Shown: positions 1 to 64,000 of the stretch, one piece after another | How positions within the stretch are numbered: the first letter of the stretch is position 1 | How the letters are laid out: each line of letters begins with the position of its first letter | Position numbers and translations under genes: made by a program | From: Anaerolinea sp. | GTDB lineage: Bacteria; Chloroflexota; Dehalococcoidia; Tepidiformales; Tepidiformaceae | Direction of reading: 5' to 3' | Assembly: GCA_013822275.1 (NCBI GenBank) | Contig: PNKC01000004.1 | Coordinates: forward strand, 1 to 64,000 | Length of the DNA stretch: 64,000 nucleotides | The notes under the pieces: model-generated | The model's input: only the letters and a program-made list of their open reading frames with translations | What the model was told of the DNA's origin: nothing | Database searches by the model: none

Positions 1-1203
1 GGCCGCCTGCCCAACGTTGCCGTCCGTGCCCCGGGCCGCGTCAACCTCATTGGCGAGCACACGGACTATTCCGAACTGCCTGTCCTGCCCATCGCCATCG
101 ACCGCGCCCTCACCATCGCCGCCGCCGCGCGGGACGACGCGGTCGTACGCGTAGTTTCGAGCCTGTTCGAAACTCCCGCCGAGTTGCACCGTGGCCAGCG
201 AGATGAAGAACTCCCCGCACCATGGCACCGCTACCTCGCGGGCGCGCTCGCCCAACTTGCGGACCTGGCCCCCGGCCCGGGCGCCGACGTGTTCGTAACC
301 GGCGACCTGCCCGCGTCCGGCGGACTGAGTTCATCCTCCGCCCTCACCGTCGGCTTGATCGCGGCCTTTGGCCACGCATGGGGCCTCCCCCTCGAGCTCG
401 AAGACCTCGTCCGCCGCGCCATCGTCGCCGAACGCCATGTTGGCGTTGAAACTGGCGGGATGGACCAGGCGGCCATCGTCTTCGCCCGCGCGGGCCATGC
501 CCTTCGCATCGATTTCAAGCCCCCCTCCCGCCGTCTCGTAGCCATCCCGGCAGGGCTGTGCTTCGTCGTTGCCTCGTCAGGTGAAGACGCCCCCAAGGGC
601 GGCGCCGCCCGCGATGCCTACAACGAACGTGTCGTCGGTGCGCGTATCGCTGCCTCCATGATCGCCGACGAGATCGGTGTCGATCTCGATGTTCCCCCAA
701 CGCTGGGCCAGATCGCGGGCGTGGACGTGGTCGACATCCTCGTCGACGGCCTCCCGGAGAAAGTGACCGCCCAGGAAGTCGCCCACGGTGCCCAGGTGGA
801 TATCGCCCGCCTCGTCCAGCTCACTTCCGCAACCTTCGACCACATGGCGAAGGTCCCGGTGAAGCGTGTCGCCCGCCACATCCTGGGGGAAGCAGAGCGC
901 GTGGGCCTGGCTGAGGAAGCGCTGCTCTCTGGTGATCTGAAGCGCTTCGGGGCGCTGCTCAACGAATCGCACAACAGCCTGCGCGAGGACTTCCGCTGCA
1001 GCACCGCGGCCCTTGACCGCGTCTGCGCGGCCATGCGCAAGGCAGGCGCGTTCGGCGCACGGCTCACGGGCGCTGGCTTTGGCGGGTACGCCCTTGCCGC
1101 CTGTCCCCCGGAAAACGTGGCTGCCGTCATCGAAGCTGCCCTCGCCGCAACCGGCGGACCCGCCTTCGAAGTCCACCCCTCGGACGGGCTCCGGGTCTTG
1201 TGA
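1..1203 (+). CDS. galK: Galactokinase (5' end outside window)
   Basis: GHMP-family kinase that phosphorylates galactose to galactose-1-phosphate in the cytoplasm (Leloir pathway). The reading frame is open from base 1, so the start codon lies upstream of the window. The galactokinase signature GRVNLIGEHTDY is encoded at 34-69, the ATP-binding GLSSSSAL motif near 325-345, GGMDQA near 460, and the third GHMP motif LTGAGFGG at about 1064-1087. The stop overlaps the next start as GTGA (1200-1203), which suggests translational coupling with the nucleotidyltransferase. The alpha-galactosidase at 3.9 kb supports a galactoside-salvage role. The family call is firm; substrate preference is inferred from the signature. 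Confidence 0.93.
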   Translation, partial: GRLPNVAVRAPGRVNLIGEHTDYSELPVLPIAIDRALTIAAAARDDAVVRVVSSLFETPAELHRGQRDEELPAPWHRYLAGALAQLADLAPGPGADVFVTGDLPASGGLSSSSALTVGLIAAFGHAWGLPLELEDLVRRAIVAERHVGVETGGMDQAAIVFARAGHALRIDFKPPSRRLVAIPAGLCFVVASSGEDAPKGGAARDAYNERVVGARIAASMIADEIGVDLDVPPTLGQIAGVDVVDILVDGLPEKVTAQEVAHGAQVDIARLVQLTSATFDHMAKVPVKRVARHILGEAERVGLAEEALLSGDLKRFGALLNESHNSLREDFRCSTAALDRVCAAMRKAGAFGARLTGAGFGGYALAACPPENVAAVIEAALAATGGPAFEVHPSDGLRVL

Positions 1204-1919
1204 TCGCGAAGGCCGTCCTTCTCGCGGCAGGCCGGGGGAACCGCCTCGGCGAACTCACCGTCAACACGCCCAAGCCGCTCCTCACCGTCGCGGGCCGCCC
1301 GATCATCGTCCACATCCTGGACGGGCTGCGCCGTGCGGGTATCGAGGACATCACCATCGTCACCGGCCACTTCGCCGAGATGCTTGAGACGGAGCTTGGC
1401 AACGGCGAGGCAAGCGGCCTCCACCTCCGCTACGTCCGCCAGGGACAGCCCGATGGCACGGCCCGCGCGCTCCAGCTCGCCCGCGACTGGCTCGGCGACG
1501 ACCAGTTCTTCTTCGGCTGGGGCGACATTCTCGTCCGGCCCGAAAACTACCGCAACGTCGTCCGGGCCGCCCGCCTGGCCGATGCAGCCATCGCCGTAAA
1601 CCACGTCGACGACCCGTGGGCAGGGGCCGCCGTCTACGTCGACGAAGCGAACGTCGTCCAGCGCATCGTCGAAAAGCCCCCGAAAGGCACCTCCACGACC
1701 CACTGGAACAACGCCGGCTTCGGCGTCCTCGGCCCGGCCATCTGGCCCGAGGTTGACCGCCTCCAACCATCCCCTCGCGGCGAATACGAACTCCCCCAGG
1801 CCATCGCCGCCCTGGTCGAATCCGGCGCCCGCGTCGTCGCCGTCCCCATCGAAGGCGACTGGTTCGACATCGGCACCCCCGAAGACCTGGAGCGTGCGCG
1901 GGCGGCGTGGAGGAAGTGA
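1200..1919 (+). CDS. Sugar-phosphate nucleotidyltransferase (GalU/RfbA/ManC type)
   Basis: Protein of 239 residues with the single-domain nucleotidyltransferase fold. It would join a sugar-1-phosphate to an NTP to give an NDP-sugar. The N-terminus has LLAAGRGNRLGEL followed by TPKPLL (the G-x-G-x-R and PK nucleotide-binding elements), then GWGDIL around residue 105, VEKP around 160 and WFDIGTPEDL near the C-terminus. The GTG start overlaps the galK stop by four bases. Being coupled to galactokinase, it may act on galactose-1-phosphate or a related sugar phosphate, but base and sugar specificity cannot be read from the sequence. Its last two codons and stop (AGG AAG TGA) are the first nine bases of a 17-bp direct repeat that recurs at 2803. 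Confidence 0.85.
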   Translation: MIAKAVLLAAGRGNRLGELTVNTPKPLLTVAGRPIIVHILDGLRRAGIEDITIVTGHFAEMLETELGNGEASGLHLRYVRQGQPDGTARALQLARDWLGDDQFFFGWGDILVRPENYRNVVRAARLADAAIAVNHVDDPWAGAAVYVDEANVVQRIVEKPPKGTSTTHWNNAGFGVLGPAIWPEVDRLQPSPRGEYELPQAIAALVESGARVVAVPIEGDWFDIGTPEDLERARAAWRK

Positions 1920-1927
1920 CCATGGCC
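1911..1927 (+). repeat. 17-bp direct repeat, left copy, flanking a toxin-antitoxin cassette
   Basis: AGGAAGTGACCATGGCC occurs here and again, identically, at 2803-2819. This copy spans the last codons and stop of the nucleotidyltransferase plus an ATG GCC that matches the NUDIX gene start. It encodes only a dead-end leader of nine residues (MASSCPDSL, stop at 1948-1950). Confidence 0.85.
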
Positions 1928-1940
1928 AGCAGCTGTCCCG

Positions 1941-1956
1941 ATAGCTTATAAGCTAT
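1941..1956 (+). promoter_or_regulatory. Perfect 16-bp palindrome, probable antitoxin operator
   Basis: ATAGCTTATAAGCTAT is a perfect inverted repeat and A+T-rich in a GC-rich background. It ends on the first base of the TTGCAA -35 hexamer of the toxin promoter. The HTH antitoxin encoded downstream is the expected ligand, as toxin-antitoxin operons of this kind usually autoregulate. Binding is inferred. Confidence 0.7.
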
Positions 1957-1990
1957 TGCAATCACCTCGTTGAGCGGGTATCCTTTGGGG
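1956..1990 (+). promoter_or_regulatory. Promoter of the toxin-antitoxin operon, leaderless type
   Basis: TTGCAA (1956-1961), a 17-bp spacer and TATCCT (1979-1984) are followed by six bases and the GTG at 1991. The layout predicts transcription starting at or next to the start codon, and it overlaps the palindrome at 1941-1956. Confidence 0.65.
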
Positions 1991-2344
1991 GTGGCTTGGC
2001 TCGTGCGGACATTCACGACCGCCACGGGTGCCAAGCCCGTTGAGGGGTGGATCGCCTCGCTCCCACCAGCTGCGATGGCCGAAGTTCTCATTCTGATTGA
2101 CCTTCTGGAGCAGCATGGAACCGGGCTAAGAGAACCCTTCGCGAAACACATTGAAGGTGGTCTGTGGGAGCTTCGGGCGAAGGGTCCGGATGGTATCTAT
2201 CGGGTGGTCTACTTCCACTGGTTCGGCCACACCTTCGGCTTGCTCCACGGCTTCACCAAGAAGACCCAGAAGACGCCGCGAGCCGAAATCGAGACCGCGA
2301 AAAGGCGACAGGCCATATGGCTGACGAGGCCCGGCCCAAAATGA
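1991..2344 (+). CDS. RelE/HigB-type toxin (phage Gp49-like, DUF891)
   Basis: Basic protein of 117 residues resembling the Gp49-like HigB toxins, which cleave ribosome-associated mRNA. Recognisable parts are WLVRTF at the N-terminus, a central ELRAKGPDGIYRVVYF segment with the conserved Arg-x-x-Tyr of the fold, LLHGFTKKTQKTP, and a C-terminal EIETAKRR helix. The GTG at 1991 is preferred over the TTG at 1970 because TATCCT sits exactly six bases upstream. The stop overlaps a possible antitoxin ATG at 2341. Toxin-first order is typical of HigBA. The family call is strong; activity is inferred. Confidence 0.85.
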   Translation: MAWLVRTFTTATGAKPVEGWIASLPPAAMAEVLILIDLLEQHGTGLREPFAKHIEGGLWELRAKGPDGIYRVVYFHWFGHTFGLLHGFTKKTQKTPRAEIETAKRRQAIWLTRPGPK

Positions 2345-2367
2345 GTAGCTACAACGGAGGCGTCCCC

Positions 2368-2781
2368 ATGCAAGACGACTTCAAACAGTTTCGAGACAAG
2401 ATGCTCGAAGACCCGGCGACCCGGGCCGCCTTCGAGGCCCGCAGGCCCGCCTATCTGTTCGCCCTGCAACTCGCCGAACTTCGCCGTCAGCGCGGGCTTT
2501 CCCAGGCGGCGCTGGCGAAGCGGGCCGGGGTGACGCAGTCCGAAGTCGCCAGGATCGAAGCCGCCGAGGCCTCACCAACGTTCGACACCATGGCCAGGCT
2601 GCTGTCGGCGGCCGAAGCGGATCTCGATATCAGGTTCAAGGACGCGCGTGGCAAGACCGTGAGGCTGCCGATGACGCTCAAGGGTGCCGAGCACGCCCCA
2701 CGCTCCAGGCGTGGCCGAGGGATCGCGGCGAAGCCAACCGGCGTAACGCCAACTGAAGCCGTTGCTGAACGCAGCTTCTGA
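2368..2781 (+). CDS. XRE-family HTH antitoxin (HigA-like)
   Basis: Protein of 137 residues with an HTH_3 domain at about residues 33-88 (LAELRRQRGLSQAALAKRAG, then VTQSEVARIEA) and a basic Arg/Lys-rich tail from about residue 100. It should neutralise the upstream toxin and repress the operon through the palindrome at 1941-1956. The ATG at 2368 has a good ribosome-binding site (GGAGG at 2356-2360, 7-base spacing). An in-frame ATG at 2341 overlaps the toxin stop as ATGA and would add nine residues; coupling could use either. The role follows from family and gene order. Confidence 0.85.
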   Translation: MQDDFKQFRDKMLEDPATRAAFEARRPAYLFALQLAELRRQRGLSQAALAKRAGVTQSEVARIEAAEASPTFDTMARLLSAAEADLDIRFKDARGKTVRLPMTLKGAEHAPRSRRGRGIAAKPTGVTPTEAVAERSF

Positions 2782-2802
2782 TCCTTCTCCCGTCCAGCCC
2801 AC

Positions 2803-2819
2803 AGGAAGTGACCATGGCC
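2803..2819 (+). repeat. 17-bp direct repeat, right copy
   Basis: Identical to 1911-1927. Here AGGAAG is the ribosome-binding site and ATGGCC the first two codons of the NUDIX gene, so this copy is the functional translation-initiation region. Confidence 0.85.
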
Positions 2820-3413
2820 GACATCCTCCCCCTGCTCGAAGAAATCGCCGCCATCGGCCGCATCGGCCTGACCTACGCGACGAACGTCTACGACCGCGAG
2901 CGCTACGAGCAGCTCATTGGCCTTGCCGCCCGCTGGTACGGCCAGTCGCTGGACATCCCACCGGATGACGCACGCGAACGCCTCGCGCTGGACCTGAAAA
3001 CGATCACTCCGAAGGTCGGGGCTGATGCCGCCATCTTCGACTCAGACGGCCGCATCCTCCTGATGAAGCGCACGGACAACAAGAGGTGGTGCATGCCGTG
3101 CGGCCTCGAAGAAGTCGGCGAGTCTCCGGCCCACTGCGCCACCCGTGAAGCGAAGGAAGAGACCGGACTCGATGTCCGCATCGTCCAACTCGTCGATGTC
3201 TTTACGCGCCTGCCCAGCGCCGAATACACGCCCTACACGCTCGTAAGCGTGCTCTATCTCTGCGAAGTCACCGGCGGCGAACTCCGCAGCTCCCGCGAAG
3301 ACCTCGGCCTCCAGTACTGGCACATCGAAGATGTCCCCGAGTGGCATGGTGCTCAGCAAGCGCAGGCGATTGCGGCTCGGGAGGCTTGGCGGAACTGGTT
3401 CGCCCGAAGGTAA
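2814..3413 (+). CDS. NUDIX hydrolase with N-terminal helical NUDIX_N-type domain
   Basis: Protein of 199 residues. Residues 1-65 form a helical domain typical of NUDIX proteins acting on ADP-ribose or other nucleoside-diphosphate derivatives. The catalytic NUDIX box follows near residues 97-120: GLEEVGE, seven residues, then REAKEETGL, fitting Gx5Ex7REUxEExGU. It would hydrolyse an NDP-linked substrate in the cytoplasm; the exact substrate is unknown. ATG 2814 is chosen because AGGAAG lies five bases upstream; GTG 2808 is possible. It sits downstream of the galK-nucleotidyltransferase pair and was probably coupled to it before the toxin-antitoxin cassette arrived. Confidence 0.88.
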   Translation: MADILPLLEEIAAIGRIGLTYATNVYDRERYEQLIGLAARWYGQSLDIPPDDARERLALDLKTITPKVGADAAIFDSDGRILLMKRTDNKRWCMPCGLEEVGESPAHCATREAKEETGLDVRIVQLVDVFTRLPSAEYTPYTLVSVLYLCEVTGGELRSSREDLGLQYWHIEDVPEWHGAQQAQAIAAREAWRNWFARR

Positions 3414-3436
3414 CCATTCCGGCCCAGCCCTGGACG

Positions 3437-3692
3437 CTACGCGCTGAGCCGCACCGGCCCCGCCACCGGCTCGGGAATAGGGTCGCCATGCACGAGCGCT
3501 GACTCGATCCAAACTGCCATCGCCTCGTCAAGGTTCACGAGGGCTTCCTCGGCGGTTTCACCGGCCGTGACGCAGCCCGGGAGTTCCGGCACCTCGCCAA
3601 GGTAGCCCTCGACCCGGTTCGCCAGTGATGACGCGGTGGTACGGGCGTCGAAGGATGGCCTGGACTTGCGCTTCAAGAGCGTCATTGTTCAC
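3437..3692 (-). pseudogene. hicB: Frameshifted HicB-family antitoxin
   Basis: The C-terminal half reads YLGEVPELPGCVTAGETAEE and ends HGDPIPEP, diagnostic of HicB. The matching N-terminal half (NNDALEAQVQAILRRPYHRV then ITGEP) lies in a different frame, starting at GTG 3692 behind AGGAGA with 8-base spacing. The frames join if one base is removed, or two added, near 3607-3616. The alternative ATG at 3685 is in the C-terminal frame but has no ribosome-binding site and gives a non-family N-terminus. No hicA lies next to it, so this is an orphan, probably decayed antitoxin, or a sequencing indel. Confidence 0.75.
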
Positions 3693-3846
3693 CGTCGTCG
3701 TCTCCTGGTCGCATGAGCGCATCCCGCAAGGATATCCCAAATCCTCGTGGCGCTTCGCGACTTTTTGGCTTCGTGTCCCATACCGCTGTCCGAACCAAAG
3801 TCCGACGGCTTCGTCCCCCGCCCACGCCCCAACGCCAGCCGCCCGC

Positions 3847-3858
3847 TAACATACTCCC
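3847..3858 (+). promoter_or_regulatory. Leaderless-type -10 element of the alpha-galactosidase gene
   Basis: TAACAT at 3847-3852, six bases, then ATG 3859. No Shine-Dalgarno sequence is present. No clear -35 hexamer is visible 17 bases further upstream. Confidence 0.55.
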
Positions 3859-5799
3859 ATGCCTCAACTCCCCTGGGACCTCTGGCTCCATCCCGTTGAC
3901 CTGCCGAGCGGGCTGGAGGTTGAGCATGCCTACGACCCGGCCAGCGGCCGCCTCGCAATTACCGTCACGAACCGCTCGGAAGACGCCCTCCAGCCGCGCG
4001 ACATCCGTCTCTGGACCGAACTCGATGTCCCCGCCGCTGATGGCTGGGCGTGGCTACACGGTCGCTACATGCAGATGGACGCCCTCGTCCGCAACTTCGG
4101 CACGCCCGCTGAGGAGGGCTACGATGGCCGCTACGTGAGGGCTACCCAAACTGGCCGCCGCTACGTCAGCCGCGAGGCGGGCACGCTCACGCTAATCGCG
4201 CAGTCCACCCCATCCCTCCTCGCTGGCTGCCTCCGCATGGACCGTTTCTTCTTCGATGTCGAATTCGAACTGAACGAAGACGAGTCCCGCCTCATGGGCT
4301 TCGGCCTGGTCTTCGACCTCGACGGCGTCGAGCTTTCGCCGGGCGAGTCGCTCGAACTGCCGCCCGTACTGCTGCTGGACGGCCACGACGCCCACGCCCT
4401 CATGGAGCGATACGCGGACGAAGTCGCTGCCGAAATGTCGGCCCGCGTCCCGGACCATGTCCCCACCGGCTGGTGCAGTTGGTACTACTTCTACAACCTC
4501 GTGAGCGAGGAAGACATCCTCGCCAACCTCGCTGACATGACCGCCACTGGGCACCCGGCGGAGTACGTCCAGATCGACGACGGCTTCCAGAGCTTCACCG
4601 GCGACTGGCTGATCCCCAACGAGAAGTTCCCTTCAGGGATGGAGTTTCTCGCCGCCAGCATCCGGGAGGCCGGCTACAAGCCCGGGCTCTGGCTCGCGCC
4701 CTTCGTCCTCCACGAGGACTCGGTCGCCCTGAAACAGCACCCGGAGATGGTCCTCAGGACCACAACGGGCGAGACCATCTTCGTCCAGACCTGGTTGGGC
4801 CGCTGCGCCATCCTCGATTGCACACACCCCAGCGCCGAAACCTGGCTCCGCCACACCATCCGCACCGTCGTCCGGGATTGGGGCTACACGTACCTGAAGC
4901 TGGACGCCCTCAGCTACGCCGCCAGCGCCGCCTCCCTCGCAAACTACCACACCGCTGGCACCACGGCACCGATGAACCTCCGCCGCGGCCTCGAAATCAT
5001 CCGCGACGAAGCCGGTGACGAGACCTTCATCCTCGGCTGCACCTGCCACTTCGGCCCGGCCGTCGGACTCGTGGACGCCATGCGAGTCGGCCCGGACGTC
5101 AAAGAAATCTGGGCCGATGGCCCGAATCCCTCCGTGAAACACGCCATGCGCCTCACCCTCCAGCGCAACTGGATGCACATGCGCTGGTGGGCGAACGACC
5201 CGGATTGCCTCATCGTCCGCGAGACAGACACCCAGCTGAGCGAGCCGGAAGTGCGCTTCCTCGCGACCGGCATCGCCCTCAGCGGCGGCATGGTCGTCGC
5301 CAGCGACAACCTCCCGAAGCTCGATGACAGCCGCCGGAACATGGCCCTTGCCCTCTTCCCCCCACCCGGCGTGGCGGCCCGCCCATACGATTCGTCCGAT
5401 GGCCCCGCGCCCTTCGCCTGGCGGGCGGACCTCGGCGGGGGCCGCTTTCTCGTAGGCTTCCTCAACTGGGGCGAGGCGCCGCGCTGGATTGTGTCTGGCG
5501 GGTACCTTCGCCCGGGCGAAGTCGCGTTTGACGTTTGGAACGGCAAGAAGCTGGGCATGGGCGATGTCATGCTTCGTCCTCACGAAGGCCAGATCTGGCA
5601 GGTCGCGAGCCGTGGCCCCACGCCGCGCGTCGTGGGTGATTCGGCCAGCCTGACCTACGCGGGACTGTATCAGCGCCCGGTCAGCGGCCGCATCCAGGTC
5701 CGCAACGATCTTGCTCGCAGCCGGGTCCTGGCGGTCGAGGCGCGCGGCCAGGTCTTCGATGTCGAACTCGCCCCCGGGGAGATGCGCTGGTTCGACTGA
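3859..5799 (+). CDS. Alpha-galactosidase, GH36 / melibiase-like
   Basis: Protein of 646 residues with no signal peptide, so probably cytoplasmic. It would release galactose from alpha-galactosides and feed the galactokinase upstream. A beta-sandwich N-terminal region (about 1-190) precedes the (beta/alpha)8 domain, marked by GWCSWYYFYN near 205, VQIDDGFQ near 235 and GLWLAPF near 275. The nucleophile fits Asp349 in YLKLDAL and the acid/base fits Asp413 in MRVGPDV. A C-terminal beta domain completes the family architecture. It has its own leaderless-type promoter, so it is not strictly in the galK operon. Specificity for raffinose-type sugars or other alpha-galactosides is not determinable. 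Confidence 0.9.
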   Translation: MPQLPWDLWLHPVDLPSGLEVEHAYDPASGRLAITVTNRSEDALQPRDIRLWTELDVPAADGWAWLHGRYMQMDALVRNFGTPAEEGYDGRYVRATQTGRRYVSREAGTLTLIAQSTPSLLAGCLRMDRFFFDVEFELNEDESRLMGFGLVFDLDGVELSPGESLELPPVLLLDGHDAHALMERYADEVAAEMSARVPDHVPTGWCSWYYFYNLVSEEDILANLADMTATGHPAEYVQIDDGFQSFTGDWLIPNEKFPSGMEFLAASIREAGYKPGLWLAPFVLHEDSVALKQHPEMVLRTTTGETIFVQTWLGRCAILDCTHPSAETWLRHTIRTVVRDWGYTYLKLDALSYAASAASLANYHTAGTTAPMNLRRGLEIIRDEAGDETFILGCTCHFGPAVGLVDAMRVGPDVKEIWADGPNPSVKHAMRLTLQRNWMHMRWWANDPDCLIVRETDTQLSEPEVRFLATGIALSGGMVVASDNLPKLDDSRRNMALALFPPPGVAARPYDSSDGPAPFAWRADLGGGRFLVGFLNWGEAPRWIVSGGYLRPGEVAFDVWNGKKLGMGDVMLRPHEGQIWQVASRGPTPRVVGDSASLTYAGLYQRPVSGRIQVRNDLARSRVLAVEARGQVFDVELAPGEMRWFD

Positions 5800-5825
5800 A
5801 TCCTATGTTTGACTGCCGCCGGTGG

Positions 5826-5837
5826 TAGAATGTCCGT
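5826..5837 (+). promoter_or_regulatory. Leaderless-type -10 element of the Phd/VapC operon
   Basis: TAGAAT at 5826-5831, six bases, GTG at 5838. A TTGACT at 5809-5814 is too close (11-bp spacing) to be a normal -35. Confidence 0.6.
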
Positions 5838-6101
5838 GTGACCCAGGTGACGCTTCGATTTGAACAACTGCCCCCCGAACTGCGGGAGACGATTGCGGAT
5901 CTCGAACCGGGAGACGAACTGCTCATCGAACGCGAAGGGGCGGTGGTAGCGCGCCTCAAGCCGGCCGAAAAGGGTCGTGGGCTGTTGGCATTCCTCGAGG
6001 CCCGGCGCAACCAGCCCCCCCTCGACCAAGAATGGGAAGACGCCGTGATGGAGGCGGTTCGCGCTGGCAACACGCCGGTCGAGATGCGTACGTGGGACTA
6101 A
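5838..6101 (+). CDS. Phd/YefM-like antitoxin partner of the downstream PIN toxin
   Basis: Acidic protein of 87 residues. Residues 1-45 (ELPPELRETIADLEPGDELL, then IEREGAVVARLKP) resemble the N-terminal dimerisation/DNA-binding fold of Phd-type antitoxins. The C-terminus is a flexible toxin-binding tail. It overlaps the PIN toxin gene by 10 bases (6092-6101), the usual antitoxin-first layout. A short divergent antitoxin family is possible, but pairing with a PIN protein makes the role likely. Confidence 0.75.
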   Translation: MTQVTLRFEQLPPELRETIADLEPGDELLIEREGAVVARLKPAEKGRGLLAFLEARRNQPPLDQEWEDAVMEAVRAGNTPVEMRTWD

Positions 6102-6490
6102 TTGCTGATACGTCGGCACTGGTCCGCATTGAGCGCCGACGTATCGGCAACGGGTTGGCGGAACTTCCCAGGGATGCGTTGGTGGCTGCGATCACCATAT
6201 CCGAGCTGCAAGCCGGCGCTTACAGGGCTGAGTCCCAGGTTCGGGCGGATAGAGCCGAGGCCTTCGTCCAGGCGGTCATCGCCAGCCTCACCGTCATCCC
6301 GTTCGACACTCCACAGGCGCTCGAACACGCCCGGCTGTTCGACTACCTTCGGCGTCAGGGGTGGACGATTGGCGAGCGTGACCTACAGATAGGAGCAACC
6401 GCCCTCGCAGGCGGCCACTCGCTGCTCACCGGCAACGTCCGCGAATTCGAACGGCTGCCGGGACTCACCATCCTTCACCTGCCCCTCTGA
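6092..6490 (+). CDS. vapC: VapC-like PIN-domain ribonuclease toxin
   Basis: PIN protein of 132 residues that would cut RNA with Mg2+ or Mn2+. Acidic metal ligands fit Asp6 (IADTSAL), Glu38 (TISELQAG) and Asp97 (GERDLQIGATAL). The C-terminal LLTGNVREFERLPGL is the usual PIN ending, with Asn115 near the fourth ligand position. The GTG start lies inside the last codons of the antitoxin gene. The full length and ligand set suggest an active enzyme. Target RNA is unknown. Confidence 0.87.
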   Translation: MGLIADTSALVRIERRRIGNGLAELPRDALVAAITISELQAGAYRAESQVRADRAEAFVQAVIASLTVIPFDTPQALEHARLFDYLRRQGWTIGERDLQIGATALAGGHSLLTGNVREFERLPGLTILHLPL

Positions 6491-6495
6491 TCCCG

Positions 6496-6507
6496 TAGAC
6501 TCAGGTT
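6496..6507 (+). promoter_or_regulatory. Leaderless-type -10 element of the GNAT gene
   Basis: TAGACT at 6496-6501, six bases, GTG at 6508. CTTCAC at 6473-6478 lies 17 bp upstream and could be a weak -35. Confidence 0.6.
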
Positions 6508-7170
6508 GTGACCACCGCCGCCACCTCCTTCGCCCCGATTGAGGGCTTCGGGCTTGAACTCCGGCCCTGGGATGCGAACCTCGTCCGCCAGATGGCGGCG
6601 TGGGGCGAGCGGGGCTTTCCCTACCATGCCTTCGACATGGGCCACCTCAAGGATCCCGCGCGCGCCGCGGACGCGCTTCAGTTCGCCCAGCAGGAAGGTC
6701 CGCACCGGCACTACATTGCCTGCGAGGATGGCGTTGCCGTGGGGCGTGTCTCCATCAACCTGCAGGACACATCCGGGTTCTACATCTGGGCAGTCCACGT
6801 CCCGCCGGAACACGAAGGCCGCGGAGTCTGCCGCCGCATGCTGGCCGCCCTGATGACCGCGCTGGAGTCGCACCGGCCCTACGGGCCGGACTTCATCCTC
6901 AGTTCAAACAGCTTCGCCGAACGAGCCCATCGCGCGTACCACGCCCTCGGATTCGAACTGATCGAAACTCGCTGGCACTTCGACAAGGACCTTGCCGCGC
7001 AGCTCTGGAAAGTGAGGCCAGCGGACCGCGAGCCGATCGCCCGCCACATCCGCTTCAACGCCGGCCGCTGGCAGGTCCGGACCTTCGTGATGAAGCGGCG
7101 CCGTGGTCATCCTATGGAATTGAGCCGCGGTGGAACGGCGCCGTGGCACGACCCGGGCCGCATGCCGTAG
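6508..7170 (+). CDS. GNAT-family N-acetyltransferase
   Basis: Protein of 220 residues with the GNAT core. IWAVHVPPEHEGRGVCRRML at about 90-110 contains the acetyl-CoA pyrophosphate-binding loop (EHEGRGVCRR, fitting Q/RxxGxG/A), and AHRAYHALGFELIETRWHF is motif B. The acceptor substrate is unknown. An Arg-rich tail of some 30 residues extends beyond the fold; other starts do not improve it. The gene starts directly after the PIN toxin but has its own leaderless promoter, so it is probably transcribed separately. Confidence 0.85.
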   Translation: MTTAATSFAPIEGFGLELRPWDANLVRQMAAWGERGFPYHAFDMGHLKDPARAADALQFAQQEGPHRHYIACEDGVAVGRVSINLQDTSGFYIWAVHVPPEHEGRGVCRRMLAALMTALESHRPYGPDFILSSNSFAERAHRAYHALGFELIETRWHFDKDLAAQLWKVRPADREPIARHIRFNAGRWQVRTFVMKRRRGHPMELSRGGTAPWHDPGRMP

Positions 7171-7207
7171 CATCGCTGCCGCGGTCGCGCAAATGGAGGT
7201 GACGACA

Positions 7208-7573
7208 ATGGCTTCGGTCCGGTACATGGTCCACGACGTGGACGCCGCCGTGGCGTTCTACACAACTCACCTGGGATTCAAGGTGAAGCAGCACATGGGA
7301 GGGCCGTTCGCCTCCGTTGAGCGGGGCGACCTGACCCTCTGGTTGGCGGGTCCCGGCAGCTCGGCTGCTCGCCCGATGCCGGACGGCCGGGAGCCCGAGC
7401 CAGGCGGCTGGAACCGCCTCGTCCTCGAAGTCGGCGATGTCGAGACACTCGCGCGCGGGCTGCGCGCCGCAGGCGTAGCCTTCCGCAACGAGATCGTGAG
7501 CGGCCCCGGCGGCAAGCAGATCCTGGTTGAGGACCCTTCCGGAAACGCGGTCGAGCTATTCCAGCCCGCGTAG
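7208..7573 (+). CDS. VOC (glyoxalase/bleomycin-resistance) family protein
   Basis: Protein of 121 residues, the length of a single two-module VOC domain. MVHDVDAAVAFYTTHLGFKV at the N-terminus and ILVEDPSGNAVELFQ at the C-terminus are family hallmarks, the latter carrying the metal-binding Glu of many members. The ATG at 7208 follows GGAGG with 8-base spacing. It may be a metal-dependent lyase/isomerase or a small-molecule binding protein; nothing nearby defines a substrate. Confidence 0.85.
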   Translation: MASVRYMVHDVDAAVAFYTTHLGFKVKQHMGGPFASVERGDLTLWLAGPGSSAARPMPDGREPEPGGWNRLVLEVGDVETLARGLRAAGVAFRNEIVSGPGGKQILVEDPSGNAVELFQPA

Positions 7574-7575
7574 CC

Positions 7576-7935
7576 TCACTCGATGATGACGTGCTCCTGG
7601 ACGATGACGCTGAAGCGGGTCGACAGGTCGAAGAGGTTCGGCTCGTCATCCAGGACGATACGGAGTTCTGGCGAACGGTTTGAGGCGCGCATGTCCTCTT
7701 CGGTTTCGAACCAGGCCTCGGCGAACCCGTCGTAGGCCATCTCCCTCCCGCTCCCGGAAAGGTCCGGCGCCAGGTTAATCACGTAACGCTTAATTCCGGG
7801 CACTTTGCGCGCCTTATCGGCGTGGGTGGTCGTCCAATACCGCCCAAACTCGTCGCGAGACATGCCCGCCTTTCGCTTCGCCCCGAAGATCATCTTGTAC
7901 ATATGGCGCGCGGCCCCCGGTGAGATGCGCGCCAT
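7576..7935 (-). CDS. EthD-domain protein
   Basis: Protein of 119 residues with the EthD/dimeric ferredoxin-like alpha+beta fold: MYKMIFGAKRKAGMSRDEF, RYWTTTHADKARKVPGIKRY, and a second half ending FSVIVQEHVIIE. EthD-like proteins assist degradation pathways or act as small oxygenases; the function here is unassigned. The ATG at 7935 follows GAGGG with about 6-base spacing. The internal ATG at 7902 would give the canonical MYKMIFG start, so the first 11 residues are uncertain. It converges with the VOC gene, their stops two bases apart. Confidence 0.75.
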   Translation of the reverse strand: MARISPGAARHMYKMIFGAKRKAGMSRDEFGRYWTTTHADKARKVPGIKRYVINLAPDLSGSGREMAYDGFAEAWFETEEDMRASNRSPELRIVLDDEPNLFDLSTRFSVIVQEHVIIE

Positions 7936-7957
7936 ACTACGCCCTCGCCGTCAGCGA

Positions 7958-8473
7958 TCAGTGGGGGGCTGCCAGGCCGTTCACTCCCTGGACGCCCTTG
8001 AGCGCCGAGATTTCGCCCTGGTGAGTGGCCGCGTGCCAGACAAGCACGTCCGCGAAAAGCGCCGACACCGCGAGGGCGGGGACGAAGCCGGGCTCCACCA
8101 CACGCGCCAATTCTGCGTCAGTGGCGCTTGCGAGATACTCATCCGTGTGGCGGTACACCGCTGCCGCGTACTGGCGAAAGAGTTCGAGGTCCAGGTTGAC
8201 ATCCCAATCCGGTTCCATGCCGCCTTTCGGCATGTCGATGCCGATCTTCTGGGCCCAGCCGTCCGCGTAATAGACAGGGGTCGTGCCTCGGACGAGACCG
8301 TTGAGGATGCCGTCCTCGCTGAAGATCGTATGTGCGTAAATCGCTCCCGCCGAGTTGATGGTGGCGCCGGGCAGGCGCTTGCCGAGCACCCCCGGTGTGC
8401 AGTCCACGATCGCGGCTTCCATGTAGTTGTGCATCGCCTGCGTCTGCTGGCGCAACATTGCCTTGCCTTCCAT
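7958..8473 (-). CDS. DinB-superfamily protein
   Basis: Protein of 171 residues predicted to form the four-helix DinB bundle. Likely metal-binding histidines are His48 region (AGAIYAHTIFSEDG), the YRHTDEYL segment and the C-terminal HAATHQGE, which is the classic HxxxH-type ending. Related proteins act as metal-dependent thiol transferases or are uncharacterised stress proteins. The ATG at 8473 has GGAGGG 7 bases upstream. The same-strand EthD gene follows after 22 bases, suggesting a two-gene operon. Exact chemistry is unknown. Confidence 0.78.
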   Translation of the reverse strand: MEGKAMLRQQTQAMHNYMEAAIVDCTPGVLGKRLPGATINSAGAIYAHTIFSEDGILNGLVRGTTPVYYADGWAQKIGIDMPKGGMEPDWDVNLDLELFRQYAAAVYRHTDEYLASATDAELARVVEPGFVPALAVSALFADVLVWHAATHQGEISALKGVQGVNGLAAPH

Positions 8474-8678
8474 CGAGTTTCCCTCCCCATTGTCCTCGGG
8501 ACCTTCGCCCGAGGCAGGCGCGGAGTGTACACCGGCGCACAGACCGGCGCATACCACGCAGCGAGGACTCTTGCGCCAGGCCCGGCGTCACGCCCGGAAG
8601 CCGCAACGGTCGACTAAACATAAACCGGCGACGCGGCTGCGTGGGCGGGCGCTGCCTGTACTGGCAGGCTGTCCTACC

Positions 8679-10181
8679 ATGATCGAAGTGCTTGAACTCG
8701 CCGCCGTCCGTCCTGCCATCGCATCCGGTTACCCTGAACTCATCCAGGGCGGGATGGGGGTCGGAGTATCCACCTGGAAATTGGCCCGCGCCGTCGCCCT
8801 GGCGGGGCAGCGCCTTGGGGTGCGCGCCCTGGGAGTCGTTTCGGGCACGGGCCTTCCGGTCATGCTGCTCGGCCGTCTCCAGGCCGGCGACCAGGACGTG
8901 GCCCGCGCCTTGAGGGCGTTCGACCCGGGCATTGCCAGCGAGATTATGGACGAGTATTGGGTCGAATGCCCGTCGCCTTCGGACCGGCGCCGCAAGCTCC
9001 CGCCGAAGCCAGAAGTCCTGGTCACGGGCAGCCCTGCGACGAAGTCGAAGATGACGAAGCTGGCCGTCGCTGCGGCGTTTGTCGAGATCTGGCTGGCGAA
9101 GGAGGGACACAGCGGCCCGATCGGGATCAACGTCCTTGAGAAGGTCCAGTTGATGCATCTGCCGGTCCTTCTGGGCGCGATGATGGCCGGCGTGGAGTAC
9201 GTGCTCGTGGGCGCCGGTATTCCTCACCAGGTGCCGGCCGTGCTCGCTAACTTTGCGCGAAACGAACCGGCCAGCTATCGGATGGACGTTGCCGGGTCAA
9301 GCGAAAAGCATCTGTTGAAGCTCGATCCCCGGCGGTTTGTGGCGGCGGGAAAACGCCTGCACCGCCCCAGGTTCCTGGTCATCGCCTCGCATCACGCCCT
9401 GGCGATGCGACTCGCCTCGACCGTGGAAGTCGATGGCTTCGTGATGGAAGGGCCAAGTGCCGGCGGCCACAACGCGCCCGCCCGCGGGAAGACGGTTGGC
9501 GAGGACGGGCAACCGATCTATGGCGACCGGGACAGGCCGGATCTTGAGAAGGTGGCGGAACTCGGGAAGCCGTTCTGGCTCGCCGGGTCCTACGCCAGTC
9601 CCGAACGGCTGGAGGAGGCGCGTGCGCTCGGGGCGGCGGGTGTCCAGGTGGGCACGGCGTTTGCGCTCTGCAACGAATCGGGACTTCGCGACGACATCAA
9701 GTGCGAGTTAAGGCATCGCATCGCGGCCGGCGCTCTCGAAATCAAGACCAGCGCTACGGCTTCCCCATCGGGGTTCCCTTTTCAGGTGGCACAGCTCCAA
9801 GGCAGCCTCTCGGAGCAGTGCGTTTACGCAAGCCGCGAGCGGATCTGCAACATCGGGCATCTCGTGGAGGCTTACCAGAAAGATGCTGACGAAGGCGGAG
9901 GGGTCGGCTTCCGCTGCCCCGGCGAACCGATTGACCTCTTTGTGAAGAAGGGTGGAAACAGGGCCGAAGCTGAAGGCAAGATCTGCCTCTGCAACGGTCT
10001 CGGGGCAGCGGCCGGACACGGCCAGAAGACGAGGAGCGGGGCGGAAGAACCGATTATTGTGACTTCGGGCAAAGACCTTGCGTTCTACAAACGCCTGGCC
10101 GTCCAGCAAGACGGCAGTTACTCGGCGGAAGACGTGGTCAGGGCGATCGTGCCGGCGCGTGTGCCCGCCGCCGTTTCCTGA
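8679..10181 (+). CDS. Nitronate monooxygenase-like flavoprotein
   Basis: FMN-dependent TIM-barrel protein of 500 residues related to nitronate monooxygenases and to FabK/PfaD enoyl reductases. The N-terminus has PELIQGGMGVGVSTWKLARA, the usual substrate/FMN-entry motif. FVMEGPSAGGHNAPARG around residue 250 is the FMN-phosphate region, and GAAGVQVGTAFALCNESGL around 315-335 the second phosphate-binding loop. It is longer than classical monooxygenases, with a Cys-containing C-terminal extension (about residues 390-500). The role could be nitroalkane detoxification or another flavin oxidation. Confidence 0.8.
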   Translation: MIEVLELAAVRPAIASGYPELIQGGMGVGVSTWKLARAVALAGQRLGVRALGVVSGTGLPVMLLGRLQAGDQDVARALRAFDPGIASEIMDEYWVECPSPSDRRRKLPPKPEVLVTGSPATKSKMTKLAVAAAFVEIWLAKEGHSGPIGINVLEKVQLMHLPVLLGAMMAGVEYVLVGAGIPHQVPAVLANFARNEPASYRMDVAGSSEKHLLKLDPRRFVAAGKRLHRPRFLVIASHHALAMRLASTVEVDGFVMEGPSAGGHNAPARGKTVGEDGQPIYGDRDRPDLEKVAELGKPFWLAGSYASPERLEEARALGAAGVQVGTAFALCNESGLRDDIKCELRHRIAAGALEIKTSATASPSGFPFQVAQLQGSLSEQCVYASRERICNIGHLVEAYQKDADEGGGVGFRCPGEPIDLFVKKGGNRAEAEGKICLCNGLGAAAGHGQKTRSGAEEPIIVTSGKDLAFYKRLAVQQDGSYSAEDVVRAIVPARVPAAVS

Positions 10182-10236
10182 TGGGCTCACGATTGCCCCG
10201 ATCAGCATCTGCTGGCTAACGGCTGACGGTTGAGGA

Positions 10237-11361
10237 CTACTGGCCAATCCCCAGCCGCCGGTCGTTCTCCTGCCAGGCCACGTCGTTAATCGCCATCAGC
10301 CCGCCCGCCACCAGCGAGTGCCCGCCGAGCAGCACCGGCATCGGCGCGCTCGCCGCCCTCTCTGTGAACCGCCGGAGGAAGTCATCCTCGATTGTGGCAT
10401 GGTTCAGGAGGTCGCTCTGGAAGCGGTCTTCGCGTGACGGTTCAAGGCCCAGGTGCGCCTCGATAACCCGCGTATCCAGGACCAGCGCATCGCCCAGCAG
10501 CGCCATCCGCTCGAAGAACCGCTGAATCCCGACCTCTTCGAGCAGAAACCCCAGGGCCGAATGCGCGCGATAACCGGCCGGGGCCGTTGCCAGCCCGCGC
10601 TCTTCGCTGAACATCCGGATGCGGCAGGCGGTTTCGCGCTCCAGGTACTGCCACGTGGCGCTGCCCACTCGTCCGGCGACTACAACCTGGGCCGTCCGGT
10701 CACAGAGCAGCGGGAGGAACGCCCGGTAGCGTTCCGCGGTCGCTGTCGCGGCTGCGGCCGCGGTCGCCAGTGTGGGGTGTAAACCCGGTGTGAGGGCGAG
10801 CACCGCCAGGTCGGAGGGCGTATCCAGGTCGAATTGGGTCGCCGTCGTGCGCGGCAGGATCACCGGAGCGAGCCCCGCGTCATCCCGCAGCCGCCTCGGC
10901 AGCACGTTGTCCCGGCTCATGGTCGACGTGGCCGAGATCGCATCTCCCGGCGTCCACGCCGTCAGGTCCGCCGAGAAGAAGTTGTTCGTCACGAAGCGTG
11001 CGTCGCGCGCATCGAGCTGCTCAACGATGAAGCGAAACTCCTCCACACCGACCAGCGGCACGGAACCCGAACCCATCACCGCCGGCCGATGCAGGCCGTA
11101 GCGGCTCACAATCCCGCGCAGCCGCGAGTCGAAGTCGAACGGTTCTCCCGGCGTGTCCGCATCGAAGAGGACGTTGGGCTGCAGCGGCTCGAAGGCCGGC
11201 GGGTCATCTGTCCCGATAATCACCGCTTCGAAGCCCGCCGCCAGGGCACTCGCCGCCGTCCCGCGCGCGGCGGCAACCCGGGCCGTGGCCAGCATCCGCT
11301 CCGCGTCGCCGTCGCCGGTGCCGCCGTGGAGGATGATGAGCACCGGCCGTTCGAAGGTCAT
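10237..11361 (-). CDS. Unknown protein; N-terminal half resembles a nucleotidyltransferase fold
   Basis: Protein of 374 residues that I do not recognise with confidence. The N-terminus PVLIILHGGTGDGDAERMLA, then AALAAGFEAVIIGTD and the later TTATQFDLDTPSDLAVLAL recall MobA/CofC-type nucleotidyltransferases, where a DxDTPxDL segment is typical, but the signature glycine/lysine loop is absent. The C-terminal half (FLPLLCDRTAQVVVAGRVG through MPVLLGGHSLVAGGLMAIN) matches no family I know. The ATG at 11361 is fixed by TACGCT exactly six bases upstream. It is divergent from the M20 gene across 76 bp. Confidence 0.6.
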   Translation of the reverse strand: MTFERPVLIILHGGTGDGDAERMLATARVAAARGTAASALAAGFEAVIIGTDDPPAFEPLQPNVLFDADTPGEPFDFDSRLRGIVSRYGLHRPAVMGSGSVPLVGVEEFRFIVEQLDARDARFVTNNFFSADLTAWTPGDAISATSTMSRDNVLPRRLRDDAGLAPVILPRTTATQFDLDTPSDLAVLALTPGLHPTLATAAAAATATAERYRAFLPLLCDRTAQVVVAGRVGSATWQYLERETACRIRMFSEERGLATAPAGYRAHSALGFLLEEVGIQRFFERMALLGDALVLDTRVIEAHLGLEPSREDRFQSDLLNHATIEDDFLRRFTERAASAPMPVLLGGHSLVAGGLMAINDVAWQENDRRLGIGQ

Positions 11362-11373
11362 GCGAAAAGCGTA
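11362..11373 (-). promoter_or_regulatory. Leaderless-type -10 element of the unknown gene
   Basis: On the minus strand TACGCT (11373-11368) is followed by six bases and ATG 11361. Confidence 0.6.
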
Positions 11374-11437
11374 CGGCCCGGCGCGCGTTCGTGCCCGTGG
11401 TATGCTCGCCCGCACTTCCCACCACGGAGCTTCAGCG

Positions 11438-12625
11438 ATGGCGTTGCGCGATCTCGAACAGGCCAAACAGACGGCGGAGCGGACGATTGAGGCCGCGTCC
11501 AGCGCCCTTCGCGAGGTCAGCCTGAGCATCCACGCGAAGCCCGAGCTGAACTACGAAGAGCACCACGCCCACGCCGTCCTGACGGACTACCTGGCCGCCC
11601 AGGGCTTCGCGGTGGAGCGCGGCGCCTACGGGATGCCGACCGCGTTCAAAGCGGTGACGGGCAGCGGCGGCCCCACCCTCGCCGTCTTCTGCGAGTACGA
11701 CGCGCTGCCCGGCATCGGCCACGCCTGCGGCCACAACCTCATCGCCATCTCAGGCCTCGCGACGGGCATCGCGCTCAAGGCTGCCCTCGGCGAGGGTAAC
11801 GGGACGGTGCTCGTGCTCGGCTCGCCCGCCGAAGAGGGGGGTGGCGGCAAGATCCGGATGATGGAACGGGGCGCGCTCGAGGGCGTCGACGCCGCGATGA
11901 TGCTGCACCCCTCGCCGGGCGACACCGCCTGGCCGGCGATGATCGCGCTCGAACAGGTGAACGTGGAGTATTTCGGCCGCAACGCCCACGCCGGCGCCGC
12001 GCCCTGGGCGGGCGTGAACGCGCTGGACGCCATTGTGTTGGCCTACACGTCCATCTCCGCTATGCGCCAGCAGCTCCGCCCAACGGACCGCGTCCACGGC
12101 GTCATCACGAAGGGTGGCGAAAAGGCGAACATCATCCCCGACTACACCTCGGCTCAGTTCCTCATCCGGTCGAAGTCGCTGTCCGACCTCAACGAAGTCC
12201 GCGCGAAGGTGCTCGGCTGCTTCGAAGGCGCCGCGCTCGCGACGGGCTGCCGCCTCAACGTCGTCCCGCCACCAGGGCCGGCCTACGCCGACGTCTCCAC
12301 GAACGACGTCATCGCCGAAGCCTACTGCGAGAACATGGAGCGTTTCGAAATGCGCATGCCTTCCAAGGAGGCCAGCGCCGGCCTCGGCGGCGCCAGCACG
12401 GACATGGGAAACGTCAGCTACGTCGTCCCCAGCATCCACCCGGTCTTCGGCATCCCAACCGAAGACGGCGCGGGCAACCACACACCCGGTTTCACCGCCG
12501 CCGCGGCCACGGAAGAAGCCCACCGGGCCACGCTCCGCGCCTCCAAAGCCCTCGCCATGACCGCCCTCGACCTCTACGCCAACCCGGATTTGCTGAAGAA
12601 AGCCTGGGCCGAGATGCGACGGTAG
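11438..12625 (+). CDS. M20-family amidohydrolase (AbgB / PM20D2-like)
   Basis: Metallopeptidase-fold amidohydrolase of 395 residues. Conserved elements are FCEYDALPGIGHACGHN (Asp/His metal site), SPAEEGGGGK (catalytic Glu pair), a dimerisation domain with GRNAHAGAAPWAGVNALDA, and a C-terminal histidine in GNHTPGF. These match the AbgB/PM20D2 branch, which hydrolyses p-aminobenzoyl-glutamate or aberrant dipeptides. Start ATG 11438 has CGGAG nearby, and TATGCT at 11401-11406 is a plausible -10 giving a leader of about 30 nt, so this gene is not leaderless. The precise substrate is not defined. Confidence 0.85.
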   Translation: MALRDLEQAKQTAERTIEAASSALREVSLSIHAKPELNYEEHHAHAVLTDYLAAQGFAVERGAYGMPTAFKAVTGSGGPTLAVFCEYDALPGIGHACGHNLIAISGLATGIALKAALGEGNGTVLVLGSPAEEGGGGKIRMMERGALEGVDAAMMLHPSPGDTAWPAMIALEQVNVEYFGRNAHAGAAPWAGVNALDAIVLAYTSISAMRQQLRPTDRVHGVITKGGEKANIIPDYTSAQFLIRSKSLSDLNEVRAKVLGCFEGAALATGCRLNVVPPPGPAYADVSTNDVIAEAYCENMERFEMRMPSKEASAGLGGASTDMGNVSYVVPSIHPVFGIPTEDGAGNHTPGFTAAAATEEAHRATLRASKALAMTALDLYANPDLLKKAWAEMRR

Positions 12626-12695
12626 GGGCTGGTTGCGAGCAACTGGCCGTTGGTGCAGGAGCCCCGAGACTAACCTTGATCCGCCTGCTTGGTGG

Positions 12696-12707
12696 TAGCA
12701 TCGGAGC
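12696..12707 (+). promoter_or_regulatory. Leaderless-type -10 element of the exported-protein gene
   Basis: TAGCAT at 12696-12701, six bases, ATG 12708. The bases CGGAGC within the 6-base gap are too close to the start to act as a normal ribosome-binding site. Confidence 0.6.
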
Positions 12708-13190
12708 ATGAGCGTTGGTAGACGGCCTGCCGTCGCCCTTGGACTGGGTGCGCTCGCACTGACCGCGGTCGCTGCGGGTACATGGGCGCTTGCCCGCGAT
12801 GAACCAGCGCGGGGCGGACCGCCTCGGACAGGGCTATCGCCGACCCCCTGGGTGCGTCCTGGGGGCTTCCCCACGGCTGTCTCGATCCAGTCCTGGCGCG
12901 CCTCGCAGGGCGTGGACGAATCGAAAATCACGCAGGTGCGCGGGCCGGTCGTCGAGATCTACGAGGACGGGTCCTGGCTCGTCGAAGAGCGAGCCGGGAG
13001 CGCGGGCGCGGTGGCGACTGGCCGGTATCGAAAGATTGTGTTCGATTCCTCCAACCCCCCGCGTGACGGCGATCGAAACGTGGTGCCAACGGAAGGCCTC
13101 GTGCCGCGAGATCCGTCGAAGTCCGTGATCGTGATCGGCGTCGAGAACGACGATGGGACCATTCAGGCGACAGTCCTCATGTTCTGGTAG
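12708..13190 (+). CDS. Hypothetical exported or membrane-anchored protein
   Basis: Protein of 160 residues. Residues 1-6 are basic (MSVGRR), residues 8-29 are a hydrophobic signal/anchor (VALGLGALALTAVAAGTWAL), and the remainder is polar and extracytoplasmic. No cysteine follows the hydrophobic stretch, so it is not a lipoprotein. Segments such as VRGPVVEIYEDGSWLVEERA and SVIVIGVENDDGTIQATVLM look like beta strands of a small sandwich. No family was recognised. It stands alone between the M20 gene and rplI. Confidence 0.65.
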   Translation: MSVGRRPAVALGLGALALTAVAAGTWALARDEPARGGPPRTGLSPTPWVRPGGFPTAVSIQSWRASQGVDESKITQVRGPVVEIYEDGSWLVEERAGSAGAVATGRYRKIVFDSSNPPRDGDRNVVPTEGLVPRDPSKSVIVIGVENDDGTIQATVLMFW

Positions 13191-13233
13191 ATGACGGTTA
13201 TCGGGGGGTCTGGGTTCTGGGTTCTGCGCCCTT

Positions 13234-13254
13234 ACGCGACACGGCGTGTCGCGT
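13234..13254 (+). terminator. Perfect 9-bp stem-loop downstream of the exported-protein gene
   Basis: ACGCGACAC, loop GGC, GTGTCGCGT. It lies 43 bases after the stop at 13190 and has no U-tract, so it could be a weak or factor-assisted terminator, an mRNA-stability hairpin, or a protein site. It sits within the 243-bp gap before rplI, which otherwise shows only a repeated GGGTTCT motif near 13211-13225 and a possible -10 (TACGAT, 13337-13342). Confidence 0.4.
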
Positions 13255-13433
13255 TCCGCCCCTAACGTCATAAGCCGTGCAGGGCATCAAGAAAGATTCA
13301 GGCTTCGTCCCACGCGACGATAACCGGTGGTTCGGATACGATGACTGTTCTACGTTGCCAGCGGGATGGTCCCGGCGGCAATGTTCGCCCCGCCACACAA
13401 CGGCCGGGCTATCCCGAACCAGTTGAGGACACC

Positions 13434-14036
13434 ATGAAAGTCGTCTTTTTCGAAGACGTGGAAGGCACCGCGCAGGTTGGCGAAGTGAAGGACGTGAAGA
13501 ACGGCTTCGCCCGCAACTTCCTGCTCCCGCGAGGCGCCGCCGGACCCGTCAACAAGGACAACGTGATGCGCGCGAACTCGCTCGCGCAGAAAGAAGCCCG
13601 CCGCCAGGAGAAGCTGGACGGCGACGCGCGCAAGATCACCGACAAGATCACGAACTACACCGTCACCCTCGAAGCCCGCGTTGGCGAATCCGGCCGTCTC
13701 TTCGGCTCAATCACGAACCGCGACATCGCCGAGAAGCTCAACGCCGCCACGAACCTCGCCATCGACCCTCACATCATCCTGCTCCCGGAACCCATCCGTG
13801 ATATCGGCCCTCGCCCGGTGACGATCAAGTTCACCCGCAACGTTTCCGTCGAAATCACGGTCGATGTCCAGCCGGATGAGGCCTCGAAGCCCATCGTCGA
13901 GAAGATGCTCGCCGAGCGGGCGGCCGAGGCTGCCGCCGAAGCCAAGCGCAAGGCAGAGGCCGAATATGCCGCCAGGCAGGCTGGCATCGCAACCGCTGAG
14001 GACCAGGACGACTCCGAAGAAGAAGAGTCCGAATAA
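13434..14036 (+). CDS. rplI: 50S ribosomal protein L9
   Basis: L9 binds 23S rRNA near the L1 stalk. MKVVFFEDVEGTAQVGEVKD with VKNGFARNFLLPRG is the L9 N-terminal domain, followed by the long connecting helix and the C-terminal RNA-binding domain (LFGSITNRDIAEKL). At 200 residues it exceeds the usual length of about 148; residues from about 150 form an Ala/Lys/Glu-rich helix with an acidic end (EDQDDSEEEESE). The start follows TTGAGGA with about 5-base spacing. rpsF, ssb and rpsR, often upstream of rplI, are absent here. It heads the replication block. Confidence 0.96.
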   Translation: MKVVFFEDVEGTAQVGEVKDVKNGFARNFLLPRGAAGPVNKDNVMRANSLAQKEARRQEKLDGDARKITDKITNYTVTLEARVGESGRLFGSITNRDIAEKLNAATNLAIDPHIILLPEPIRDIGPRPVTIKFTRNVSVEITVDVQPDEASKPIVEKMLAERAAEAAAEAKRKAEAEYAARQAGIATAEDQDDSEEEESE

Positions 14037-14122
14037 GCGGGGAAGGAGGGGAACGGGGTCCGGCTGTCGCACGCCGCTAGCAGCGATATCCACTACTGGC
14101 TCACTGGCCCCCTCCTTCACCG

Positions 14123-15517
14123 ATGGTCCTCTCACCGTTTGAACGGCTACCCCCGCACGACATCGAGGCTGAAGAAGCGGTCGTCGCTGCCCTCATGGTC
14201 GACCCGCAAGCCATGGTCGCCGTCCACGGCATCATCAAGCCCCACGACTTCTTCCGCGAAAAGAACGGCTGGATCTACGAGGCCTGTGTCGACCTCTGGG
14301 GACGCGACGACGTCGTCAACCAGATCACCGTTGCCCATGAGCTCGCCACGAAGGATCGCCTTGAAGATGTTGGCGGCCAGGCGTACCTGGCGGACACGAT
14401 CCGCCGCCTCCCCACCAGCCTCGGCGTCGAGTTCTACGCGCGCATCGTCAAGCGCGACTCCACTTACCGCGGCCTGATCCACGCTGCCACGGGCATCATG
14501 CAGATGGCGTATGAAGCCCCTGCTGAGATTGAGAACGTCTTCTCGAAGGCTGAAGACCTCCTCCAACGTCTTCGTGGCGGAGAGAACTTCCGCGAGTTCG
14601 TCCACATCCGGCAGCTCCTGGACGCTTATCTTGACCAGGACCCGGATGACATCGAGCGCAAGGAACTCGCTGCCATCCGCACCGGCTACAACGACCTGGA
14701 CACGCTGCTCACGGGCCTCAAACGTTCGGACCTCGTCATCGTTGGCGCCCGCCCCAGCGTCGGTAAGTCCAGCTTCGCCCTTGGCATCGCGCGCAACGCC
14801 GCCGTCATGCAGCGTGCCAACGTTGCTTTCTACTCCCTCGAAATGTCGAGCGAGCAGCTTGCCATCCGTCTCCTCTCCAGTGAATCCGGCGTCGACAGCA
14901 ACCGCCTCCGCCTCGGCCAGAACACCGAGCTGGAGGAACGCCGCATCATCGCCGCCGCCGGGCGCCTTTCCGAAGCCAACATCTGGTTCGATGACTCGCC
15001 AATCCTCACCGCGGCGGAGCTGCGCGCCAAGAGCCGCCGCCTCGCCACCGAAGCGAAGGGACTCGACCTGATCGTCATCGACTACCTGCAGCTCATGCAG
15101 GGAGAGAACTCCGGTGGCCGGGAGAACCGCGTCCAGGAGATCAGCTACATCTCGCGCACGCTCAAGAATCTCGCCCGCGAACTCGATGTCCCGATCGTTG
15201 CCCTCGCCCAGCTCTCCCGCGCGATCGAAAACCGCCACCCGCGCACGCCGATGCTCTCGGACCTTCGCGACTCCGGTTCCATTGAACAAGACGCGGACAT
15301 CGTCATCTTCCTCAGCCGCGAGGAGCTTTACATGACGCCCGCGCAGTGGGCTGAGCAACATCCCGACCTGCCGGAGAGTGCCTACCCGAAGGGTGTCGCC
15401 CAGGTGAGCATCGCCAAGCACCGCAACGGCCCCACCGGGAGTGTCGAGCTCCGCTTCCGCGAGCGGCTTGCGAAGTTCGAGGATTGGGTGCTGCGCACCG
15501 ACGGCGGTGAGATGTGA
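14123..15517 (+). CDS. dnaB: Replicative DNA helicase DnaB
   Basis: Hexameric 5'-3' helicase of the replisome, 464 residues. The N-terminal domain (PPHDIEAEEAVVAALMVDPQ, about 10-110) precedes the RecA-like core with Walker A GARPSVGKSS at 208-217, YSLEMSSEQL, the LIVIDYLQLM Walker B region and the LRDSGSIEQDADIVIFL DnaB signature. It lies 86 bases after rplI, and its stop overlaps the GTG of the DnaD-type gene, so helicase and loader genes are coupled. No intein or unusual insertion is visible. Confidence 0.97.
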   Translation: MVLSPFERLPPHDIEAEEAVVAALMVDPQAMVAVHGIIKPHDFFREKNGWIYEACVDLWGRDDVVNQITVAHELATKDRLEDVGGQAYLADTIRRLPTSLGVEFYARIVKRDSTYRGLIHAATGIMQMAYEAPAEIENVFSKAEDLLQRLRGGENFREFVHIRQLLDAYLDQDPDDIERKELAAIRTGYNDLDTLLTGLKRSDLVIVGARPSVGKSSFALGIARNAAVMQRANVAFYSLEMSSEQLAIRLLSSESGVDSNRLRLGQNTELEERRIIAAAGRLSEANIWFDDSPILTAAELRAKSRRLATEAKGLDLIVIDYLQLMQGENSGGRENRVQEISYISRTLKNLARELDVPIVALAQLSRAIENRHPRTPMLSDLRDSGSIEQDADIVIFLSREELYMTPAQWAEQHPDLPESAYPKGVAQVSIAKHRNGPTGSVELRFRERLAKFEDWVLRTDGGEM

Positions 15518-16227
15518 GCGGCGAGCGCTTCACAGGCTTCCCCGGAGTTGGCCGGGCCACCGCCATCCCAAACCTCTTCTTCACCACGGTGCTGCCGGAC
15601 CTCCAGTCACCCGGCGCGCTGCTCGCCTTCCTTCTCGTGTCCCAGGTCGTCCAGGAACAGCGCACGGAGGCTCGCTTCGCCACGGCCGACCAGGTCTGGA
15701 TGCTCCCCGGTGCCCGCAAGACCTTCAAGCACCTGGGCGGCGGACGCGAAGGCCTTGAACGGGGCCTTGAGGAGTGCCGTGAAGCCGGCGCGTTGCTGGG
15801 CGTGCGGCTGAACGGCCCGGCCGGCACGGAGTGGCTCTACTTCGTCAACAACCCCGCCTCTCGCAAAGCCATCGCTCGCGCCCGGGCCGGCGAACTGAAG
15901 CTGAAGCCGGAGACGGTGGTCACTCCAATCGAGACCGAGGAGCGGCCGGGCATCTTCCGCCTCTACGAAGAGCAGGTCGGCACCATCACCCCGCTTGTCG
16001 GCGACCGTCTCGTCGACGCCGAGGAGACCTACCCCCTCGAATGGATCGAGGAAGCGTTCCGCGAGGCGGCCGAGCTAAATATCCGCAATTGGCGCTACAT
16101 TGAGCGCATCCTTCAACGTTGGGCCGAGGAGGGCCGCGCGAATGAAAAGGCTGGACCAGATTCTCGCGAAGAGCCTCAACTCCGCTTCTTCGGAGAGAGC
16201 CCCGGACCTGTCGCCCACTATCGCTGA
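15514..16227 (+). CDS. DnaD-domain replication initiation protein
   Basis: Protein of 237 residues. An N-terminal winged-helix-like region (FFTTVLPDLQSPGALLAFLL to about residue 130) is followed by the DnaD C-terminal helical domain: IFRLYEEQVGTITPLVGDRL through EEAFREAAELNIRNWRYIER ending ILQRW. DnaD/DnaB-type proteins of Firmicutes help remodel the origin and recruit the helicase loader. Here the gene lies between dnaB and the DnaC-like loader and overlaps both, by 4 bases at the start and 86 bases at the end. Functional assignment rests on the domain and this context. Confidence 0.88.
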   Translation: MSGERFTGFPGVGRATAIPNLFFTTVLPDLQSPGALLAFLLVSQVVQEQRTEARFATADQVWMLPGARKTFKHLGGGREGLERGLEECREAGALLGVRLNGPAGTEWLYFVNNPASRKAIARARAGELKLKPETVVTPIETEERPGIFRLYEEQVGTITPLVGDRLVDAEETYPLEWIEEAFREAAELNIRNWRYIERILQRWAEEGRANEKAGPDSREEPQLRFFGESPGPVAHYR

Positions 16228-17545
16228 AGAGCCCGCCTGCCCCCTCTGCGGGGGTGCTGGCTTCGTCCGGCGCGAGCGGCCGGTTGAGCACCCCAGGTTC
16301 GGCAAGGCCGAGCCGTGCGACTGCGTCCTCGATGAAGACACCGGCGTCCGGCGCGCCCGGCTCGAACGCCTCAGCAACCTCGGCTCGCTCACCCGCTTCA
16401 CCTTCGCCAACCTCATCCCCGCCGGCCGCACCGGCGACAGCGACTACTTCCTCGCCGCCTGCGAAGCCGCCAAAGCCTTCGCCGCCGAGCCGCGCGGTTG
16501 GTTGGTCTTCAGTGGCGGCAGCGGCAGCGGGAAGACGCACCTCGCCGCGGCCATCGCCAACGAACGCATCGCGGCCGGCCAGGCGGCCCTGTTCATGGTC
16601 GTCCCGGACCTCCTGGACCACCTCCGCGCCAGCTACGACGCCACCATCGACGAACTTGGCTACGAGCAGATGTTTGACCAGGTGCGCAACGCGCCCCTCC
16701 TCATCCTCGATGACATCGACGCTTCATCCGGCACTCCGTGGGCGCGTGAAAAGCTCTTCCAAATCGTGAACCACCGCTACAACGCCGAATTGCCAACCGT
16801 GTACACCACCTCCCAGCGGCCACAACAGCTCGACGACCGCCTCTCTACGCGCCTCTGTGACGCGGCGCTGTCACGCGTCCTGATGCTCGAAGGCGCTGTA
16901 AAGGGCGGCTACCGCCAGGTGGGCGGCATGTCCCGGGAGCGCCTCTCCGAGATGCAGTTTCGCGACTTCGTCGATCCGCCCAAAGCAACGCCCGAAGAAC
17001 TCGCCTCACTCCGCGCCGCCGTCCGCGCGGCAAAGGAATACGCCGACGGCCCCGGCGGCTGGCTCGTAATCATGGGCACGAACGGCTGCGGCAAGACGCA
17101 CATCGCGGCAGCGATAGCCAACAAAGTGCTCGCCAACGGCGGCAAGGTCTTCTTTGCCGTGGTCCCTGACCTCCTCGATCACCTCCGCACTTCATTCGCG
17201 CCCGGCAACGAAGCCAGCTACGACGAAACGTTCGACGAAGTGCGCGGCGCTGACCTCCTCATCCTGGATGACCTCGGCGCGCAGAAGTCATCGCCGTGGG
17301 CCGAAGAGAAGCTGTATCAGATCGTCAACTACCGCACGCTCATGCAGCTCCCCACGGTGGTCACAACGGATGTTCTGCCGGAAAGCATGCGCTCGGCCTA
17401 CCCGCGCATCGCCGCCCGCGTCCTGGACCCCCTCTCTGGCAACAAGATCGAAATCCTCGCGCCGCACTACACCCTCGGGCGGGTCGTGGAACCGCGAGGA
17501 TATAGCCCGAAGCGGAAACCGGCCGGCGATCGTCTCAAGCGATGA
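16142..17545 (+). CDS. Tandem DnaC/IstB-type AAA+ helicase loader
   Basis: Protein of 467 residues with two complete DnaC-like ATPase modules in one chain. A putative zinc site (CPLCGGAG then CDC, residues 33-61) precedes module 1: Walker A SGGSGSGKTH (124-133) and Walker B LLILDDID (186-193). Module 2 has Walker A GTNGCGKTH (312-320) and Walker B LLILDDLG (372-379). Both share VVPDLLDHLR, a PWAxEKLxQIVNxR segment and LPTVxTT, so they arose by duplication. Ordinary DnaC/DnaI proteins carry one module of about 250-310 residues in total. It should load DnaB at the origin or at restarting forks. It overlaps the DnaD gene by 86 bases. Confidence 0.85.
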   Translation: MKRLDQILAKSLNSASSERAPDLSPTIAEEPACPLCGGAGFVRRERPVEHPRFGKAEPCDCVLDEDTGVRRARLERLSNLGSLTRFTFANLIPAGRTGDSDYFLAACEAAKAFAAEPRGWLVFSGGSGSGKTHLAAAIANERIAAGQAALFMVVPDLLDHLRASYDATIDELGYEQMFDQVRNAPLLILDDIDASSGTPWAREKLFQIVNHRYNAELPTVYTTSQRPQQLDDRLSTRLCDAALSRVLMLEGAVKGGYRQVGGMSRERLSEMQFRDFVDPPKATPEELASLRAAVRAAKEYADGPGGWLVIMGTNGCGKTHIAAAIANKVLANGGKVFFAVVPDLLDHLRTSFAPGNEASYDETFDEVRGADLLILDDLGAQKSSPWAEEKLYQIVNYRTLMQLPTVVTTDVLPESMRSAYPRIAARVLDPLSGNKIEILAPHYTLGRVVEPRGYSPKRKPAGDRLKR

Positions 17546-18168
17546 CGCAGAAGAGAGCGAGCCTGTTCCTCGTCGCGTGTCTGCTGTTCGCGGCCGGGAC
17601 CGGAGTGTTCGCGTACTTCGCTCGGGACTGGTCCACGGTGGGCCAGACGATCGCTGAGACCAGTGCCCCAGGCGTGCCCGACATCGAGAGCGCCGACATT
17701 TCCGCCACCCTGACGGCCCTCCCGCGAGCAACCGGAACGCCCACGCGTTCGGCGGCCACGACACGCACGCCGGCAACCTCCACGCCGACTGCCCCTCCGC
17801 TCTCTCCCGCGGGCGTAACGGTCGGCGGAGTCCTCTACCGTGTGAATATCATCCTGGATCCGGAACCGCCGGGGCTGTTCAAGCCACCCGTCGGGCGTCG
17901 TATCGCTGGTGTCAACGTCTCAGTCATCGCAGTTTCGGCGCCGCTCTCCTACAGCTTCACTCAGTTCCGCCTTATCGACACCGCGGGCCAGGAATACGGC
18001 TGGGCCCTGGGGAACAGTGAACCGAAGCTGGAACAGGGCGTGCTCGCTGCCGGGGTCACGCGAACCGGCTGGATCGCCTTCAGCCTCCCGGACGGCGCGA
18101 AACCGGCGGTGATAACCGTCCAACCCGCCCCCGGTGGCCCAAAGACGCCGATCGCGGCGGTTCCCTGA
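17542..18168 (+). CDS. Membrane-anchored protein with Thr/Pro linker and DUF4352-like domain
   Basis: Protein of 208 residues: basic start, hydrophobic anchor at about 8-28 (FLVACLLFAAGTGVFAYF), a low-complexity Thr/Pro/Ala linker at about 52-92, then a beta-rich extracellular domain (ITVGG-like strands, FTQFRLIDTAGQEYGWALGN, GWIAFSLPDGAKPAVITVQP). The domain resembles DUF4352/immunoglobulin-like modules found on cell-surface lipoproteins. The start overlaps the loader gene stop as ATGA, so it is co-transcribed with replication genes although its location is extracytoplasmic. Function is unknown. Confidence 0.7.
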   Translation: MTQKRASLFLVACLLFAAGTGVFAYFARDWSTVGQTIAETSAPGVPDIESADISATLTALPRATGTPTRSAATTRTPATSTPTAPPLSPAGVTVGGVLYRVNIILDPEPPGLFKPPVGRRIAGVNVSVIAVSAPLSYSFTQFRLIDTAGQEYGWALGNSEPKLEQGVLAAGVTRTGWIAFSLPDGAKPAVITVQPAPGGPKTPIAAVP

Positions 18169-18171
18169 ACG

Positions 18172-18402
18172 CTAGAGCTCCGTCCACTCCTCAAGCGTGA
18201 TTTCCCGGCCAAGCAGTTCCTCGACTTCGCTGAGGAAGTCGCGCAATTTCGGGACGGAAAGCTCGTTGTACGACGGAATCGGCAGACGTGCCGGTCCGAG
18301 TTCGACCTGTTCGTGCCGGGGTCCGGCGAACGGCCCGGTGAAGCCGAGATTTCGCAGCTTTCGAATCAGGTCGCGACGTTTACAGGGAGTCCGCCGTGGC
18401 AA
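18172..18402 (-). CDS. hicA: HicA-type mRNA interferase toxin
   Basis: Protein of 76 residues with the HicA double-stranded-RNA-binding-like fold: KRRDLIRKLRNLGF, then GPFAGPRHEQVELG where His30 fits the catalytic histidine, and IPSYNELSVPKLRDFLSEVE. It would cleave mRNA. It starts with TTG at 18402, supported by AGGAG seven bases upstream, inside the end of hicB (23-base overlap). Antitoxin-first order is the less common HicBA arrangement. It converges with the membrane-anchored protein gene, with stops three bases apart. Confidence 0.8.
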   Translation of the reverse strand: MPRRTPCKRRDLIRKLRNLGFTGPFAGPRHEQVELGPARLPIPSYNELSVPKLRDFLSEVEELLGREITLEEWTEL

Positions 18403-18652
18403 GCACCGGCTCCTGACTCAGATTGATGCCGCCCACCACAGGAATCGGATGCCCATGCCTCAAGCCGAGCCAAACCCATTCTTCGAATACCGACTGCAAC
18501 TCGATGCGGCACTCTTCCTCCGACTCGGCGAAGGCGATCACACCGGTACAGGGAGGAATCCGGCCTGCAAAAGACCCATCCTCAAGCCGTTTGAACGACG
18601 CCACGTCCATCCCAGCGCGGATGAAGTCGGAAATGAGAAATCGAGCGCTCAC
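18380..18652 (-). CDS. hicB: HicB-type antitoxin
   Basis: Protein of 90 residues with a HicB partial RNase-H fold: FKRLEDGSFAGRIPPCTGVI (the strand pair plus the PPCxG variant of the usual PELPGC turn) and ECRIELQSVFEEWVWLGLRH with GHPIPVV at the end. No C-terminal DNA-binding domain is seen, so autoregulation may need another protein. The GTG start at 18652 lies exactly six bases after TATACT. Partner of the overlapping hicA. It is divergent from the frameshifted hicB at 3.4 kb and not a recent copy. Confidence 0.78.
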   Translation of the reverse strand: MSARFLISDFIRAGMDVASFKRLEDGSFAGRIPPCTGVIAFAESEEECRIELQSVFEEWVWLGLRHGHPIPVVGGINLSQEPVLATADSL

Positions 18653-18664
18653 TGAGAGAGTATA
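18653..18664 (-). promoter_or_regulatory. Leaderless-type -10 element of the hicBA operon
   Basis: Minus strand TATACT (18664-18659), six bases, GTG 18652. A GGAGGTGA just upstream overlaps the -10 and lies too far from the start to be a ribosome-binding site if transcription begins at the GTG. Confidence 0.6.
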
Positions 18665-18736
18665 TCACCTCCAGTCCGCATTTCGGCCCCAAGCGAGACT
18701 GCGCAGCTCCGGGCGTCGCGCGAGCCGCTCAGAAAC

Positions 18737-19258
18737 CTATCCTCGCCGCGCCACCCACTGCCGCAGCGCCCACTCCGTGCTGTCGAATGCCAGTTCCCCC
18801 CACGGGATCTGATCAACACCGAACCACCCCACCTCGCTCGTCTCGTCACCAGCCGACGCTTCACTCACTGCTCGCCCTTCGTAGACAATGACCACCACCC
18901 CAGGCTCCGGCCGGGTGAACACGCCGACCAGGACGAGGTCCGTCACCTCCAGGTTGGCTTCTTCCAGCGTCTCGCGGGCGGCGGCCTCTTCCGCGGTTTC
19001 CCCAACGTCCATGTATCCGCCGGGGAACACCCAGGTCCCAATCCTCGGTTCGATTGCCCGCCGCACGAGCAGGATCTGGCCATCCTCGCGCACCGGGATC
19101 GTGCCCGCCACCGGCCGCGGGTTGATGTAATGGACGAAGCCGCAGTCCATGCACACCAGCCGCCGTCTGGAGTCGCCTTCAGGCACCGCCGACGTCAACC
19201 GCTGGCCACAGTGCATGCAGTATCGGCTGAACGCGTGGGGGTGGCTGGTAGTGCTCAT
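18737..19258 (-). CDS. NUDIX hydrolase with N-terminal zinc ribbon
   Basis: Protein of 173 residues. A zinc ribbon (CMHCG about residues 14-18, CMDCG about 36-40) and a YINPRPVAG segment precede the NUDIX domain. The box is GGYMDVGETAEEAAARETLE then EANL, fitting Gx5Ex7REUxEExGU. This architecture resembles zinc-ribbon NUDIX enzymes acting on NADH or ADP-ribose-type substrates. Its ATG overlaps the moaE stop as ATGA, so it is the last gene of a moaD-moaE-NUDIX operon. A role in cofactor turnover is inference. Confidence 0.87.
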   Translation of the reverse strand: MSTTSHPHAFSRYCMHCGQRLTSAVPEGDSRRRLVCMDCGFVHYINPRPVAGTIPVREDGQILLVRRAIEPRIGTWVFPGGYMDVGETAEEAAARETLEEANLEVTDLVLVGVFTRPEPGVVVIVYEGRAVSEASAGDETSEVGWFGVDQIPWGELAFDSTEWALRQWVARRG

Positions 19259-19698
19259 CGCTGGCCCGGAGCCTGGATGCCGAGCGACTCCGGCCCTTCG
19301 ATCCACGACTCGCCGTCGGCCCAGACTTCCTTCTTCCACACCGGCACGCGTTTTTTGATCTCGTTCACCAGCCAGTGCCCGCCTTCGAACGACTCCACCC
19401 GGTGGCCGCTGCTCACCGCAATGAGGAGGCTCGTCTCCCCGATCTCAAGCTTCCCGGTGCGATGCAGCACGGCCACATCTTCGAACCCGAACTTCCGGAT
19501 CGACTCCTCGGCGATTTCGCGCATCACCTTCTCGGCCATCGAGGGATACGCTTCGTAGTCCAGGTAGCGGACCTCGCGCCCCAGGTTGTTGTCGCGGACA
19601 ACGCCGAGAAAGACGTTGATAGCGCCCGCCCGCGGGCTGGCGACGGCGTCAATCGCCTGCTGGCTGACCAGCGGGTCCCGGGTGACACGGATGAGCAC
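19255..19698 (-). CDS. moaE: Molybdopterin synthase large subunit MoaE
   Basis: Protein of 147 residues. MoaE with MoaD converts precursor Z (cPMP) into molybdopterin. Family segments are AINVFLGVVRDNNLGREVRY with YLDYEAYPSMAEKVMREI, VAVLHRTGKLEIGETSLLIA and the catalytic-lysine tail VPVWKKEVWADGESWI. The GTG start is preceded by GGAGG at 7-base spacing. Only three bases separate it from moaD. No other moa genes are in the window. Confidence 0.95.
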   Translation of the reverse strand: MLIRVTRDPLVSQQAIDAVASPRAGAINVFLGVVRDNNLGREVRYLDYEAYPSMAEKVMREIAEESIRKFGFEDVAVLHRTGKLEIGETSLLIAVSSGHRVESFEGGHWLVNEIKKRVPVWKKEVWADGESWIEGPESLGIQAPGQR

Positions 19699-19700
19699 GG

Positions 19701-19946
19701 TTAGCCTCCGGAAACGGGTGGGATAAGCGCCAGCGTGGCGCCTTGGGTGAGCGGTTGAGTGACGCGGACATACTCTTCGTCGAGCGCGTAAAGCAGGTTA
19801 GGCAGGAACGGCTCAATGGCCGGGAAGCGCTCCAGGAGCAGGTCACGTGCGGTTGCCACGGTTGCCTCTTCCGGTACGTCCAGGGCAAGACGCCGTGTCC
19901 CGAGGCGATCGGCTACCGAGGCAAACAGCAGGACCGTGATCTCCAT
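19701..19946 (-). CDS. moaD: Molybdopterin synthase sulfur carrier MoaD
   Basis: Ubiquitin-fold protein of 81 residues ending in ...PPVSGG; the terminal Gly-Gly is the thiocarboxylation site. ITVLLFASVADRLGTRRLAL is the N-terminal strand pair and TLALIPPVSGG the last strand. It delivers sulfur to MoaE. The start may be ATG 19946 or ATG 19955. TACAAT (minus strand 19959-19954) lies seven bases before ATG 19946, close to but not exactly the leaderless spacing seen elsewhere. Confidence 0.92.
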   Translation of the reverse strand: MEITVLLFASVADRLGTRRLALDVPEEATVATARDLLLERFPAIEPFLPNLLYALDEEYVRVTQPLTQGATLALIPPVSGG

Positions 19947-20034
19947 GCCGTCCATTGTAGGCGACGAATGCGAAGCGGCGTGGGCATCGATGCGATCGTT
20001 GAGACCGCTGCTGCCAGCGAGGCCACGCCCGGCG

Positions 20035-20046
20035 TACACTGCCGCC
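20035..20046 (+). promoter_or_regulatory. Leaderless-type -10 element of comF
   Basis: TACACT at 20035-20040, six bases, GTG 20047. Confidence 0.6.
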
Positions 20047-20751
20047 GTGCTTCGCCGCCTCGCTTCCACGGCCGCCGGCCTGCTCTACCCCGAACGGTGC
20101 GTTGGGTGCGGCTGTTTTGGGTCGCTCCTGTGCGCGCGTTGCACGGCGTTGATGGAGCCAGCGACGGGGGAAGGGCGCTGCCCGCACTGCCGCGCTTTCT
20201 GGGAAGGCGGAGGCAACTGCCCGCGCTGCTTTCACCTCCAGTCGTTGGAAGGGGTCCTCGCCTCGTTTGAAATGGCGGGACCGGCGCGCCAGGCGGTCCA
20301 CGCGCTCAAGTACCGGTTCGTCCGCGCGCTCGCGCCCGCGATGGCGCCTCACCTCGTGTGCGCCAGTTCAGGCCACTCCTTCAACGCCGTCTTCCCCGTG
20401 CCGCTGCACCGTTCACGCGAGAAGTCGCGCGGGTTCAACCAGGCGGAGCTTCTCGTTCAGGCTGCGGGGTGGGACGCCGAGCCCGGGCTCACGCGCGTCC
20501 GTAACACGGGCAGGCAGGTCGGAATGCACGAACGCCAGCGGCGGGCGAATGTCGCGGGCGCCTTCCGTTACGCGGGCCGCGACCTTGCCGGACTGCGCGT
20601 CGCCCTCGTTGACGACGTCATCACGACCGGCGCCACGATGCAGGAGTGCGCCGTGTTGTTGCGCGCCGCCGGTGCCCGCGAGGTGTGGGGCGTGGCCTTC
20701 GCCAGGGCCAGCTACAGGGTCGCGCTTCCAGACGCCCCCATCGAGGATTGA
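20047..20751 (+). CDS. comF: ComF-family phosphoribosyltransferase-like protein
   Basis: Protein of 234 residues. A double zinc ribbon at the N-terminus (CVGCG, CARC, CPHC, CPRC within residues 18-65) precedes a type I phosphoribosyltransferase domain with VALVDDVITTGATM as the PRPP loop, and the ComF-specific FNQAELLVQ and GMHERQRRANV. In competent bacteria ComF supports uptake and handling of transforming single-stranded DNA. No other competence genes are in the window. The GTG start is fixed by the leaderless -10. Confidence 0.9.
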   Translation: MLRRLASTAAGLLYPERCVGCGCFGSLLCARCTALMEPATGEGRCPHCRAFWEGGGNCPRCFHLQSLEGVLASFEMAGPARQAVHALKYRFVRALAPAMAPHLVCASSGHSFNAVFPVPLHRSREKSRGFNQAELLVQAAGWDAEPGLTRVRNTGRQVGMHERQRRANVAGAFRYAGRDLAGLRVALVDDVITTGATMQECAVLLRAAGAREVWGVAFARASYRVALPDAPIED

Positions 20752-20887
20752 GCGTCCGCCAGGTCGCTCAATTCGGCCGCGAGAGCCATTCATCCCCTCT
20801 TTACGCGGCGCGCGTAGAATGAGCCTGCGCCGCGTCTCTTCGCGGCGATTTTCGATTGCGGAGCAGCCCTTGGCCTCCGGTGCCCTC

Positions 20888-21859
20888 ATGCTCTCTCCCG
20901 CGGCAGCGAGCGCCGCCCAGATCCTGGCGACCGTGCGCAGCGAAGTCCACCGCGTCATCATCGGCCAGGATCGGCTCATCGACCGGCTCCTGGTCGGCCT
21001 CCTCTGCCACGGGCATGTGCTCGTTGAAGGCGTCCCGGGGTTGGCGAAGACGTTGACGGTCTCGACGCTCTCGACAGCGCTAAACCTCAAGGGAGTCCGC
21101 ATCCAGTTCACGCCGGACCTGCTCCCCGCCGACCTCATCGGCACCGAAGTCTTCAGCCCCCAGGACGGCCGCTTCACCGTCCGCCGGGGGCCCCTCTTCG
21201 CCAACATCGTCCTCGCCGACGAGGTAAACCGCGCGCCCGCCAAGGTGCAGTCCGCCCTCCTCGAAGCGATGCAGGAGCGGCAGGTGAGCATCGGCGGCGA
21301 GACTTTCCCGCTCGATGAGCCGTTCCTTGTCATGGCGACGATGAACCCCATCGAGCAGGAAGGCACCTACCCCCTGCCGGAGGCCCAGCTCGATCGCTTC
21401 CTCATGAAGGTCCGCGTTGACTACCCAAGCCGGCCCGAGGAGCGCCAGATCCTGGAGCAGGGCCTGAATGGGAGAATGCCCACCGCGCGGCCTGTTGCTT
21501 CACGGGAGGCCCTTGCCGCCGCGCGCGAAGCGGTCAACGAAGTCACCCTCGATGGGGCCCTTAAGGACTACATCGTCCAGCTCGTCTACGCCACGCGAAG
21601 GCCGGCTGCCTACCGCATGCCCGAACTCGCCTCCCTCATCGCGTTCGGCGCCTCGCCTCGCGCTTCCATCGCCCTCGCCCAATCTGCCCGCGCCCACGCC
21701 TTCCTCCAGGGCCGCGCCTACACCACACCCGATGACGTGAAGGATCTCGCCCACGACGTCCTTCGCCACCGGATCGTGACCACCTACGAAGCCGAAGCCG
21801 AAGAGCTGACAACCGACGACCTGATCGACCGCGTCCTCGAGGGCGTGGATGTGCCCTGA
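20888..21859 (+). CDS. MoxR-family AAA+ ATPase
   Basis: Protein of 323 residues. VRSEVHRVIIGQDRLIDRLL precedes Walker A VEGVPGLAKT (GxxGxxKT). VLADEVNRAPAKVQSALLEA is Walker B plus sensor region, and MATMNPIEQEGTYPLPEAQL with RFLMKV is the MoxR signature. MoxR proteins act as chaperone-like ATPases for the VWA proteins encoded beside them. ATG 20888 gives the canonical MoxR N-terminus. An earlier in-frame ATG at 20819 lies inside TAGAAT (20815-20820), which is better read as the promoter -10 of the operon, leaving a leader of about 60 nt. First gene of a five-gene Bat-type operon. Confidence 0.92.
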   Translation: MLSPAAASAAQILATVRSEVHRVIIGQDRLIDRLLVGLLCHGHVLVEGVPGLAKTLTVSTLSTALNLKGVRIQFTPDLLPADLIGTEVFSPQDGRFTVRRGPLFANIVLADEVNRAPAKVQSALLEAMQERQVSIGGETFPLDEPFLVMATMNPIEQEGTYPLPEAQLDRFLMKVRVDYPSRPEERQILEQGLNGRMPTARPVASREALAAAREAVNEVTLDGALKDYIVQLVYATRRPAAYRMPELASLIAFGASPRASIALAQSARAHAFLQGRAYTTPDDVKDLAHDVLRHRIVTTYEAEAEELTTDDLIDRVLEGVDVP

Positions 21860-21874
21860 CGCGCGGAGGTAGCC

Positions 21875-22834
21875 ATGCGCTTGCCCTTTCGCCGTCCCGC
21901 CCACCGCGCGCAACCCGGCCGCGCGGAGCCGCCCGGCCGCGCGGGCCCCGGCAGCATCCCGCCGGAGATGCTCGAACGCGTGAAGGCGATTGAGATAAAG
22001 GCACGGCGTCTGGTAAACGACCTCTTCCTCGGCGAATACCACGCCGTCTTTCGCGGCCACGGCCTTGAGTTCGACGAGTTGCGGCCCTACGTCCCCGGCG
22101 ACGATGTCCGCTCCATCGATTGGAAGGCCCTGGCGCGCACCGGCCAACCGTCAATCCGCCGTTACCGCGAAGACCGCGACCTGACGGTCATCTTCGTCGT
22201 CGATGTGAGCGCCTCCCAATCAGCCGGTTCGCTTACGCGTACCAAGGAGGACCTGGCCGCCGAACTCTGTGCCGTCCTCGCGCTCGCCGCCATCCGCAAC
22301 AAGGACAAGGTTGGCCTCCTCCTCTTCGCCAGCAAACCCGAGCGCTACGTCCGCCCGGCGGGCGGTACCACCCACGTCCTGCGCGTCGTGCGGGAGGTGC
22401 TCTGGGCCCAGCCCGAGACCCTTGGCACGGATATCGGCGCCGCCCTCGAATATCTCACGGGTGTCCAGAAACGCCGCGCCACGGTCTTCCTCGTTTCGGA
22501 TTTCCTCACGTCCGGCTTCACCCGCCAGCTCCGGGCGGCTGCCCGGCGCCACGACATCATCGCCCTGCGCGTGCGTCAACCTATCGATGAGGCGCTCCCC
22601 GACGCGGGGCTCATCCGCGTCGCCGATGCGGAGACGGGGCGAATGATGGACATCGATGCTGGCAGCGCCTCCGTCCGCGAGGCATACGCGGCCCATGTGC
22701 GCGACCTCGACGATGAGCGCAAGCACCTGTTCGGCGCGCTTGGCATCGACGAAATAGCGGTGACAGTGGGCGTGGACTACGTCCCCGCGCTTCTGCGCTT
22801 CTTCAAGCGCCGGGGCATGGCGGCGGCCGGATGA
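21875..22834 (+). CDS. DUF58 domain protein
   Basis: Protein of 319 residues. After a Pro/Arg/Gly-rich N-terminus, the DUF58 core is marked by RRLVNDLFLGEYHAVFRGHG, FDELRPYVPGDDVRSIDWKA with LARTGQPSIRRYREDRDL, and FVVDVSASQ (VWA-like MIDAS remnant). DUF58 proteins occur next to MoxR and Bat proteins and are thought to join an ATPase-VWA complex; no catalytic activity is established. GGAGG at 5-base spacing precedes the ATG. Its stop overlaps the next gene as ATGA. Confidence 0.9.
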   Translation: MRLPFRRPAHRAQPGRAEPPGRAGPGSIPPEMLERVKAIEIKARRLVNDLFLGEYHAVFRGHGLEFDELRPYVPGDDVRSIDWKALARTGQPSIRRYREDRDLTVIFVVDVSASQSAGSLTRTKEDLAAELCAVLALAAIRNKDKVGLLLFASKPERYVRPAGGTTHVLRVVREVLWAQPETLGTDIGAALEYLTGVQKRRATVFLVSDFLTSGFTRQLRAAARRHDIIALRVRQPIDEALPDAGLIRVADAETGRMMDIDAGSASVREAYAAHVRDLDDERKHLFGALGIDEIAVTVGVDYVPALLRFFKRRGMAAAG

Positions 22835-23721
22835 AGCGCGCCGCCCCTCTCCTTTGTGCCGCCCTTCTGGCGATGTTGCCGCTCTCCGCGTTTGCCGAGG
22901 ACGGCGATCGGTCCACCGTGACGCGCGCTTCCCTCGAAGTTGGCGAGCAGGTCGCGGTCCGGCTTGAGGTGACCACCGAGGATGGGCAGTCCGTCGAAAT
23001 CAACCCTGGCGGCCCGTCCTGGAACGGAGTCGAGCTGGTGCGCGTCGCTGCCAGCGCGTCCCGCCCCGCGGGTGGGAAGACGCTCCACACCCTGGACATC
23101 GTCGTCGCTGCCTTCGTGCCGGGAGAGGTGGAGTTCCAGCCCTCCGTCACCGTTGTCGCCGGCGCGGAGGCGTCCCCGCGGCTGCTCCCGGCGGTGAAGC
23201 TGAACGTGCTCTCCAGTCTGCGCCCAGGGGAGCCGCTGGAGCTGTCGCCACTCCCTCCGCCAGTATCCATCGGCGGCGCCGAGTCTCCCCTCCTGAAGCC
23301 CGCGTTGGGCCTTGGCGGTCTGGCCGCGCTGGCTCTCCTCGTCGCGCTCGCCGTCTCTATCGCGCGCCGCCTCACGCGCAGGGCGCCCGCGGTTTCGCCG
23401 CCAGCCGCATCACCCGTGCCGCCAACGCTCCTGGGCGCCGAGCGGGACATCGTCACGGACCCCGTGACCGCCTACCGGACCCTCGCCTCCGTCGTGCGGT
23501 CCGTGCTTGGCCAGCGCTACGGCTTCCCCGCCCCTTCGCTCACCACCCACGAACTGAAGCGCCGCATGGAAGCCGCGGGCGTGGACCGCTGGCAGGCACG
23601 CCTCGTCGAAGGGCTCCTCGAGGAATGCGACGCCGTTGTCTACGCGGGTTACCGGCCGGCCGTGGAGCGTCGCGAGGCGGACCTCACCATGGCCCGCGAA
23701 ATCGTTGAGGCGGTGTCCTGA
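22831..23721 (+). CDS. BatD/DUF4381-like membrane protein
   Basis: Protein of 296 residues with a signal peptide (MKRAAPLLCAALLAMLPLSA, cleavage near AFA-ED), a beta-rich periplasmic domain (about 25-140, with VTRASLEVGEQVAVRLEV resembling BatD's repeated domains), one transmembrane helix (about 155-178) and a cytoplasmic domain ending at TMAREIVEAVS. Position between DUF58 and BatA matches BatD- or DUF4381-type components of aerotolerance-like operons. Stop and next start overlap by one base (TGATG). A family-level call, mostly from context. Confidence 0.7.
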   Translation: MKRAAPLLCAALLAMLPLSAFAEDGDRSTVTRASLEVGEQVAVRLEVTTEDGQSVEINPGGPSWNGVELVRVAASASRPAGGKTLHTLDIVVAAFVPGEVEFQPSVTVVAGAEASPRLLPAVKLNVLSSLRPGEPLELSPLPPPVSIGGAESPLLKPALGLGGLAALALLVALAVSIARRLTRRAPAVSPPAASPVPPTLLGAERDIVTDPVTAYRTLASVVRSVLGQRYGFPAPSLTTHELKRRMEAAGVDRWQARLVEGLLEECDAVVYAGYRPAVERREADLTMAREIVEAVS

Positions 23722-24659
23722 TGGAGTTCGCCGCCCCCGCCGCGCTGGCGCTCGCCGGCCTCGCCCTGCCCGTCGCCCTCCTGGCCCTGTTTCGCGGCAA
23801 GCGCTCGTTGACGGTCCCCTCAACCAGGCCGCTGCTCGCCGTGCGGCCCTCGTTCAGGCTGCGCCTGCTGCCGTTCCTCCCTGCGCTGCGCGCGCTCGCC
23901 GTCTGTGCCCTTGCCGTTGCCGTGGCCGGACCACGCATCGGCAACGCCAACGCCGTCGTCCCCGGCCAGGGCATCGATATCGCGCTCTCAATCGACATCT
24001 CGAGCTCCATGGACACTTCCGGCTTCGGTTCCGGCACGCGCCTGGAGGCGACCAAGCGTGTCATCCGCGACTTCATCAAGGGCCGCGAAAACGACCGCAT
24101 CGGCATCGTCGTGTTTCAGCGGGATGCTCTCCCCTTGACGCCGCCGAGCCTCGACTACGAAGCGCTCGACAAGACCGTCGCCGACCTGGAAAGCGGCTTG
24201 CTGCCAGACGGAACGGGGATCGGTGTCGGCCTTGCCGAGGGCTTGAACATGCTGCGGGAATCGACCGCCGCCAGCCGGATCGTCATTCTCCTGACCGACG
24301 GCGAACATAACGCCTCCTCCATCTCCCCCGAAGACGCCGCCGAGCTTGCTAACGCGCTCAAGATCCGCGTCTACACCATTGGCGTCGTCTCGGACACCGC
24401 CGCGCGACGGGCCGAAGTCGATGAAGAGCTCCTCCAGGCAATCGCCGACCGCACGGGCGCCCGGTATTTCAAGGCGGATAACCCACGCGCGCTCCTCGAC
24501 ATTTACGAAGAGATTGGCCGCCTGGAGACGAGCCGCGTCGGCCGGGAGCGGTTCGAGCGCTTCACGGAGCTCTCTCCCTGGTTCGCCGCTGCCGCGGGCG
24601 GCCTCCTCTTGCTGGACCTTGCCGCTCGCGCCACCTGGCTGCGCAGGAGCCCGGCATGA
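23721..24659 (+). CDS. BatA-like VWA-domain membrane protein
   Basis: Protein of 312 residues: two N-terminal transmembrane helices (about 5-22 and 55-72), a VWA domain with a complete MIDAS (DISSSMDTS near residue 91, Thr in GTGIGVGL, Asp in LLTDGEH), and a C-terminal helix (about 285-305). BatA proteins are membrane-anchored metal-dependent adhesion-type modules thought to work with MoxR in envelope stress or protein assembly. It overlaps the following VWA gene by four bases. Confidence 0.88.
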   Translation: MEFAAPAALALAGLALPVALLALFRGKRSLTVPSTRPLLAVRPSFRLRLLPFLPALRALAVCALAVAVAGPRIGNANAVVPGQGIDIALSIDISSSMDTSGFGSGTRLEATKRVIRDFIKGRENDRIGIVVFQRDALPLTPPSLDYEALDKTVADLESGLLPDGTGIGVGLAEGLNMLRESTAASRIVILLTDGEHNASSISPEDAAELANALKIRVYTIGVVSDTAARRAEVDEELLQAIADRTGARYFKADNPRALLDIYEEIGRLETSRVGRERFERFTELSPWFAAAAGGLLLLDLAARATWLRRSPA

Positions 24660-26440
24660 GCGAGGTGGAGTTCGCCCGGCCCTGGCTGCTCGCCGCCCTC
24701 CCCCTGATCCCGCCGGTCTTCGTCCTCTGGGCGTGGGGCATGGCCCGAGGGCGGGCGAGGGCGCGGCTGGTGTCACGCCATGCAATCCCACGGCCCCCGT
24801 ACCTCGCCGCCGTGCTCCTGAGCGCGGCAGCCGCGCTGGCCGTCGTCGCCGCCGCGCTGCCGCAGTGGGGCACGAAACAGTCGTACGTCCCCCGCACGGG
24901 CGCCGATCTGATAGTCATCCTCGACGTTTCCCGAAGTATGGACGCCACGGATGCCGCCCCCACGAGGCTCGAAGCCTCCAAGGTTGCCCTCGCCCAGACC
25001 CTCGCCCGCCTGGGCGGCGACCGCGTTGGACTCGTAATCTTCGCCGGGACCGCCCGCCTGCGCTTCCCGCTCACGACCGACCTCGTGGCAGCGACACAGG
25101 TCATCTCCTCGGTTGCCACGGGCGCCATCATCGTGGAGGGCGGCACGAACGCCTCTCTCGGGCTCGACGTCGCCATCGCCGCCTTCGCCGATGAAAACCC
25201 CGGCGGGCGCGCGGTGCTCCTCATCACCGATGGGGACGACCTTGGTGGCGACCCCGCGTCCGCCGCCCGCCGAGTCAAGGACGCTGGCATCGACCTCCTC
25301 GTTGCAGGCGTCGGTACGTCCGCCGGCGCGCCCGTCCCCGTAGTCGACCCGCGCACGGGCAAGGCCGCGGACAAACTCGACGCCTTTGGCCAGCCGATAA
25401 TCACGAAGCTGAACGAACCCTTCTTGCGCGCCCTGGCTGTTGCCGCGGGTGGACGCTACATCGGTTCGGATCCCACGCTCATCGCCGGCGCCGTCGCGGG
25501 CCGGCTCCAGGCCCTCAAGAGCACGCGGATCGAGCAGCGCCCGACCACCATCCCGGTGGAGCGCTACCAGTGGTTCGCGGGTGCCGCGCTTGCCGCGCTC
25601 GTTTTGGGAAGCGTTGCCGAGTGGCTCGGCCGCCGCTCCGGCCGCCTGTTCCTTCTCGGCGCCGCGCTCCTTCCGGTCATCCTTCTCGCTGGCTGCGAGA
25701 CCGCTGCCCACACGGCCAACGAGGAAGGGCGGCGCGCGCTTAAGGCTGGCGACGCTACCCTCGCCATCGAAAAGTTCACCGAAGCCCAGGCCGCCAAACC
25801 GGATGACCCGAACCTCAGCCTGAACCTTGCCGCCGCCTTCCACGCCGCCGGCCGCTACGATGAAGCCTCGCTCGTTGCCCGGCGTGTCACCGGTTCGGCC
25901 GCCAGCGACGACCGCGCCAGGGCTTTCGCCAGCCTCGGCCACCACGAATTCGCCGCGGGCCGCCTCCCGGAGTCCCTCGAAGCGTTCCACCGGTCGCTCC
26001 TCGAAGACCCCGACAACAGCGCGGCCCGCCACGACTACGAAGTCGTCTGGCGTCTCCTGAACCCGGAGCGGCCCGAGCCGCCCGCCGACCCGACGCCTGG
26101 CCCGGGGACGCCAACACCGGCCCCCGGAGCGGACGGCGGCAGCCCGTCGCCCGGAGCAGGGGGTGGCGGCACACCCTCCGCCTCCGGGACGCCCGTCCCG
26201 GCCCCCGGCACCCCCGCGCCTGGCGCATCCCCTGGCGCGGGCCCGCCCGGCCCGACTACCACCCAGGACATTGACCGCCAGCTTCGCCAGTTGGACGCCC
26301 AGATCGCCCGCCTGGTGGAGCAGGCGGGCGACACCCCAACGGCGTCCCAGGCTATCGAAATCCTCCGCCTGCTCGCGGAGCGCAGCCGCCTCGCCGGCCT
26401 TCGCGACGAGAACGCGTCCGCCGACCCCAGGGACTACTGA
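24656..26440 (+). CDS. BatB-BatC fusion: VWA protein joined to a TPR domain
   Basis: Protein of 594 residues. Residues 1-320 are BatB-like: two N-terminal helices, a VWA domain with MIDAS DVSRSMD at 90-96 and LLITDGDD near 190, and a helix about 308-322. A second hydrophobic segment (LFLLGAALLPVILLAGC, about 331-347) looks like a lipoprotein signal with lipobox LAGC. TPR repeats follow (about 355-470), then a Pro/Gly/Ala linker (about 475-545) and a coiled-coil-like tail. BatB and BatC are separate proteins in Bacteroidetes and Leptospira; here they are one chain, with the BatC lipobox preserved inside it. Last gene of the operon. Confidence 0.85.
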   Translation: MSEVEFARPWLLAALPLIPPVFVLWAWGMARGRARARLVSRHAIPRPPYLAAVLLSAAAALAVVAAALPQWGTKQSYVPRTGADLIVILDVSRSMDATDAAPTRLEASKVALAQTLARLGGDRVGLVIFAGTARLRFPLTTDLVAATQVISSVATGAIIVEGGTNASLGLDVAIAAFADENPGGRAVLLITDGDDLGGDPASAARRVKDAGIDLLVAGVGTSAGAPVPVVDPRTGKAADKLDAFGQPIITKLNEPFLRALAVAAGGRYIGSDPTLIAGAVAGRLQALKSTRIEQRPTTIPVERYQWFAGAALAALVLGSVAEWLGRRSGRLFLLGAALLPVILLAGCETAAHTANEEGRRALKAGDATLAIEKFTEAQAAKPDDPNLSLNLAAAFHAAGRYDEASLVARRVTGSAASDDRARAFASLGHHEFAAGRLPESLEAFHRSLLEDPDNSAARHDYEVVWRLLNPERPEPPADPTPGPGTPTPAPGADGGSPSPGAGGGGTPSASGTPVPAPGTPAPGASPGAGPPGPTTTQDIDRQLRQLDAQIARLVEQAGDTPTASQAIEILRLLAERSRLAGLRDENASADPRDY

Positions 26441-26537
26441 CCAGGGTCCGTGTTCGCCGTCTTCGCGCCGGGGCTCGAAACCGTCGCGGCTGCTAGGCTT
26501 GGAACCGTATGCACGTTCACGTCCTGGCGAATCTTCC

Positions 26538-27731
26538 GTGAACGGACCGTTGGACGGGATCAAGGTCCTGGACTTCACGTGGGCCCTCGCCGGTCCCTTC
26601 GCGACGATGCAGCTCGCGGATCTCGGGGCGGAGGTGGTCAAGGTTGAGTATCCCGAGACGGACGAGAAGTTGCGCGGCTTCGGCCCCTATTACCAGGGCA
26701 TCTCCACCTTCTTCTTCAGCGCGAACCGCGGCAAGCGCGGCATCTGCATCGATCTCAAATCCGCCGAGGGCAAGGACCTGGTCAAACGCCTCGCCCGCGA
26801 AGCGGACGTGGTCACCGAGAACTTCCGGCCAGGGACCATGGACCGCCTCGGCCTCGGCTACCAATCCCTCGGCGCGGAGAACCCGCGCCTGGTCTACGCC
26901 GCGCTCAGCGGTTACGGCCAAACCGGCCCCTACAGCGGCATGGCCGCCGTCGATGCAGTCGCTCAGGCCATGGGCGGCACAATGAGCCTCAACGGCGAAC
27001 TTGGCGGCCACCCCATGCGCGTCGGGGTCAGCATCGGGGATATGGTAGGGGGGCTCTATCTTGCGATCGGCGTCCTCGCCGCCCTGCGGGCACGCGATGT
27101 GACCGGCGGCGGCCAGTTTCTCGATGTCGCGCTGATGGAAGCCCAGATGGCCCTTTGCGAAAACGCCATCGTCCGCCGTTCCGCGTTTGGCGAAGACCCG
27201 ACCCGCCAGGGCAGCCGCCACGCCCTCCTCGCCCCCTTCGGCCCTTTCCCCACCAGCGATGGCTGGGTGGTGATTGCCAACGTGAAGGAGTGGGAGCTCT
27301 TCTGCGCCCTCATCGACCGCGACGACATGGCCTTCGACCAACGCTTTGCCACCAACCGCGCCCGCCTGGAGAACATCGACGCCATGGAAGAGGGCCTCGT
27401 CGCCGCCCTTGCCGCGCGGACGGCCGAAGAATGGTTCGAACTCATCGAGCCCGCCAACGTCTGCTCTATCGGCAAGGTCAACAGCATCGCGGACCTGTTC
27501 GAAGACCCCCACGTCGCGGCGAGGAACATGCTCATCGACGTCCCCCTTCCGTATGGCCTGCCGGGCACGCTGAAGCTGCCGAACTCTCCCCTCCACCTCT
27601 CCGGGACGCCGGCGGTCGTGGGCAAGCCGATGCCGGAGCATGGAGGCGACACGGCGGCCGTCCTTCGCGAATGGCTCGGCATCGAAGCCGCGCAGGTAGA
27701 GCGCCTGCGGGCGGCGGGTGTGGTCAAGTGA
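26538..27731 (+). CDS. Family III CoA transferase (CaiB/BaiF)
   Basis: Protein of 397 residues moving CoA between acyl groups through an aspartyl-CoA thioester. GIKVLDFTWALAGPFATMQL and LADLGAEVVKVEYPE are the family N-terminus, then NRGKRGICIDLKSAEGKDLV, and GVSIGDMVGGLYLAIG carries the catalytic Asp (about residue 164). The C-terminus GKPMPEHGGDTAAVLREWLG is typical. TAGGCT at 26494-26499 may be the -10, giving a leader of about 30 nt; no strong ribosome-binding site precedes the GTG. Substrate acyl groups are unknown. Confidence 0.9.
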   Translation: MNGPLDGIKVLDFTWALAGPFATMQLADLGAEVVKVEYPETDEKLRGFGPYYQGISTFFFSANRGKRGICIDLKSAEGKDLVKRLAREADVVTENFRPGTMDRLGLGYQSLGAENPRLVYAALSGYGQTGPYSGMAAVDAVAQAMGGTMSLNGELGGHPMRVGVSIGDMVGGLYLAIGVLAALRARDVTGGGQFLDVALMEAQMALCENAIVRRSAFGEDPTRQGSRHALLAPFGPFPTSDGWVVIANVKEWELFCALIDRDDMAFDQRFATNRARLENIDAMEEGLVAALAARTAEEWFELIEPANVCSIGKVNSIADLFEDPHVAARNMLIDVPLPYGLPGTLKLPNSPLHLSGTPAVVGKPMPEHGGDTAAVLREWLGIEAAQVERLRAAGVVK

Positions 27732-27771
27732 TGCCGTCCAGCAAGCCGCGCGGCGGGGAGGCGCCAGCCCC

Positions 27772-28551
27772 ATGACAAGCCCCTGGGACCCTGTTCAGTA
27801 CGAGCGCTTTCGGGACGAACGCAGCCAACCCTTCTTCGACCTGCTCAACCTCGTCTCTCCGGCGCCCGGTGGCACCGCCATCGACCTCGGCTGCGGAACC
27901 GGGGAACTAACGAAGCTGCTGCATGAGAAGCTCCGTGCGCGAGAAACCGTCGGTCTTGATTCATCCGAGTCCATGCTGGCGAAGAGCGCAGCCTTCGCCG
28001 GGGATGGCCTGAGGTTCGAACTGGGCTCGATCACTGACTTTGCGCCGCCGGCGCCGGTGGACGTGCTCTTTTCCAACGCCGCCCTGCAGTGGGTCGATGA
28101 CCACGAAACGGTCTTCCCGCGCCTCGTTGGCTTCGTGGCACCAGGAGGTCAGGTGGCCATCCAGATGCCGGACAACGACGATTTCGTCACGCACGCCGTT
28201 GCCAAGGAAGTGGCGCTCGAGGAGCCGTTCCTCTCTGCCATGGGCGGCTACATCCGTTCCTGGCCGGTGCGGCCTCCGGAGTGGTACGCAATCCTCCTCG
28301 ACCGCATGGGGTTCGGTGAGCAGGACGTTTCGCTGCGCATCTATGGGCACCAACTCGATTCGCGCGATGGTGTCGTCGAGTGGGTGAAAGGCACGTACCT
28401 CACCGGCTACGAAAAGCGGCTTTCCCCGGAGCTGTACCTGCGTTATCTGGAGCGCTACCGGCATCGGCTCTTTGAAACCGTGGAAGACCGCCGCCCGTTC
28501 TTCTACCCCTACCGCCGCATCCTCATCTGGGGCCGGAAGCAGGGGCCGTGA
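27772..28551 (+). CDS. SAM-dependent methyltransferase (trans-aconitate methyltransferase-like)
   Basis: Class I methyltransferase of 259 residues. The start WDPVQYERFRDERSQPFFDL, motif I IDLGCGTGELT and FSNAALQWVDDHETVFPRLV closely fit trans-aconitate 2-methyltransferase (Tam)-type enzymes, as do a GYIRSWPVRPPEWYAILLDR segment and the C-terminal YRRILIWGRK. The acceptor could be trans-aconitate or a similar small acid. It follows the CoA transferase after 40 bases and overlaps the GNAT gene by four bases (GTGA). Confidence 0.87.
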   Translation: MTSPWDPVQYERFRDERSQPFFDLLNLVSPAPGGTAIDLGCGTGELTKLLHEKLRARETVGLDSSESMLAKSAAFAGDGLRFELGSITDFAPPAPVDVLFSNAALQWVDDHETVFPRLVGFVAPGGQVAIQMPDNDDFVTHAVAKEVALEEPFLSAMGGYIRSWPVRPPEWYAILLDRMGFGEQDVSLRIYGHQLDSRDGVVEWVKGTYLTGYEKRLSPELYLRYLERYRHRLFETVEDRRPFFYPYRRILIWGRKQGP

Positions 28552-29021
28552 CCGTCGAACTCGAGCCGGTTGCCTACACCCACAAGCCAGTGCTGCGACG
28601 CTTGCTCGAGCTATACCTTTACGATTTCACCGAGTTCACTGGCGACGACTTGAATGAGCACGGCGAGTTCGGCTACCGCTACCTCGACCATTACTGGGTG
28701 CCGAACCCCGATGACCAGCGATTCCCGTTTCTCATCCGCGTCGATGGAAAGCTCGCCGGCTGCGCGCTCGTGCGGCTGAGGCGCGGGCGCTACTCTATGG
28801 CCGAGTTCTTCGTGATGCGGCGGTACCGGCGCGGCGGAGTCGGCGCGCAGGCCGCGAAGGCCGTGTTTGCCCGCTTCCCCGGCGACTGGGAGGTCTGGCA
28901 GCTGCCGTCGAATCTCCCCGCACAGGCATTCTGGCGGAAGGTCATCAACGAAGTCACCGGCGGTGTGTATACCGAGCGTGCCGAGCCGGATGGGGTCGGC
29001 CAGCTGTTCACCGTGCGGTAA
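28548..29021 (+). CDS. GNAT-family acetyltransferase
   Basis: Protein of 157 residues. YLYDFTEFTGDDLNEHGEFG and RYLDHYWVPNPDDQRFPFLI are followed by FVMRRYRRGGVGAQAAKAVF, the acetyl-CoA loop (RxxGxG), at about 87-106. This resembles small uncharacterised GNAT proteins with a YxYDFSE motif. The GTG start overlaps the methyltransferase stop. Substrate unknown. Confidence 0.83.
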   Translation: MTVELEPVAYTHKPVLRRLLELYLYDFTEFTGDDLNEHGEFGYRYLDHYWVPNPDDQRFPFLIRVDGKLAGCALVRLRRGRYSMAEFFVMRRYRRGGVGAQAAKAVFARFPGDWEVWQLPSNLPAQAFWRKVINEVTGGVYTERAEPDGVGQLFTVR

Positions 29022-29045
29022 GGGGTGCTCCGGGAGGACGAAGGC

Positions 29046-29837
29046 TCAGCGGCCCTTCCACTCCGGGCTCCGGTGCTCAAGGAAGGCTTTGACGCCTTCC
29101 TCAAAGTCCTCGCTCGCGAACATCCGGTTGATTGTGGCCGTACTGTCCACGAGGTGGTCGGTGGCATCCCGTGTCAGGCTGCGGTAGAGCAGACGCTTCA
29201 CCTCGCCGGTGGCGAGCGGCGCTCCTTTAGAAACCGAGTGGGCGAGCGCCATCGCGCGGTCTCGAAGTTCAGCGTCCGGGACCACGTCAAGCACGTAGCC
29301 GATCTCTTTCGCCCTCGCCGCATTGATGATTTCTCCGGAATACAAAAGGTGCGCCGCGTTCTGCAGGCCGACGATGCGCGACAGCAGCCAGGTGCCGGCG
29401 GCCGTGTCCGGTACCAGCCCCCGATGCACGAATACCCAGCCGAATCGCGCCGATTCCCCAGCGATGCGGAGGTCACACTGCGAAGTGAACTCCACGCCGA
29501 CACCCACAGCAGCGCCGTTTACCGCCGCGATCGTTGGCTTGGCAATCGACGCGAATGTCCACGGCGCGGGGCGGCCCTCGTCGTAGCTGCTGGCGTAACT
29601 TTCAGCGCGACCGGTTGTGGGCGGCGTTGTGGAGAGCTGCTGCAGGTCCGTCCCCGCGCTAAACTCGCGCCCAACCCCGGTCAGCACGACCGAGCGGACC
29701 CGCCCATCGCTTCCCGCCCGGCGGATAGAATCTTCGATCGCCGCCAGCATTTCGTACGTGATCGCATTCATCTTTTCGGGCCGGTTGAGGACCATCAGCC
29801 CGATGTTGCCATCGACGGTGTACTCGAAATCCGCCAC
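29046..29837 (-). CDS. Enoyl-CoA hydratase/isomerase family protein
   Basis: Crotonase-fold protein of 263 residues. GLMVLNRPEKMNAITYEML, the oxyanion-hole segment GREFSAGTDLQQL and KPTIAAVNGAAVGVGVEFTS with QCDLRIAGESARFG are conserved. The second catalytic Glu region of classical hydratases is replaced by VHRGLVPDTAAGTW, so it may be an isomerase or another crotonase reaction. Start GTG 29837 is preceded by AAGGAAG. The C-terminus FASEDFEEGVKAFLEHRSPE is typical. Confidence 0.87.
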   Translation of the reverse strand: MADFEYTVDGNIGLMVLNRPEKMNAITYEMLAAIEDSIRRAGSDGRVRSVVLTGVGREFSAGTDLQQLSTTPPTTGRAESYASSYDEGRPAPWTFASIAKPTIAAVNGAAVGVGVEFTSQCDLRIAGESARFGWVFVHRGLVPDTAAGTWLLSRIVGLQNAAHLLYSGEIINAARAKEIGYVLDVVPDAELRDRAMALAHSVSKGAPLATGEVKRLLYRSLTRDATDHLVDSTATINRMFASEDFEEGVKAFLEHRSPEWKGR

Positions 29838-30013
29838 GGTTGACTTCCTTTCGTGCGGGCCTCCAGGCCGGCCGCCCGCCGATCATAGGTCAACGGCAAG
29901 GGCCCGTCCTGTTGCGGACGGGACCTCGCTTTATCGCCCGCCGGGCCACTCGGAGTCCGGTGTTGAGTCAAGGGATTCGGCGGTTCATTCGGGATCCCGT
30001 CAACGGCGTACTC

Positions 30014-30051
30014 CCCCTCCCCTGTCGTCCTTCCGCGGAAGGAGGGAGGGG
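30014..30051 (+). repeat. Long intergenic hairpin with a perfect 16-bp inner palindrome
   Basis: TCCTTCCGCGGAAGGA (30028-30043) is a perfect palindrome inside an outer 8-bp stem (CCCCTCCC 30014-30021 with GGGAGGGG 30044-30051), with a 6-base bulge on one side. It is 56 bp beyond the GT2 stop on the minus strand. No U-tract. A second hairpin (CCCGTCC/GGACGGG) lies near 29901-29920. The 269-bp gap 29838-30106 holds no gene I can support. Confidence 0.45.
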
Positions 30052-30106
30052 TTCGGGGGGTGAGGGCCAGGGCCGCGCGAACGAACGCCAGTTTCTCGAC
30101 CGGAAG

Positions 30107-31867
30107 CTAGGCGCCGCCGCCCGCCGCGCCGACCGGATCGCCACCATGATCCTGTGAGGCAGCGCTTACCGCGGCCACGATACCCGCCGGGACGGGCAGG
30201 TGATGGACCCTGCTGCCCTTTTCGGCGACGCGGTAGATGAGCCCAGTGCCGCTCGCCAGCTTGAGCTGGGCGTTGAGCGCCGGCAGGCTGGCAAAGAAGA
30301 ACGTGATCGGCGCCATCAGGGGCCAGACGAGCAACTGCGCCCAGGCAGCCTTGCGCGAGACGTAGTCTGGGCGCGGCGGCCGGACCCGCCACTCGATAAT
30401 AATCATCGCGATAAGCGGGAGCAGACAGAAATAGACGAGGGCACCGGCGGGGTTGAGGTTCATCATGCCACCCACCGGGTTTGAGAAATCTCCACGCGCC
30501 ATCTCTCCGATGCGCCACGTCGGGCCAGGGAACGCCCCCAACGGGTTTGTCCACCATTCGGGCATTTTCGCCCCCAGGTATTTCGTGGCCATGATGGGGA
30601 AGAGGTTGCCGAGCGTGATGATGTACCACTGCGAGACCCACAGCGAGTGCACTTTCGTCACCGCCCCCGCGAGGAGGAACTTGCGCTTCTTGCCCAACGG
30701 CGACTGCTTGTTGAAGCCAGAGCGCCAGGCGTAGGGGATGTCACTCGCGCCCCAGGCGTGGCGGACGCTCTGGGCGTAGTGCGCCTTCATCGTCTTGATG
30801 TAGCTGTCCGTCAGGACGCAGTCGTTGCCCAGCGGAAGATAGAGGCCCTCAACGTGGACGCGGTCACCCAGTGTGAAGCAGCACTTCATGTAGATGTGCC
30901 AGTCTTCGGGGATGACCTCCTCGTCCCAATAGTCCACCTGGTTCAGCATCTGCCAGCTCAATGAGTAGCAGGATGTTGGGAACTTCACGCTGCCGGGCAT
31001 GACGAGGTTGGAGAGGCGGTTGATGCCGCTCAGCCCATCCATGATCCGCAACGGAGCCGGGATGTCCCAGATGTTGTTCGAATTGAAGATGGTTGGCTGC
31101 CAGAACGTGCGGTAGCGGTCTTCCGCGGTGAGGAACAGGTAGTTCAGGGCCTCGAAGTGGTTCGGATGAAAGACCGCGTCGGCATCGCAGCTTGTCACGG
31201 TGTAGCGGCCGATGTCATCGCCGCCGTTTTCGATGAGATGAATGTGCGCCTCGCGCGCCGCCCAGGCTTCGTTCGAACCCTTGCCCGGCGTTTCGTTGGG
31301 CAGCCCGGCGGGATGGTAGGTGGCAAACATCTCCGCGAAGTGGGTGCGGTAGCGCGTCACCAGCCGCGTCGCCTTCGCTCGCGCCTCCGGCTCCCGCGCC
31401 TCCATGGCCATGACGATGACGAGTTGGCGCGCGTTCCCCTGGGCAGCCAGGCCGTCCAGCGTGCGCGAAAGCCCCTCTTCCGATTCCTTGTAGTTCGGGA
31501 TGATCACCATGTGACGGGGCCAGTGCCACTGCTCGGCGCCGGGGTGGCCTGGCAGCCACTCGCAGTACTTCGCAAGCCAGTTCGTGGCCTTCCACTTCTT
31601 GATCCGGTGCAGGCCGATGACGCAGGAGACGGCCACGGCGTAGGAGCGCACAAGCCAGTAGGCGAAGAACGCCACGATGCCAACGGCGAGGACCTGGGGC
31701 GCTCGATAGGGACCCCAAAAAGCGGCCGACGCGAGGAACAGTGAAAGGCTAATGGGAAGCAGGTTCCAGAGACGCTCTCGCAGCGGCGTTGAGGCTGAAA
31801 CGGTGAGAATGACCTGACCCCGTGGGGCGTCGAACGCGACGGTTTGGCGCTGTGCCCGAATGGCCAT
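30107..31867 (-). CDS. Membrane GT2-family glycosyltransferase
   Basis: Protein of about 586 residues. Two N-terminal transmembrane helices (about 25-70) precede a cytoplasmic GT-A domain: HMVIIPNYKESEEGLSRTLD, the DxD-like TSCDADAVFHPNHF, and EEVIPEDWHIYMKCCFTLGD, the acceptor/base region of processive GT2 enzymes. Several C-terminal helices follow (around 405-430, 460-480, 500-520). It may transfer sugar to a lipid or extrude a polysaccharide; product unknown. ATG 31867 is preferred; GTG 31882 would add five residues. No neighbouring polysaccharide genes. Confidence 0.78.
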   Translation of the reverse strand: MAIRAQRQTVAFDAPRGQVILTVSASTPLRERLWNLLPISLSLFLASAAFWGPYRAPQVLAVGIVAFFAYWLVRSYAVAVSCVIGLHRIKKWKATNWLAKYCEWLPGHPGAEQWHWPRHMVIIPNYKESEEGLSRTLDGLAAQGNARQLVIVMAMEAREPEARAKATRLVTRYRTHFAEMFATYHPAGLPNETPGKGSNEAWAAREAHIHLIENGGDDIGRYTVTSCDADAVFHPNHFEALNYLFLTAEDRYRTFWQPTIFNSNNIWDIPAPLRIMDGLSGINRLSNLVMPGSVKFPTSCYSLSWQMLNQVDYWDEEVIPEDWHIYMKCCFTLGDRVHVEGLYLPLGNDCVLTDSYIKTMKAHYAQSVRHAWGASDIPYAWRSGFNKQSPLGKKRKFLLAGAVTKVHSLWVSQWYIITLGNLFPIMATKYLGAKMPEWWTNPLGAFPGPTWRIGEMARGDFSNPVGGMMNLNPAGALVYFCLLPLIAMIIIEWRVRPPRPDYVSRKAAWAQLLVWPLMAPITFFFASLPALNAQLKLASGTGLIYRVAEKGSRVHHLPVPAGIVAAVSAASQDHGGDPVGAAGGGA

Positions 31868-32338
31868 GACAGAAGATCCCACTAATCGAGGAACTTCCTA
31901 CGCCGCCGAGGTTAGCTGTCGGGCTACGGCCGGAGAATAGCCGTTCCGCCGTCATCGTGCTTCTTGCCGGGAAGCTGCGACCCTTGCGGACTCGCCCCGA
32001 GTACTGGTTCCCCCGTTCCGCCTGCGCGGACTAGGCGCGCGATTGCTCGCTGGAAGCATCCTTGAGGCAGTGACGGTAAGTGTCAAGCGCTTAAGCAGTT
32101 GATTTGTCGCGGTTTCGGCTGCGAAAAGGCTCCGCCGGGACCTTCGTGGACGCGGCCGCCCCGTCCCGCGGCCCGAATCCCGGGCAGGCGCGGACCGGGA
32201 GCGAGGGGTACTTCTGGTAACCGGAATCCGACATTGATCGTTCGCACAACCAGAACACGGAACCGCGCCCGTTCTCCACCCGCCGGCCGTGCAAGCAGAC
32301 GCTGCACAGGCCCACGCGCGGGTCACGGCCGCTCGAAA
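31868..32338. other. Gene-free 471-bp stretch
   Basis: Between two minus-strand genes. Short open frames are present, but none has family resemblance, a ribosome-binding site or the TAnnnT-N6 start pattern. The only structure noted is a small palindrome, AAGCGCTT near 32087-32094. No tRNA or other RNA gene was recognised. Confidence 0.5.
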
Positions 32339-33331
32339 TCACCCCGTCAGCATCCTCAGCGCGTATTCCATGTTGCTCCGCATGCTCGGTTTGATGTCCT
32401 CCCAGTGCGGGTCGTGCCGTTTCCCTCGCCGATGCAGCATCAGGTTGAAGCCGGTAATGATCGCGAACTTGTAGACAGCGAGGGCCTTGAACCAGCGCAC
32501 GTCGCCGGCGTCCGCGCCATAGAACTCGCGGTACCACTCCTCCAACTGGTCGCCATGCGGCATCCCCGCGGACTGCTGGTGCGCCCAGGCGCTCGGGTCG
32601 CTGAAGACACAAATCCAGCCCAGGTCATTCAGCGTGGGCCCGATGCCGCAAAGCTCCCAGTCGATGACGGCCAGCAGCTTTGCATCCCGCGAATACAGCA
32701 GGTTCGTCCACTGAAAGTCGCCGTGCGCGAGGCCGATCCGTGCGTCTTGCGGCGCCTTCTCGAGGAGAAGCTGCCGGATGCGCGGCTGGAGGGCAAGCAA
32801 CTCCTGGTCCGCGGCGCGCTCGTAAAAGCGATCCCAGCGGGTGATGTCGAACTCGTAGCCCCAGAAGTCACCGAGGTAGGGCGCCTTCGCCTTCCCGTCG
32901 ATCTTGTGGATCTCCGCCAGCGCCGTCATCGCCTGCTTCGCCATCCAGTGCTTCTGTGCGTCGTTGAAGAGCAGCGGGTAGCCGTCCTTCAGCGTGTCAC
33001 CGTCGAGCCGCGGCTGGATGAAGTACGGGTCGCTGAACCACTGCTCGTCGTCGCCCGACCAAAGGATCGGCGCATGGGGCACGGGCGTATCTTTCAGCGC
33101 CTTGACCGCGGCGACCTGCCGGAGCACGTCCGCCGTCCCTTCGTGCTTCGTGCCGGGAGGCGGCATGCGAAGAAAATAGCTCGTCAGCAGGCCTTCCGAA
33201 TTGACATCGAAGAAGTAAGAAAACCCGGCATGGCCCGGCCCGCGCTCGACCGAGGTGACCTCCGCCCGCGGGTCATCCAGGTGCGCGCGCATGAACCGCG
33301 TCAGTCTTCCCTGTAGTTCATCTAGTTCCAT
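32339..33331 (-). CDS. APH-family phosphotransferase (LvaA / ACAD11 kinase-domain type)
   Basis: Protein of 330 residues with the aminoglycoside phosphotransferase fold: GFSYFFDVNSEGLLTSYFLR (ATP lobe), YFIQPRLDGDTL, the catalytic loop ARIGLAHGDFQWTNLLY and the metal site LAVIDWELCGIGPTLNDLGW. FDITRWDRFYERA before the catalytic loop is typical of the kinases paired with acyl-CoA dehydrogenases. In Pseudomonas LvaA and mammalian ACAD10/11, such kinases phosphorylate 4-hydroxyacyl-CoA. It lies 41 bases downstream of an acyl-CoA dehydrogenase gene, supporting that role over antibiotic resistance. Confidence 0.85.
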   Translation of the reverse strand: MELDELQGRLTRFMRAHLDDPRAEVTSVERGPGHAGFSYFFDVNSEGLLTSYFLRMPPPGTKHEGTADVLRQVAAVKALKDTPVPHAPILWSGDDEQWFSDPYFIQPRLDGDTLKDGYPLLFNDAQKHWMAKQAMTALAEIHKIDGKAKAPYLGDFWGYEFDITRWDRFYERAADQELLALQPRIRQLLLEKAPQDARIGLAHGDFQWTNLLYSRDAKLLAVIDWELCGIGPTLNDLGWICVFSDPSAWAHQQSAGMPHGDQLEEWYREFYGADAGDVRWFKALAVYKFAIITGFNLMLHRRGKRHDPHWEDIKPSMRSNMEYALRMLTG

Positions 33332-33372
33332 CTGCTACCCCCAAGACAGGACGGCCGGCGCCGTCCGGTGGG

Positions 33373-34609
33373 CTAGACGCCGAAGTCCCAGCCGTTGCCG
33401 GCCTTGAAACTCTGGAGGATGCGGCGCGACACGACCATCCGGTGCGTCTCGTCCGGGCCGTCGTAGATGCGCGCTGCCCGTGCGCCGCGGTACATCCCTT
33501 CCAGCGGCGTATCACCGGAAACACCGCGCGCGCCGTGGACCTGGATCGCGCGGTCGATCACGTCGTGCAAGACCTTCGCCCCGAAGAACTTGATCGCCGA
33601 GATTTCCACGCGGGCCTCGTCGCCTGAGTCGATCTTGGCCGCCGCGTTCAGCGTCAGCAACCGGGCCGCCTGGATTTCGACATAGGAGTCGGCAATCCAA
33701 TTTTGGACAGTCTGCTTTTCCGAAAGGGTGCTGCCGTACGCCTCGCGGTGGAGGGAGTACTCGACCATGATTTCAAAGGCCCGCTGCATCTGGCCCAGCC
33801 AGCGCATGCAGTGGTGGATGCGGCCGGGCCCGAGGCGCCTCTGCGCGATGCGGAAGCCGCCGCCGGCTTCTCCAAGGACGTTCGTCAGCGGTACGCGAAC
33901 GTTGGTGTAGCGCACTTCGGCGTGGGAGCCGTCCGTTTCCCCCATGACCGGCACCGGGCGCACGATTTCGAACCCCGGCGTGTCTGTCGGGACCACGATC
34001 TGGCTCATCCGCCGGTGCGGAGGCTGGTCGGGGTTCGGTGACGCACATGACGATGGCGAAGCTGGCGCCTTCGCCCTGGCTGGTGAACCACTTGTGGCCG
34101 TTGATCACCCATTCGTCGCCATCGCGCACGGCCGTCGTCTGAAGGTTCGTCGGGTCGGCGCCGGAGACTTCTGGCTCCGTCATGGAGAAGCAGGACCAGA
34201 TGTCGCCGTTGACGAGCGGCTTCATGAACCGGTCCTGGAGTTCCGGGGTGCCGAACTGCCAGAGGATCTCAGCGTTGCCGGAGTCCGGCGCCTGGGAACC
34301 GAACGCCATCGGCGCGATGGTGCTCCGGCCAAGGATTTCGTTCATGTACACGTAGGGCATGAAACCGATGCCCATCCCGCCGGCCTCGGCCGGCAGGTGC
34401 GGCGCCCACATCCCCATGGCCTTCGTCTTGGCCTGGAGGTCGCGCATTGCCGCCTGCCCTTCCTTTGTCCTCCGCGCGTGATGTTCGTGGAAGTACGCTT
34501 CGTTGGGGTGGATATCGGACTTCATGAAGTCCTTCACCTTCGTCCGAAGTTCGTCGATCTCGTCCGCGGTGAGTTTGCGGTTCGTCCCGTGGGCAGGAGC
34601 GCTGGTCAT
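33373..34609 (-). pseudogene. Frameshifted acyl-CoA dehydrogenase (LvaC / ACAD11-like)
   Basis: Two frames together make a full-length dehydrogenase of about 412 residues. The first runs from ATG 34609 through ILWQFGTPELQDRFMKPLVN, CFSMTEPEVSGADPTNLQTT and WFTSQGEGASFAIVMCVTEP. The second contains MSQIVVPTDTPGFEIVRPVP, the FAD-domain helices and RIYDGPDETHRMVVSRRILQ. The break is at about 34033-34042; one inserted base would restore an ...VT-E/D-NPDQPPHRR-MSQ... join. The DGPDETH motif, in place of the usual EGTSEI, marks the ACAD10/11 branch. Either a fresh mutation or a sequencing error; the flanking sequence shows no other decay. Confidence 0.8.
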
Positions 34610-34678
34610 GGTCTCGCCTCGATTCTTGATTGGGTGGTGTGGAGAGACTCTAGCGCGCCGGGGAGGGCGCCGCCACCG

Positions 34679-35575
34679 TCAGTGCAGTTCGACTTCTTCA
34701 CCGGCGCCGTGGTAGTGGTGGACGTGGTGCCGCCCGCGCCGTCGCGCCCACCGCCCGGCGAGCACGCCATGGTTTGGCGCGAACACCAGCGCGATGAGGA
34801 AGACCGCGGTGGAGGTGAGAACAATCGTCGCACCGCCGGCGGTCGCCGCATGGTAGGAGATGAAGAGTCCCACCACGCCACTGCCTGCCGCGATGCCCAC
34901 GCTCGCCACCATCATCCGGCCGAGTCTGTCCGTCAGCAGCCGCGCTGCGGCCGGGGGCGTCACGATCAGCGCCAGGATGAGGATGTTCCCGACCGTCTGG
35001 AGGCTCACGACGATCGTCGCCGAAACCAGCAGGAGCATGAGCACGTCCAGCGCAAACACCGGGTAACCCGCGGAACGCGCCATCGTGGGGTCGAAGGCCA
35101 CCAGCGTGAATTCCTTGAGCAGGGCAAGCAGGATCACAACCACGATCGCCCCCACGATGAGCGTCGCCCACACATCGGTCGCACTGACCCCCAGGATGTT
35201 GCCGAAGAGCAGGGACCCCAGGTCCTTCCGGAAGCCGCCCTGCCGGGAGATGATCACGACGCCGAGCGCGAAGAAGGCCGCAAAGATGACACCTATGGCC
35301 GAATCTTCGCTCACCCGGCGGGTCCGCGAGAGGATCCCGATTCCGAGCGCCGTTATCAGCCCGAAGGCAAAGGCGCCGATCATGATGCTCCGGCCTGCCA
35401 GGTACGAAAGGACAACGCCCGGGAAGACGGCGTGCGCCAGCGCGTCCCCGATGAACGCCAGCCCCCGCAACACGACAAAGCAGCCGACGAGTCCGCAGAG
35501 CGTGCCGACGATCATCACTTCGATCAGGGCGCGCTGCATGAACGGGTAGCTAAGGGGCTCCGTGATATAGCTCAC
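34679..35575 (-). CDS. Zinc/manganese ABC transporter permease (ZnuB/MntB type)
   Basis: Permease of 298 residues with about eight or nine transmembrane helices, of the ABC-3 family: LCGLVGCFVVLRGLAFIGDA, LAHAVFPGVVLSYL, VSLQTVGNILILALIVTPPA and AARLLTDRLGRMM are diagnostic. A His-rich tail (GRHHVHHYHGAGEEVELH) is likely cytoplasmic and metal-binding. GTG 35575 overlaps the ATPase stop as GTGA. Last gene of the importer operon znuA-znuC-znuB in transcription order. Confidence 0.9.
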   Translation of the reverse strand: MSYITEPLSYPFMQRALIEVMIVGTLCGLVGCFVVLRGLAFIGDALAHAVFPGVVLSYLAGRSIMIGAFAFGLITALGIGILSRTRRVSEDSAIGVIFAAFFALGVVIISRQGGFRKDLGSLLFGNILGVSATDVWATLIVGAIVVVILLALLKEFTLVAFDPTMARSAGYPVFALDVLMLLLVSATIVVSLQTVGNILILALIVTPPAAARLLTDRLGRMMVASVGIAAGSGVVGLFISYHAATAGGATIVLTSTAVFLIALVFAPNHGVLAGRWARRRGRHHVHHYHGAGEEVELH

Positions 35576-36327
35576 CGGCTCGCCTCGAAGACTGCCACCT
35601 GGCCGCCGAAGGTCGCCCGGAGGTTCTCCGGGGTGTAGGTCGCGGGAGTCGGTCCGAAAGCCACCATTCGCCGGTTGAGGCACATCACGAAGTCCGTGGT
35701 CTCCTGCACTTCCCCGAGTTCGTGCGTCGCGATCATGACGATGATGCCCCGCCGCGCGAACTCCTGGATCGTTTCGTGGAAGACCTTCCGGTTCGTAACG
35801 TCCACCCCGGTGAACGGTTCATCCAGGAGCACCACGAGTGGTTCCTGGACCATCGCCCTGGCGAGGAAGATGCGCTGCTGCTGGCCGCCACTGAACTGGC
35901 TGATGTGGCGGTCTCCCATGCCGCTCAACCCAAGCCGCTCGAGCGCCGACTCCGCCATCCGCCGGTCCGCCGCGCCGGGCCAACGAAGCCATCCTTTCGA
36001 GCGGTACCGTCCCATGAGGACGACATCGCGCGCGGTGACCGGGAAGTCCCAGTTCACCTCTTCCCGCTGCGGGACGAAGGCGACCTGGGCGGCGCGCTCG
36101 CGGATGTCCTGCGCGCCCAGCCGGATAGTGCCACGCGAGGGGCTGAGGACGCCGGCGATCGCCTTCAGGAGGGTGCTCTTTCCGCTGCCGTTCGGGCCAA
36201 TGACCCCCACGACCGTGCCCGGCAGGACGTCTGCCGTTACTCCGCCCAGGGCGAGGCTGGCCCCGTAGCTCACCTCGATGTCGCGGAGGTGGAGCGTCGC
36301 GTCCGGGCTGCCGCCTGGCTGCGCCAT
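35572..36327 (-). CDS. Zinc/manganese ABC transporter ATPase (ZnuC/MntA type)
   Basis: ABC ATPase of 251 residues: Walker A GPNGSGKST, Q-loop VAFVPQREEVNWDFPV, which is typical of metal-chelate importers, signature FSGGQQQRIFLARAM, Walker B LVVLLDEPF and the switch His in IATHELGE. It powers metal import with the flanking permease and binding protein. Twenty bases separate it from the binding-protein gene. Confidence 0.92.
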   Translation of the reverse strand: MAQPGGSPDATLHLRDIEVSYGASLALGGVTADVLPGTVVGVIGPNGSGKSTLLKAIAGVLSPSRGTIRLGAQDIRERAAQVAFVPQREEVNWDFPVTARDVVLMGRYRSKGWLRWPGAADRRMAESALERLGLSGMGDRHISQFSGGQQQRIFLARAMVQEPLVVLLDEPFTGVDVTNRKVFHETIQEFARRGIIVMIATHELGEVQETTDFVMCLNRRMVAFGPTPATYTPENLRATFGGQVAVFEASR

Positions 36328-36347
36328 AGCCGGGCTCTGCTGGGTGT

Positions 36348-37244
36348 CTACTTCAGGGCCTCCACGATCTTCCGGGCGTTGCTGAGCAGCATACCGTCCA
36401 CGGTGTCCGCGCCGGAGCCCGGTTCGCCGAGCGAATCGGCGTAGAGGTCATCGATGATCTTCACCCCGGTATCCTTCGCGATCTCCCGCGCCACCTTCGG
36501 GTCGATCTCGTCTTCCGCGAAGATCGCCTTCACCCCTTCCCGCCTGATCAGGTCCTGCAGTGCCGCAATCTCCTTCGCCGACGGCTGCGCTTCGGACGAG
36601 GTGCTGGGGATGACGGCGCCGACGAAGGTCAGGCCGTAGCGGTCGAGGAAGTAGCCGAAGGCGTCGTGATTGGTGACCACCTTCCGGCTCGCGACTGGGA
36701 TAGTCTCGATAAGGGCGCGGATTTCTTTATCCGCCGCGGCAAGTTTCTGCTTGTAGGCGTCCCCATTCGCGCGGAAGGTCGCTGCGTTTGGGGGGTCCGC
36801 CGCCGCAAGCGCCGCAACGATGTTGTCCACCATCCGCGCAGCGTTGTCCGCGTCGTGCCAGACATGCGGGTCCTCCTCGCCGTCGTCCCGCTTCTGGGTC
36901 TTCACGCCTTCGGTAACCAGGGCGACCGTCTTGCTCCCCCCGGCGCTCTTGATCGACTTGTCCAGCCAGTCGTCCAGCCCGATGCCGTTCTTGAGGACGA
37001 GTCGGGCCGCATTGATCTCCTTGAGCGTATCGGGCCCGGGCTCGAAGTCATGCGCGCTCGCCCCCGCCTTCAGCAACACGGAAAGACGGACCTTGCCACC
37101 CGCCACTTCGCGTGTCAGCGCGCCGATTTGTGTGGTCGTGGCCACCACCCTGATTCCCAAAGCGTCCGAGCCGCCGTCGCCCCCGCCACAGCTCGCAAGG
37201 GCCATGGCAACAATGACGGCGGCAGCGACTGCGAGCGACTTCAA
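36348..37244 (-). CDS. Zinc/manganese ABC transporter substrate-binding lipoprotein (ZnuA/MntC type)
   Basis: Cluster A-I binding protein of 298 residues. Signal MKSLAVAAAVIVAMALASC gives lipobox LASC with the modified Cys at residue 19. Metal ligands fit His in GASAHDFEPGP, His in DPHVWHDADN, His in VVTNHDAFGYF and Asp in IDDLYADSL. The histidine-rich loop common in ZnuA is replaced by a short acidic GEEDPH segment, so Mn2+ is as likely as Zn2+. TTG 37244 is chosen because AGGAG lies eight bases upstream and it gives a standard signal peptide; TTG 37265 is possible. Confidence 0.9.
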   Translation of the reverse strand: MKSLAVAAAVIVAMALASCGGGDGGSDALGIRVVATTTQIGALTREVAGGKVRLSVLLKAGASAHDFEPGPDTLKEINAARLVLKNGIGLDDWLDKSIKSAGGSKTVALVTEGVKTQKRDDGEEDPHVWHDADNAARMVDNIVAALAAADPPNAATFRANGDAYKQKLAAADKEIRALIETIPVASRKVVTNHDAFGYFLDRYGLTFVGAVIPSTSSEAQPSAKEIAALQDLIRREGVKAIFAEDEIDPKVAREIAKDTGVKIIDDLYADSLGEPGSGADTVDGMLLSNARKIVEALK

Positions 37245-37257
37245 GCGCGATGCTCCT

Positions 37258-37304
37258 GAGACCAAGTATCATTAAGCGGAGGCGCTTTGATGATACCCAG
37301 TCTC
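37258..37304 (-). promoter_or_regulatory. 47-bp imperfect inverted repeat, probable metalloregulator operator
   Basis: The 15-bp arms GAGACCAAGTATCAT (37258-37272) and ATGATACCCAGTCTC (37290-37304) match at 12 of 15 positions as inverted repeats. Between them AAGCG (37274-37278) and CGCTT (37283-37287) form a second, inner pair. It covers the -10 and part of the spacer of the importer promoter, so occupancy should block transcription. A Fur/Zur- or DtxR/MntR-type repressor is inferred from the regulated genes. Confidence 0.7.
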
Positions 37305-37318
37305 ATTATTCATCGCAA
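37290..37318 (-). promoter_or_regulatory. Promoter of the metal importer operon
   Basis: Minus strand TTGCGA (37318-37313), 17-bp spacer, TATCAT (37295-37290). The -10 falls inside the right arm of the inverted repeat. A leader of about 40 nt with AGGAG follows. Confidence 0.7.
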
Positions 37319-37341
37319 CAACCACTGCCACCGAGGCCCAG

Positions 37342-40300
37342 CTACAGGAGCTGCCTGGTCAAACTCACGCGGCTGATGTCAATGACCGGGATGCCCGGGT
37401 CCTCACCAAGGAAATGGTCAACGGTCGATGGGTGGCAGGTGAAGACCACTACCTGCGTCGTCTCGGCCAGCGACACGAGTGCCCGCGCCGCCCGCTTAGC
37501 CCGGTCCGGGTCGAAGTTCACGAGGACGTCGTCCACGACGACCGGGAGCCGCACGGACTGCTCGGCGAAGTGCTGCACGAGGCCGAAGCGGAGGGCCAGG
37601 TACAACTGCTCGCGGGTCCCCTGGCTCAGTTGGGCGGGCTTCTTTAACTTGCTGTCCCAGTCTTCCACTTCGATCTCGCGTGTCCCCAACGGTGCGAGGA
37701 TGCGCCGGTAGCGCCCGCCAGTTATCAGCGAAAAGTACTGCTGGGCGTTGCGGACCACGTCTGGCTGGCGTTCCCGTTCGTACTTGCGCTGGGTTTCCTT
37801 CAGGACTGCCTCCGCCACCCGGAGCACGCACCATTCGCGCGCCCACGTTTCCAGCTGTCCCCTGTGGATCTCGCGCTGCAGCCGAAGCCGGGATGCGTCG
37901 TCGTCGCTGGTCAGCCGGGCGATCTCGCTCGATGCCGCGGAGTGGCGGGCGATCAACTCATCCTTGCGGCTGCGCGTCTCCTCGGCTGCGTCTTCGACCC
38001 GGGCCAGTTCCGCGGCGATTGTCTCGGCGTCACTCCTCGAAAGTTCCAGCAGGAGGTGGTCGTAGGCGTCCCCCGGGCCAATGACGCGTTGGAGGCGCTC
38101 TTCGCAGTCGCGGGCGCGCTTCGCCTCCATTCGCCGCTCCTCCTGTTCGCGGGCCACGCGGCGGAACTCCTCCACATCCGCGCATCCGCCCAGGTGCAGC
38201 AGGCCGGAGCACTCCGTCCGCGCCGCGAGCAGCGCCGCCTCGCAGGCAGCCAGCGCCTTCTCTGCGTCGCCCACCCCGGCGACCTGCTGTTCGCGACGCG
38301 CGGCGGCGGCGGTGGCCTGACCGAATCGCCTGATGAGCTCGTCGGCGGTCGCCGCCTCGCCCGCCCGCGTCAAGTCCATCCCGTGCTTGAGAGCCAGCGC
38401 CCGCACCTGCTCGCTGTAGTGGCCGATATCCGCCTCGATCTTGTTCAGGCGCTCCGTCCGCTTTGCCAGTTCGCTGATTGCGTGACGCGCCAGTTCTACC
38501 TGCGCGAAGACCGCGCCGACGGAGCCTGGCAGCAGGTCTTCCGAAAGGCCTCTCGCCGCCAACCACGCCTTCCAGGCGGCAATCCGCTCCGTAGCCGCGG
38601 TCTCCACGCCCTGTAACTTCGTCGCCGCTTCGGCCTGCAGGGCCGCCAGCCGGGAGTGGCGAGTGCTCGCCGTGTCCAAAGCGGCGACGGCCGCTTCCCA
38701 CGCGCGCAGATCCTCAGCCGCTTCGTCGAGCGCGGCTTCCATCGCCACCAGGGCTTCGGCGTCGTACGCGTCGACTCCAAGGGCCTGGGCAGAAGCCGCC
38801 ACCTCTGCGGCCAGGTCCCGCTCTCGCTGCCGCAGCGCTTGGGCCGCGTTCGTCTGACCCTCGCGGTCGCCCGCGGTGGCGTCCCCGGCTCGCCTGCCAG
38901 CGAAGAGGACCGCCGCGAGCCCGAGCAGGACCACACCCAGCGCGATACCGATGACCGCCGCTGATCCCCCCATGAGGGCGCTACCGGCCGCGCCGCCGGC
39001 GCCGGCGAGGGCCGCCGCGGGCGCGAGCCAGGGTGGGATTCGCCTCTCTGATGAAGCGGGCGCTGGGCGTCGCGTGCCCTGCTGGAGTTCGAAGTCTTCC
39101 CGGCGAGCCTGGGCACGCTGCCAGTCCGTCAAACGCTGCCTCGCCTGGCGGATCTCGCCGCGCCGCCGCGCGATGGAGGCCTGGTCCGCGTCCGGCTTGC
39201 GGAGTTTGTCCGCCGCAGCCCGCGCCAGACTGAGCGCTTCGCCCGCTGCTTCCAGCGCCTCGGCAGCGCGGGCGAAAGCGTTTCCGGCTTCGGCCTGCTC
39301 CCGGTCGCCGCTCGCGAGCCGCTGCGCCCAGCGGTCGATGGCCGCTCGTGTCTCGGTCGAGTCGTCGAACGCCTTCACGCGCCCGGTATCCCAGGTGGGG
39401 CCGAGCTGGCGCAGGATGCGCCCGAGCTCATCCTCGCCCTCCCGCGCCTCTGCCTTCCGGTTTGGGACGGCCTCGCAGAGGGAATCGAACGCCTGCCGCC
39501 CTCGTCGCAACTGCTCGATTTCGGCTGCGTCGTCCAGCAGTTGCTCGAACGGCGAAGCTCCTTCCGCCTCGGTGCGGCGTTGCTCGAGCAGCCGGCGGGC
39601 CTCCGCCTCCGCCTTTTCTGCGTTGTGGACGCGCTCCTCCAGCTTCTCGATCCGGACGAGCGCGTCCTCCGGGAAACCGGGCACCTCCGGCAGCTCGGTC
39701 AGCCTCGTGCGCGCCGCCCCAAGCCCAACCCAGTCTTCCCAGGCGGCTCCCAGGTTCTCAAGATGGCGCCGCTCACGTTCAAGCGCGGCCGAATCGCGCT
39801 GCGCGCAGGCCAACTCGTCTGCCAGCCGCTCCCGCTCGCCTGTCAGCCGGGCGTACGATTCCGCGGCCCCCGCGAAGCTGTCCAGTTCGGCGTCGATCCG
39901 TTCGATCTCCGCCAATGCCCCGAGGATGAGGATGCCGGATTCGTTCCGGCCCTGCTTCTTGAAAAGCCGCTCCTGCTGCTTCTCTATCCTGCTCAGCACC
40001 CCGGGGAGCGCCCGCGCGCCCATGCCGGCGTTGAAAATCTCCGCGCTCACCGCGTCGTCTGCAAGCCGCTTGATGTCCCGCAGCTCGTCCAGCCCAAACG
40101 CGAAGACGTTCTCGAAGGTTGCCTGGGTGGCGTTTCCGAGGAGTGCGGCGAGGGCCTCGCCGGATTGATCGTGCCGTCCGGCCGGGTCAACCACATCCAG
40201 CACGACGCCCCGTTGGCTCTCCCGCCGCGACACGCTCCACTGGCGTCCCCTGTCGTCAAGCAGAATGACTGTCCCGCCATGTTCGCCGCCCAGCAGCGCC

Positions 40301-40482
40301 GGGTAGTGTTCGGCCCGGCCCTGTCGCGGGAATCCGAAGAGGACCGTGCGAAGGAAAGCGAGCAGCGTACTCTTACCGGCCTCGTTTGGCCCGTACAGGA
40401 TGGTCACCTTCGGCCCGAACGGACCGACCGGCGATTGCCCGAAGTGCCCGAACCCGCCGATCTGGAGCCGTTCGATCCTCAC
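37342..40482 (-). CDS. YhaN/SbcC-like AAA ATPase with coiled coils
   Basis: Protein of 1046 residues. The N-terminal ATPase half has Walker A ILYGPNEAGKSTLLAF (about 30-45) and a VFAFGLDELRDI segment typical of YhaN. Long Glu/Ala/Arg-rich coiled-coil regions span about 170-480 and 540-900, interrupted by a hydrophobic pair (about 487-535, LAPAALAGAGGAAGSALMGG and IGIALGVVLLGLAAVLF) that could insert into the membrane, as in YhaN. The C-terminus carries the signature-like LSQGTREQLYLALRFGLVQH, Walker B LPVVVDDVLVNFD and the ABC-type His in VVVFTCHPST. Partner of the overlapping metallophosphoesterase; a DNA-end processing role is inferred. Confidence 0.87.
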   Translation of the reverse strand: MRIERLQIGGFGHFGQSPVGPFGPKVTILYGPNEAGKSTLLAFLRTVLFGFPRQGRAEHYPALLGGEHGGTVILLDDRGRQWSVSRRESQRGVVLDVVDPAGRHDQSGEALAALLGNATQATFENVFAFGLDELRDIKRLADDAVSAEIFNAGMGARALPGVLSRIEKQQERLFKKQGRNESGILILGALAEIERIDAELDSFAGAAESYARLTGERERLADELACAQRDSAALERERRHLENLGAAWEDWVGLGAARTRLTELPEVPGFPEDALVRIEKLEERVHNAEKAEAEARRLLEQRRTEAEGASPFEQLLDDAAEIEQLRRGRQAFDSLCEAVPNRKAEAREGEDELGRILRQLGPTWDTGRVKAFDDSTETRAAIDRWAQRLASGDREQAEAGNAFARAAEALEAAGEALSLARAAADKLRKPDADQASIARRRGEIRQARQRLTDWQRAQARREDFELQQGTRRPAPASSERRIPPWLAPAAALAGAGGAAGSALMGGSAAVIGIALGVVLLGLAAVLFAGRRAGDATAGDREGQTNAAQALRQRERDLAAEVAASAQALGVDAYDAEALVAMEAALDEAAEDLRAWEAAVAALDTASTRHSRLAALQAEAATKLQGVETAATERIAAWKAWLAARGLSEDLLPGSVGAVFAQVELARHAISELAKRTERLNKIEADIGHYSEQVRALALKHGMDLTRAGEAATADELIRRFGQATAAAARREQQVAGVGDAEKALAACEAALLAARTECSGLLHLGGCADVEEFRRVAREQEERRMEAKRARDCEERLQRVIGPGDAYDHLLLELSRSDAETIAAELARVEDAAEETRSRKDELIARHSAASSEIARLTSDDDASRLRLQREIHRGQLETWAREWCVLRVAEAVLKETQRKYERERQPDVVRNAQQYFSLITGGRYRRILAPLGTREIEVEDWDSKLKKPAQLSQGTREQLYLALRFGLVQHFAEQSVRLPVVVDDVLVNFDPDRAKRAARALVSLAETTQVVVFTCHPSTVDHFLGEDPGIPVIDISRVSLTRQLL

Positions 40483-41729
40483 AGCAGCTCCTCAAGGCAC
40501 AGCGCTTCGACATCTGCCATCAGGTCGCCGACCGCGATCCGCTCGCCGTCGATCAGCCGGCCCGCGCGCTTGTGCTCCAGCAAGTCCGACAGGGGACGGC
40601 GGAGCGCCGCCTGCAACTCCGGGTCCGAGTGGGCGCGGTCGATCAATCGCACAACGTCGCCACTGAAATCCTCCTGGCGCCTCAGGCTCTCCCGGTCGAT
40701 CTCCCGCCGGACCCTGTTCTCCAGGCGCTCGCACCAGGCGAACGGACTGGTTGCGGTCCAGCGGCTGTTGAGCACTTCCCGAAGGTCCTCGCAGGCGTTC
40801 GGCCGCTCGAGCCGCTCGTGAAGCTCGCCGCGCCCCGCCACGGTCAGCCGGCAGATCAGGTCCCGCCCTTCCGCGCTGGCCCTGGCGTCAGCGATCAGCC
40901 CGTCGGCGGCGTCCACCAGTTCCTGTTCGCTCACCATCCCGGTGGCGTCGATGGTGAGCGATTCCCACCGCACCACGCTCACGTCATGGAACGAAAGGTT
41001 GACATTGGAATCCGCTCGCACCTCAACGAGATAGACGCCCCGTTCGCCGGTTTCGAGCGGATGGCGCCCCTGCGGGTTACCTGGATAGACCACGGCGGGG
41101 CCGCGGCCGTTCACCACCTGGCGCGTGTGGACGTGCCCCAGGGCCCAGTAGTCGATGCCCGTCTGGCGGAGGTCGTCCACTGTGCACGGTGAGTAGGCCG
41201 CATGCTCCGGGTTATTGCCCACGTTGCAGTGCAACAGCCCGATTGAAAAGCCGTCGCGTGGCCCCGTCCCGAACTGCGGTACCAGGTTGTCCCGCACGTC
41301 GCGCTCCGCGTAGCTCACGCCGTAGACGGTCGCCAGCCCGGGGCGGGCGGGGTCGAGCGGCACAGCGGCAACGTCGCGTCCGAACTGGTGACACGAAGGG
41401 GGGAAGCGGAGCCGCGCCTGCCACCCGTCCAACGGGTCGTGGTTCCCATGGCAGACAAACGAACGGATTCCCGCCCGGTCCAGGCGCTCGAGCCCCTGGA
41501 CGAACCGGAGCTGCGCCTTCAGGCTGCGGTCGGCGCCGTCGTAGATGTCGCCTGCCACCAGCAGGGCGTCCACCCGTTCGGCCAGGCACAGGTCGATGGT
41601 CCGGTCGTAGGCCGCAAACGTTGCCTCAATGAGTCTGGCGTGGACATTGGGCGGGGCCACGCTCTGGATACCAGTAAACGGGCTGTCCAGGTGAAGGTCC
41701 GCCGCGTGTACGAATCGGAACTCCGTCAC
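40479..41729 (-). CDS. YhaO/SbcD-like metallophosphoesterase nuclease
   Basis: Protein of 416 residues. Calcineurin-like nuclease motifs: HAADLHLDSPF (I), VAGDIYDG (II), CHGNHDPLDGW (III), GLLHCNVG (IV) and ALGHVHTRQV (V). The C-terminal region (about 270-416) binds its ATPase partner in related proteins. SbcD/Mre11/YhaO enzymes trim double-strand DNA ends and hairpins. GTG 41729 is preceded by GGAGG. It overlaps the ATPase gene by four bases and is divergent from addB. Confidence 0.9.
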   Translation of the reverse strand: MTEFRFVHAADLHLDSPFTGIQSVAPPNVHARLIEATFAAYDRTIDLCLAERVDALLVAGDIYDGADRSLKAQLRFVQGLERLDRAGIRSFVCHGNHDPLDGWQARLRFPPSCHQFGRDVAAVPLDPARPGLATVYGVSYAERDVRDNLVPQFGTGPRDGFSIGLLHCNVGNNPEHAAYSPCTVDDLRQTGIDYWALGHVHTRQVVNGRGPAVVYPGNPQGRHPLETGERGVYLVEVRADSNVNLSFHDVSVVRWESLTIDATGMVSEQELVDAADGLIADARASAEGRDLICRLTVAGRGELHERLERPNACEDLREVLNSRWTATSPFAWCERLENRVRREIDRESLRRQEDFSGDVVRLIDRAHSDPELQAALRRPLSDLLEHKRAGRLIDGERIAVGDLMADVEALCLEELL

Positions 41730-41922
41730 CCAACCCTCCGCGGCGCATGGCCCATGCAGCCGAACATTAGTGCTACGGCTTCCCTACCGTCAAACCGCCC
41801 CCGCAGCGTCCAGTCTGCCCGCGACAGTTCCTGTCGCGGCGCTGTGATGCACTACACTCCTTGCCTGCCGCGTTGCCAGGATCGCTTCCCGGCCGCGGAC
41901 AGGGACCCGCTGCGGAGGACGG

Positions 41923-44900
41923 ATGCCGGCCAACCTTCTTCTCGTTCCCTACGGTCCGGAAGCCACCGGCGCACTCCGTTCAGCGATCGCCTCCGCTCAA
42001 GCCGGTGACCCTCTCGCTCCGGTGACGGTGGCAGTGCCTTCCAACTACGCTGGCCTCGCGCTTCGCCGCCAACTGGCGCGGGAGGGGGCGCTCCTCAACG
42101 TCCGTTTCCTCGTCCTTCCGCGTGTGGCCGAGTTGTTGGGGGCGCCTTCGCTCGCCGCGGCCGGCAAACGCCCCCTCACACCGTGGCTCCGGGCGGAGGC
42201 CGTCCGCGCCGCCCTGGCAGATCACATTCAGGTAAATCCGGCGAGCATGTTCGCCTCCATCGGCGACCACCTCGCGACCGAAGTCAGCCTCGATGCGACC
42301 TTCCGCGATCTCCGCGAGGCGGGCGAACCCGTCCTCGAACGGATCGCTACGTCTGGGACGCGCGCGCGGGAGGTTGTTTCCCTCTTCCGGCGCTACCGCC
42401 AGGTCACGGCGGGGGGTTACTACGACTCCCCGGACCTCGCGGCGGCTGCCGCCGGGGCCGTGGACGCCGGCTCGCCGACACTCCGGGACATTGGCCACGT
42501 CGTCCTCTACCTGCCTCGGGCCCTCTCCGAATCCGAAGCCACGCTCATCGACGCGCTGGCAGACCGTGGCCTGGCCACCGTCATCCTCGGCGTGACCGGA
42601 AGTTCGCCCGCGGATGCCGCCTCGCGCCGGATGGAGGCGCGCCTCAGCCGCGGCGTGGTCCGCCCCGCCCTCTTCACTGCCGCGGAGCCGCCCATCGCCA
42701 CGCACGTCGTTGCGGTAACTGACACCCATGAAGAGGTGCGCATGGTTGCCCGCCTGGTCATGCAGCGCCTCAGGAGCGGCACGCCGCTCTACCGGATGGC
42801 CGTCCTCTACCCCGTCCCGGAAAAGTACGCCGCCGCGGTCCATGAGCAGTTCCAGGCGTCGGCCATCCCGCACAACGGTCCGTCCGTGGTCACCCTCGCC
42901 CAATGCATCGCCGGCCGCTTCCTGCTCGCCATGATCGAACTGGAGGAATCTGGCTATCGCCGCGACGCTGTGATGGACTGGCTCACCTCCGCGCCGGTCA
43001 TCGAACCTGGCCATGGTCACGTTCCCACTGGTTGGTGGGACACAATCTCCCGCGCTGCCGGCGTTGTGGCCGGTCCGGAGCAGTGGGCACAGCGGCTCGC
43101 CACCTATGAGCGGGCTCTGAAGGAGCGCCAGACCAGTGCGGAGCGCCCGCTCTCCGACGGCCAGCAACGCCGGGTCGCGAACGAACTGACCCAGGTCCGC
43201 AGGCTGAGGGACTTCATCCACGGCCTTGCCACTGATCTGGCCGCGCCCGGGCGGTCGACCTGGAAGGACCACGGGGAGTGGGCGCGCGGCCTGCTCAAAC
43301 GCTACCTGGGGCACCCGGATGACCTATCCGGCGGCCTGGCCCGCGAGCACCAGGAGGCCGAGCGGGCTGCCTACGAGCAGGTGCTCGAACAGCTTGCTAA
43401 TCTCGAAGCGCTCGACGTCATCGCCGCCCGTGCCGGTGGCGCCCGGACGATCTCCTCCGCCACCTTCATGCGCGCGCTCGATCAACTGCTCCAATCGGCG
43501 GGGCCGCGCGTCGAGAACTTCGGAACCGGCGTCTTCACCGCGGCCATCAGCCACGCGGCGGGCATGGAGTTCGATACCGTCTTCATCTTGGGCATGGTCG
43601 AAGGCCAGGCGCCCGCCATCGGCCGCGATGACCCGCTCCTCCCGGACCGTGAACGGGAGGCCGCCGGCCCTTCCCTGCCCCTGCGCGCGTCGCGGCGCGA
43701 CGAAGAAACGCGCAACTATCTCGCCGCCCTCGCCACCGCCCGCGAGCGTTTCCTCCTCTTCCCTGCCGCGGACCTCGGCGGCCAGCAGAAACATCTCCCG
43801 TCGCGCTGGCTGCTGGAATCCGCTACCCGCCTGAGCGGCGCCACGACCACACTCGGGACGAAGGAGTTTCTCGCGCTCCCGCCCGCCACCTGGCTCACGC
43901 GCGTCCCTTCGTTCCAGGCCGCCCTCGACAGCACACTCGAACCGGCCCTCGCCCAGGAGTACGACCTCCGCAATCTCACTCGCGGCGGCGATCCTGCGCG
44001 CTACCCGCTCGCGCTCGCGGAACCATCCATCGGCCGAGGGATCGAAGCCATACGCTACCGGGGGGTGGCAGCCGTCACGCGATTCGACGGCTTCATCGGC
44101 CCGCGTCCCGAGCTGCGCCCGTCCACCACCCACCCGGCCTCGCCAACCGCTCTCCAGACCTGGGCGACCTGCCCCTTCAGCTACTTCCTCAAGAATGTCA
44201 TCCACGTGAGCGAACAGGAAGACCCGGAAGACATCCTCGTCCTCAGCCCGGCTGAGCGCGGCAACATCATCCATGCCGCCCTGGACGCCTTCATGAAGAA
44301 CAACACCGGCTGGCGCGGCCCCTGGACGCCAGCCCATCTCCAGTCGTTGCTCGATATCGCCGGCCGCCTCTGCGATGCGGCCGAAGCGGAGGGCATCACC
44401 GGCAAACCCCTCCTCTGGAAACTCGAACGGGACCGCATCAAACGCGACCTGGAGGGGTTCCTGGAGAAGGACGCCGAGCGCTCCGCCGCGACCGGTTTCT
44501 ATTTTCTCGCGGGCGAGCACTCCTTCGGCGGTGCCGGCGCCCCCAACCCCCCTGTCGAAGTCGCGCTCAATGACGGCACGGCCATCGCCTTCCGGGGACG
44601 CATCGACCGCGTGGACCAGCGGGCGGACGGCGCCCTGGCCGTCTACGACTACAAGACGGGCGGGACGTCTTCGTACCGGGGCATGGACGCCGACCCCACG
44701 AAAGGCGGCCAACTGCTGCAACTCCCCGTCTACGCCCTCGCCGCCAGCCAGGCGTTCCCCGGCGGACGGGCGGGCGTGGATGCCAACTACTGGTTCGTTA
44801 CCCGGCGCGCTGGCTATGAGCCCATCGGGAGTTTCATCGCCGATGATGACCTGGCCGCGTTCCGCGCACAGCTCCAGCTCATCGCCACCGGCATCGCGGA

Positions 44901-45099
44901 CGGGCTCTTCATCGCGAACCCCGGCAAGCTGGACGGGCGCCCGGGCGGCAGCCCCAACCAGAACTGCCGCTACTGCCCCTACGACCGCCTTTGTGCCCAG
45001 GACCGAAGACGTGCCTGGGAGCGGAAGCAAGCCGACCATGCCGTGGCGCCCTACCGCGCCCTCACGGCGACGATTGGAGATGCGGATGCAGCCCACTGA
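41923..45099 (+). CDS. addB: AddB-like helicase-nuclease subunit
   Basis: Protein of 1058 residues. The C-terminal PD-(D/E)XK nuclease has GNIIHAALDAF, GRIDRVDQ and VYDYKTGG as active-site pieces, and an iron-sulfur cluster is predicted from Cys in TWATCPFSYF plus NCRYCPYDRLC. The N-terminus (LLLVPYGPEATGALRSAI) occupies the position of the AddB P-loop but lacks GKT/S, so ATP binding by this subunit is doubtful. AddAB processes double-strand breaks for RecA loading. GGAGG precedes the ATG. TACACT near 41852 is a possible -10. It overlaps addA by 14 bases. Confidence 0.87.
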   Translation: MPANLLLVPYGPEATGALRSAIASAQAGDPLAPVTVAVPSNYAGLALRRQLAREGALLNVRFLVLPRVAELLGAPSLAAAGKRPLTPWLRAEAVRAALADHIQVNPASMFASIGDHLATEVSLDATFRDLREAGEPVLERIATSGTRAREVVSLFRRYRQVTAGGYYDSPDLAAAAAGAVDAGSPTLRDIGHVVLYLPRALSESEATLIDALADRGLATVILGVTGSSPADAASRRMEARLSRGVVRPALFTAAEPPIATHVVAVTDTHEEVRMVARLVMQRLRSGTPLYRMAVLYPVPEKYAAAVHEQFQASAIPHNGPSVVTLAQCIAGRFLLAMIELEESGYRRDAVMDWLTSAPVIEPGHGHVPTGWWDTISRAAGVVAGPEQWAQRLATYERALKERQTSAERPLSDGQQRRVANELTQVRRLRDFIHGLATDLAAPGRSTWKDHGEWARGLLKRYLGHPDDLSGGLAREHQEAERAAYEQVLEQLANLEALDVIAARAGGARTISSATFMRALDQLLQSAGPRVENFGTGVFTAAISHAAGMEFDTVFILGMVEGQAPAIGRDDPLLPDREREAAGPSLPLRASRRDEETRNYLAALATARERFLLFPAADLGGQQKHLPSRWLLESATRLSGATTTLGTKEFLALPPATWLTRVPSFQAALDSTLEPALAQEYDLRNLTRGGDPARYPLALAEPSIGRGIEAIRYRGVAAVTRFDGFIGPRPELRPSTTHPASPTALQTWATCPFSYFLKNVIHVSEQEDPEDILVLSPAERGNIIHAALDAFMKNNTGWRGPWTPAHLQSLLDIAGRLCDAAEAEGITGKPLLWKLERDRIKRDLEGFLEKDAERSAATGFYFLAGEHSFGGAGAPNPPVEVALNDGTAIAFRGRIDRVDQRADGALAVYDYKTGGTSSYRGMDADPTKGGQLLQLPVYALAASQAFPGGRAGVDANYWFVTRRAGYEPIGSFIADDDLAAFRAQLQLIATGIADGLFIANPGKLDGRPGGSPNQNCRYCPYDRLCAQDRRRAWERKQADHAVAPYRALTATIGDADAAH

Positions 45100-48000
45100 G
45101 ATCCTCGCCGACCAGCCCGCCCGAGACCGCATCGCCAACGCCCTCGACCAAACCCTCTTCGTGGAAGCCAGCGCGGGCACCGGCAAGACCACGGCCCTTG
45201 TCGGGCGGGTTGTGAACCTCGTCCTCCACGGCGTCCCCATCCGCCGGATCGCCGCGATCACTTTCACGGAGGCGGCGGCCGCCGAGCTCAAGGACCGCGT
45301 CCGCACCGGACTTGAAAGCTCCCTGGCGACGGCCGCCGTTTCCTCTCCGGCCGCAGTGCGCTGCCAGGCTGCCCTCAACGACCTCGATGGCGCCGCGATG
45401 CAAACGCTCCACGCCTTCGCTCAGCGCATCCTTGCCCTCTATCCGCTGGAAGCCGGGTTGCCTCCCCAACTGACCATCAGCGACGAGATCCGGGCGGGCA
45501 TCGACTTCAATGAGGACTGGCAGCAGTTCATGGACCACCTCCTCCGCCTGGACAACGCTGCCCTCGCCCGCGCTTTCACCCTTGGCCTGGAGGTGAGAAA
45601 CCTCCGCACCATCGCGCTCGCCTTCGGCCGGAACCTGGACCGCCTCGCCGAGGCACGCTTCGCTGACGAGCCATTCCAGGTGAACCGGGAGGATCTGCTG
45701 CGCGAGCTCGCGGTCGCCGATGAAGAAGTGGTGTCGCGAGGGCTGGAATCCGCCGGCGGACCCCTCGTCACCCACATCCTCTCGCTCAGGCCGTTGGTCG
45801 AGGAACTCGAAACGGCCGGGGGCGACGATCAGTTCCTCTCGCCCCTTGTTGGCCGCTCCGTCAGCATGCGGAACAGGTCGGAGGACAATCCCATTTGGGA
45901 CCCCGTCAAGCGACAGCCCGCCGTCAAAAGCCGTGCCCACGCAGCCCTGACCGCCGCCGAGCGTGAACGGGCCCGCCTCATTGCCGGCGCCCGTACCGAG
46001 TGCCTCATCCCCGTCCTCCGCCAGCTCCAGCAGTTCACGCTCGACCGTGCCCGCGAGCGCCGGATGCGCGGCACGCTCCACTACGACGACCTCCTGGTCC
46101 TCGCCCGCGACCTTCTCCGGACCAACGCCGCCGTCCGCGCGGCCGTCGCCGGGCGCTTCTCCCACATCCTCATCGACGAGTTCCAGGACACCGACCCGAT
46201 CCAGGTGGAAATTGCCGCCCTGCTGGCGGCCAGCACTGACAACGTCGCCGGCCTCGACTGGCACCAGATCCCCGTCCACGAGGGGCGCCTGTTCTTTGTC
46301 GGTGACCCGAAGCAATCGATCTACCGTTTCCGCCGGGCAGACATCCTCCTCTACCAACAGGCGAAGGAGCATTTCGGCGGCGAGCTCAGCCTCACGGCGA
46401 ACTTCCGCTCGCGCTCGCCGATCCTGGATTGGGTGAACAGCATCTTCAGCCGCCTGATCGGGATGGAGGCCCAACCGGGCCAGCCGGCCTACCGGCCACT
46501 CACCGGTGGCCGCCAGCACCGGGAGAGCGCCGGGCAGGTCGTCCACCTCGTGGGCGGCCCTCTCGACGGCAACATCGACCAGGTGCGCGAGGTGGAAGCG
46601 GACCACCTCGTCTCCCTCATCCAGTCCATCCGCGGCCAGTGGGATGTTGACGACGCGGCCGGCGGCACGCGAAAAGCCCACCTCAACGACATCGCCATCC
46701 TCCTTCCGACGCGCGCTACCTTCAGCGCCATCGAACGCGCCCTCGAGGCGTCCAACGTCCCGTTCAGGCTGGAGAGCCGCTCCCTGCTTTATCGCACCCA
46801 GGAAGTTGTGGACCTCACGAACCTCCTCGCCGCCATTGACGACCCCACAGACGACGTCTCGGTCGTCGCCGCCCTCCGTTCGCCAGCTTTTGGCTGCGCC
46901 GACGACGAGCTCTATGAGTACGCCTGCGCGGGTGGTTCCTGGGACTATACCGGCGCCGTCCCGGAAGTTGGGCCCGGGCACCCGGTCCCGGCCGCGCTTG
47001 CCACGCTCAGGGAACTGCACGGGTCTCGCTGGTGGTTCACGGTCAGTGAAATGGTCGAACGCGTGATCCGCGAACGAAGGCTCATGGAGATCGCCCTTGC
47101 CAACCGGAGGCCGCGCGAAACCTGGCAACGGCTCCGCTTCGTCCAGGACCAGGCGCGGGCTTTCGAGCAGGCTGGCGGCGCCACTCTCCGACAGTTCGCC
47201 GGCTGGCTCCGCACGCAGGCCGATGAGGGCTCTCGCGTGGCCGAATCCGTCGTCCCCGAATCCGACGACGACGCCGTTCGCGTCATGACCGTGCATGCCG
47301 CCAAGGGCCTGGAGTTTCCCATCGTCCTTCTCGCCGGCCTCAACCGGGACGACACCGACGAGCGCGGCATCGCCTACTGGCGGGAGGGTTCGGCCACCCC
47401 CGAAGTCCGCGTTGGCAGCCTGGCTGCCGGCTATTTCCAGACCGCCGGCTTTGACGACGCCCGTGCCGGCGAAAAACTCATGGGTGAACTGGAGGACTAC
47501 CGCCTCTACTACGTCGCGGCCACTCGGGCCCGCGATCACCTGGTTGTCAGTCTCCACCACAAAGCGGGAGGCAAGAGCCACGCTGCCCAGACGTACGCCC
47601 TTTGCCAGGCTGCCGGGATGCCGCTGACAACGGTGCCCCCTGTTGCTCCAGCATCCGGACCGCCCCAGGCAGGGACACCGCCCACCGCTGCGGTATTGGA
47701 AGAACGGGCTGCGTGGCTCACGCAGCGTGATGCGCTTCTTCGCGCCAACATGCGCGCCCGGACGCTCGCCGCGACGGTCATCGCACACGGCCTCGAATTG
47801 CCCGGCACGGAAGTCGTCGTGAACGACGAACAGGTCGACGCCGAACAGCCATGGCGCCGCGGGCGCGCCGGCACCAACCTCGGGCGCGCGGTCCACGCCG
47901 TCCTTCAGTCGATCGACCTCGCCACCGGTGAGGGTCTGGCCGCCGCTGCTGCCGCCCAGGCTGTCGCCGAGGGCGTCCCTGGCCGGGAGCCCGAGATCAT

Positions 48001-48394
48001 TGGTCTGGTCCGCGTCGCCCTCGGCTCCAGGGCCGTGCGCGAGGCTGTGGCCTCGGGACGCTTCTGGCGCGAGGTGTACGTGGCTGCCGATATCGACGGC
48101 ACCGTCATCGAAGGCTTCATCGACCTGCTCTACGAAACGCCCGAGGGCCTCGTCATCGTGGACTACAAGACCGACTCCGCCAGGGACGCGCAGGAAGTCA
48201 ACGCGGCGATGGAGCGCTACACGTCTCAAGGCGCCGCGTACGCACTTGCCCTCCAGCAGGCCATGCCCGGCCGGAAGGTGGCGAAGTGCGTTTTCGTCTT
48301 CGTCCGCCCGGATATGGAGCCCGCCATAACGGACCTCGCCGCCGCCGTAGCCACGGTGAGGGGTAGCCTCGCTACGGCTGCTGCCGCGCCTTGA
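45086..48394 (+). CDS. addA: AddA-like UvrD-family helicase-nuclease
   Basis: Superfamily 1 helicase of 1102 residues with a C-terminal nuclease. Motifs: Walker A FVEASAGTGKTTAL near the N-terminus, Ia ITFTEAAAAELKDR, II HILIDEFQDTDPIQ, III FVGDPKQSIYRFRRAD, IV LTANFRSR, V MTVHAAKGLEFPIVLLAG, VI YYVAATRARDHL. The nuclease has FIDLLYETPEGLVIVDYKTD. Together with AddB this is a dual-nuclease AddAB enzyme. ATG 45086 is chosen for GGAGA five bases upstream; ATG 45080 is also in frame. Its 3' end overlaps the convergent selenoprotein gene by 23 bases. Confidence 0.9.
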   Translation: MQPTEILADQPARDRIANALDQTLFVEASAGTGKTTALVGRVVNLVLHGVPIRRIAAITFTEAAAAELKDRVRTGLESSLATAAVSSPAAVRCQAALNDLDGAAMQTLHAFAQRILALYPLEAGLPPQLTISDEIRAGIDFNEDWQQFMDHLLRLDNAALARAFTLGLEVRNLRTIALAFGRNLDRLAEARFADEPFQVNREDLLRELAVADEEVVSRGLESAGGPLVTHILSLRPLVEELETAGGDDQFLSPLVGRSVSMRNRSEDNPIWDPVKRQPAVKSRAHAALTAAERERARLIAGARTECLIPVLRQLQQFTLDRARERRMRGTLHYDDLLVLARDLLRTNAAVRAAVAGRFSHILIDEFQDTDPIQVEIAALLAASTDNVAGLDWHQIPVHEGRLFFVGDPKQSIYRFRRADILLYQQAKEHFGGELSLTANFRSRSPILDWVNSIFSRLIGMEAQPGQPAYRPLTGGRQHRESAGQVVHLVGGPLDGNIDQVREVEADHLVSLIQSIRGQWDVDDAAGGTRKAHLNDIAILLPTRATFSAIERALEASNVPFRLESRSLLYRTQEVVDLTNLLAAIDDPTDDVSVVAALRSPAFGCADDELYEYACAGGSWDYTGAVPEVGPGHPVPAALATLRELHGSRWWFTVSEMVERVIRERRLMEIALANRRPRETWQRLRFVQDQARAFEQAGGATLRQFAGWLRTQADEGSRVAESVVPESDDDAVRVMTVHAAKGLEFPIVLLAGLNRDDTDERGIAYWREGSATPEVRVGSLAAGYFQTAGFDDARAGEKLMGELEDYRLYYVAATRARDHLVVSLHHKAGGKSHAAQTYALCQAAGMPLTTVPPVAPASGPPQAGTPPTAAVLEERAAWLTQRDALLRANMRARTLAATVIAHGLELPGTEVVVNDEQVDAEQPWRRGRAGTNLGRAVHAVLQSIDLATGEGLAAAAAAQAVAEGVPGREPEIIGLVRVALGSRAVREAVASGRFWREVYVAADIDGTVIEGFIDLLYETPEGLVIVDYKTDSARDAQEVNAAMERYTSQGAAYALALQQAMPGRKVAKCVFVFVRPDMEPAITDLAAAVATVRGSLATAAAAP

Positions 48395-49223
48395 GCATCC
48401 GTTCGACGATCGGGCTCGGCTTCGGTGGGTGCCAGGTCTTGTACGCCACTTCCAGTGGTACCGGCCATTCGGCGTCTATGTCCAGGCGGTAGCCCGGCTC
48501 CCCGGCTTCCGCCAGCGCCTGGACCGCCCCCCGCGCGACCTTCAGCATCAGGGCGTCGTTGTGGGGCGTCCCGAAACTGTGCCCAAACGGGAACTCGACG
48601 CCGACGATTCGCGACAGGCGGAACTTCTGGGCGAGGTCCGGCACCATCGTGACCGTGACCGTGGGGATTCCGAGGCTTTCAATCACACGTGCCAGCACGG
48701 GCACGTTCCTGCAGCAATCCGGTCAGGCAGGCGCCAGCAGCAGCACGTCTACGGCGCGCTCTTTCAGGCGGGCGGCGAGTTCGGGCCCCTGGACGTTTCG
48801 CCAGTCCTCCAGCCTCCGGTCCTGGTAGCCCATGAACGAGTATGCCTCGTCCGCGAGCCGGCCAATCGCGCCTTCCTTCTCCAGCTGGGTGAAGGCCCGG
48901 AAGGGCAGCACAACGTCGATGTCTTCCAGCAGGCTGGCGTGGCTGATGTGCAGGTGCGAGCAGCCAATCTGCTCCTGCCGGACATCCCGCGGGATGACCC
49001 GGTAGGTCGGATCGCCCCAGGTTGGCTCTTGCCGCTCGCGCTCCTCGTCGAAACCCTCCTGGCTGTCCTTCAGGAACACACCAGCGGACGTCATCAGCGC
49101 GATCGTGCACTGCTGGACCGGTTTGGGCAGGGGCGTCCAGACAGGCGGTTCGTCGATGGCCGGGGTCGATTCGTACATCGTCCGCATGGAACGCGGAAGG
49201 AACTTGTAGCTGTCGATGGGCAT
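48372..49223 (-). CDS. GrdB-like selenoprotein, in-frame TGA decoded as selenocysteine
   Basis: One frame runs from ATG 49223 to 48372 with a single internal TGA at 48725-48723. Reading it as Sec gives 283 residues with Sec167 in LLLAPA-U-PDCC: a U-x-x-C redox motif (Sec167, Cys170). The upstream half contains ALMTSAGVFLKD, GDPTYRVIPRDV, VVLPFRAFTQLEKEGAIGRL and ADEAYSFMGY, shared with glycine/sarcosine/betaine reductase subunit B proteins. The downstream half continues the family (VIESLGIPTVTVTMVPDLAQ, then VEFPFGHSFG). A SECIS hairpin follows the TGA. GAGGAGG lies 6-7 bases before ATG, with TAGAAT further upstream. No grdA, C, D or E nearby; a thiol/selenol reductase role is inferred. Confidence 0.88.
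48687..48706 (-). promoter_or_regulatory. Bacterial SECIS hairpin
   Basis: On the minus strand, ACGTGCC, loop CGTGCT, GGCACGT: a perfect 7-bp stem. The apical loop starts 23 bases after the TGA, within the known bacterial range of about 16-37, and has G as its second base, as SelB-recognised loops do. It lies inside the coding sequence immediately after the U-x-x-C codons. Confidence 0.8.
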
Positions 49224-49245
49224 CGGTCGCCTCCTCTCGGCGATT

Positions 49246-50610
49246 CTACTGCTTTCCGAAGATCACGCCCGGGTTGAGCAGGTTCGCCGGGTCGAGCGCG
49301 GCCTTGATGGCCCGCATCGCCGCGATGTCGCTTTCCGAGCGGGTGAGGTGGAGCCAGCGGGTCTTCGCCACCCCAATGCCGTGCTCCGCGCTGATGCTTC
49401 CGCCAAGCTCCGCAACCAGCCGCAGCACGGCGTCCGTTGCCCTATCGTCGTCCGCCGCCAGGCCAAGCACGTTGACGTGCAGGTTTCCATCCGCGATATG
49501 GCCAAAGAGGATCGGGCGCGCCTCCGGGGCCGCCTTCTTCACGGTCCCACGCACGCAGGCTTCGAATTCCTCGAGCCTTGGCAGTGGCAGCGCCACGTCC
49601 AGCTTGTGCGGCACGCCCTCGGCGTTGATCGACTCCGTATGCCGCTCCCTGTACGCCCAGAGCCGTGCTCGCTGGGATCGCTCCGAGGCGACCGCGCTCG
49701 CCTCGAAACCCCCGGCCGCTTCGAGCGCGCCCACGAGTTCGCCCATCGGGTCATCCCGGGCGGCGCATTCGAACAGCAGGTAGCAGGGCGCCCGGTCTGG
49801 AAAGGGCGCCGGAAGGCCGGTGTGGCGGAGCACCAGGTCGAGACCGTCCGCGAAGAATACCTCGGCCGCCTCCAGCGAAGGCGCGTGCGCACGTACCACG
49901 GACACGACGCCCAGCGCCGCCGCTACGCCGTCGACCGCGAGCAAGGCTGCCGCCCTGCCGGCCAGTTGCGGGATCAGCCGCAGGCGAGCCCGTGTGACTA
50001 TCGCCAGCGTCCCTTCGCTCCCGGCAAGCAGTCCGGGGATGTCGTAGCCCGTGTTGTCCTTCGCGAGGCCCGGCAACCGCCGAATCACGCTGCCGTCCAC
50101 CCGAGCGGCCTCAATTCCGCCGACCTGCGCCCGCATCGGCCCGTAGCGCAACACGCGGATGCCGCCGGCGTTCGTCGCGATCATCCCGCCGATCGTGCAA
50201 CTATCACGCGAGGCCAGGTCCACGCCGAAGTTCCAGCCCGCCGCGCGGATGTGTTCCTGCAGCCGCGCCAGCGTCACGCCCGCGCCGACCGTGACTTCGC
50301 CCGCGACCGCATCCACTTCCCCGAGTGACGAGAGCCGTGAAGAGGAAACCACCACCTCCCCGCCGCGCGGGACGCCGCCGCCAACCAGGCCCGTGTTTCC
50401 GCCCTGCGGCACCACGGGCACGCCCGCCTCGGTGAGGATTCGGAGGGATTCGGCCAGCTCGGCCGTGTCGCCGGGGCGGACCACAAACCGCGCGTCCCCA
50501 GAGTACCGGCGGGTCCAGTCAGTTTCGTAGGACGCCTTCACATCCGCGTCGCGCAGGACGTGCTCAGGCCCAACGACCCCCGCAACTCTGGCTGCCAGGT
50601 GATCCGTCAC
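49246..50610 (-). CDS. FAD-linked oxidase, glycolate oxidase GlcD / D-lactate dehydrogenase type
   Basis: Protein of 454 residues. The FAD-binding PCMH domain has VVPQGGNTGLVGGGVPRGGE (pyrophosphate loop), GVDLASRDSCTIGGMIATNA with GGIRVLRYG, and GLLAGSEGTLAIVT. The C-terminal cap domain has FGHIADGNLHVNVL (conserved catalytic-site His/Asn) and SAEHGIGVAKTRWL. It oxidises a 2-hydroxy acid such as glycolate or D-lactate; the acceptor is unknown. The GTG at 50610 is inferred from the conserved N-terminus. The selenoprotein gene follows on the same strand after 22 bases, so the two may be co-transcribed, though the selenoprotein has its own promoter-like TAGAAT. Confidence 0.88.
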   Translation of the reverse strand: MTDHLAARVAGVVGPEHVLRDADVKASYETDWTRRYSGDARFVVRPGDTAELAESLRILTEAGVPVVPQGGNTGLVGGGVPRGGEVVVSSSRLSSLGEVDAVAGEVTVGAGVTLARLQEHIRAAGWNFGVDLASRDSCTIGGMIATNAGGIRVLRYGPMRAQVGGIEAARVDGSVIRRLPGLAKDNTGYDIPGLLAGSEGTLAIVTRARLRLIPQLAGRAAALLAVDGVAAALGVVSVVRAHAPSLEAAEVFFADGLDLVLRHTGLPAPFPDRAPCYLLFECAARDDPMGELVGALEAAGGFEASAVASERSQRARLWAYRERHTESINAEGVPHKLDVALPLPRLEEFEACVRGTVKKAAPEARPILFGHIADGNLHVNVLGLAADDDRATDAVLRLVAELGGSISAEHGIGVAKTRWLHLTRSESDIAAMRAIKAALDPANLLNPGVIFGKQ

Positions 50611-50663
50611 CTCGCGATTCTTGCCCCTCCCTTTCGGGGGCGCAATCGGCGAACGCGCCCGAT

Positions 50664-51950
50664 CTACCGCAGCTTCGTTACCGGCCGCAGGAACAGCATC
50701 GCGGCGACGCCGATGACCATCGCAATGATGGCGCTCACTACAACGGTCGTCTGCGGCCCGAAGGCGCTCGCCATGAGGCCGGCCTGGGCGTATCCGACCG
50801 GCGTGGAGGCCGTGAACGCGAGGCTGTACATGCTCATCACCCTGCCCATCATCGCCCGCTCCGTATTCTCCTGGAGCAGCGCCATCGCGAAGTTTATGAA
50901 GATCGCGGGGCCAAGCACGCCTGAAACGAACAGCATGATCATGTTCACCGGCAGGCTGCTGCTCAGCCCGTACAGCATCATGAAGAACCCGCCGAAGAGC
51001 ACCGAGGAACAGAGCAGCAGCCCTCGCCGCCGCAGCCGGATCACCGTCATCAGCATCGATCCGAAGACGATCCCCGCGCCAAAGCAGCCCCAGAGGATGC
51101 CAACGAACTTGTCGCTCTCCTTGAGCACATCCTCCACGAAGATCACGACGGTCACGCTGAAGGGGCCCATCAGGAACACGCCGGGGACGGTCCCCAGCGC
51201 CAATACACCGGTCAACTGTGGTGAGCGGCGGACGTACCGCAGTCCTTCCACCAGGTCCGCGCGGACGTTGCGCCCGGTGGGCACGGGCGCATCGGTCGCG
51301 ATGCGCGAGAAGAGGAAGGCCGCCGCCGCGAGCATCACCACCTCCGCCCCGAAGGCGAACGTCAGCCCCGGGCCATCCGCGAGGAAGCCCCCCAGGGTCG
51401 GGCCCCCGAACTGGAGCGTGGCCATGAACGCCATCGTCCCCAGGATGACGCCGTTTTGGAGCTGCGCCGGCTTCAGGATCTGCGGCATCATGCTGGCGCG
51501 CGCCGGGTTCGTGAACGCCCCCGCCCCACCAACGATCGCCGCGAGGAAGAAGACGGGCCAGATGCAGCCGGCATCCATGCCCGCCAACGCCACGTACGCC
51601 AGCGAGACGGCCGCCGCCACGCTGTAGGTGCGGACAAGAATCCGCCGCCGCTCCACCCGGTCCGCGACCACACCACCGAAGAGCGCCAGCGCCGCGCCCG
51701 GCAGCGTCTGGCAGATGAGCGCCGCCGCGATGGCAATGGGCCGGGCGTCGTCCGGTACCCGGTCGCGGATAAAGAGCGGGACCGTGACTGCCTGGATGCC
51801 CACGCCGGTGCCCGCCACCACGGATGCCGCCCACCAGTTGCGATAGCCTGCAGTGGCGAAGGGATTGCGCGTTTCAATGGTCCCGTCAACGGTCTCGCTG
51901 TGGCTCGGCGCGCCGGTGAGAGGCTCGGCCGGGAGTACCTGTTCTGTCAT
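50664..51950 (-). CDS. MFS transporter (EntS-like MFS_3)
   Basis: Integral membrane protein of 428 residues with about 12 predicted helices and a 30-residue hydrophilic N-terminus. NPFATAGYRNWWAASVVAGT, PGAALALFGGVVADRVERRR (motif A) and NPARASMMPQILKPAQLQNG are characteristic of the EntS/MFS_3 exporter group. Substrate unknown; siderophore or drug efflux is typical of the group. The ATG is fixed by TAGACT six bases upstream. The FAD oxidase follows after 53 bases. Confidence 0.88.
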   Translation of the reverse strand: MTEQVLPAEPLTGAPSHSETVDGTIETRNPFATAGYRNWWAASVVAGTGVGIQAVTVPLFIRDRVPDDARPIAIAAALICQTLPGAALALFGGVVADRVERRRILVRTYSVAAAVSLAYVALAGMDAGCIWPVFFLAAIVGGAGAFTNPARASMMPQILKPAQLQNGVILGTMAFMATLQFGGPTLGGFLADGPGLTFAFGAEVVMLAAAAFLFSRIATDAPVPTGRNVRADLVEGLRYVRRSPQLTGVLALGTVPGVFLMGPFSVTVVIFVEDVLKESDKFVGILWGCFGAGIVFGSMLMTVIRLRRRGLLLCSSVLFGGFFMMLYGLSSSLPVNMIMLFVSGVLGPAIFINFAMALLQENTERAMMGRVMSMYSLAFTASTPVGYAQAGLMASAFGPQTTVVVSAIIAMVIGVAAMLFLRPVTKLR

Positions 51951-51962
51951 TGAGCGAGTCTA
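51951..51962 (-). promoter_or_regulatory. Leaderless-type -10 element of the MFS gene
   Basis: Minus strand TAGACT (51962-51957), CGCTCA, ATG 51950. Confidence 0.6.
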
Positions 51963-52106
51963 CACAGCGGCCCGGTCCGTTGCATGCAGCAACTGCGCGA
52001 TCACCACAACCATCAGCCCCGCGCACATGCGGCCGCCTCCTACTCGTCACAACCTTCGCGCAACTTCGAGCCTTCGCGGCTTCGTGTCCCCAGCCCAAAA
52101 CGCGCC

Positions 52107-52352
52107 CTATCGCGCCCCGAACGCCTCGAAGGTCAGAATCGTGAACGTGTCCCGGATATGCGGGATCGAGTGGATCTGCCGTTCGATCAGGCGGCCGAGC
52201 CCGTCAACGTCCTCAATGTACAGCTTGACCAGCAGGTCGTACTGGCCCGTGATGCTGTACGCCTCCGAGAAGCTCTCCACCTCCGCGATCCGGTTGGCCA
52301 CTTCCGTGCCGTGGCCCGGATCCGTCTTCACCATCACGAATACTGCCCGCAT
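52107..52352 (-). CDS. Stand-alone Lrp/AsnC ligand-binding (RAM) domain protein
   Basis: Protein of 81 residues that is only the AsnC_trans_reg domain: RAVFVMVKTDPGHGTEVANR, then VESFSEAYSITGQYDLLVKL and HIRDTFTILTFEAF. There is no helix-turn-helix. Such SraA-like proteins form octamers that bind amino acids or modulate full-length Lrp regulators. The ATG is fixed by TAGACT six bases upstream. The 154-bp gap to the MFS gene contains a CTTCG-rich repeat. Confidence 0.87.
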   Translation of the reverse strand: MRAVFVMVKTDPGHGTEVANRIAEVESFSEAYSITGQYDLLVKLYIEDVDGLGRLIERQIHSIPHIRDTFTILTFEAFGAR

Positions 52353-52364
52353 GAGCGAAGTCTA
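52353..52364 (-). promoter_or_regulatory. Leaderless-type -10 element of the AsnC-domain gene
   Basis: Minus strand TAGACT (52364-52359), TCGCTC, ATG 52352. The -10 hexamer is identical to that of the MFS gene. Confidence 0.6.
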
Positions 52365-52536
52365 ACGCAGGGCCCGCCCTATGGTGTACGCAGCCCCGGA
52401 GTTGCTAGGATGAAGGGACAACCCGCCTGGCCCTGGAGGACTCCGGTGATGTGATAGGTCCCCAGCCCTGGGTCCTCGCCCGCCCGCCCGCAACCTGGTT
52501 GGGCGGCGCCGTTCACACCAGCAAGGAGTCGTCACC

Positions 52537-52653
52537 GTGGCCAAACAGCCAAAGCCCAAGCCCGGCCAGCCGGTCAAGCCAGGCCTTGGGGGCCCCAAGT
52601 CCGTCACCCCGCGCGTTGGCGGCAAGCCAGAACACATCCGCGTCAAGAAGTAA
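52537..52653 (+). CDS. Small Lys/Pro/Gly-rich basic protein, 38 residues
   Basis: GTG 52537 follows AAGGAG with 8-base spacing and encodes a 38-residue protein starting VAKQPKPKPGQPVKPGLGGP and ending KPEHIRVKK, stop 52651-52653. It is very basic, with no hydrophobic segment and no recognised family. A possible -10 (TAGGAT near 52407) gives a leader of about 120 nt containing an inverted repeat (CGCCC..GGGCG, about 52482-52507). Candidate roles include nucleic-acid binding; none is supported directly. Confidence 0.55.
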   Translation: MAKQPKPKPGQPVKPGLGGPKSVTPRVGGKPEHIRVKK

Positions 52654-52665
52654 CGGGCCGGCGGC

Positions 52666-53700
52666 TCACCCCGCGGCCAGCACCTGCGCCCGTGGGGCGT
52701 GGACGAAGATCCGCGTCCCCTCGGGAGGCAGTTCCTCGTTCGCCTCCAGGCGGAAGCGCAGTTCGCCGGCAGCCGTCTCCATCCCGACGTACACGTCGTT
52801 CCCCTGGAACATCCGGCTTCGCAGCACGCCGGTGGCGACACCGAGGCCCGCCTGTTTCGCCAACGTCGCCTGTTCATCGCGGATCAACAACTGCACGGGG
52901 CCCGGTTCCGCCGGCGCGGTTTGCCAGTCCCCGCAAGCCGTCTCCACAAGGCCGTCGCTTCGCCTCTCTCCGGGGACGATGTTCTCCATCCCCAGGAACC
53001 GCGCGACGAACTCAGTTTGCGGTTCGTTATGGACTTCCCGCGGGGTGCCCATCCGGACGATTCTGCCCGCGCGCATCACCGCCATCACCGTGCTCATCGC
53101 GAACGCTTCGAACTGGTCGTGCGTGACATAAAGCGCGGGGACGCGAAGCTGCTCCAGGATAGTCTTCAATTCAACCAGCAAACGCTCTCGCAGGGCGCGG
53201 TCCAGCGAACCGAGCGGCTCGTCGAGCATCAACAACCGTGGTTCCGGCGCCAGCGCCCGCGCCAGGGCAACCCGCTGGCGTTCGCCCCCGGAGAGCTTCT
53301 CGATGGTCCGCTTGCCGAACTCCATCAGCCCGGTCATCGTGAGCAGCTCCGCCACGCGCTCGCGATGCGCGCCCCGGGGGAAGCGCGAATGGCGCAACCC
53401 GAAGGCAATGTTCTGTTCGACTGTCAGGTGCGGGAAGAGCGCGAACTCCTGGAACATCATCCCGAAGTTGCGGCGATGCGGCGGGACTGCGGCCAGGTCG
53501 TCCCCGTCGAAGAGGATGCGCCCGCACTCCGGCCGCTCGAGCCCGGCTATCAGGCGCAGCAGTGTCGTCTTCCCGCAGCCGCTCGGCCCGACCACTGCCA
53601 GCGTTTCGCCGGGCCGCACGCGCAGGGAGACGGAATCCACGATCAGGCGCCCCGCGGCTGCGAAGGACACGCCTTCAAGCTCGAGGCCTTCATCCCCCAT
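52666..53700 (-). CDS. thiQ: Thiamine ABC transporter ATPase
   Basis: ABC ATPase of 344 residues: Walker A GPSGCGKTT, Q-loop FGMMFQEFALFPHLTV, signature LSGGERQRVALARAL, Walker B LLMLDEPLGSLD and switch His in YVTHDQFEA. A C-terminal TOBE-like domain (about 265-344) is present, as in iron/sulfate-type importers. ATG overlaps the permease stop as ATGA. Assignment to thiamine comes from the TPP riboswitch leading the operon and the ThiB-like binding protein. Confidence 0.85.
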   Translation of the reverse strand: MGDEGLELEGVSFAAAGRLIVDSVSLRVRPGETLAVVGPSGCGKTTLLRLIAGLERPECGRILFDGDDLAAVPPHRRNFGMMFQEFALFPHLTVEQNIAFGLRHSRFPRGAHRERVAELLTMTGLMEFGKRTIEKLSGGERQRVALARALAPEPRLLMLDEPLGSLDRALRERLLVELKTILEQLRVPALYVTHDQFEAFAMSTVMAVMRAGRIVRMGTPREVHNEPQTEFVARFLGMENIVPGERRSDGLVETACGDWQTAPAEPGPVQLLIRDEQATLAKQAGLGVATGVLRSRMFQGNDVYVGMETAAGELRFRLEANEELPPEGTRIFVHAPRAQVLAAG

Positions 53701-55406
53701 CAAAACGTCCCCAGCCCGCGGATCCGCATCCGATCGATCACGAGGAATCCGGCGGCCGTAACGCTCATCAGGATCGTGCTCATCGCCAGCGCCTGTCCGT
53801 AGTTCAATGCGCCGGGCTGGCCCAGGTAGCGGAAGATCGCCAGCGGCAGGGTCGGCCACTCCGGCCGGGCAATCAGCAGCGTCGCGCCGAATTCGCCCAT
53901 CGAAATGGCAAACGCAAACACCGCCCCGACCACGATCGCCCTCCACAGGAGTGGGAGATCCACCCGGAAGAACACCCCCACGGAACTCTCTCCCATCGTC
54001 CGGGCGGCTTCGCGCAGCCGCGGGTCAATCGCGCGCAACTGGCCGCTGATTGCCCGCGCAACGAAAGGATAGGCCACGAGCGTGTGCGCGATCACGATCA
54101 GCCAGCGGCTTGCCCGCAATTCAAGGGGTGGCTCGTCCAGTGTCACGAGGAATCCGAGCCCAAGTGTTATCGCCGAAACCCCGAGCGGCATCAGCAAAAG
54201 CGCTTCCACCAGCGCCGCGCCGCGTTTCACGCGCTGGATGCCGTACGCCGTCAGCATCCCCAGGGGCACCGCGAGCGCCGTCGCGCTGGCCGCGAACATC
54301 ACGGAGTTTCGCGCCGCCTGGAACGGCGTCACGAACAACGCCTGGTTGCGCGTGTTTTCGCCCAGCGACCGGTAGAACTCAAGCGTGTAGCCCGCCGCGC
54401 CGTGGAGGGACCGTTCCACCAACGCGAGCAGTGGTGCAACCGTGAAGAGCACGAGGGCGACGACGATACTCGCGGCCACCAGGCGGCCGGCTCGTCCTGG
54501 TCGCGCCGGACTTGCCGCCACGCCGGCAGCCACTCCCCGCCCCTTCGAAAGCCGCGCATAGAACGCAAGGAACGCGAACGTCACACCCATCTGGATCAAC
54601 GCCAGGGCGGCCGCGAGCGAGGGCCGGAAGATGAAGACCATCTCGCGGTAGATCTCCGTCTCGATTGTCGCGTAGCGCGGCCCGCCGAGGATGAGGATGA
54701 CTCCGAAGCTCGTGAAGGAGAACAGGAATACGAGCGACCCGGCCGCCAGGATCGGTGCTTTCAGAAGGGGCGCAGTCACTCGTGCAAACCGTTCCAGCCG
54801 GCCGTACCCCAACACTGCCGCAACTTCGCCGAGCCGCGGGTCCAGGTTCGCCCACGCCGCCGCGATGATCCGGGCTGCCAGCGCGAGGTTATAGAAGACG
54901 TGCGCCAGGAGGATGATCCAGATCGTGTTAAACAGCCGGATTGGCGGCTCGTCCACGCCTGGCAGTTCCATGAGGACCGCGTTCGCCAGCCCTCGTGGTC
55001 CCACCAGCGCTGAAAAGGCCACCGCCACCACAACTGTCGGCAGCACAAAGGGGATAGTCACAACCGCCAGCACCAGCGCCTTGCCGGGGAATTCGTGGTG
55101 CGCCAGGACCCAGGCGCAAGGCAGCGCCAGGCCCACCGTCAGGAGAGTCGAAAGCGCCGCCTGCCACGTCGTGAACCAGAGCCGCTCGAGGTAGTAGCTG
55201 TCTTCCCAGAGCGGGCGCAGGTCATCCAACGAGGCCGTTTCTCCCAGCAACGACTCCCGGATGATCCCCTGCAACGGGTACAGGAGGAAGGCCCCCAGGA
55301 ACGCCAGCGGCAGGGCGAGCAGCAACCAGGCCCCGGCGCGAGCCGTCCACGGTGGGCCCGCCGGGTTCGGCCGGGCGACCACTAGCGAAGGACCGCCTTC
55401 GTCCAA
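53700..55406 (-). CDS. thiP: Thiamine ABC transporter permease, two fused permease domains
   Basis: Protein of 568 residues with about 12 transmembrane helices and two BPD_transp_1 domains. EAA-type loops are seen at AAAWANLDPRLGEVAAVLGY (first half) and AISGQLRAIDPRLREAARTM (second half). This two-domain form is typical of ThiP and FbpB. The TTG start at 55406 lies inside the end of thiB (25-base overlap). It passes thiamine or TPP across the membrane with ThiB and ThiQ. Confidence 0.86.
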   Translation of the reverse strand: MDEGGPSLVVARPNPAGPPWTARAGAWLLLALPLAFLGAFLLYPLQGIIRESLLGETASLDDLRPLWEDSYYLERLWFTTWQAALSTLLTVGLALPCAWVLAHHEFPGKALVLAVVTIPFVLPTVVVAVAFSALVGPRGLANAVLMELPGVDEPPIRLFNTIWIILLAHVFYNLALAARIIAAAWANLDPRLGEVAAVLGYGRLERFARVTAPLLKAPILAAGSLVFLFSFTSFGVILILGGPRYATIETEIYREMVFIFRPSLAAALALIQMGVTFAFLAFYARLSKGRGVAAGVAASPARPGRAGRLVAASIVVALVLFTVAPLLALVERSLHGAAGYTLEFYRSLGENTRNQALFVTPFQAARNSVMFAASATALAVPLGMLTAYGIQRVKRGAALVEALLLMPLGVSAITLGLGFLVTLDEPPLELRASRWLIVIAHTLVAYPFVARAISGQLRAIDPRLREAARTMGESSVGVFFRVDLPLLWRAIVVGAVFAFAISMGEFGATLLIARPEWPTLPLAIFRYLGQPGALNYGQALAMSTILMSVTAAGFLVIDRMRIRGLGTF

Positions 55407-56440
55407 TCGGCGATCCAGGTGTCCCTGTTCTTGGCAATGTCGCTGGCCGAAACCGTCGCGGGCGGCACCGTCACCTTCGCGAACTTTTCGAAGGCCTCGG
55501 GCACCGCCGCCTCACTGTTCACAGGATAGACAGCCATCTGCCCGGGGATGTCCTCCTGCACCCGCTTGCTCAGGAGGAAGTCGATGAACTTCCTGGCCAG
55601 CGCCGGGTTCTTCGCACCCTTCAACACGCCCGCGTATTCCACCTGCCGGAAGGCGCCCTTGGGTGGCAGGATGTTCCCCGTCGGCGAGTCATCCCGCGCT
55701 GGCTTCGCGAACATCTGCTCGAAGGCAGGGCTCGTTGCGTAGCTCAGGACGATCGGCTGCTGCCCGCCGTGGAGTGTGAAATTCGTGTTGTAGGCGGTTT
55801 CCCAGCCGTCCACAACCACCAGTCCGTTCGCCCGCATCTTCCCCCACCACTCCAGGTACTTGTCCTTCCCGAAGTAGTCCACCGTCGCGATCAGGAACGC
55901 CAGCCCCGGAGACGATGACGCCGGGTTTTCGACAACCACGAGCCCTTTGTACTTCGCGTCCGTGAGGTCTTCCAGCTTCTGGGGGACCGGCAGATTCGAT
56001 TTCTTCAGCGCGGCGATGTCGTAGTTCAGGTTCACGTAGCCGTAGTCTATCGGCGTCACGTTGTTGGCCCCGTCCGCCTGGAGGTCCTTCGGCACCTTCG
56101 CCAGCAGAGGTGACGAGTACGGCTGGAAGACTGCAGCATCCAGCGCACGCGACAGGAACGTATTGTCCACGCCAAAGGAAACGTCGCCTTCCGGGTTCTT
56201 CTTCGTGAAGACAAGGCTCGTGACCAGCGCGCCCGCGTCGCCCTTCTTCAGGACCTTTACGGTCGCGTTGTTCTGCGTTTCGAACTCCTTCAGGACGTCT
56301 TCTGACAGGTTGAACGAATCGTGCGTGACGAGGGTGAGGGTCGCCTCGCCGTCATCGTCTCCGCCACAGCCAGGCAGGACGAAGAGCGCGAGCGACAGAG
56401 CGAGGACGAGGGCCATTGCGGCAGCCATGCGATTTCGCAT
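55382..56440 (-). CDS. thiB: Thiamine ABC transporter substrate-binding lipoprotein
   Basis: Protein of 352 residues. Signal peptide with lipobox LPGC (Cys about residue 26) and a short acidic GGDDDGEA linker, then TLVTHDSFNLSEDVLKEFET, DVSFGVDNTFLSRAL and FQPYSSPLL, all matching ThiB. WWGKMRANGLVVVDGWETAY and GGQQPIVLSYATSPAFEQMF line the ligand cleft in the family. Expression is predicted to be shut off by TPP through the riboswitch and attenuator upstream. Confidence 0.9.
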   Translation of the reverse strand: MRNRMAAAMALVLALSLALFVLPGCGGDDDGEATLTLVTHDSFNLSEDVLKEFETQNNATVKVLKKGDAGALVTSLVFTKKNPEGDVSFGVDNTFLSRALDAAVFQPYSSPLLAKVPKDLQADGANNVTPIDYGYVNLNYDIAALKKSNLPVPQKLEDLTDAKYKGLVVVENPASSSPGLAFLIATVDYFGKDKYLEWWGKMRANGLVVVDGWETAYNTNFTLHGGQQPIVLSYATSPAFEQMFAKPARDDSPTGNILPPKGAFRQVEYAGVLKGAKNPALARKFIDFLLSKRVQEDIPGQMAVYPVNSEAAVPEAFEKFAKVTVPPATVSASDIAKNRDTWIADWTKAVLR

Positions 56441-56491
56441 TCGAGTGCTTTCCGCCGCCCGGGGCGCCGGGGAGTGGCTTCGGGCTCAACG

Positions 56492-56518
56492 AAAAGGAGC
56501 CCGGAAAAGCCGGACTCC
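56492..56518 (-). terminator. Intrinsic terminator (riboswitch-controlled attenuator)
   Basis: Minus strand GGAGTCCGG, loop CTTTT, CCGGGCTCC (one G-U pair), followed by TTTT at 56495-56492. It lies 22 bases past the riboswitch and about 50 bases before thiB. This is the expected off-state expression platform. Confidence 0.8.
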
Positions 56519-56540
56519 TCGCGTAACGCTACAGGGTTCC

Positions 56541-56617
56541 GACCGCTTTCCTACGCACGTATAAACGTGGTCAGGTTCAAGGGGTTTACTCTCAGCCCGA
56601 AGGCACCCCCAGCGATC
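56541..56617 (-). ncRNA. TPP riboswitch (THI element)
   Basis: Minus strand order of the conserved pieces: P1 strand GATCGCT (56617-56611), GGGGTGCC, GGCTGAGA, CCCTTGAACCTGA, GCGTAGGAA, and the closing P1 strand AGCGGTC (56547-56541), which pairs with the first over 7 bp with one G-U. These are the pyrimidine- and pyrophosphate-sensor cores of TPP aptamers. It controls thiBPQ. Confidence 0.93.
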
Positions 56618-56707
56618 CCGAACAGCTATTGAATTGTCTCCGCCAACCTACACCCTCATTCCATGCCCGGCAACTACACCGGGTTCCAATGCTCCGCCCT
56701 TTCGCCT

Positions 56708-58420
56708 TCACGCGCCGTGCCCCATCTCCAGCCCCCGACGCTCCGCGGAGGGGGCGAAATCGAGGACCTCCAGTTCCACCGTCTCGCCGCGCCAATCGCG
56801 CTGGAGCGAGTAAACGATGTCCAGCTCCGGCGCCAGCTCCGATTCCGCCTGGCGGAAGGCAATCCCGCTCCATGTCCCCAGCCCGTCGCGCAACGTCAAC
56901 TTCAGGTGCGACTTGTCCGACCCAACCGGCCGCGAGTTCAGCAGCTTGACCCCGCGGCTGAGGAGCACCGGCTTGCGGTTGCCGTGCCCGCAAGGCTCGA
57001 ACCGCATGAGTCCCTTGATCTCCAGCCCGGTGAGGTCGCCAAGCGCGGCTTCGGCATCGATGTCGATGACCCGGCGCAGCGTTTCTCCCTGCAGCAGTTC
57101 CGCTGCCGCGTTCACCAGCCGTTCGCGCAGGAGGTCGAGGTTCTCGTTCTTCACGGTGAATCCCGCCGCCGCGCGGTGGCCTCCGTGGCGCACGAGCAGC
57201 CCTTTCTCCTTCCGGATCGCTGCCACAATGTCGAACACCGGGATGCTCCGCGCGCTCGCCCTGCTCTCTTCTGGGCCCCGCGAAAGCACGATGGAAGGCC
57301 GGTGCCGCCTGTCCGCCAGTCTGGATGCCACCAGGCCGACGATCCCGGCGTGGACCTTGTCGGTGGCGACCATGATCAGCGGGTCATCGGCGGCGCCGAG
57401 GAGCTCTTCGGCGATCACGTACGCGTCCTCCGTCTGCTGCTGGCGTTGGCGATTCAGCAGGTCGAGTTCAGCCGCCAGCCGCTTCGCGCTGTGCATGTCC
57501 TCAACCAGCATCAGCTCGAGGGCGATGTTCGCGTGCGCCATCCTGCCGGCGGCGTTCATCCGCGGCCCGATCGCGAAGCCAAGCGTTTCCGCCGTGAACC
57601 GCTCCGGCGGCGTCCCCGCCACGTTGGCCAGCGCTTCCAGGCCCGGCCGCAGCCCGCGCTGCATCCGCGCGATCCCGTCTGTCACGATCTTCCGGTTCTC
57701 ATCGTTCAGCGGCGCGACATCGACCACGGTCCCCAGCGCGACAAGGTCGATGAATGCGGCTTCCTCCAGCTGGCGCCCGCATGCTTCGTAGAGCACCTGG
57801 AGGAACCGGTACGCCACGCCAACGGCCGCCAGTTCATCGAACGGATAGGGCGAATCGGGGCGTTTCGGGTTGACCGCCGCCACGGCCGCCGGCAGCTCAT
57901 CCGGCACGGTGTGGTGGTCCAGGATGATGACGTCCAGCCCGAGCGTGTTCGCGAACGCCACCTCCGCCACGGAGCTGATGCCGCAGTCGGCTGTGATCAT
58001 CAGCGCGCATCCCGCCTCCCGCAGCGTCTTCACTGCGCCGATGTTGAGGCCATACCCCTCCGCGAACCGGTCCGGTATGTAGTTGTGCGTTTTCGCACCC
58101 AGCGCCCGCAGCCCAAGGTGCAACACCGCGACGGATGTCACCCCATCAACATCGAAGTCGCCGTAGAGGGCAATCAGTTCGTGTTCGGCGATGGCTTGCC
58201 GGACCCGCGCAATCGCCTCGCGCATCCCGGGGAGTTCGAGGGGGTCGTGGTCCGGCGCGAGGAACGGCTTGTAGAACAGGTCCGCCTGCGGCCGCTCCGT
58301 GATTCCCCGCGCCGCAAGCACGGTGGCGACGATCGGCGGGAACCGGGGGATGCCTTTTTGCCGTGCATAGGGGTCGCGAAGGCGCCAGCGCGTCTGCGGC
58401 AGGCCCAGCGTGATGCCCAT
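56708..58420 (-). CDS. recJ: Single-stranded-DNA exonuclease RecJ
   Basis: Protein of 570 residues of the DHH family: ALYGDFDVDGVTS (motif I), ITADCGISS, VIILDHHTVPDELP (DHH), AVGVAYRFLQ, and DHHA1 motif VRHGGHRAAAGFTV. It degrades 5'-ended single-stranded DNA in recombination and mismatch repair, complementing AddAB in this window. Its ATG is two bases beyond the fabF stop, so fabF-recJ are co-transcribed. Confidence 0.94.
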   Translation of the reverse strand: MGITLGLPQTRWRLRDPYARQKGIPRFPPIVATVLAARGITERPQADLFYKPFLAPDHDPLELPGMREAIARVRQAIAEHELIALYGDFDVDGVTSVAVLHLGLRALGAKTHNYIPDRFAEGYGLNIGAVKTLREAGCALMITADCGISSVAEVAFANTLGLDVIILDHHTVPDELPAAVAAVNPKRPDSPYPFDELAAVGVAYRFLQVLYEACGRQLEEAAFIDLVALGTVVDVAPLNDENRKIVTDGIARMQRGLRPGLEALANVAGTPPERFTAETLGFAIGPRMNAAGRMAHANIALELMLVEDMHSAKRLAAELDLLNRQRQQQTEDAYVIAEELLGAADDPLIMVATDKVHAGIVGLVASRLADRRHRPSIVLSRGPEESRASARSIPVFDIVAAIRKEKGLLVRHGGHRAAAGFTVKNENLDLLRERLVNAAAELLQGETLRRVIDIDAEAALGDLTGLEIKGLMRFEPCGHGNRKPVLLSRGVKLLNSRPVGSDKSHLKLTLRDGLGTWSGIAFRQAESELAPELDIVYSLQRDWRGETVELEVLDFAPSAERRGLEMGHGA

Positions 58421-58422
58421 GT

Positions 58423-59667
58423 CTAGGCCGGCCGGTAGCGGCGAAATATCAGGCTGGCGTTGTGGCCGCCAAACCCGAGCGAGTTCGACATTACGGCCTC
58501 AATGCTGGCAGAACGGGCCACGTTCGGCACGTAGTCCAGGTCGCAATCGGGGTCCGGGGTCGTGTAGTTCGTTGTCGGCGGGATCACCCCGTGCTGCATC
58601 GCCAGGATGGAGGCTGCGGCTTCAATGGCGCCTGCTGCCCCCAGCAGGTGCCCTGTCATGGACTTCGTGGAGCTGATCGGCAGGGAGTAGGCGTACTCCC
58701 CGAATACTCTCTTGATCGCCAGCGTCTCCAGCTTGTCGTTCATCGGCGTGGACGTGCCGTGGGCGTTCAGGTAGTCGATGTCGTCGGGGCGCAGGCCAGC
58801 CTGCTTGAGCGCTTTCTGCATCGCCCGCGTCGCGCCCTCGCCGTTCTCGTCGGGCTGTGTGATGTGAAAGGCGTCGCTCGTCGCCCCGTAGCCGGCCAGT
58901 TCCGCGAGGATGTCCGCCCCGCGCGCCAGTGCGTGTTCCTCGGACTCGATCACCAGCAGCCCGGCGCCCTCGCCCATGACGAAACCGTCCCGTTCGCGGT
59001 CGAACGGGCGCGACGCCCCGGCCGGGTCGTCGTTGCGGGTGGTCAGCGCTTTTGCGGCCGAGAAACCGGCCATGCAGATGGGCGTGATCGCTGCCTCGGT
59101 GCCGCCCGCCAACGCAATCTCGGCGTCGCCCCGGCGGATGATGTTCGCGGCCTCGCCAATGCTGTCCGCGCCGCTCGCGCAGGCGCTGATCAGCGCGTAG
59201 TTCACTGCTTTCGCCCCGAGCTTGATGCTCAATTGCCCGCTCGTCATGTCGCTGAGCATCATCGGCATCAGGAACGGGCTTACGCGGCCCGGCCCCTTCT
59301 CCCGCAACGTGTCGTACTCGGCCATAAGCGTCGCAATCCCGCCGATGGCGGTCCCTACAATTACCGCGAAGTCGTTGCCATTCGCTTTGTCCGGCACGAA
59401 ACCGCTCTGCTTGAGCGCCTCGTCCGCCGCCACGAAGGCAAACTGCGTGAGCCGGTCGGCCCGCCGCGCTTCCTTCCGGTCCATGTACTTTGCAGGGTCG
59501 AAGTCCTTGACCTCGCCCGCCACTCGCGACTCGTAGCCGGTGGCGTCGAAGAGGGTGATGGGCGCGATCCCGGGCTTGCCGGCGGTCATCGCTTCCCAGT
59601 TGTCGCACGCGTTGTGGCCAAGCGCGGTGATCATGCCGGTGCCGGTAACAACAATCCGCCGGTTCAT
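58423..59667 (-). CDS. fabF: Beta-ketoacyl-ACP synthase II
   Basis: Thiolase-fold condensing enzyme of 414 residues that elongates acyl-ACP with malonyl-ACP. The catalytic Cys163 is in ISACASGADSI, and the two active-site histidines are in NAHGTSTPMND and KSMTGHLLGAAG. Length and motifs match FabF rather than FabB/KasA variants. Upstream, TATGCT (minus strand, 12 bases before the ATG) is a possible -10 and lies next to a tandem 13-bp repeat. acpS, encoded two genes away, makes the holo-ACP it uses. Confidence 0.94.
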   Translation of the reverse strand: MNRRIVVTGTGMITALGHNACDNWEAMTAGKPGIAPITLFDATGYESRVAGEVKDFDPAKYMDRKEARRADRLTQFAFVAADEALKQSGFVPDKANGNDFAVIVGTAIGGIATLMAEYDTLREKGPGRVSPFLMPMMLSDMTSGQLSIKLGAKAVNYALISACASGADSIGEAANIIRRGDAEIALAGGTEAAITPICMAGFSAAKALTTRNDDPAGASRPFDRERDGFVMGEGAGLLVIESEEHALARGADILAELAGYGATSDAFHITQPDENGEGATRAMQKALKQAGLRPDDIDYLNAHGTSTPMNDKLETLAIKRVFGEYAYSLPISSTKSMTGHLLGAAGAIEAAASILAMQHGVIPPTTNYTTPDPDCDLDYVPNVARSASIEAVMSNSLGFGGHNASLIFRRYRPA

Positions 59668-59683
59668 TGGGGCTTCTCAAGCA

Positions 59684-59711
59684 TAGACACGACTGGCGTA
59701 GACACGGCTGG
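59684..59711 (-). repeat. Tandem 13-bp direct repeat in the fabF promoter region
   Basis: TAGACACGACTGG (59684-59696) and TAGACACGGCTGG (59699-59711) differ at one position and repeat with 15-bp period, immediately upstream of fabF. They could be a transcription-factor site or a local slippage duplication. Confidence 0.6.
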
Positions 59712-59725
59712 TTGCCGAGTGTATA

Positions 59726-61288
59726 TCACAGCGCCGCTACGTCCTTCACCACGCGTGGCAGCCGGTCCGCGATTTCACCCGCCAGGAGCCCGGCTTCGCC
59801 CATTTCAAGCCGCAGCGCCTCCCCCGTGGCGCCATGCAGGTATACGCCGAGACAGGCTGCTTCGAACGGCTCCAGCCCCTGTGCCAGGTAGCCGCCGATC
59901 ATCCCCGCCAGGACGTCGCCGGACCCCGCCGTCGCCAGGAGCGGGTTCGAAAACGGGCTCAACGCCGTCTTGCCGTTCGCGCCCGCGATGATCGAATGCG
60001 CGCCCTTGAGCAGAATGGTGCAGCCGAATTTCGCCGCTGCTTCCCTGGCAATCTCGAGCCGCCGCGACTGCACATCCGCCACCGTGGTCTTGAGCAACCG
60101 CGCCATCTCGCCGGGATGGGGCGTCAGCACGGCGTTTGCGGGGATGCGCTCCGCCGCGCCGTCCATTCCGGCCAGTGCGTTCAACGCATCCGCGTCAATC
60201 ACGCATCCCCGCGTCAGCTCGATGCCGAAGTCTGGCATCAGTGCCCACGTGAGCGCTCGCGTCTCATCCGTCAGCGAAAGCCCGGGCCCGAAAACCACCG
60301 TAGAATAGCCGTGCAATCCGGCCCGCAGCGTGATCGCCGCCTCACCCGGGAGCGTGCCGTCCGTCGTGGTCACTTGAGGTAGCCACGTCGCCTCCGCAAT
60401 CGCCGGCGCCAGCATGGGGATGAGCGTGTCCGGGCAAGCGATACTCACCAGTCCCGCGCCTGCGCGGTATGCGCCAGAGGCCGCCAACCGCGGCGCCCCC
60501 ACGTAGCTCCTGCTTCCGCCTACCACCAGCACTTTGCCGAACGTCCCCTTGTTTGCGTCCTCGGCCCGTTTCGGCAGGGCTTGCCGCGCCCAGCGCGCCG
60601 TCAACAGCTCCAGTTGCACGGCATCCTGGGCGGCCTTCGGGATGCCGATGTCGATCACCTGTACCCGGCCCACGAGCGCGCTTGCCGGCGATTGGTACAT
60701 CCCTACCTTGGGCAGCCCGAAGGTCACCGTCAGGTCCGGTTCCACGGTGAAGGGGTCCACAACCCCCGAATCCGCATTGATGCCCGTTGGCACGTCTACC
60801 GCGACGACTTTCGGCGGGTTGAACCCCCTTCGCGCCCCCGCCAGCTTCTCCAGGGCCCCCGCCATCGGGCTGCCCGGCTCCAGCGGGCGCGTCTGGCCAA
60901 TCCCAAGCAGCGCGTCGACCACCAGGTCGGCGCTTCCTAACAGCTGTTCGAGCGCGCCGGGGTCCGAGTCCTGGCGTCCATCGACCATGGTCACGTCGCG
61001 GTTCGCGAGTTCGGCGGCGTTGCCGTCCTCGGGCCGTCCCAGGGGCGCGTAAACAACTACCTCGGTACCCCAGTCGCTCAGGTGCCTGGCTGCGACCAGG
61101 CCGTCGCCGCCGTTGTTCCCCGGCCCGGCGAGGACTACGATTCGGCGCCCCTCCAGTGTCCCAAGGAGCATCCACGCTTCCTGTGCAACGGCCAGGCCAG
61201 CCTCCTCCATCAACTGTGCTTCGCTGGTGCCCGCGGCCACCGCTGCCGCCTCCAGTGCCCGCATCTCGGCGGTCGTGACCAGCTTCAT
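59726..61288 (-). CDS. nnr: Bifunctional NAD(P)H-hydrate epimerase / dehydratase
   Basis: Protein of 520 residues with both repair activities. The epimerase (YjeF_N) domain, about 1-215, has VVLAGPGNNGGDGLVAARHL and VVDALLGIGQTRPL. The dehydratase (YjeF_C) domain, about 230-520, has GKVLVVGGSRSYVGAPRLAA, a conserved NAVLTPHPGEMARLL and the ATP/ADP site TAGSGDVLAGMIGGYLAQG. It restores hydrated NAD(P)H. ATGA overlap with acpS places both in one operon. Confidence 0.94.
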   Translation of the reverse strand: MKLVTTAEMRALEAAAVAAGTSEAQLMEEAGLAVAQEAWMLLGTLEGRRIVVLAGPGNNGGDGLVAARHLSDWGTEVVVYAPLGRPEDGNAAELANRDVTMVDGRQDSDPGALEQLLGSADLVVDALLGIGQTRPLEPGSPMAGALEKLAGARRGFNPPKVVAVDVPTGINADSGVVDPFTVEPDLTVTFGLPKVGMYQSPASALVGRVQVIDIGIPKAAQDAVQLELLTARWARQALPKRAEDANKGTFGKVLVVGGSRSYVGAPRLAASGAYRAGAGLVSIACPDTLIPMLAPAIAEATWLPQVTTTDGTLPGEAAITLRAGLHGYSTVVFGPGLSLTDETRALTWALMPDFGIELTRGCVIDADALNALAGMDGAAERIPANAVLTPHPGEMARLLKTTVADVQSRRLEIAREAAAKFGCTILLKGAHSIIAGANGKTALSPFSNPLLATAGSGDVLAGMIGGYLAQGLEPFEAACLGVYLHGATGEALRLEMGEAGLLAGEIADRLPRVVKDVAAL

Positions 61289-61731
61289 CGCAAACCCTTC
61301 TCCCGGATCAGCCGCAGGGCCGCTTCTCCCCGCCGTGGCGTGTCTTCAATCTCCGTCATCGCCCGCTCCCCAACCACGCTGGCGATGGCGAAGTCGTGCG
61401 AATGCGTGAGCGAAACCTCGAGGCCCCGCATCTGGATCTGCTCCGCCCGCTCGGCACCCCGGCCGTAGAGGAAGATCAGTGGTTTTCCTCGCCGGTTGGG
61501 GAGGACTTCGATGTCTCGCCAGCCCACGCCGCGAATGCCCGTCCCGAGCGCCTTCATCACCGCTTCCTTTGCGGCAAACCGCGCCGCCAGCTCGGAAACG
61601 CGTCCCCTGCAGTGGGTGATTTCATCCGCCGTGTACACCCGATTCAAGAACCGGTCGCCATGCCGCTCGATGACGTCCGCAACGCGCGCAATCTCGATGA
61701 TATCGACGCCAACGGCGAACTTCGTAGCCAT
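61285..61731 (-). CDS. acpS: Holo-ACP synthase
   Basis: Protein of 148 residues that attaches 4'-phosphopantetheine to ACP. The Mg2+ site Asp9-type motif is in VGVDIIEIARV, and RFAAKEAVMKALGTGIRGVG and SLTHSHDFAIASVV are the other signatures. ATG 61731 is preferred. A second ATG at 61737 lies only two bases after TAGGAT (minus strand 61745-61740), while 61731 lies eight bases after it. A C-terminal extension of about 20 residues (EIEDTPRRGEAALRLIREKG) exceeds typical AcpS. Confidence 0.92.
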   Translation of the reverse strand: MATKFAVGVDIIEIARVADVIERHGDRFLNRVYTADEITHCRGRVSELAARFAAKEAVMKALGTGIRGVGWRDIEVLPNRRGKPLIFLYGRGAERAEQIQMRGLEVSLTHSHDFAIASVVGERAMTEIEDTPRRGEAALRLIREKGLR

Positions 61732-61799
61732 GACCATCGATCCTACGGGACGAGCCGGTAGTGTGCCCCGTCCCGGGGGGCGCGTTCCCCACTCTCTCG

Positions 61800-61811
61800 T
61801 AAACTTGGCCC
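61800..61811 (+). promoter_or_regulatory. Leaderless-type -10 element of folD
   Basis: TAAACT at 61800-61805, TGGCCC, ATG 61812. Confidence 0.6.
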
Positions 61812-62696
61812 ATGACAGCACAGATCATCGACGGGACGGCAATGGCCGCGGACATAAAGACAGAGGTGGCCGCGCGGGTCGCCTCCCTCAAGTCGAAAGG
61901 CGTCTCACCGGGCCTGGCCGTGATCCTCGTCGGCGATGACCCTGGCTCCGTCAGCTATGTGTCCGGCAAGGCGAAGGACTGCGAGGAGGTCGGCATCTTT
62001 TCCGAGACGTTTCATCTCGCGGCCCCGACGGGGCAGCAGGAACTGCTTTCGCTCGTCGCCAGCCTGAATGGGGACAGCCGTTTCCACGCAATCCTTCCCC
62101 AACTGCCCCTGCCAAAGCATGTGAATGAGCTTGCCATCATCGATGCTCTCCGCCCGGAAAAGGACGCCGACGGCCTGCACCCGGTGAACCTGGGCCGCGT
62201 CCTCCGGGGCGAAACCAGCGGCGCGCTGCCGTGCACTCCCCACGGCGTCCTTCAGATGCTCGCTCGCAGCGGCAACGACCCGGCGGGGAAGCACGTCGTG
62301 GTCGTCGGCCGCTCGACGCTGGTCGGCCGCCCACTCGCCGTCCTCCTCAGCAACAAGGCGAAAGGCGCCAACGCGACCGTGACGATCTGTCACACCGGTA
62401 CACCCGACATCGGCCGCTTCACGCGGGACGCGGACATCGTTGTCATGGCAGCCGGCCGGCCCAACACGCTCACGGCGGAGATGGTCCGCGACGGTGTGGT
62501 TGTCATCGACGTTGGCACAAACCGCATCGACGACCCTTCGCGCAAGCGCGGCTGGCGCCTGGTGGGAGACGTCGACCACGAAGCCGTGCGCGAAAAGGCA
62601 AGCTGGATTTCCCCGGTCCCCGGAGGCGTTGGCCCCATGACTCGCGCGATGCTCCTCGTCAACACCATCCGCGCCGCGGAAATGGCGAGCGGCTAA
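61812..62696 (+). CDS. folD: Methylenetetrahydrofolate dehydrogenase / methenyltetrahydrofolate cyclohydrolase
   Basis: Protein of 294 residues interconverting 5,10-methylene- and 10-formyl-tetrahydrofolate. GDDPGSVSYVSGKAKDCEEV contains the catalytic Tyr/Lys, then LPQLPLPKHVNELAIIDALR, PEKDADGLHPVNLGRVLRGE, the Rossmann motif VVVGRSTLVGRPLA and PVPGGVGPMTRAMLLVNTI. The 3' end overlaps the convergent vapC by four bases. The leaderless -10 fixes the start. Confidence 0.96.
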   Translation: MTAQIIDGTAMAADIKTEVAARVASLKSKGVSPGLAVILVGDDPGSVSYVSGKAKDCEEVGIFSETFHLAAPTGQQELLSLVASLNGDSRFHAILPQLPLPKHVNELAIIDALRPEKDADGLHPVNLGRVLRGETSGALPCTPHGVLQMLARSGNDPAGKHVVVVGRSTLVGRPLAVLLSNKAKGANATVTICHTGTPDIGRFTRDADIVVMAAGRPNTLTAEMVRDGVVVIDVGTNRIDDPSRKRGWRLVGDVDHEAVREKASWISPVPGGVGPMTRAMLLVNTIRAAEMASG

Positions 62697-63082
62697 AGGG
62701 GTTCGAGTTCGACGCCCGGGATTCGGCTGAAGTGCCGTGTGTTCCGCGTCAGCAGTGCCGCCCCATGGGCCAGCGCGATTCCGGCGATGAGCAGGTCCCC
62801 AAGTGGTAATCGGGCACCGGCGCGTTCCAGCTTGGGCCCGGCCTCAGCGGCCAACTCCGCCGCGGTGGAGTCGAGCGGCAACACGGTCAGCCGTGCGAGC
62901 AGTGCACCAATCACCTCCCGCTGGAGCGGCGTCTGTGCTCCCATCCGCAGTTCGAATCTGGAGATCACTGTGGTCACGAGACGCTCGTCGGCAATCGCTT
63001 GCCGCACTGCGGAGAATCCCGGGTCGATCGCCTTGAGGTAGTCGACCAGCACGTCGCTGTCGGCGACTACGAGTCCCGCCAC
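62693..63082 (-). CDS. vapC: VapC-like PIN-domain toxin
   Basis: Protein of 129 residues. Acidic PIN ligands fit Asp8 and Asp10 (VADSDVLVDYL), Glu44 (ISRFELRMG) and Asp96 (LPLGDLLIAGIAL); the ending LLTRNTRHFSRIPGVELEPL is typical of the clade. GTG 63082 lies inside the upstream RHH gene (16-base overlap). It is the third gene of a compact RHH-RHH-PIN operon. Ribonuclease activity follows from the family. Confidence 0.87.
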   Translation of the reverse strand: MAGLVVADSDVLVDYLKAIDPGFSAVRQAIADERLVTTVISRFELRMGAQTPLQREVIGALLARLTVLPLDSTAAELAAEAGPKLERAGARLPLGDLLIAGIALAHGAALLTRNTRHFSRIPGVELEPL

Positions 63083-63312
63083 TGCCTCGTCCGTATCTCA
63101 GCCACTCGCGGCGCCATATCGTCGGCTTCGTCGCGAAGCGCGCCCGCCAGTGCGAGGAGTTCAACCGTTTTGCTCGCACGCTCCTCTCTAGCGCGCACGT
63201 AGCGTTCCAGCGCTTCCCCGATGAGCGGCGAATAGCCTGCCAGCCTCCGCTTGGCGGTGGCACTCTTGAGCCGGGCTCGTGTCTCGTCGGACAGGTCGAG
63301 GGTCGTCTTCAT
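63067..63312 (-). CDS. vapB: VapB-like ribbon-helix-helix antitoxin
   Basis: Protein of 81 residues. The N-terminal MKTTLDLSDETRARLKSATA and RRLAGYSPLIGEALERYV form a ribbon-helix-helix. The C-terminal half (LALAGALRDEADDMAPRVAE with IRTRQWR) would wrap the PIN toxin. ATG overlaps the stop of the preceding RHH gene as ATGA and its own end overlaps vapC, so it is the direct toxin partner. Confidence 0.8.
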   Translation of the reverse strand: MKTTLDLSDETRARLKSATAKRRLAGYSPLIGEALERYVRAREERASKTVELLALAGALRDEADDMAPRVAEIRTRQWRDS

Positions 63313-63503
63313 CCGGCCTGCTCCGGCTGAACGAGCGCAGGGAGTGGTGGGGGCGTACGTCCCTGCGCCTCCGCGTCCAGCGTCTCCAGGTACCACATGA
63401 CGATGATCTCCAGGACCCTGGAGTACCCCTTTTCGCCACGCTGGGCGGCGAGATCCTTCAGCAGCGCGCGGTGCTCGTCCGTGAGTTCGATCGTGGCCCG
63501 CAT
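63309..63503 (-). CDS. Small ribbon-helix-helix protein, first gene of the VapBC operon
   Basis: Protein of 64 residues: MRATIELTDEHRALLKDLAA, then GEKGYSRVLEIIVMWYLETL, an RHH fold with a Pro-rich tail (GRTPPPLPALVQPEQAG). A second antitoxin or dedicated repressor ahead of vapB is unusual. Its leaderless start (TATCAT, six bases, ATG) and the palindrome overlapping the promoter spacer suggest it or VapB autoregulates the operon. Confidence 0.78.
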   Translation of the reverse strand: MRATIELTDEHRALLKDLAAQRGEKGYSRVLEIIVMWYLETLDAEAQGRTPPPLPALVQPEQAG

Positions 63504-63530
63504 GCACGGATGATACCATGCATATGCATG
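63504..63530 (-). promoter_or_regulatory. Promoter and palindromic operator of the RHH-VapBC operon
   Basis: Minus strand TATCAT (63515-63510), CCGTGC, ATG 63503. CATGCATATGCATG (63517-63530) is a perfect 14-bp palindrome starting one base upstream of the -10, so it sits in the promoter spacer. RHH dimers commonly bind such short palindromes. Confidence 0.7.
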
Positions 63531-63685
63531 TCTCTGTTCGCATCACGCGCCGCCTGCTCTATCCTTTAGCCATTCAAGAACAGGCCGGGGGCACGAAAGC
63601 ACTCGCAGCCCGCATCTCTGCCATCCTGGTGCGACTTCGACGTCGCGGCAGATGAAGCGCGCGTAGGTTCTTCCCGGGCCACTGG

Positions 63686-64000
63686 CTAAAGCTCTTCGAC
63701 CACGAGTCCGGGAATGCGGTCGAAATGGCGGCTGTTCCGCGTAATCAGCGGCATCCGGTGATTCCTCGCAACGCCCGCGATGAGCGTGTCTCGTGTGTCG
63801 AGGCGAATGCCCGCTGCTCGCAACTCCCGATCGATAGAAGCCGCCTCGCGCGCGGAGTCGCGGTCTAGCTCAAGGACCGTCACCTTGTCCAGAAGGTCCC
63901 GGACCTCTGAAATCTCTTCGGCGGTCCGTGCCCCTCGTTCAAGCTCGAACACGTTGATCGCGGTCGTGAACAGCGTGTCCCGGAGCGACGCGCTTACCAT
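63686..64000 (-). CDS. vapC: VapC-like PIN-domain toxin (N-terminus beyond window)
   Basis: The 104 residues visible run from ASLRDTLFTTAINVFELERG (second PIN strand and conserved Glu) through IRLDTRDTLIAGVARNHRMP to LITRNSRHFDRIPGLVVEEL. The first strand with the DTD-type aspartates is missing because the gene continues past base 64000, so the methionine at 64000 is probably internal. Its antitoxin would lie outside the window. It resembles the PIN toxin at 62.7 kb but is not a close copy. Confidence 0.83.
   Translation of the reverse strand: MVSASLRDTLFTTAINVFELERGARTAEEISEVRDLLDKVTVLELDRDSAREAASIDRELRAAGIRLDTRDTLIAGVARNHRMPLITRNSRHFDRIPGLVVEEL

Follow-up and report, generated by a model that had tools for sequence, protein, structure and literature searches.

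A PrdB-type selenoprotein gene in a Dehalococcoidia genome in which no proline- or glycine-reductase partner subunit was found

On the minus strand of a 64,000-nucleotide stretch of DNA from an Anaerolinea sp. (the window, meaning the whole stretch that was analysed), two open stretches in the same frame are separated by a single TGA, which raises the question of whether this codon ends a gene or encodes selenocysteine, and, in the second case, what the product might do. An earlier sequence-only reading had joined the two stretches, strand unstated, into one continuous GrdB-family protein of 283 residues, with the TGA at a redox motif Sec-Pro-Asp-Cys, and had called it a hidden selenoprotein with a bacterial SECIS element. 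Translation of 49223-48372 (-) with TGA read as U indeed gave a single frame of 283 residues, whose sole internal TGA lies at residue 167 in the motif LLLAPA-U-PDCCRN, as that reading had it. The features of the locus are as follows.

48372..49223, minus strand: PrdB-type selenoprotein gene, 283 residues, selenocysteine at residue 167 (translated with TGA as U)
48374-48372, minus strand: TAG stop of the selenoprotein gene, from the sequence
48723..48725, minus strand: in-frame TGA, selenocysteine codon, motif U-P-D-C, with residue 170 as the resolving cysteine
48687..48706, minus strand: apical SECIS hairpin of 7 bp, loop CGUGCU at 48699-48694
49230..49235, minus strand: Shine-Dalgarno sequence AGGAGG, 6 nt 5' of the ATG
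49246..50544, minus strand: GlcD-like FAD-linked oxidase gene, the upstream neighbour (PF02913 and PF01565; start of the gene approximate)
50664..51950, minus strand: MFS transporter gene, further upstream (PF05977/PF07690)

Bacterial SECIS elements are hairpins close 3' of the UGA, about 16-37 nt away, with a G as the first or second base of the loop. The hairpin that had been described 3' of this TGA is present, ACGUGCC-CGUGCU-GGCACGU forming a perfect 7-bp stem and a 6-nt loop, and it satisfies the rule, since the loop begins 23 nt past the TGA and has G as its second base. Taken alone it is unexceptional: the whole-fold z-score is -0.84, and an equally good hairpin occurs at 9 of 262 codon positions of the same gene. 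The case for it comes from a comparison of 33 subfamily members, the window gene and 32 others from Dehalococcoidia and related Chloroflexota with about 45-80% identity, which are kin, so that the counts are not independent events. TGA stands at the selenocysteine codon in 33/33 with no other stop within the frame, and the hairpin is kept in nearly all of them. Among 75 conserved columns, the strongest synonymous constraint fell on V+9, P+8, L+10 and P+1 after the TGA, which are hairpin codons plus the codon adjoining the UGA, and the SECIS codons differed in synonymous constraint from the remaining codons (Mann-Whitney p = 2e-4). The invariable TGA and this constraint show that the hairpin is non-random. 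Its stem also covaries, C-G being replaced by U-A in 4 sequences and U-A by C-G in 6, at several scattered places of the tree where branch support is moderate. Stem cells were paired in 92.6% of cases, a value matched by 1 of 1000 column shuffles, whereas slid stems reached only 14-62%; sliding the stem partners by +2 also produced 13 double changes, yet left just 62% paired.

Homologues with cysteine provide a natural control. Alignment at residue 167 showed either the TGA or, in genome G118 and in nine homologues from other Chloroflexota, Cys; columns 167 and 170 are invariant over 36 proteins when U is counted as C. The ten Cys homologues have no comparable hairpin, with a mean best hairpin of -3.7 kcal/mol against -9.7 for the Sec homologues and -4.9 for background. 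G118 and the window come from one bacterial family, the Cys homologue of G118 is nested within a Sec clade of the tree, and neither SelA nor SelB was found in its genome.

The check for selA, selB, selC and selD that had been proposed succeeded for tRNA-Sec, which has a UCA anticodon, for SelA (522 bits) and for SelD (368 bits, its gene also containing a TGA), all in the window's genome. It did not turn up SelB in the assembly, which is 77% complete, yet SelB scores above cut-off in 17/17 relatives that carry a close homologue; the best SelB match in the genome itself was assigned by eye, from its sequence and neighbour, to the CysN type, with a CysD-type gene next to it. SelD is a selenoprotein in many bacteria, and the SelD here (G000:C8:50943-51878, L011), with an internal TGA in CGG-U-ASK, is probably another. 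Two further PrdB/GrdB-type genes with internal TGA are present in the same genome, one at G000:C10:39929-40591 (L075) with the motif U-P-V-C-H and one at G000:C31:7800-8261 (L121), and with SelD counted the genome likely has at least four selenocysteine genes. Shortly downstream of selA (4365-5822) lies, on the opposite strand, a tyrosine-recombinase-like integrase gene (L107, 6675-7796), possibly part of an integrated element.

Across 294 genomes of the class, 95 have a family member, and among the matches listed that span the site nearly all have one TGA. SelA was found in 83/95 genomes with the family and in 115/199 without it (Fisher p = 1.6e-7, nominal since the genomes are related). The 12 family-bearing genomes without SelA include G118 and several incomplete assemblies. 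In G018, a 95% complete genome, family members with the TGA and a pair of GrdE-type genes are present, and SelA gave no match. Altogether, comparative genomics supports selenocysteine insertion, and we regard decoding of the TGA as selenocysteine as almost certain.

What type of protein is encoded is a separate question. The assignment to the GrdB family holds at the level of the GRDB superfamily, for which PF07355 gave 34.1 bits, passing the Pfam gathering score of 22, but the type is PrdB: the best model was TIGR04483 (135.7 bits, profile positions 14-222/238), although its equivalog cut-off of 300 bits was not reached. GrdB models gave 34-50 bits, the GrdB-type NCBIfam models scoring 41-50 bits and failing their cut-offs of 65-800, and only the second half of GrdB was matched, a full GrdB-type protein having ~430 residues. 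The subfamily forms one clade with support of 100/99. Longer paralogues of roughly 390-490 codons (L087, L088, L089 and L082) carry an extra C-terminal region after the Sec domain. In the AlphaFold model (pLDDT 95, pTM 0.93), Sec167 sits between strand 160-164 and helix 168-183, and the invariant residues are H90, D101, Sec167, Cys170, E182 and R205. The PDB yielded no solved structure for the family: single-sequence and profile searches gave no meaningful match, and Foldseek against the PDB returned nothing at E <= 0.001, its weak matches to a B12-binding domain, a dehydratase and an asparaginase being distrusted.

The absence of partner subunits sets the protein apart. That this is not a classical glycine reductase had been proposed from the window, and it now stands at the level of the genome, as the PF09338 subunit (GrdE type) was not found in the window's own genome (77% complete) and in 22/23 relatives searched, several of them >95% complete, and the pyruvoyl subunit PrdA (TIGR04480) was matched neither in the own genome nor in close relatives. 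Two strong haem-copper oxidase matches were found in the own genome, either of which could be a nitric-oxide reductase; they are consistent with oxygen respiration, arguing against Stickland fermentation. No neighbour is conserved across 23 subfamily loci, nor across 19 paralogue loci, so the neighbourhood gives no clue to the substrate. The glycolate-oxidase-like gene pointed out earlier does adjoin the selenoprotein gene, with a gap of 22 nt, and the two are probably co-transcribed, but it is common to just 3/23 loci, those of the nearest relatives, and therefore tells little about function, leaving the functional link weak. The MFS transporter probably lies outside the selenoprotein's system. 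At its other end, the selenoprotein gene overlaps an AddA-like exonuclease gene of the opposite strand tail-to-tail by 23 bp (48372-48394), the latter terminating at 48394. Elsewhere in the window, a TPP riboswitch at 56531-56620 (-) (66.5 bits) lies upstream of a binding-protein/permease/ATPase transporter set at 56440-52666, probably a thiamine transporter, and a c-di-AMP riboswitch lies at 31889-32047 (-) (64.4 bits).

Among known systems, the 26-kDa Sec subunit PrdB of D-proline reductase is the nearest: its TIGR04483 profile is matched over nearly its full length, the size class is similar and Sec stands in U-x-x-C, but the window protein is under the cut-off, no PrdA was found and its genome has haem-copper oxidases. 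Protein B of the GrdB/GrdF/GrdH kind (PF07355, TIGR01917, TIGR01918) is homologous in its second half, Sec region included, but the window protein is without the first ~200 residues and falls under the NCBIfam cut-offs, and its genome has no GrdE-type subunit. In Synergistota, monofluoroacetate reduction has been proposed as the role of the GrdB-like FarB (PMC10838667), which resembles the window protein as a GrdB-family Sec protein with a proposed non-amino-acid substrate; FarB, however, is encoded in an operon and has FarE as its partner, and the window protein has neither. Environmental surveys contain similar proteins. In the Sargasso Sea data of 2005, PrdB ranked third in abundance among known selenoprotein families, with 42 PrdB-type Sec genes (PMC1088965), and the GOS survey of 2008 counted 235 Sec and 110 Cys genes of this type (PMC2398784). 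Like the window protein, these 'proline reductase PrdB' entries are UxxC Sec proteins, placed under pfam07355 in GOS, with Cys forms known, and the window subfamily is likely among them. Dehalococcoidia possessing glycine reductase have been described (PMC9751293), while a literature search on selenoproteins in SAR202, Dehalococcoidia and Chloroflexota found nothing on the window subfamily.

We favour a full-length PrdB-type selenoprotein that works as a single-subunit reductase with Se-S resolution by Cys170, a reading that, taken as a whole, we hold to be reasonably probable. The hairpin just 3' of the UGA would prompt SelB and Sec-tRNA to read this codon, and the product would be a PrdB-type enzyme acting without PrdA or GrdE. 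PrdB and GrdB use their selenolate as the nucleophile. By analogy, the selenolate of Sec167, at the helix start, may attack an electrophilic small substrate at a polarised C-N, C-X or other bond; Cys170 would resolve the selenium-bound intermediate by forming a Se-S bond, after which a thiol reductant of the cell would restore the enzyme. All steps after Sec insertion are inferred from this analogy. With the pyruvoyl partner missing, the substrate would need no Schiff base, or the chemistry would differ.

The most serious competitor accepts the selenoprotein but makes it a general selenol/thiol:disulfide oxidoreductase or peroxidase instead of a substrate-specific reductase. The U-x-x-C at a helix start would suit such an enzyme, the haem-copper oxidases make oxidative stress plausible, and ocean surveys place PrdB among thiol-dependent redox proteins (PMC1088965). 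However, no thioredoxin-type fold was matched, the PDB offering no match at E <= 0.001, and the invariant residues throughout the protein suggest a dedicated substrate pocket, so we consider this possible but prefer a substrate reductase. Much less can be said for a true PrdB subunit of D-proline reductase, or a protein B of glycine reductase, whose partner was missed, even though PrdB is the best model and the assembly is just 77% complete. The score of less than half the equivalog cut-off, the haem-copper oxidases and the lack of PrdA count against it, and the absence of the partner from near-complete relatives largely refutes it; we think it improbable.

Two further explanations deny that the TGA encodes selenocysteine. 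A real stop, whether in a pseudogene, through an assembly error or between two separate proteins, would agree with the normal use of TGA as a stop in this genome, but the exact same TGA recurs without any other stop in members from independent assemblies, constraint runs on past it, and Cys takes its place in G118, which is without SelA and SelB, and in other Chloroflexota. With the TGA kept in all 33 subfamily members and the frame open beyond, we rejected the pseudogene, and a stop of any kind is very unlikely. Least likely of all is a reassigned code in which TGA stands for Trp or some other amino acid, which the open frame would allow. Near the locus, two transporter genes and the genes of AddA, AddB and RecJ type have TGA as their ordinary stop, excluding a genome-wide code change; moreover, the column holds Cys rather than Trp in homologues, and tRNA-Sec, SelA and SelD are present.

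The kind of gene described here is already known; what is new is the gene itself, the Dehalococcoidia subfamily and the documentation that partners are lacking. A gene caller that treats every TGA as a stop would lose the redox half of the protein. PrdB-type selenoproteins are plentiful in environmental data, where they are labelled proline reductase, and the lack of a proline- or glycine-reductase partner in a genome with haem-copper oxidases indicates that this inherited name is probably wrong for the subfamily. We give about even chances to a broader proposal, in which the subfamily constitutes a Sec-dependent enzyme family of its own that occurs in lineages with haem-copper oxidases and acts as a PrdB-like reductase of one subunit, catalysing an as yet undescribed reaction. 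If so, the subfamily would hitherto have been filed as 'proline reductase' or 'glycine reductase' by sequence similarity alone.
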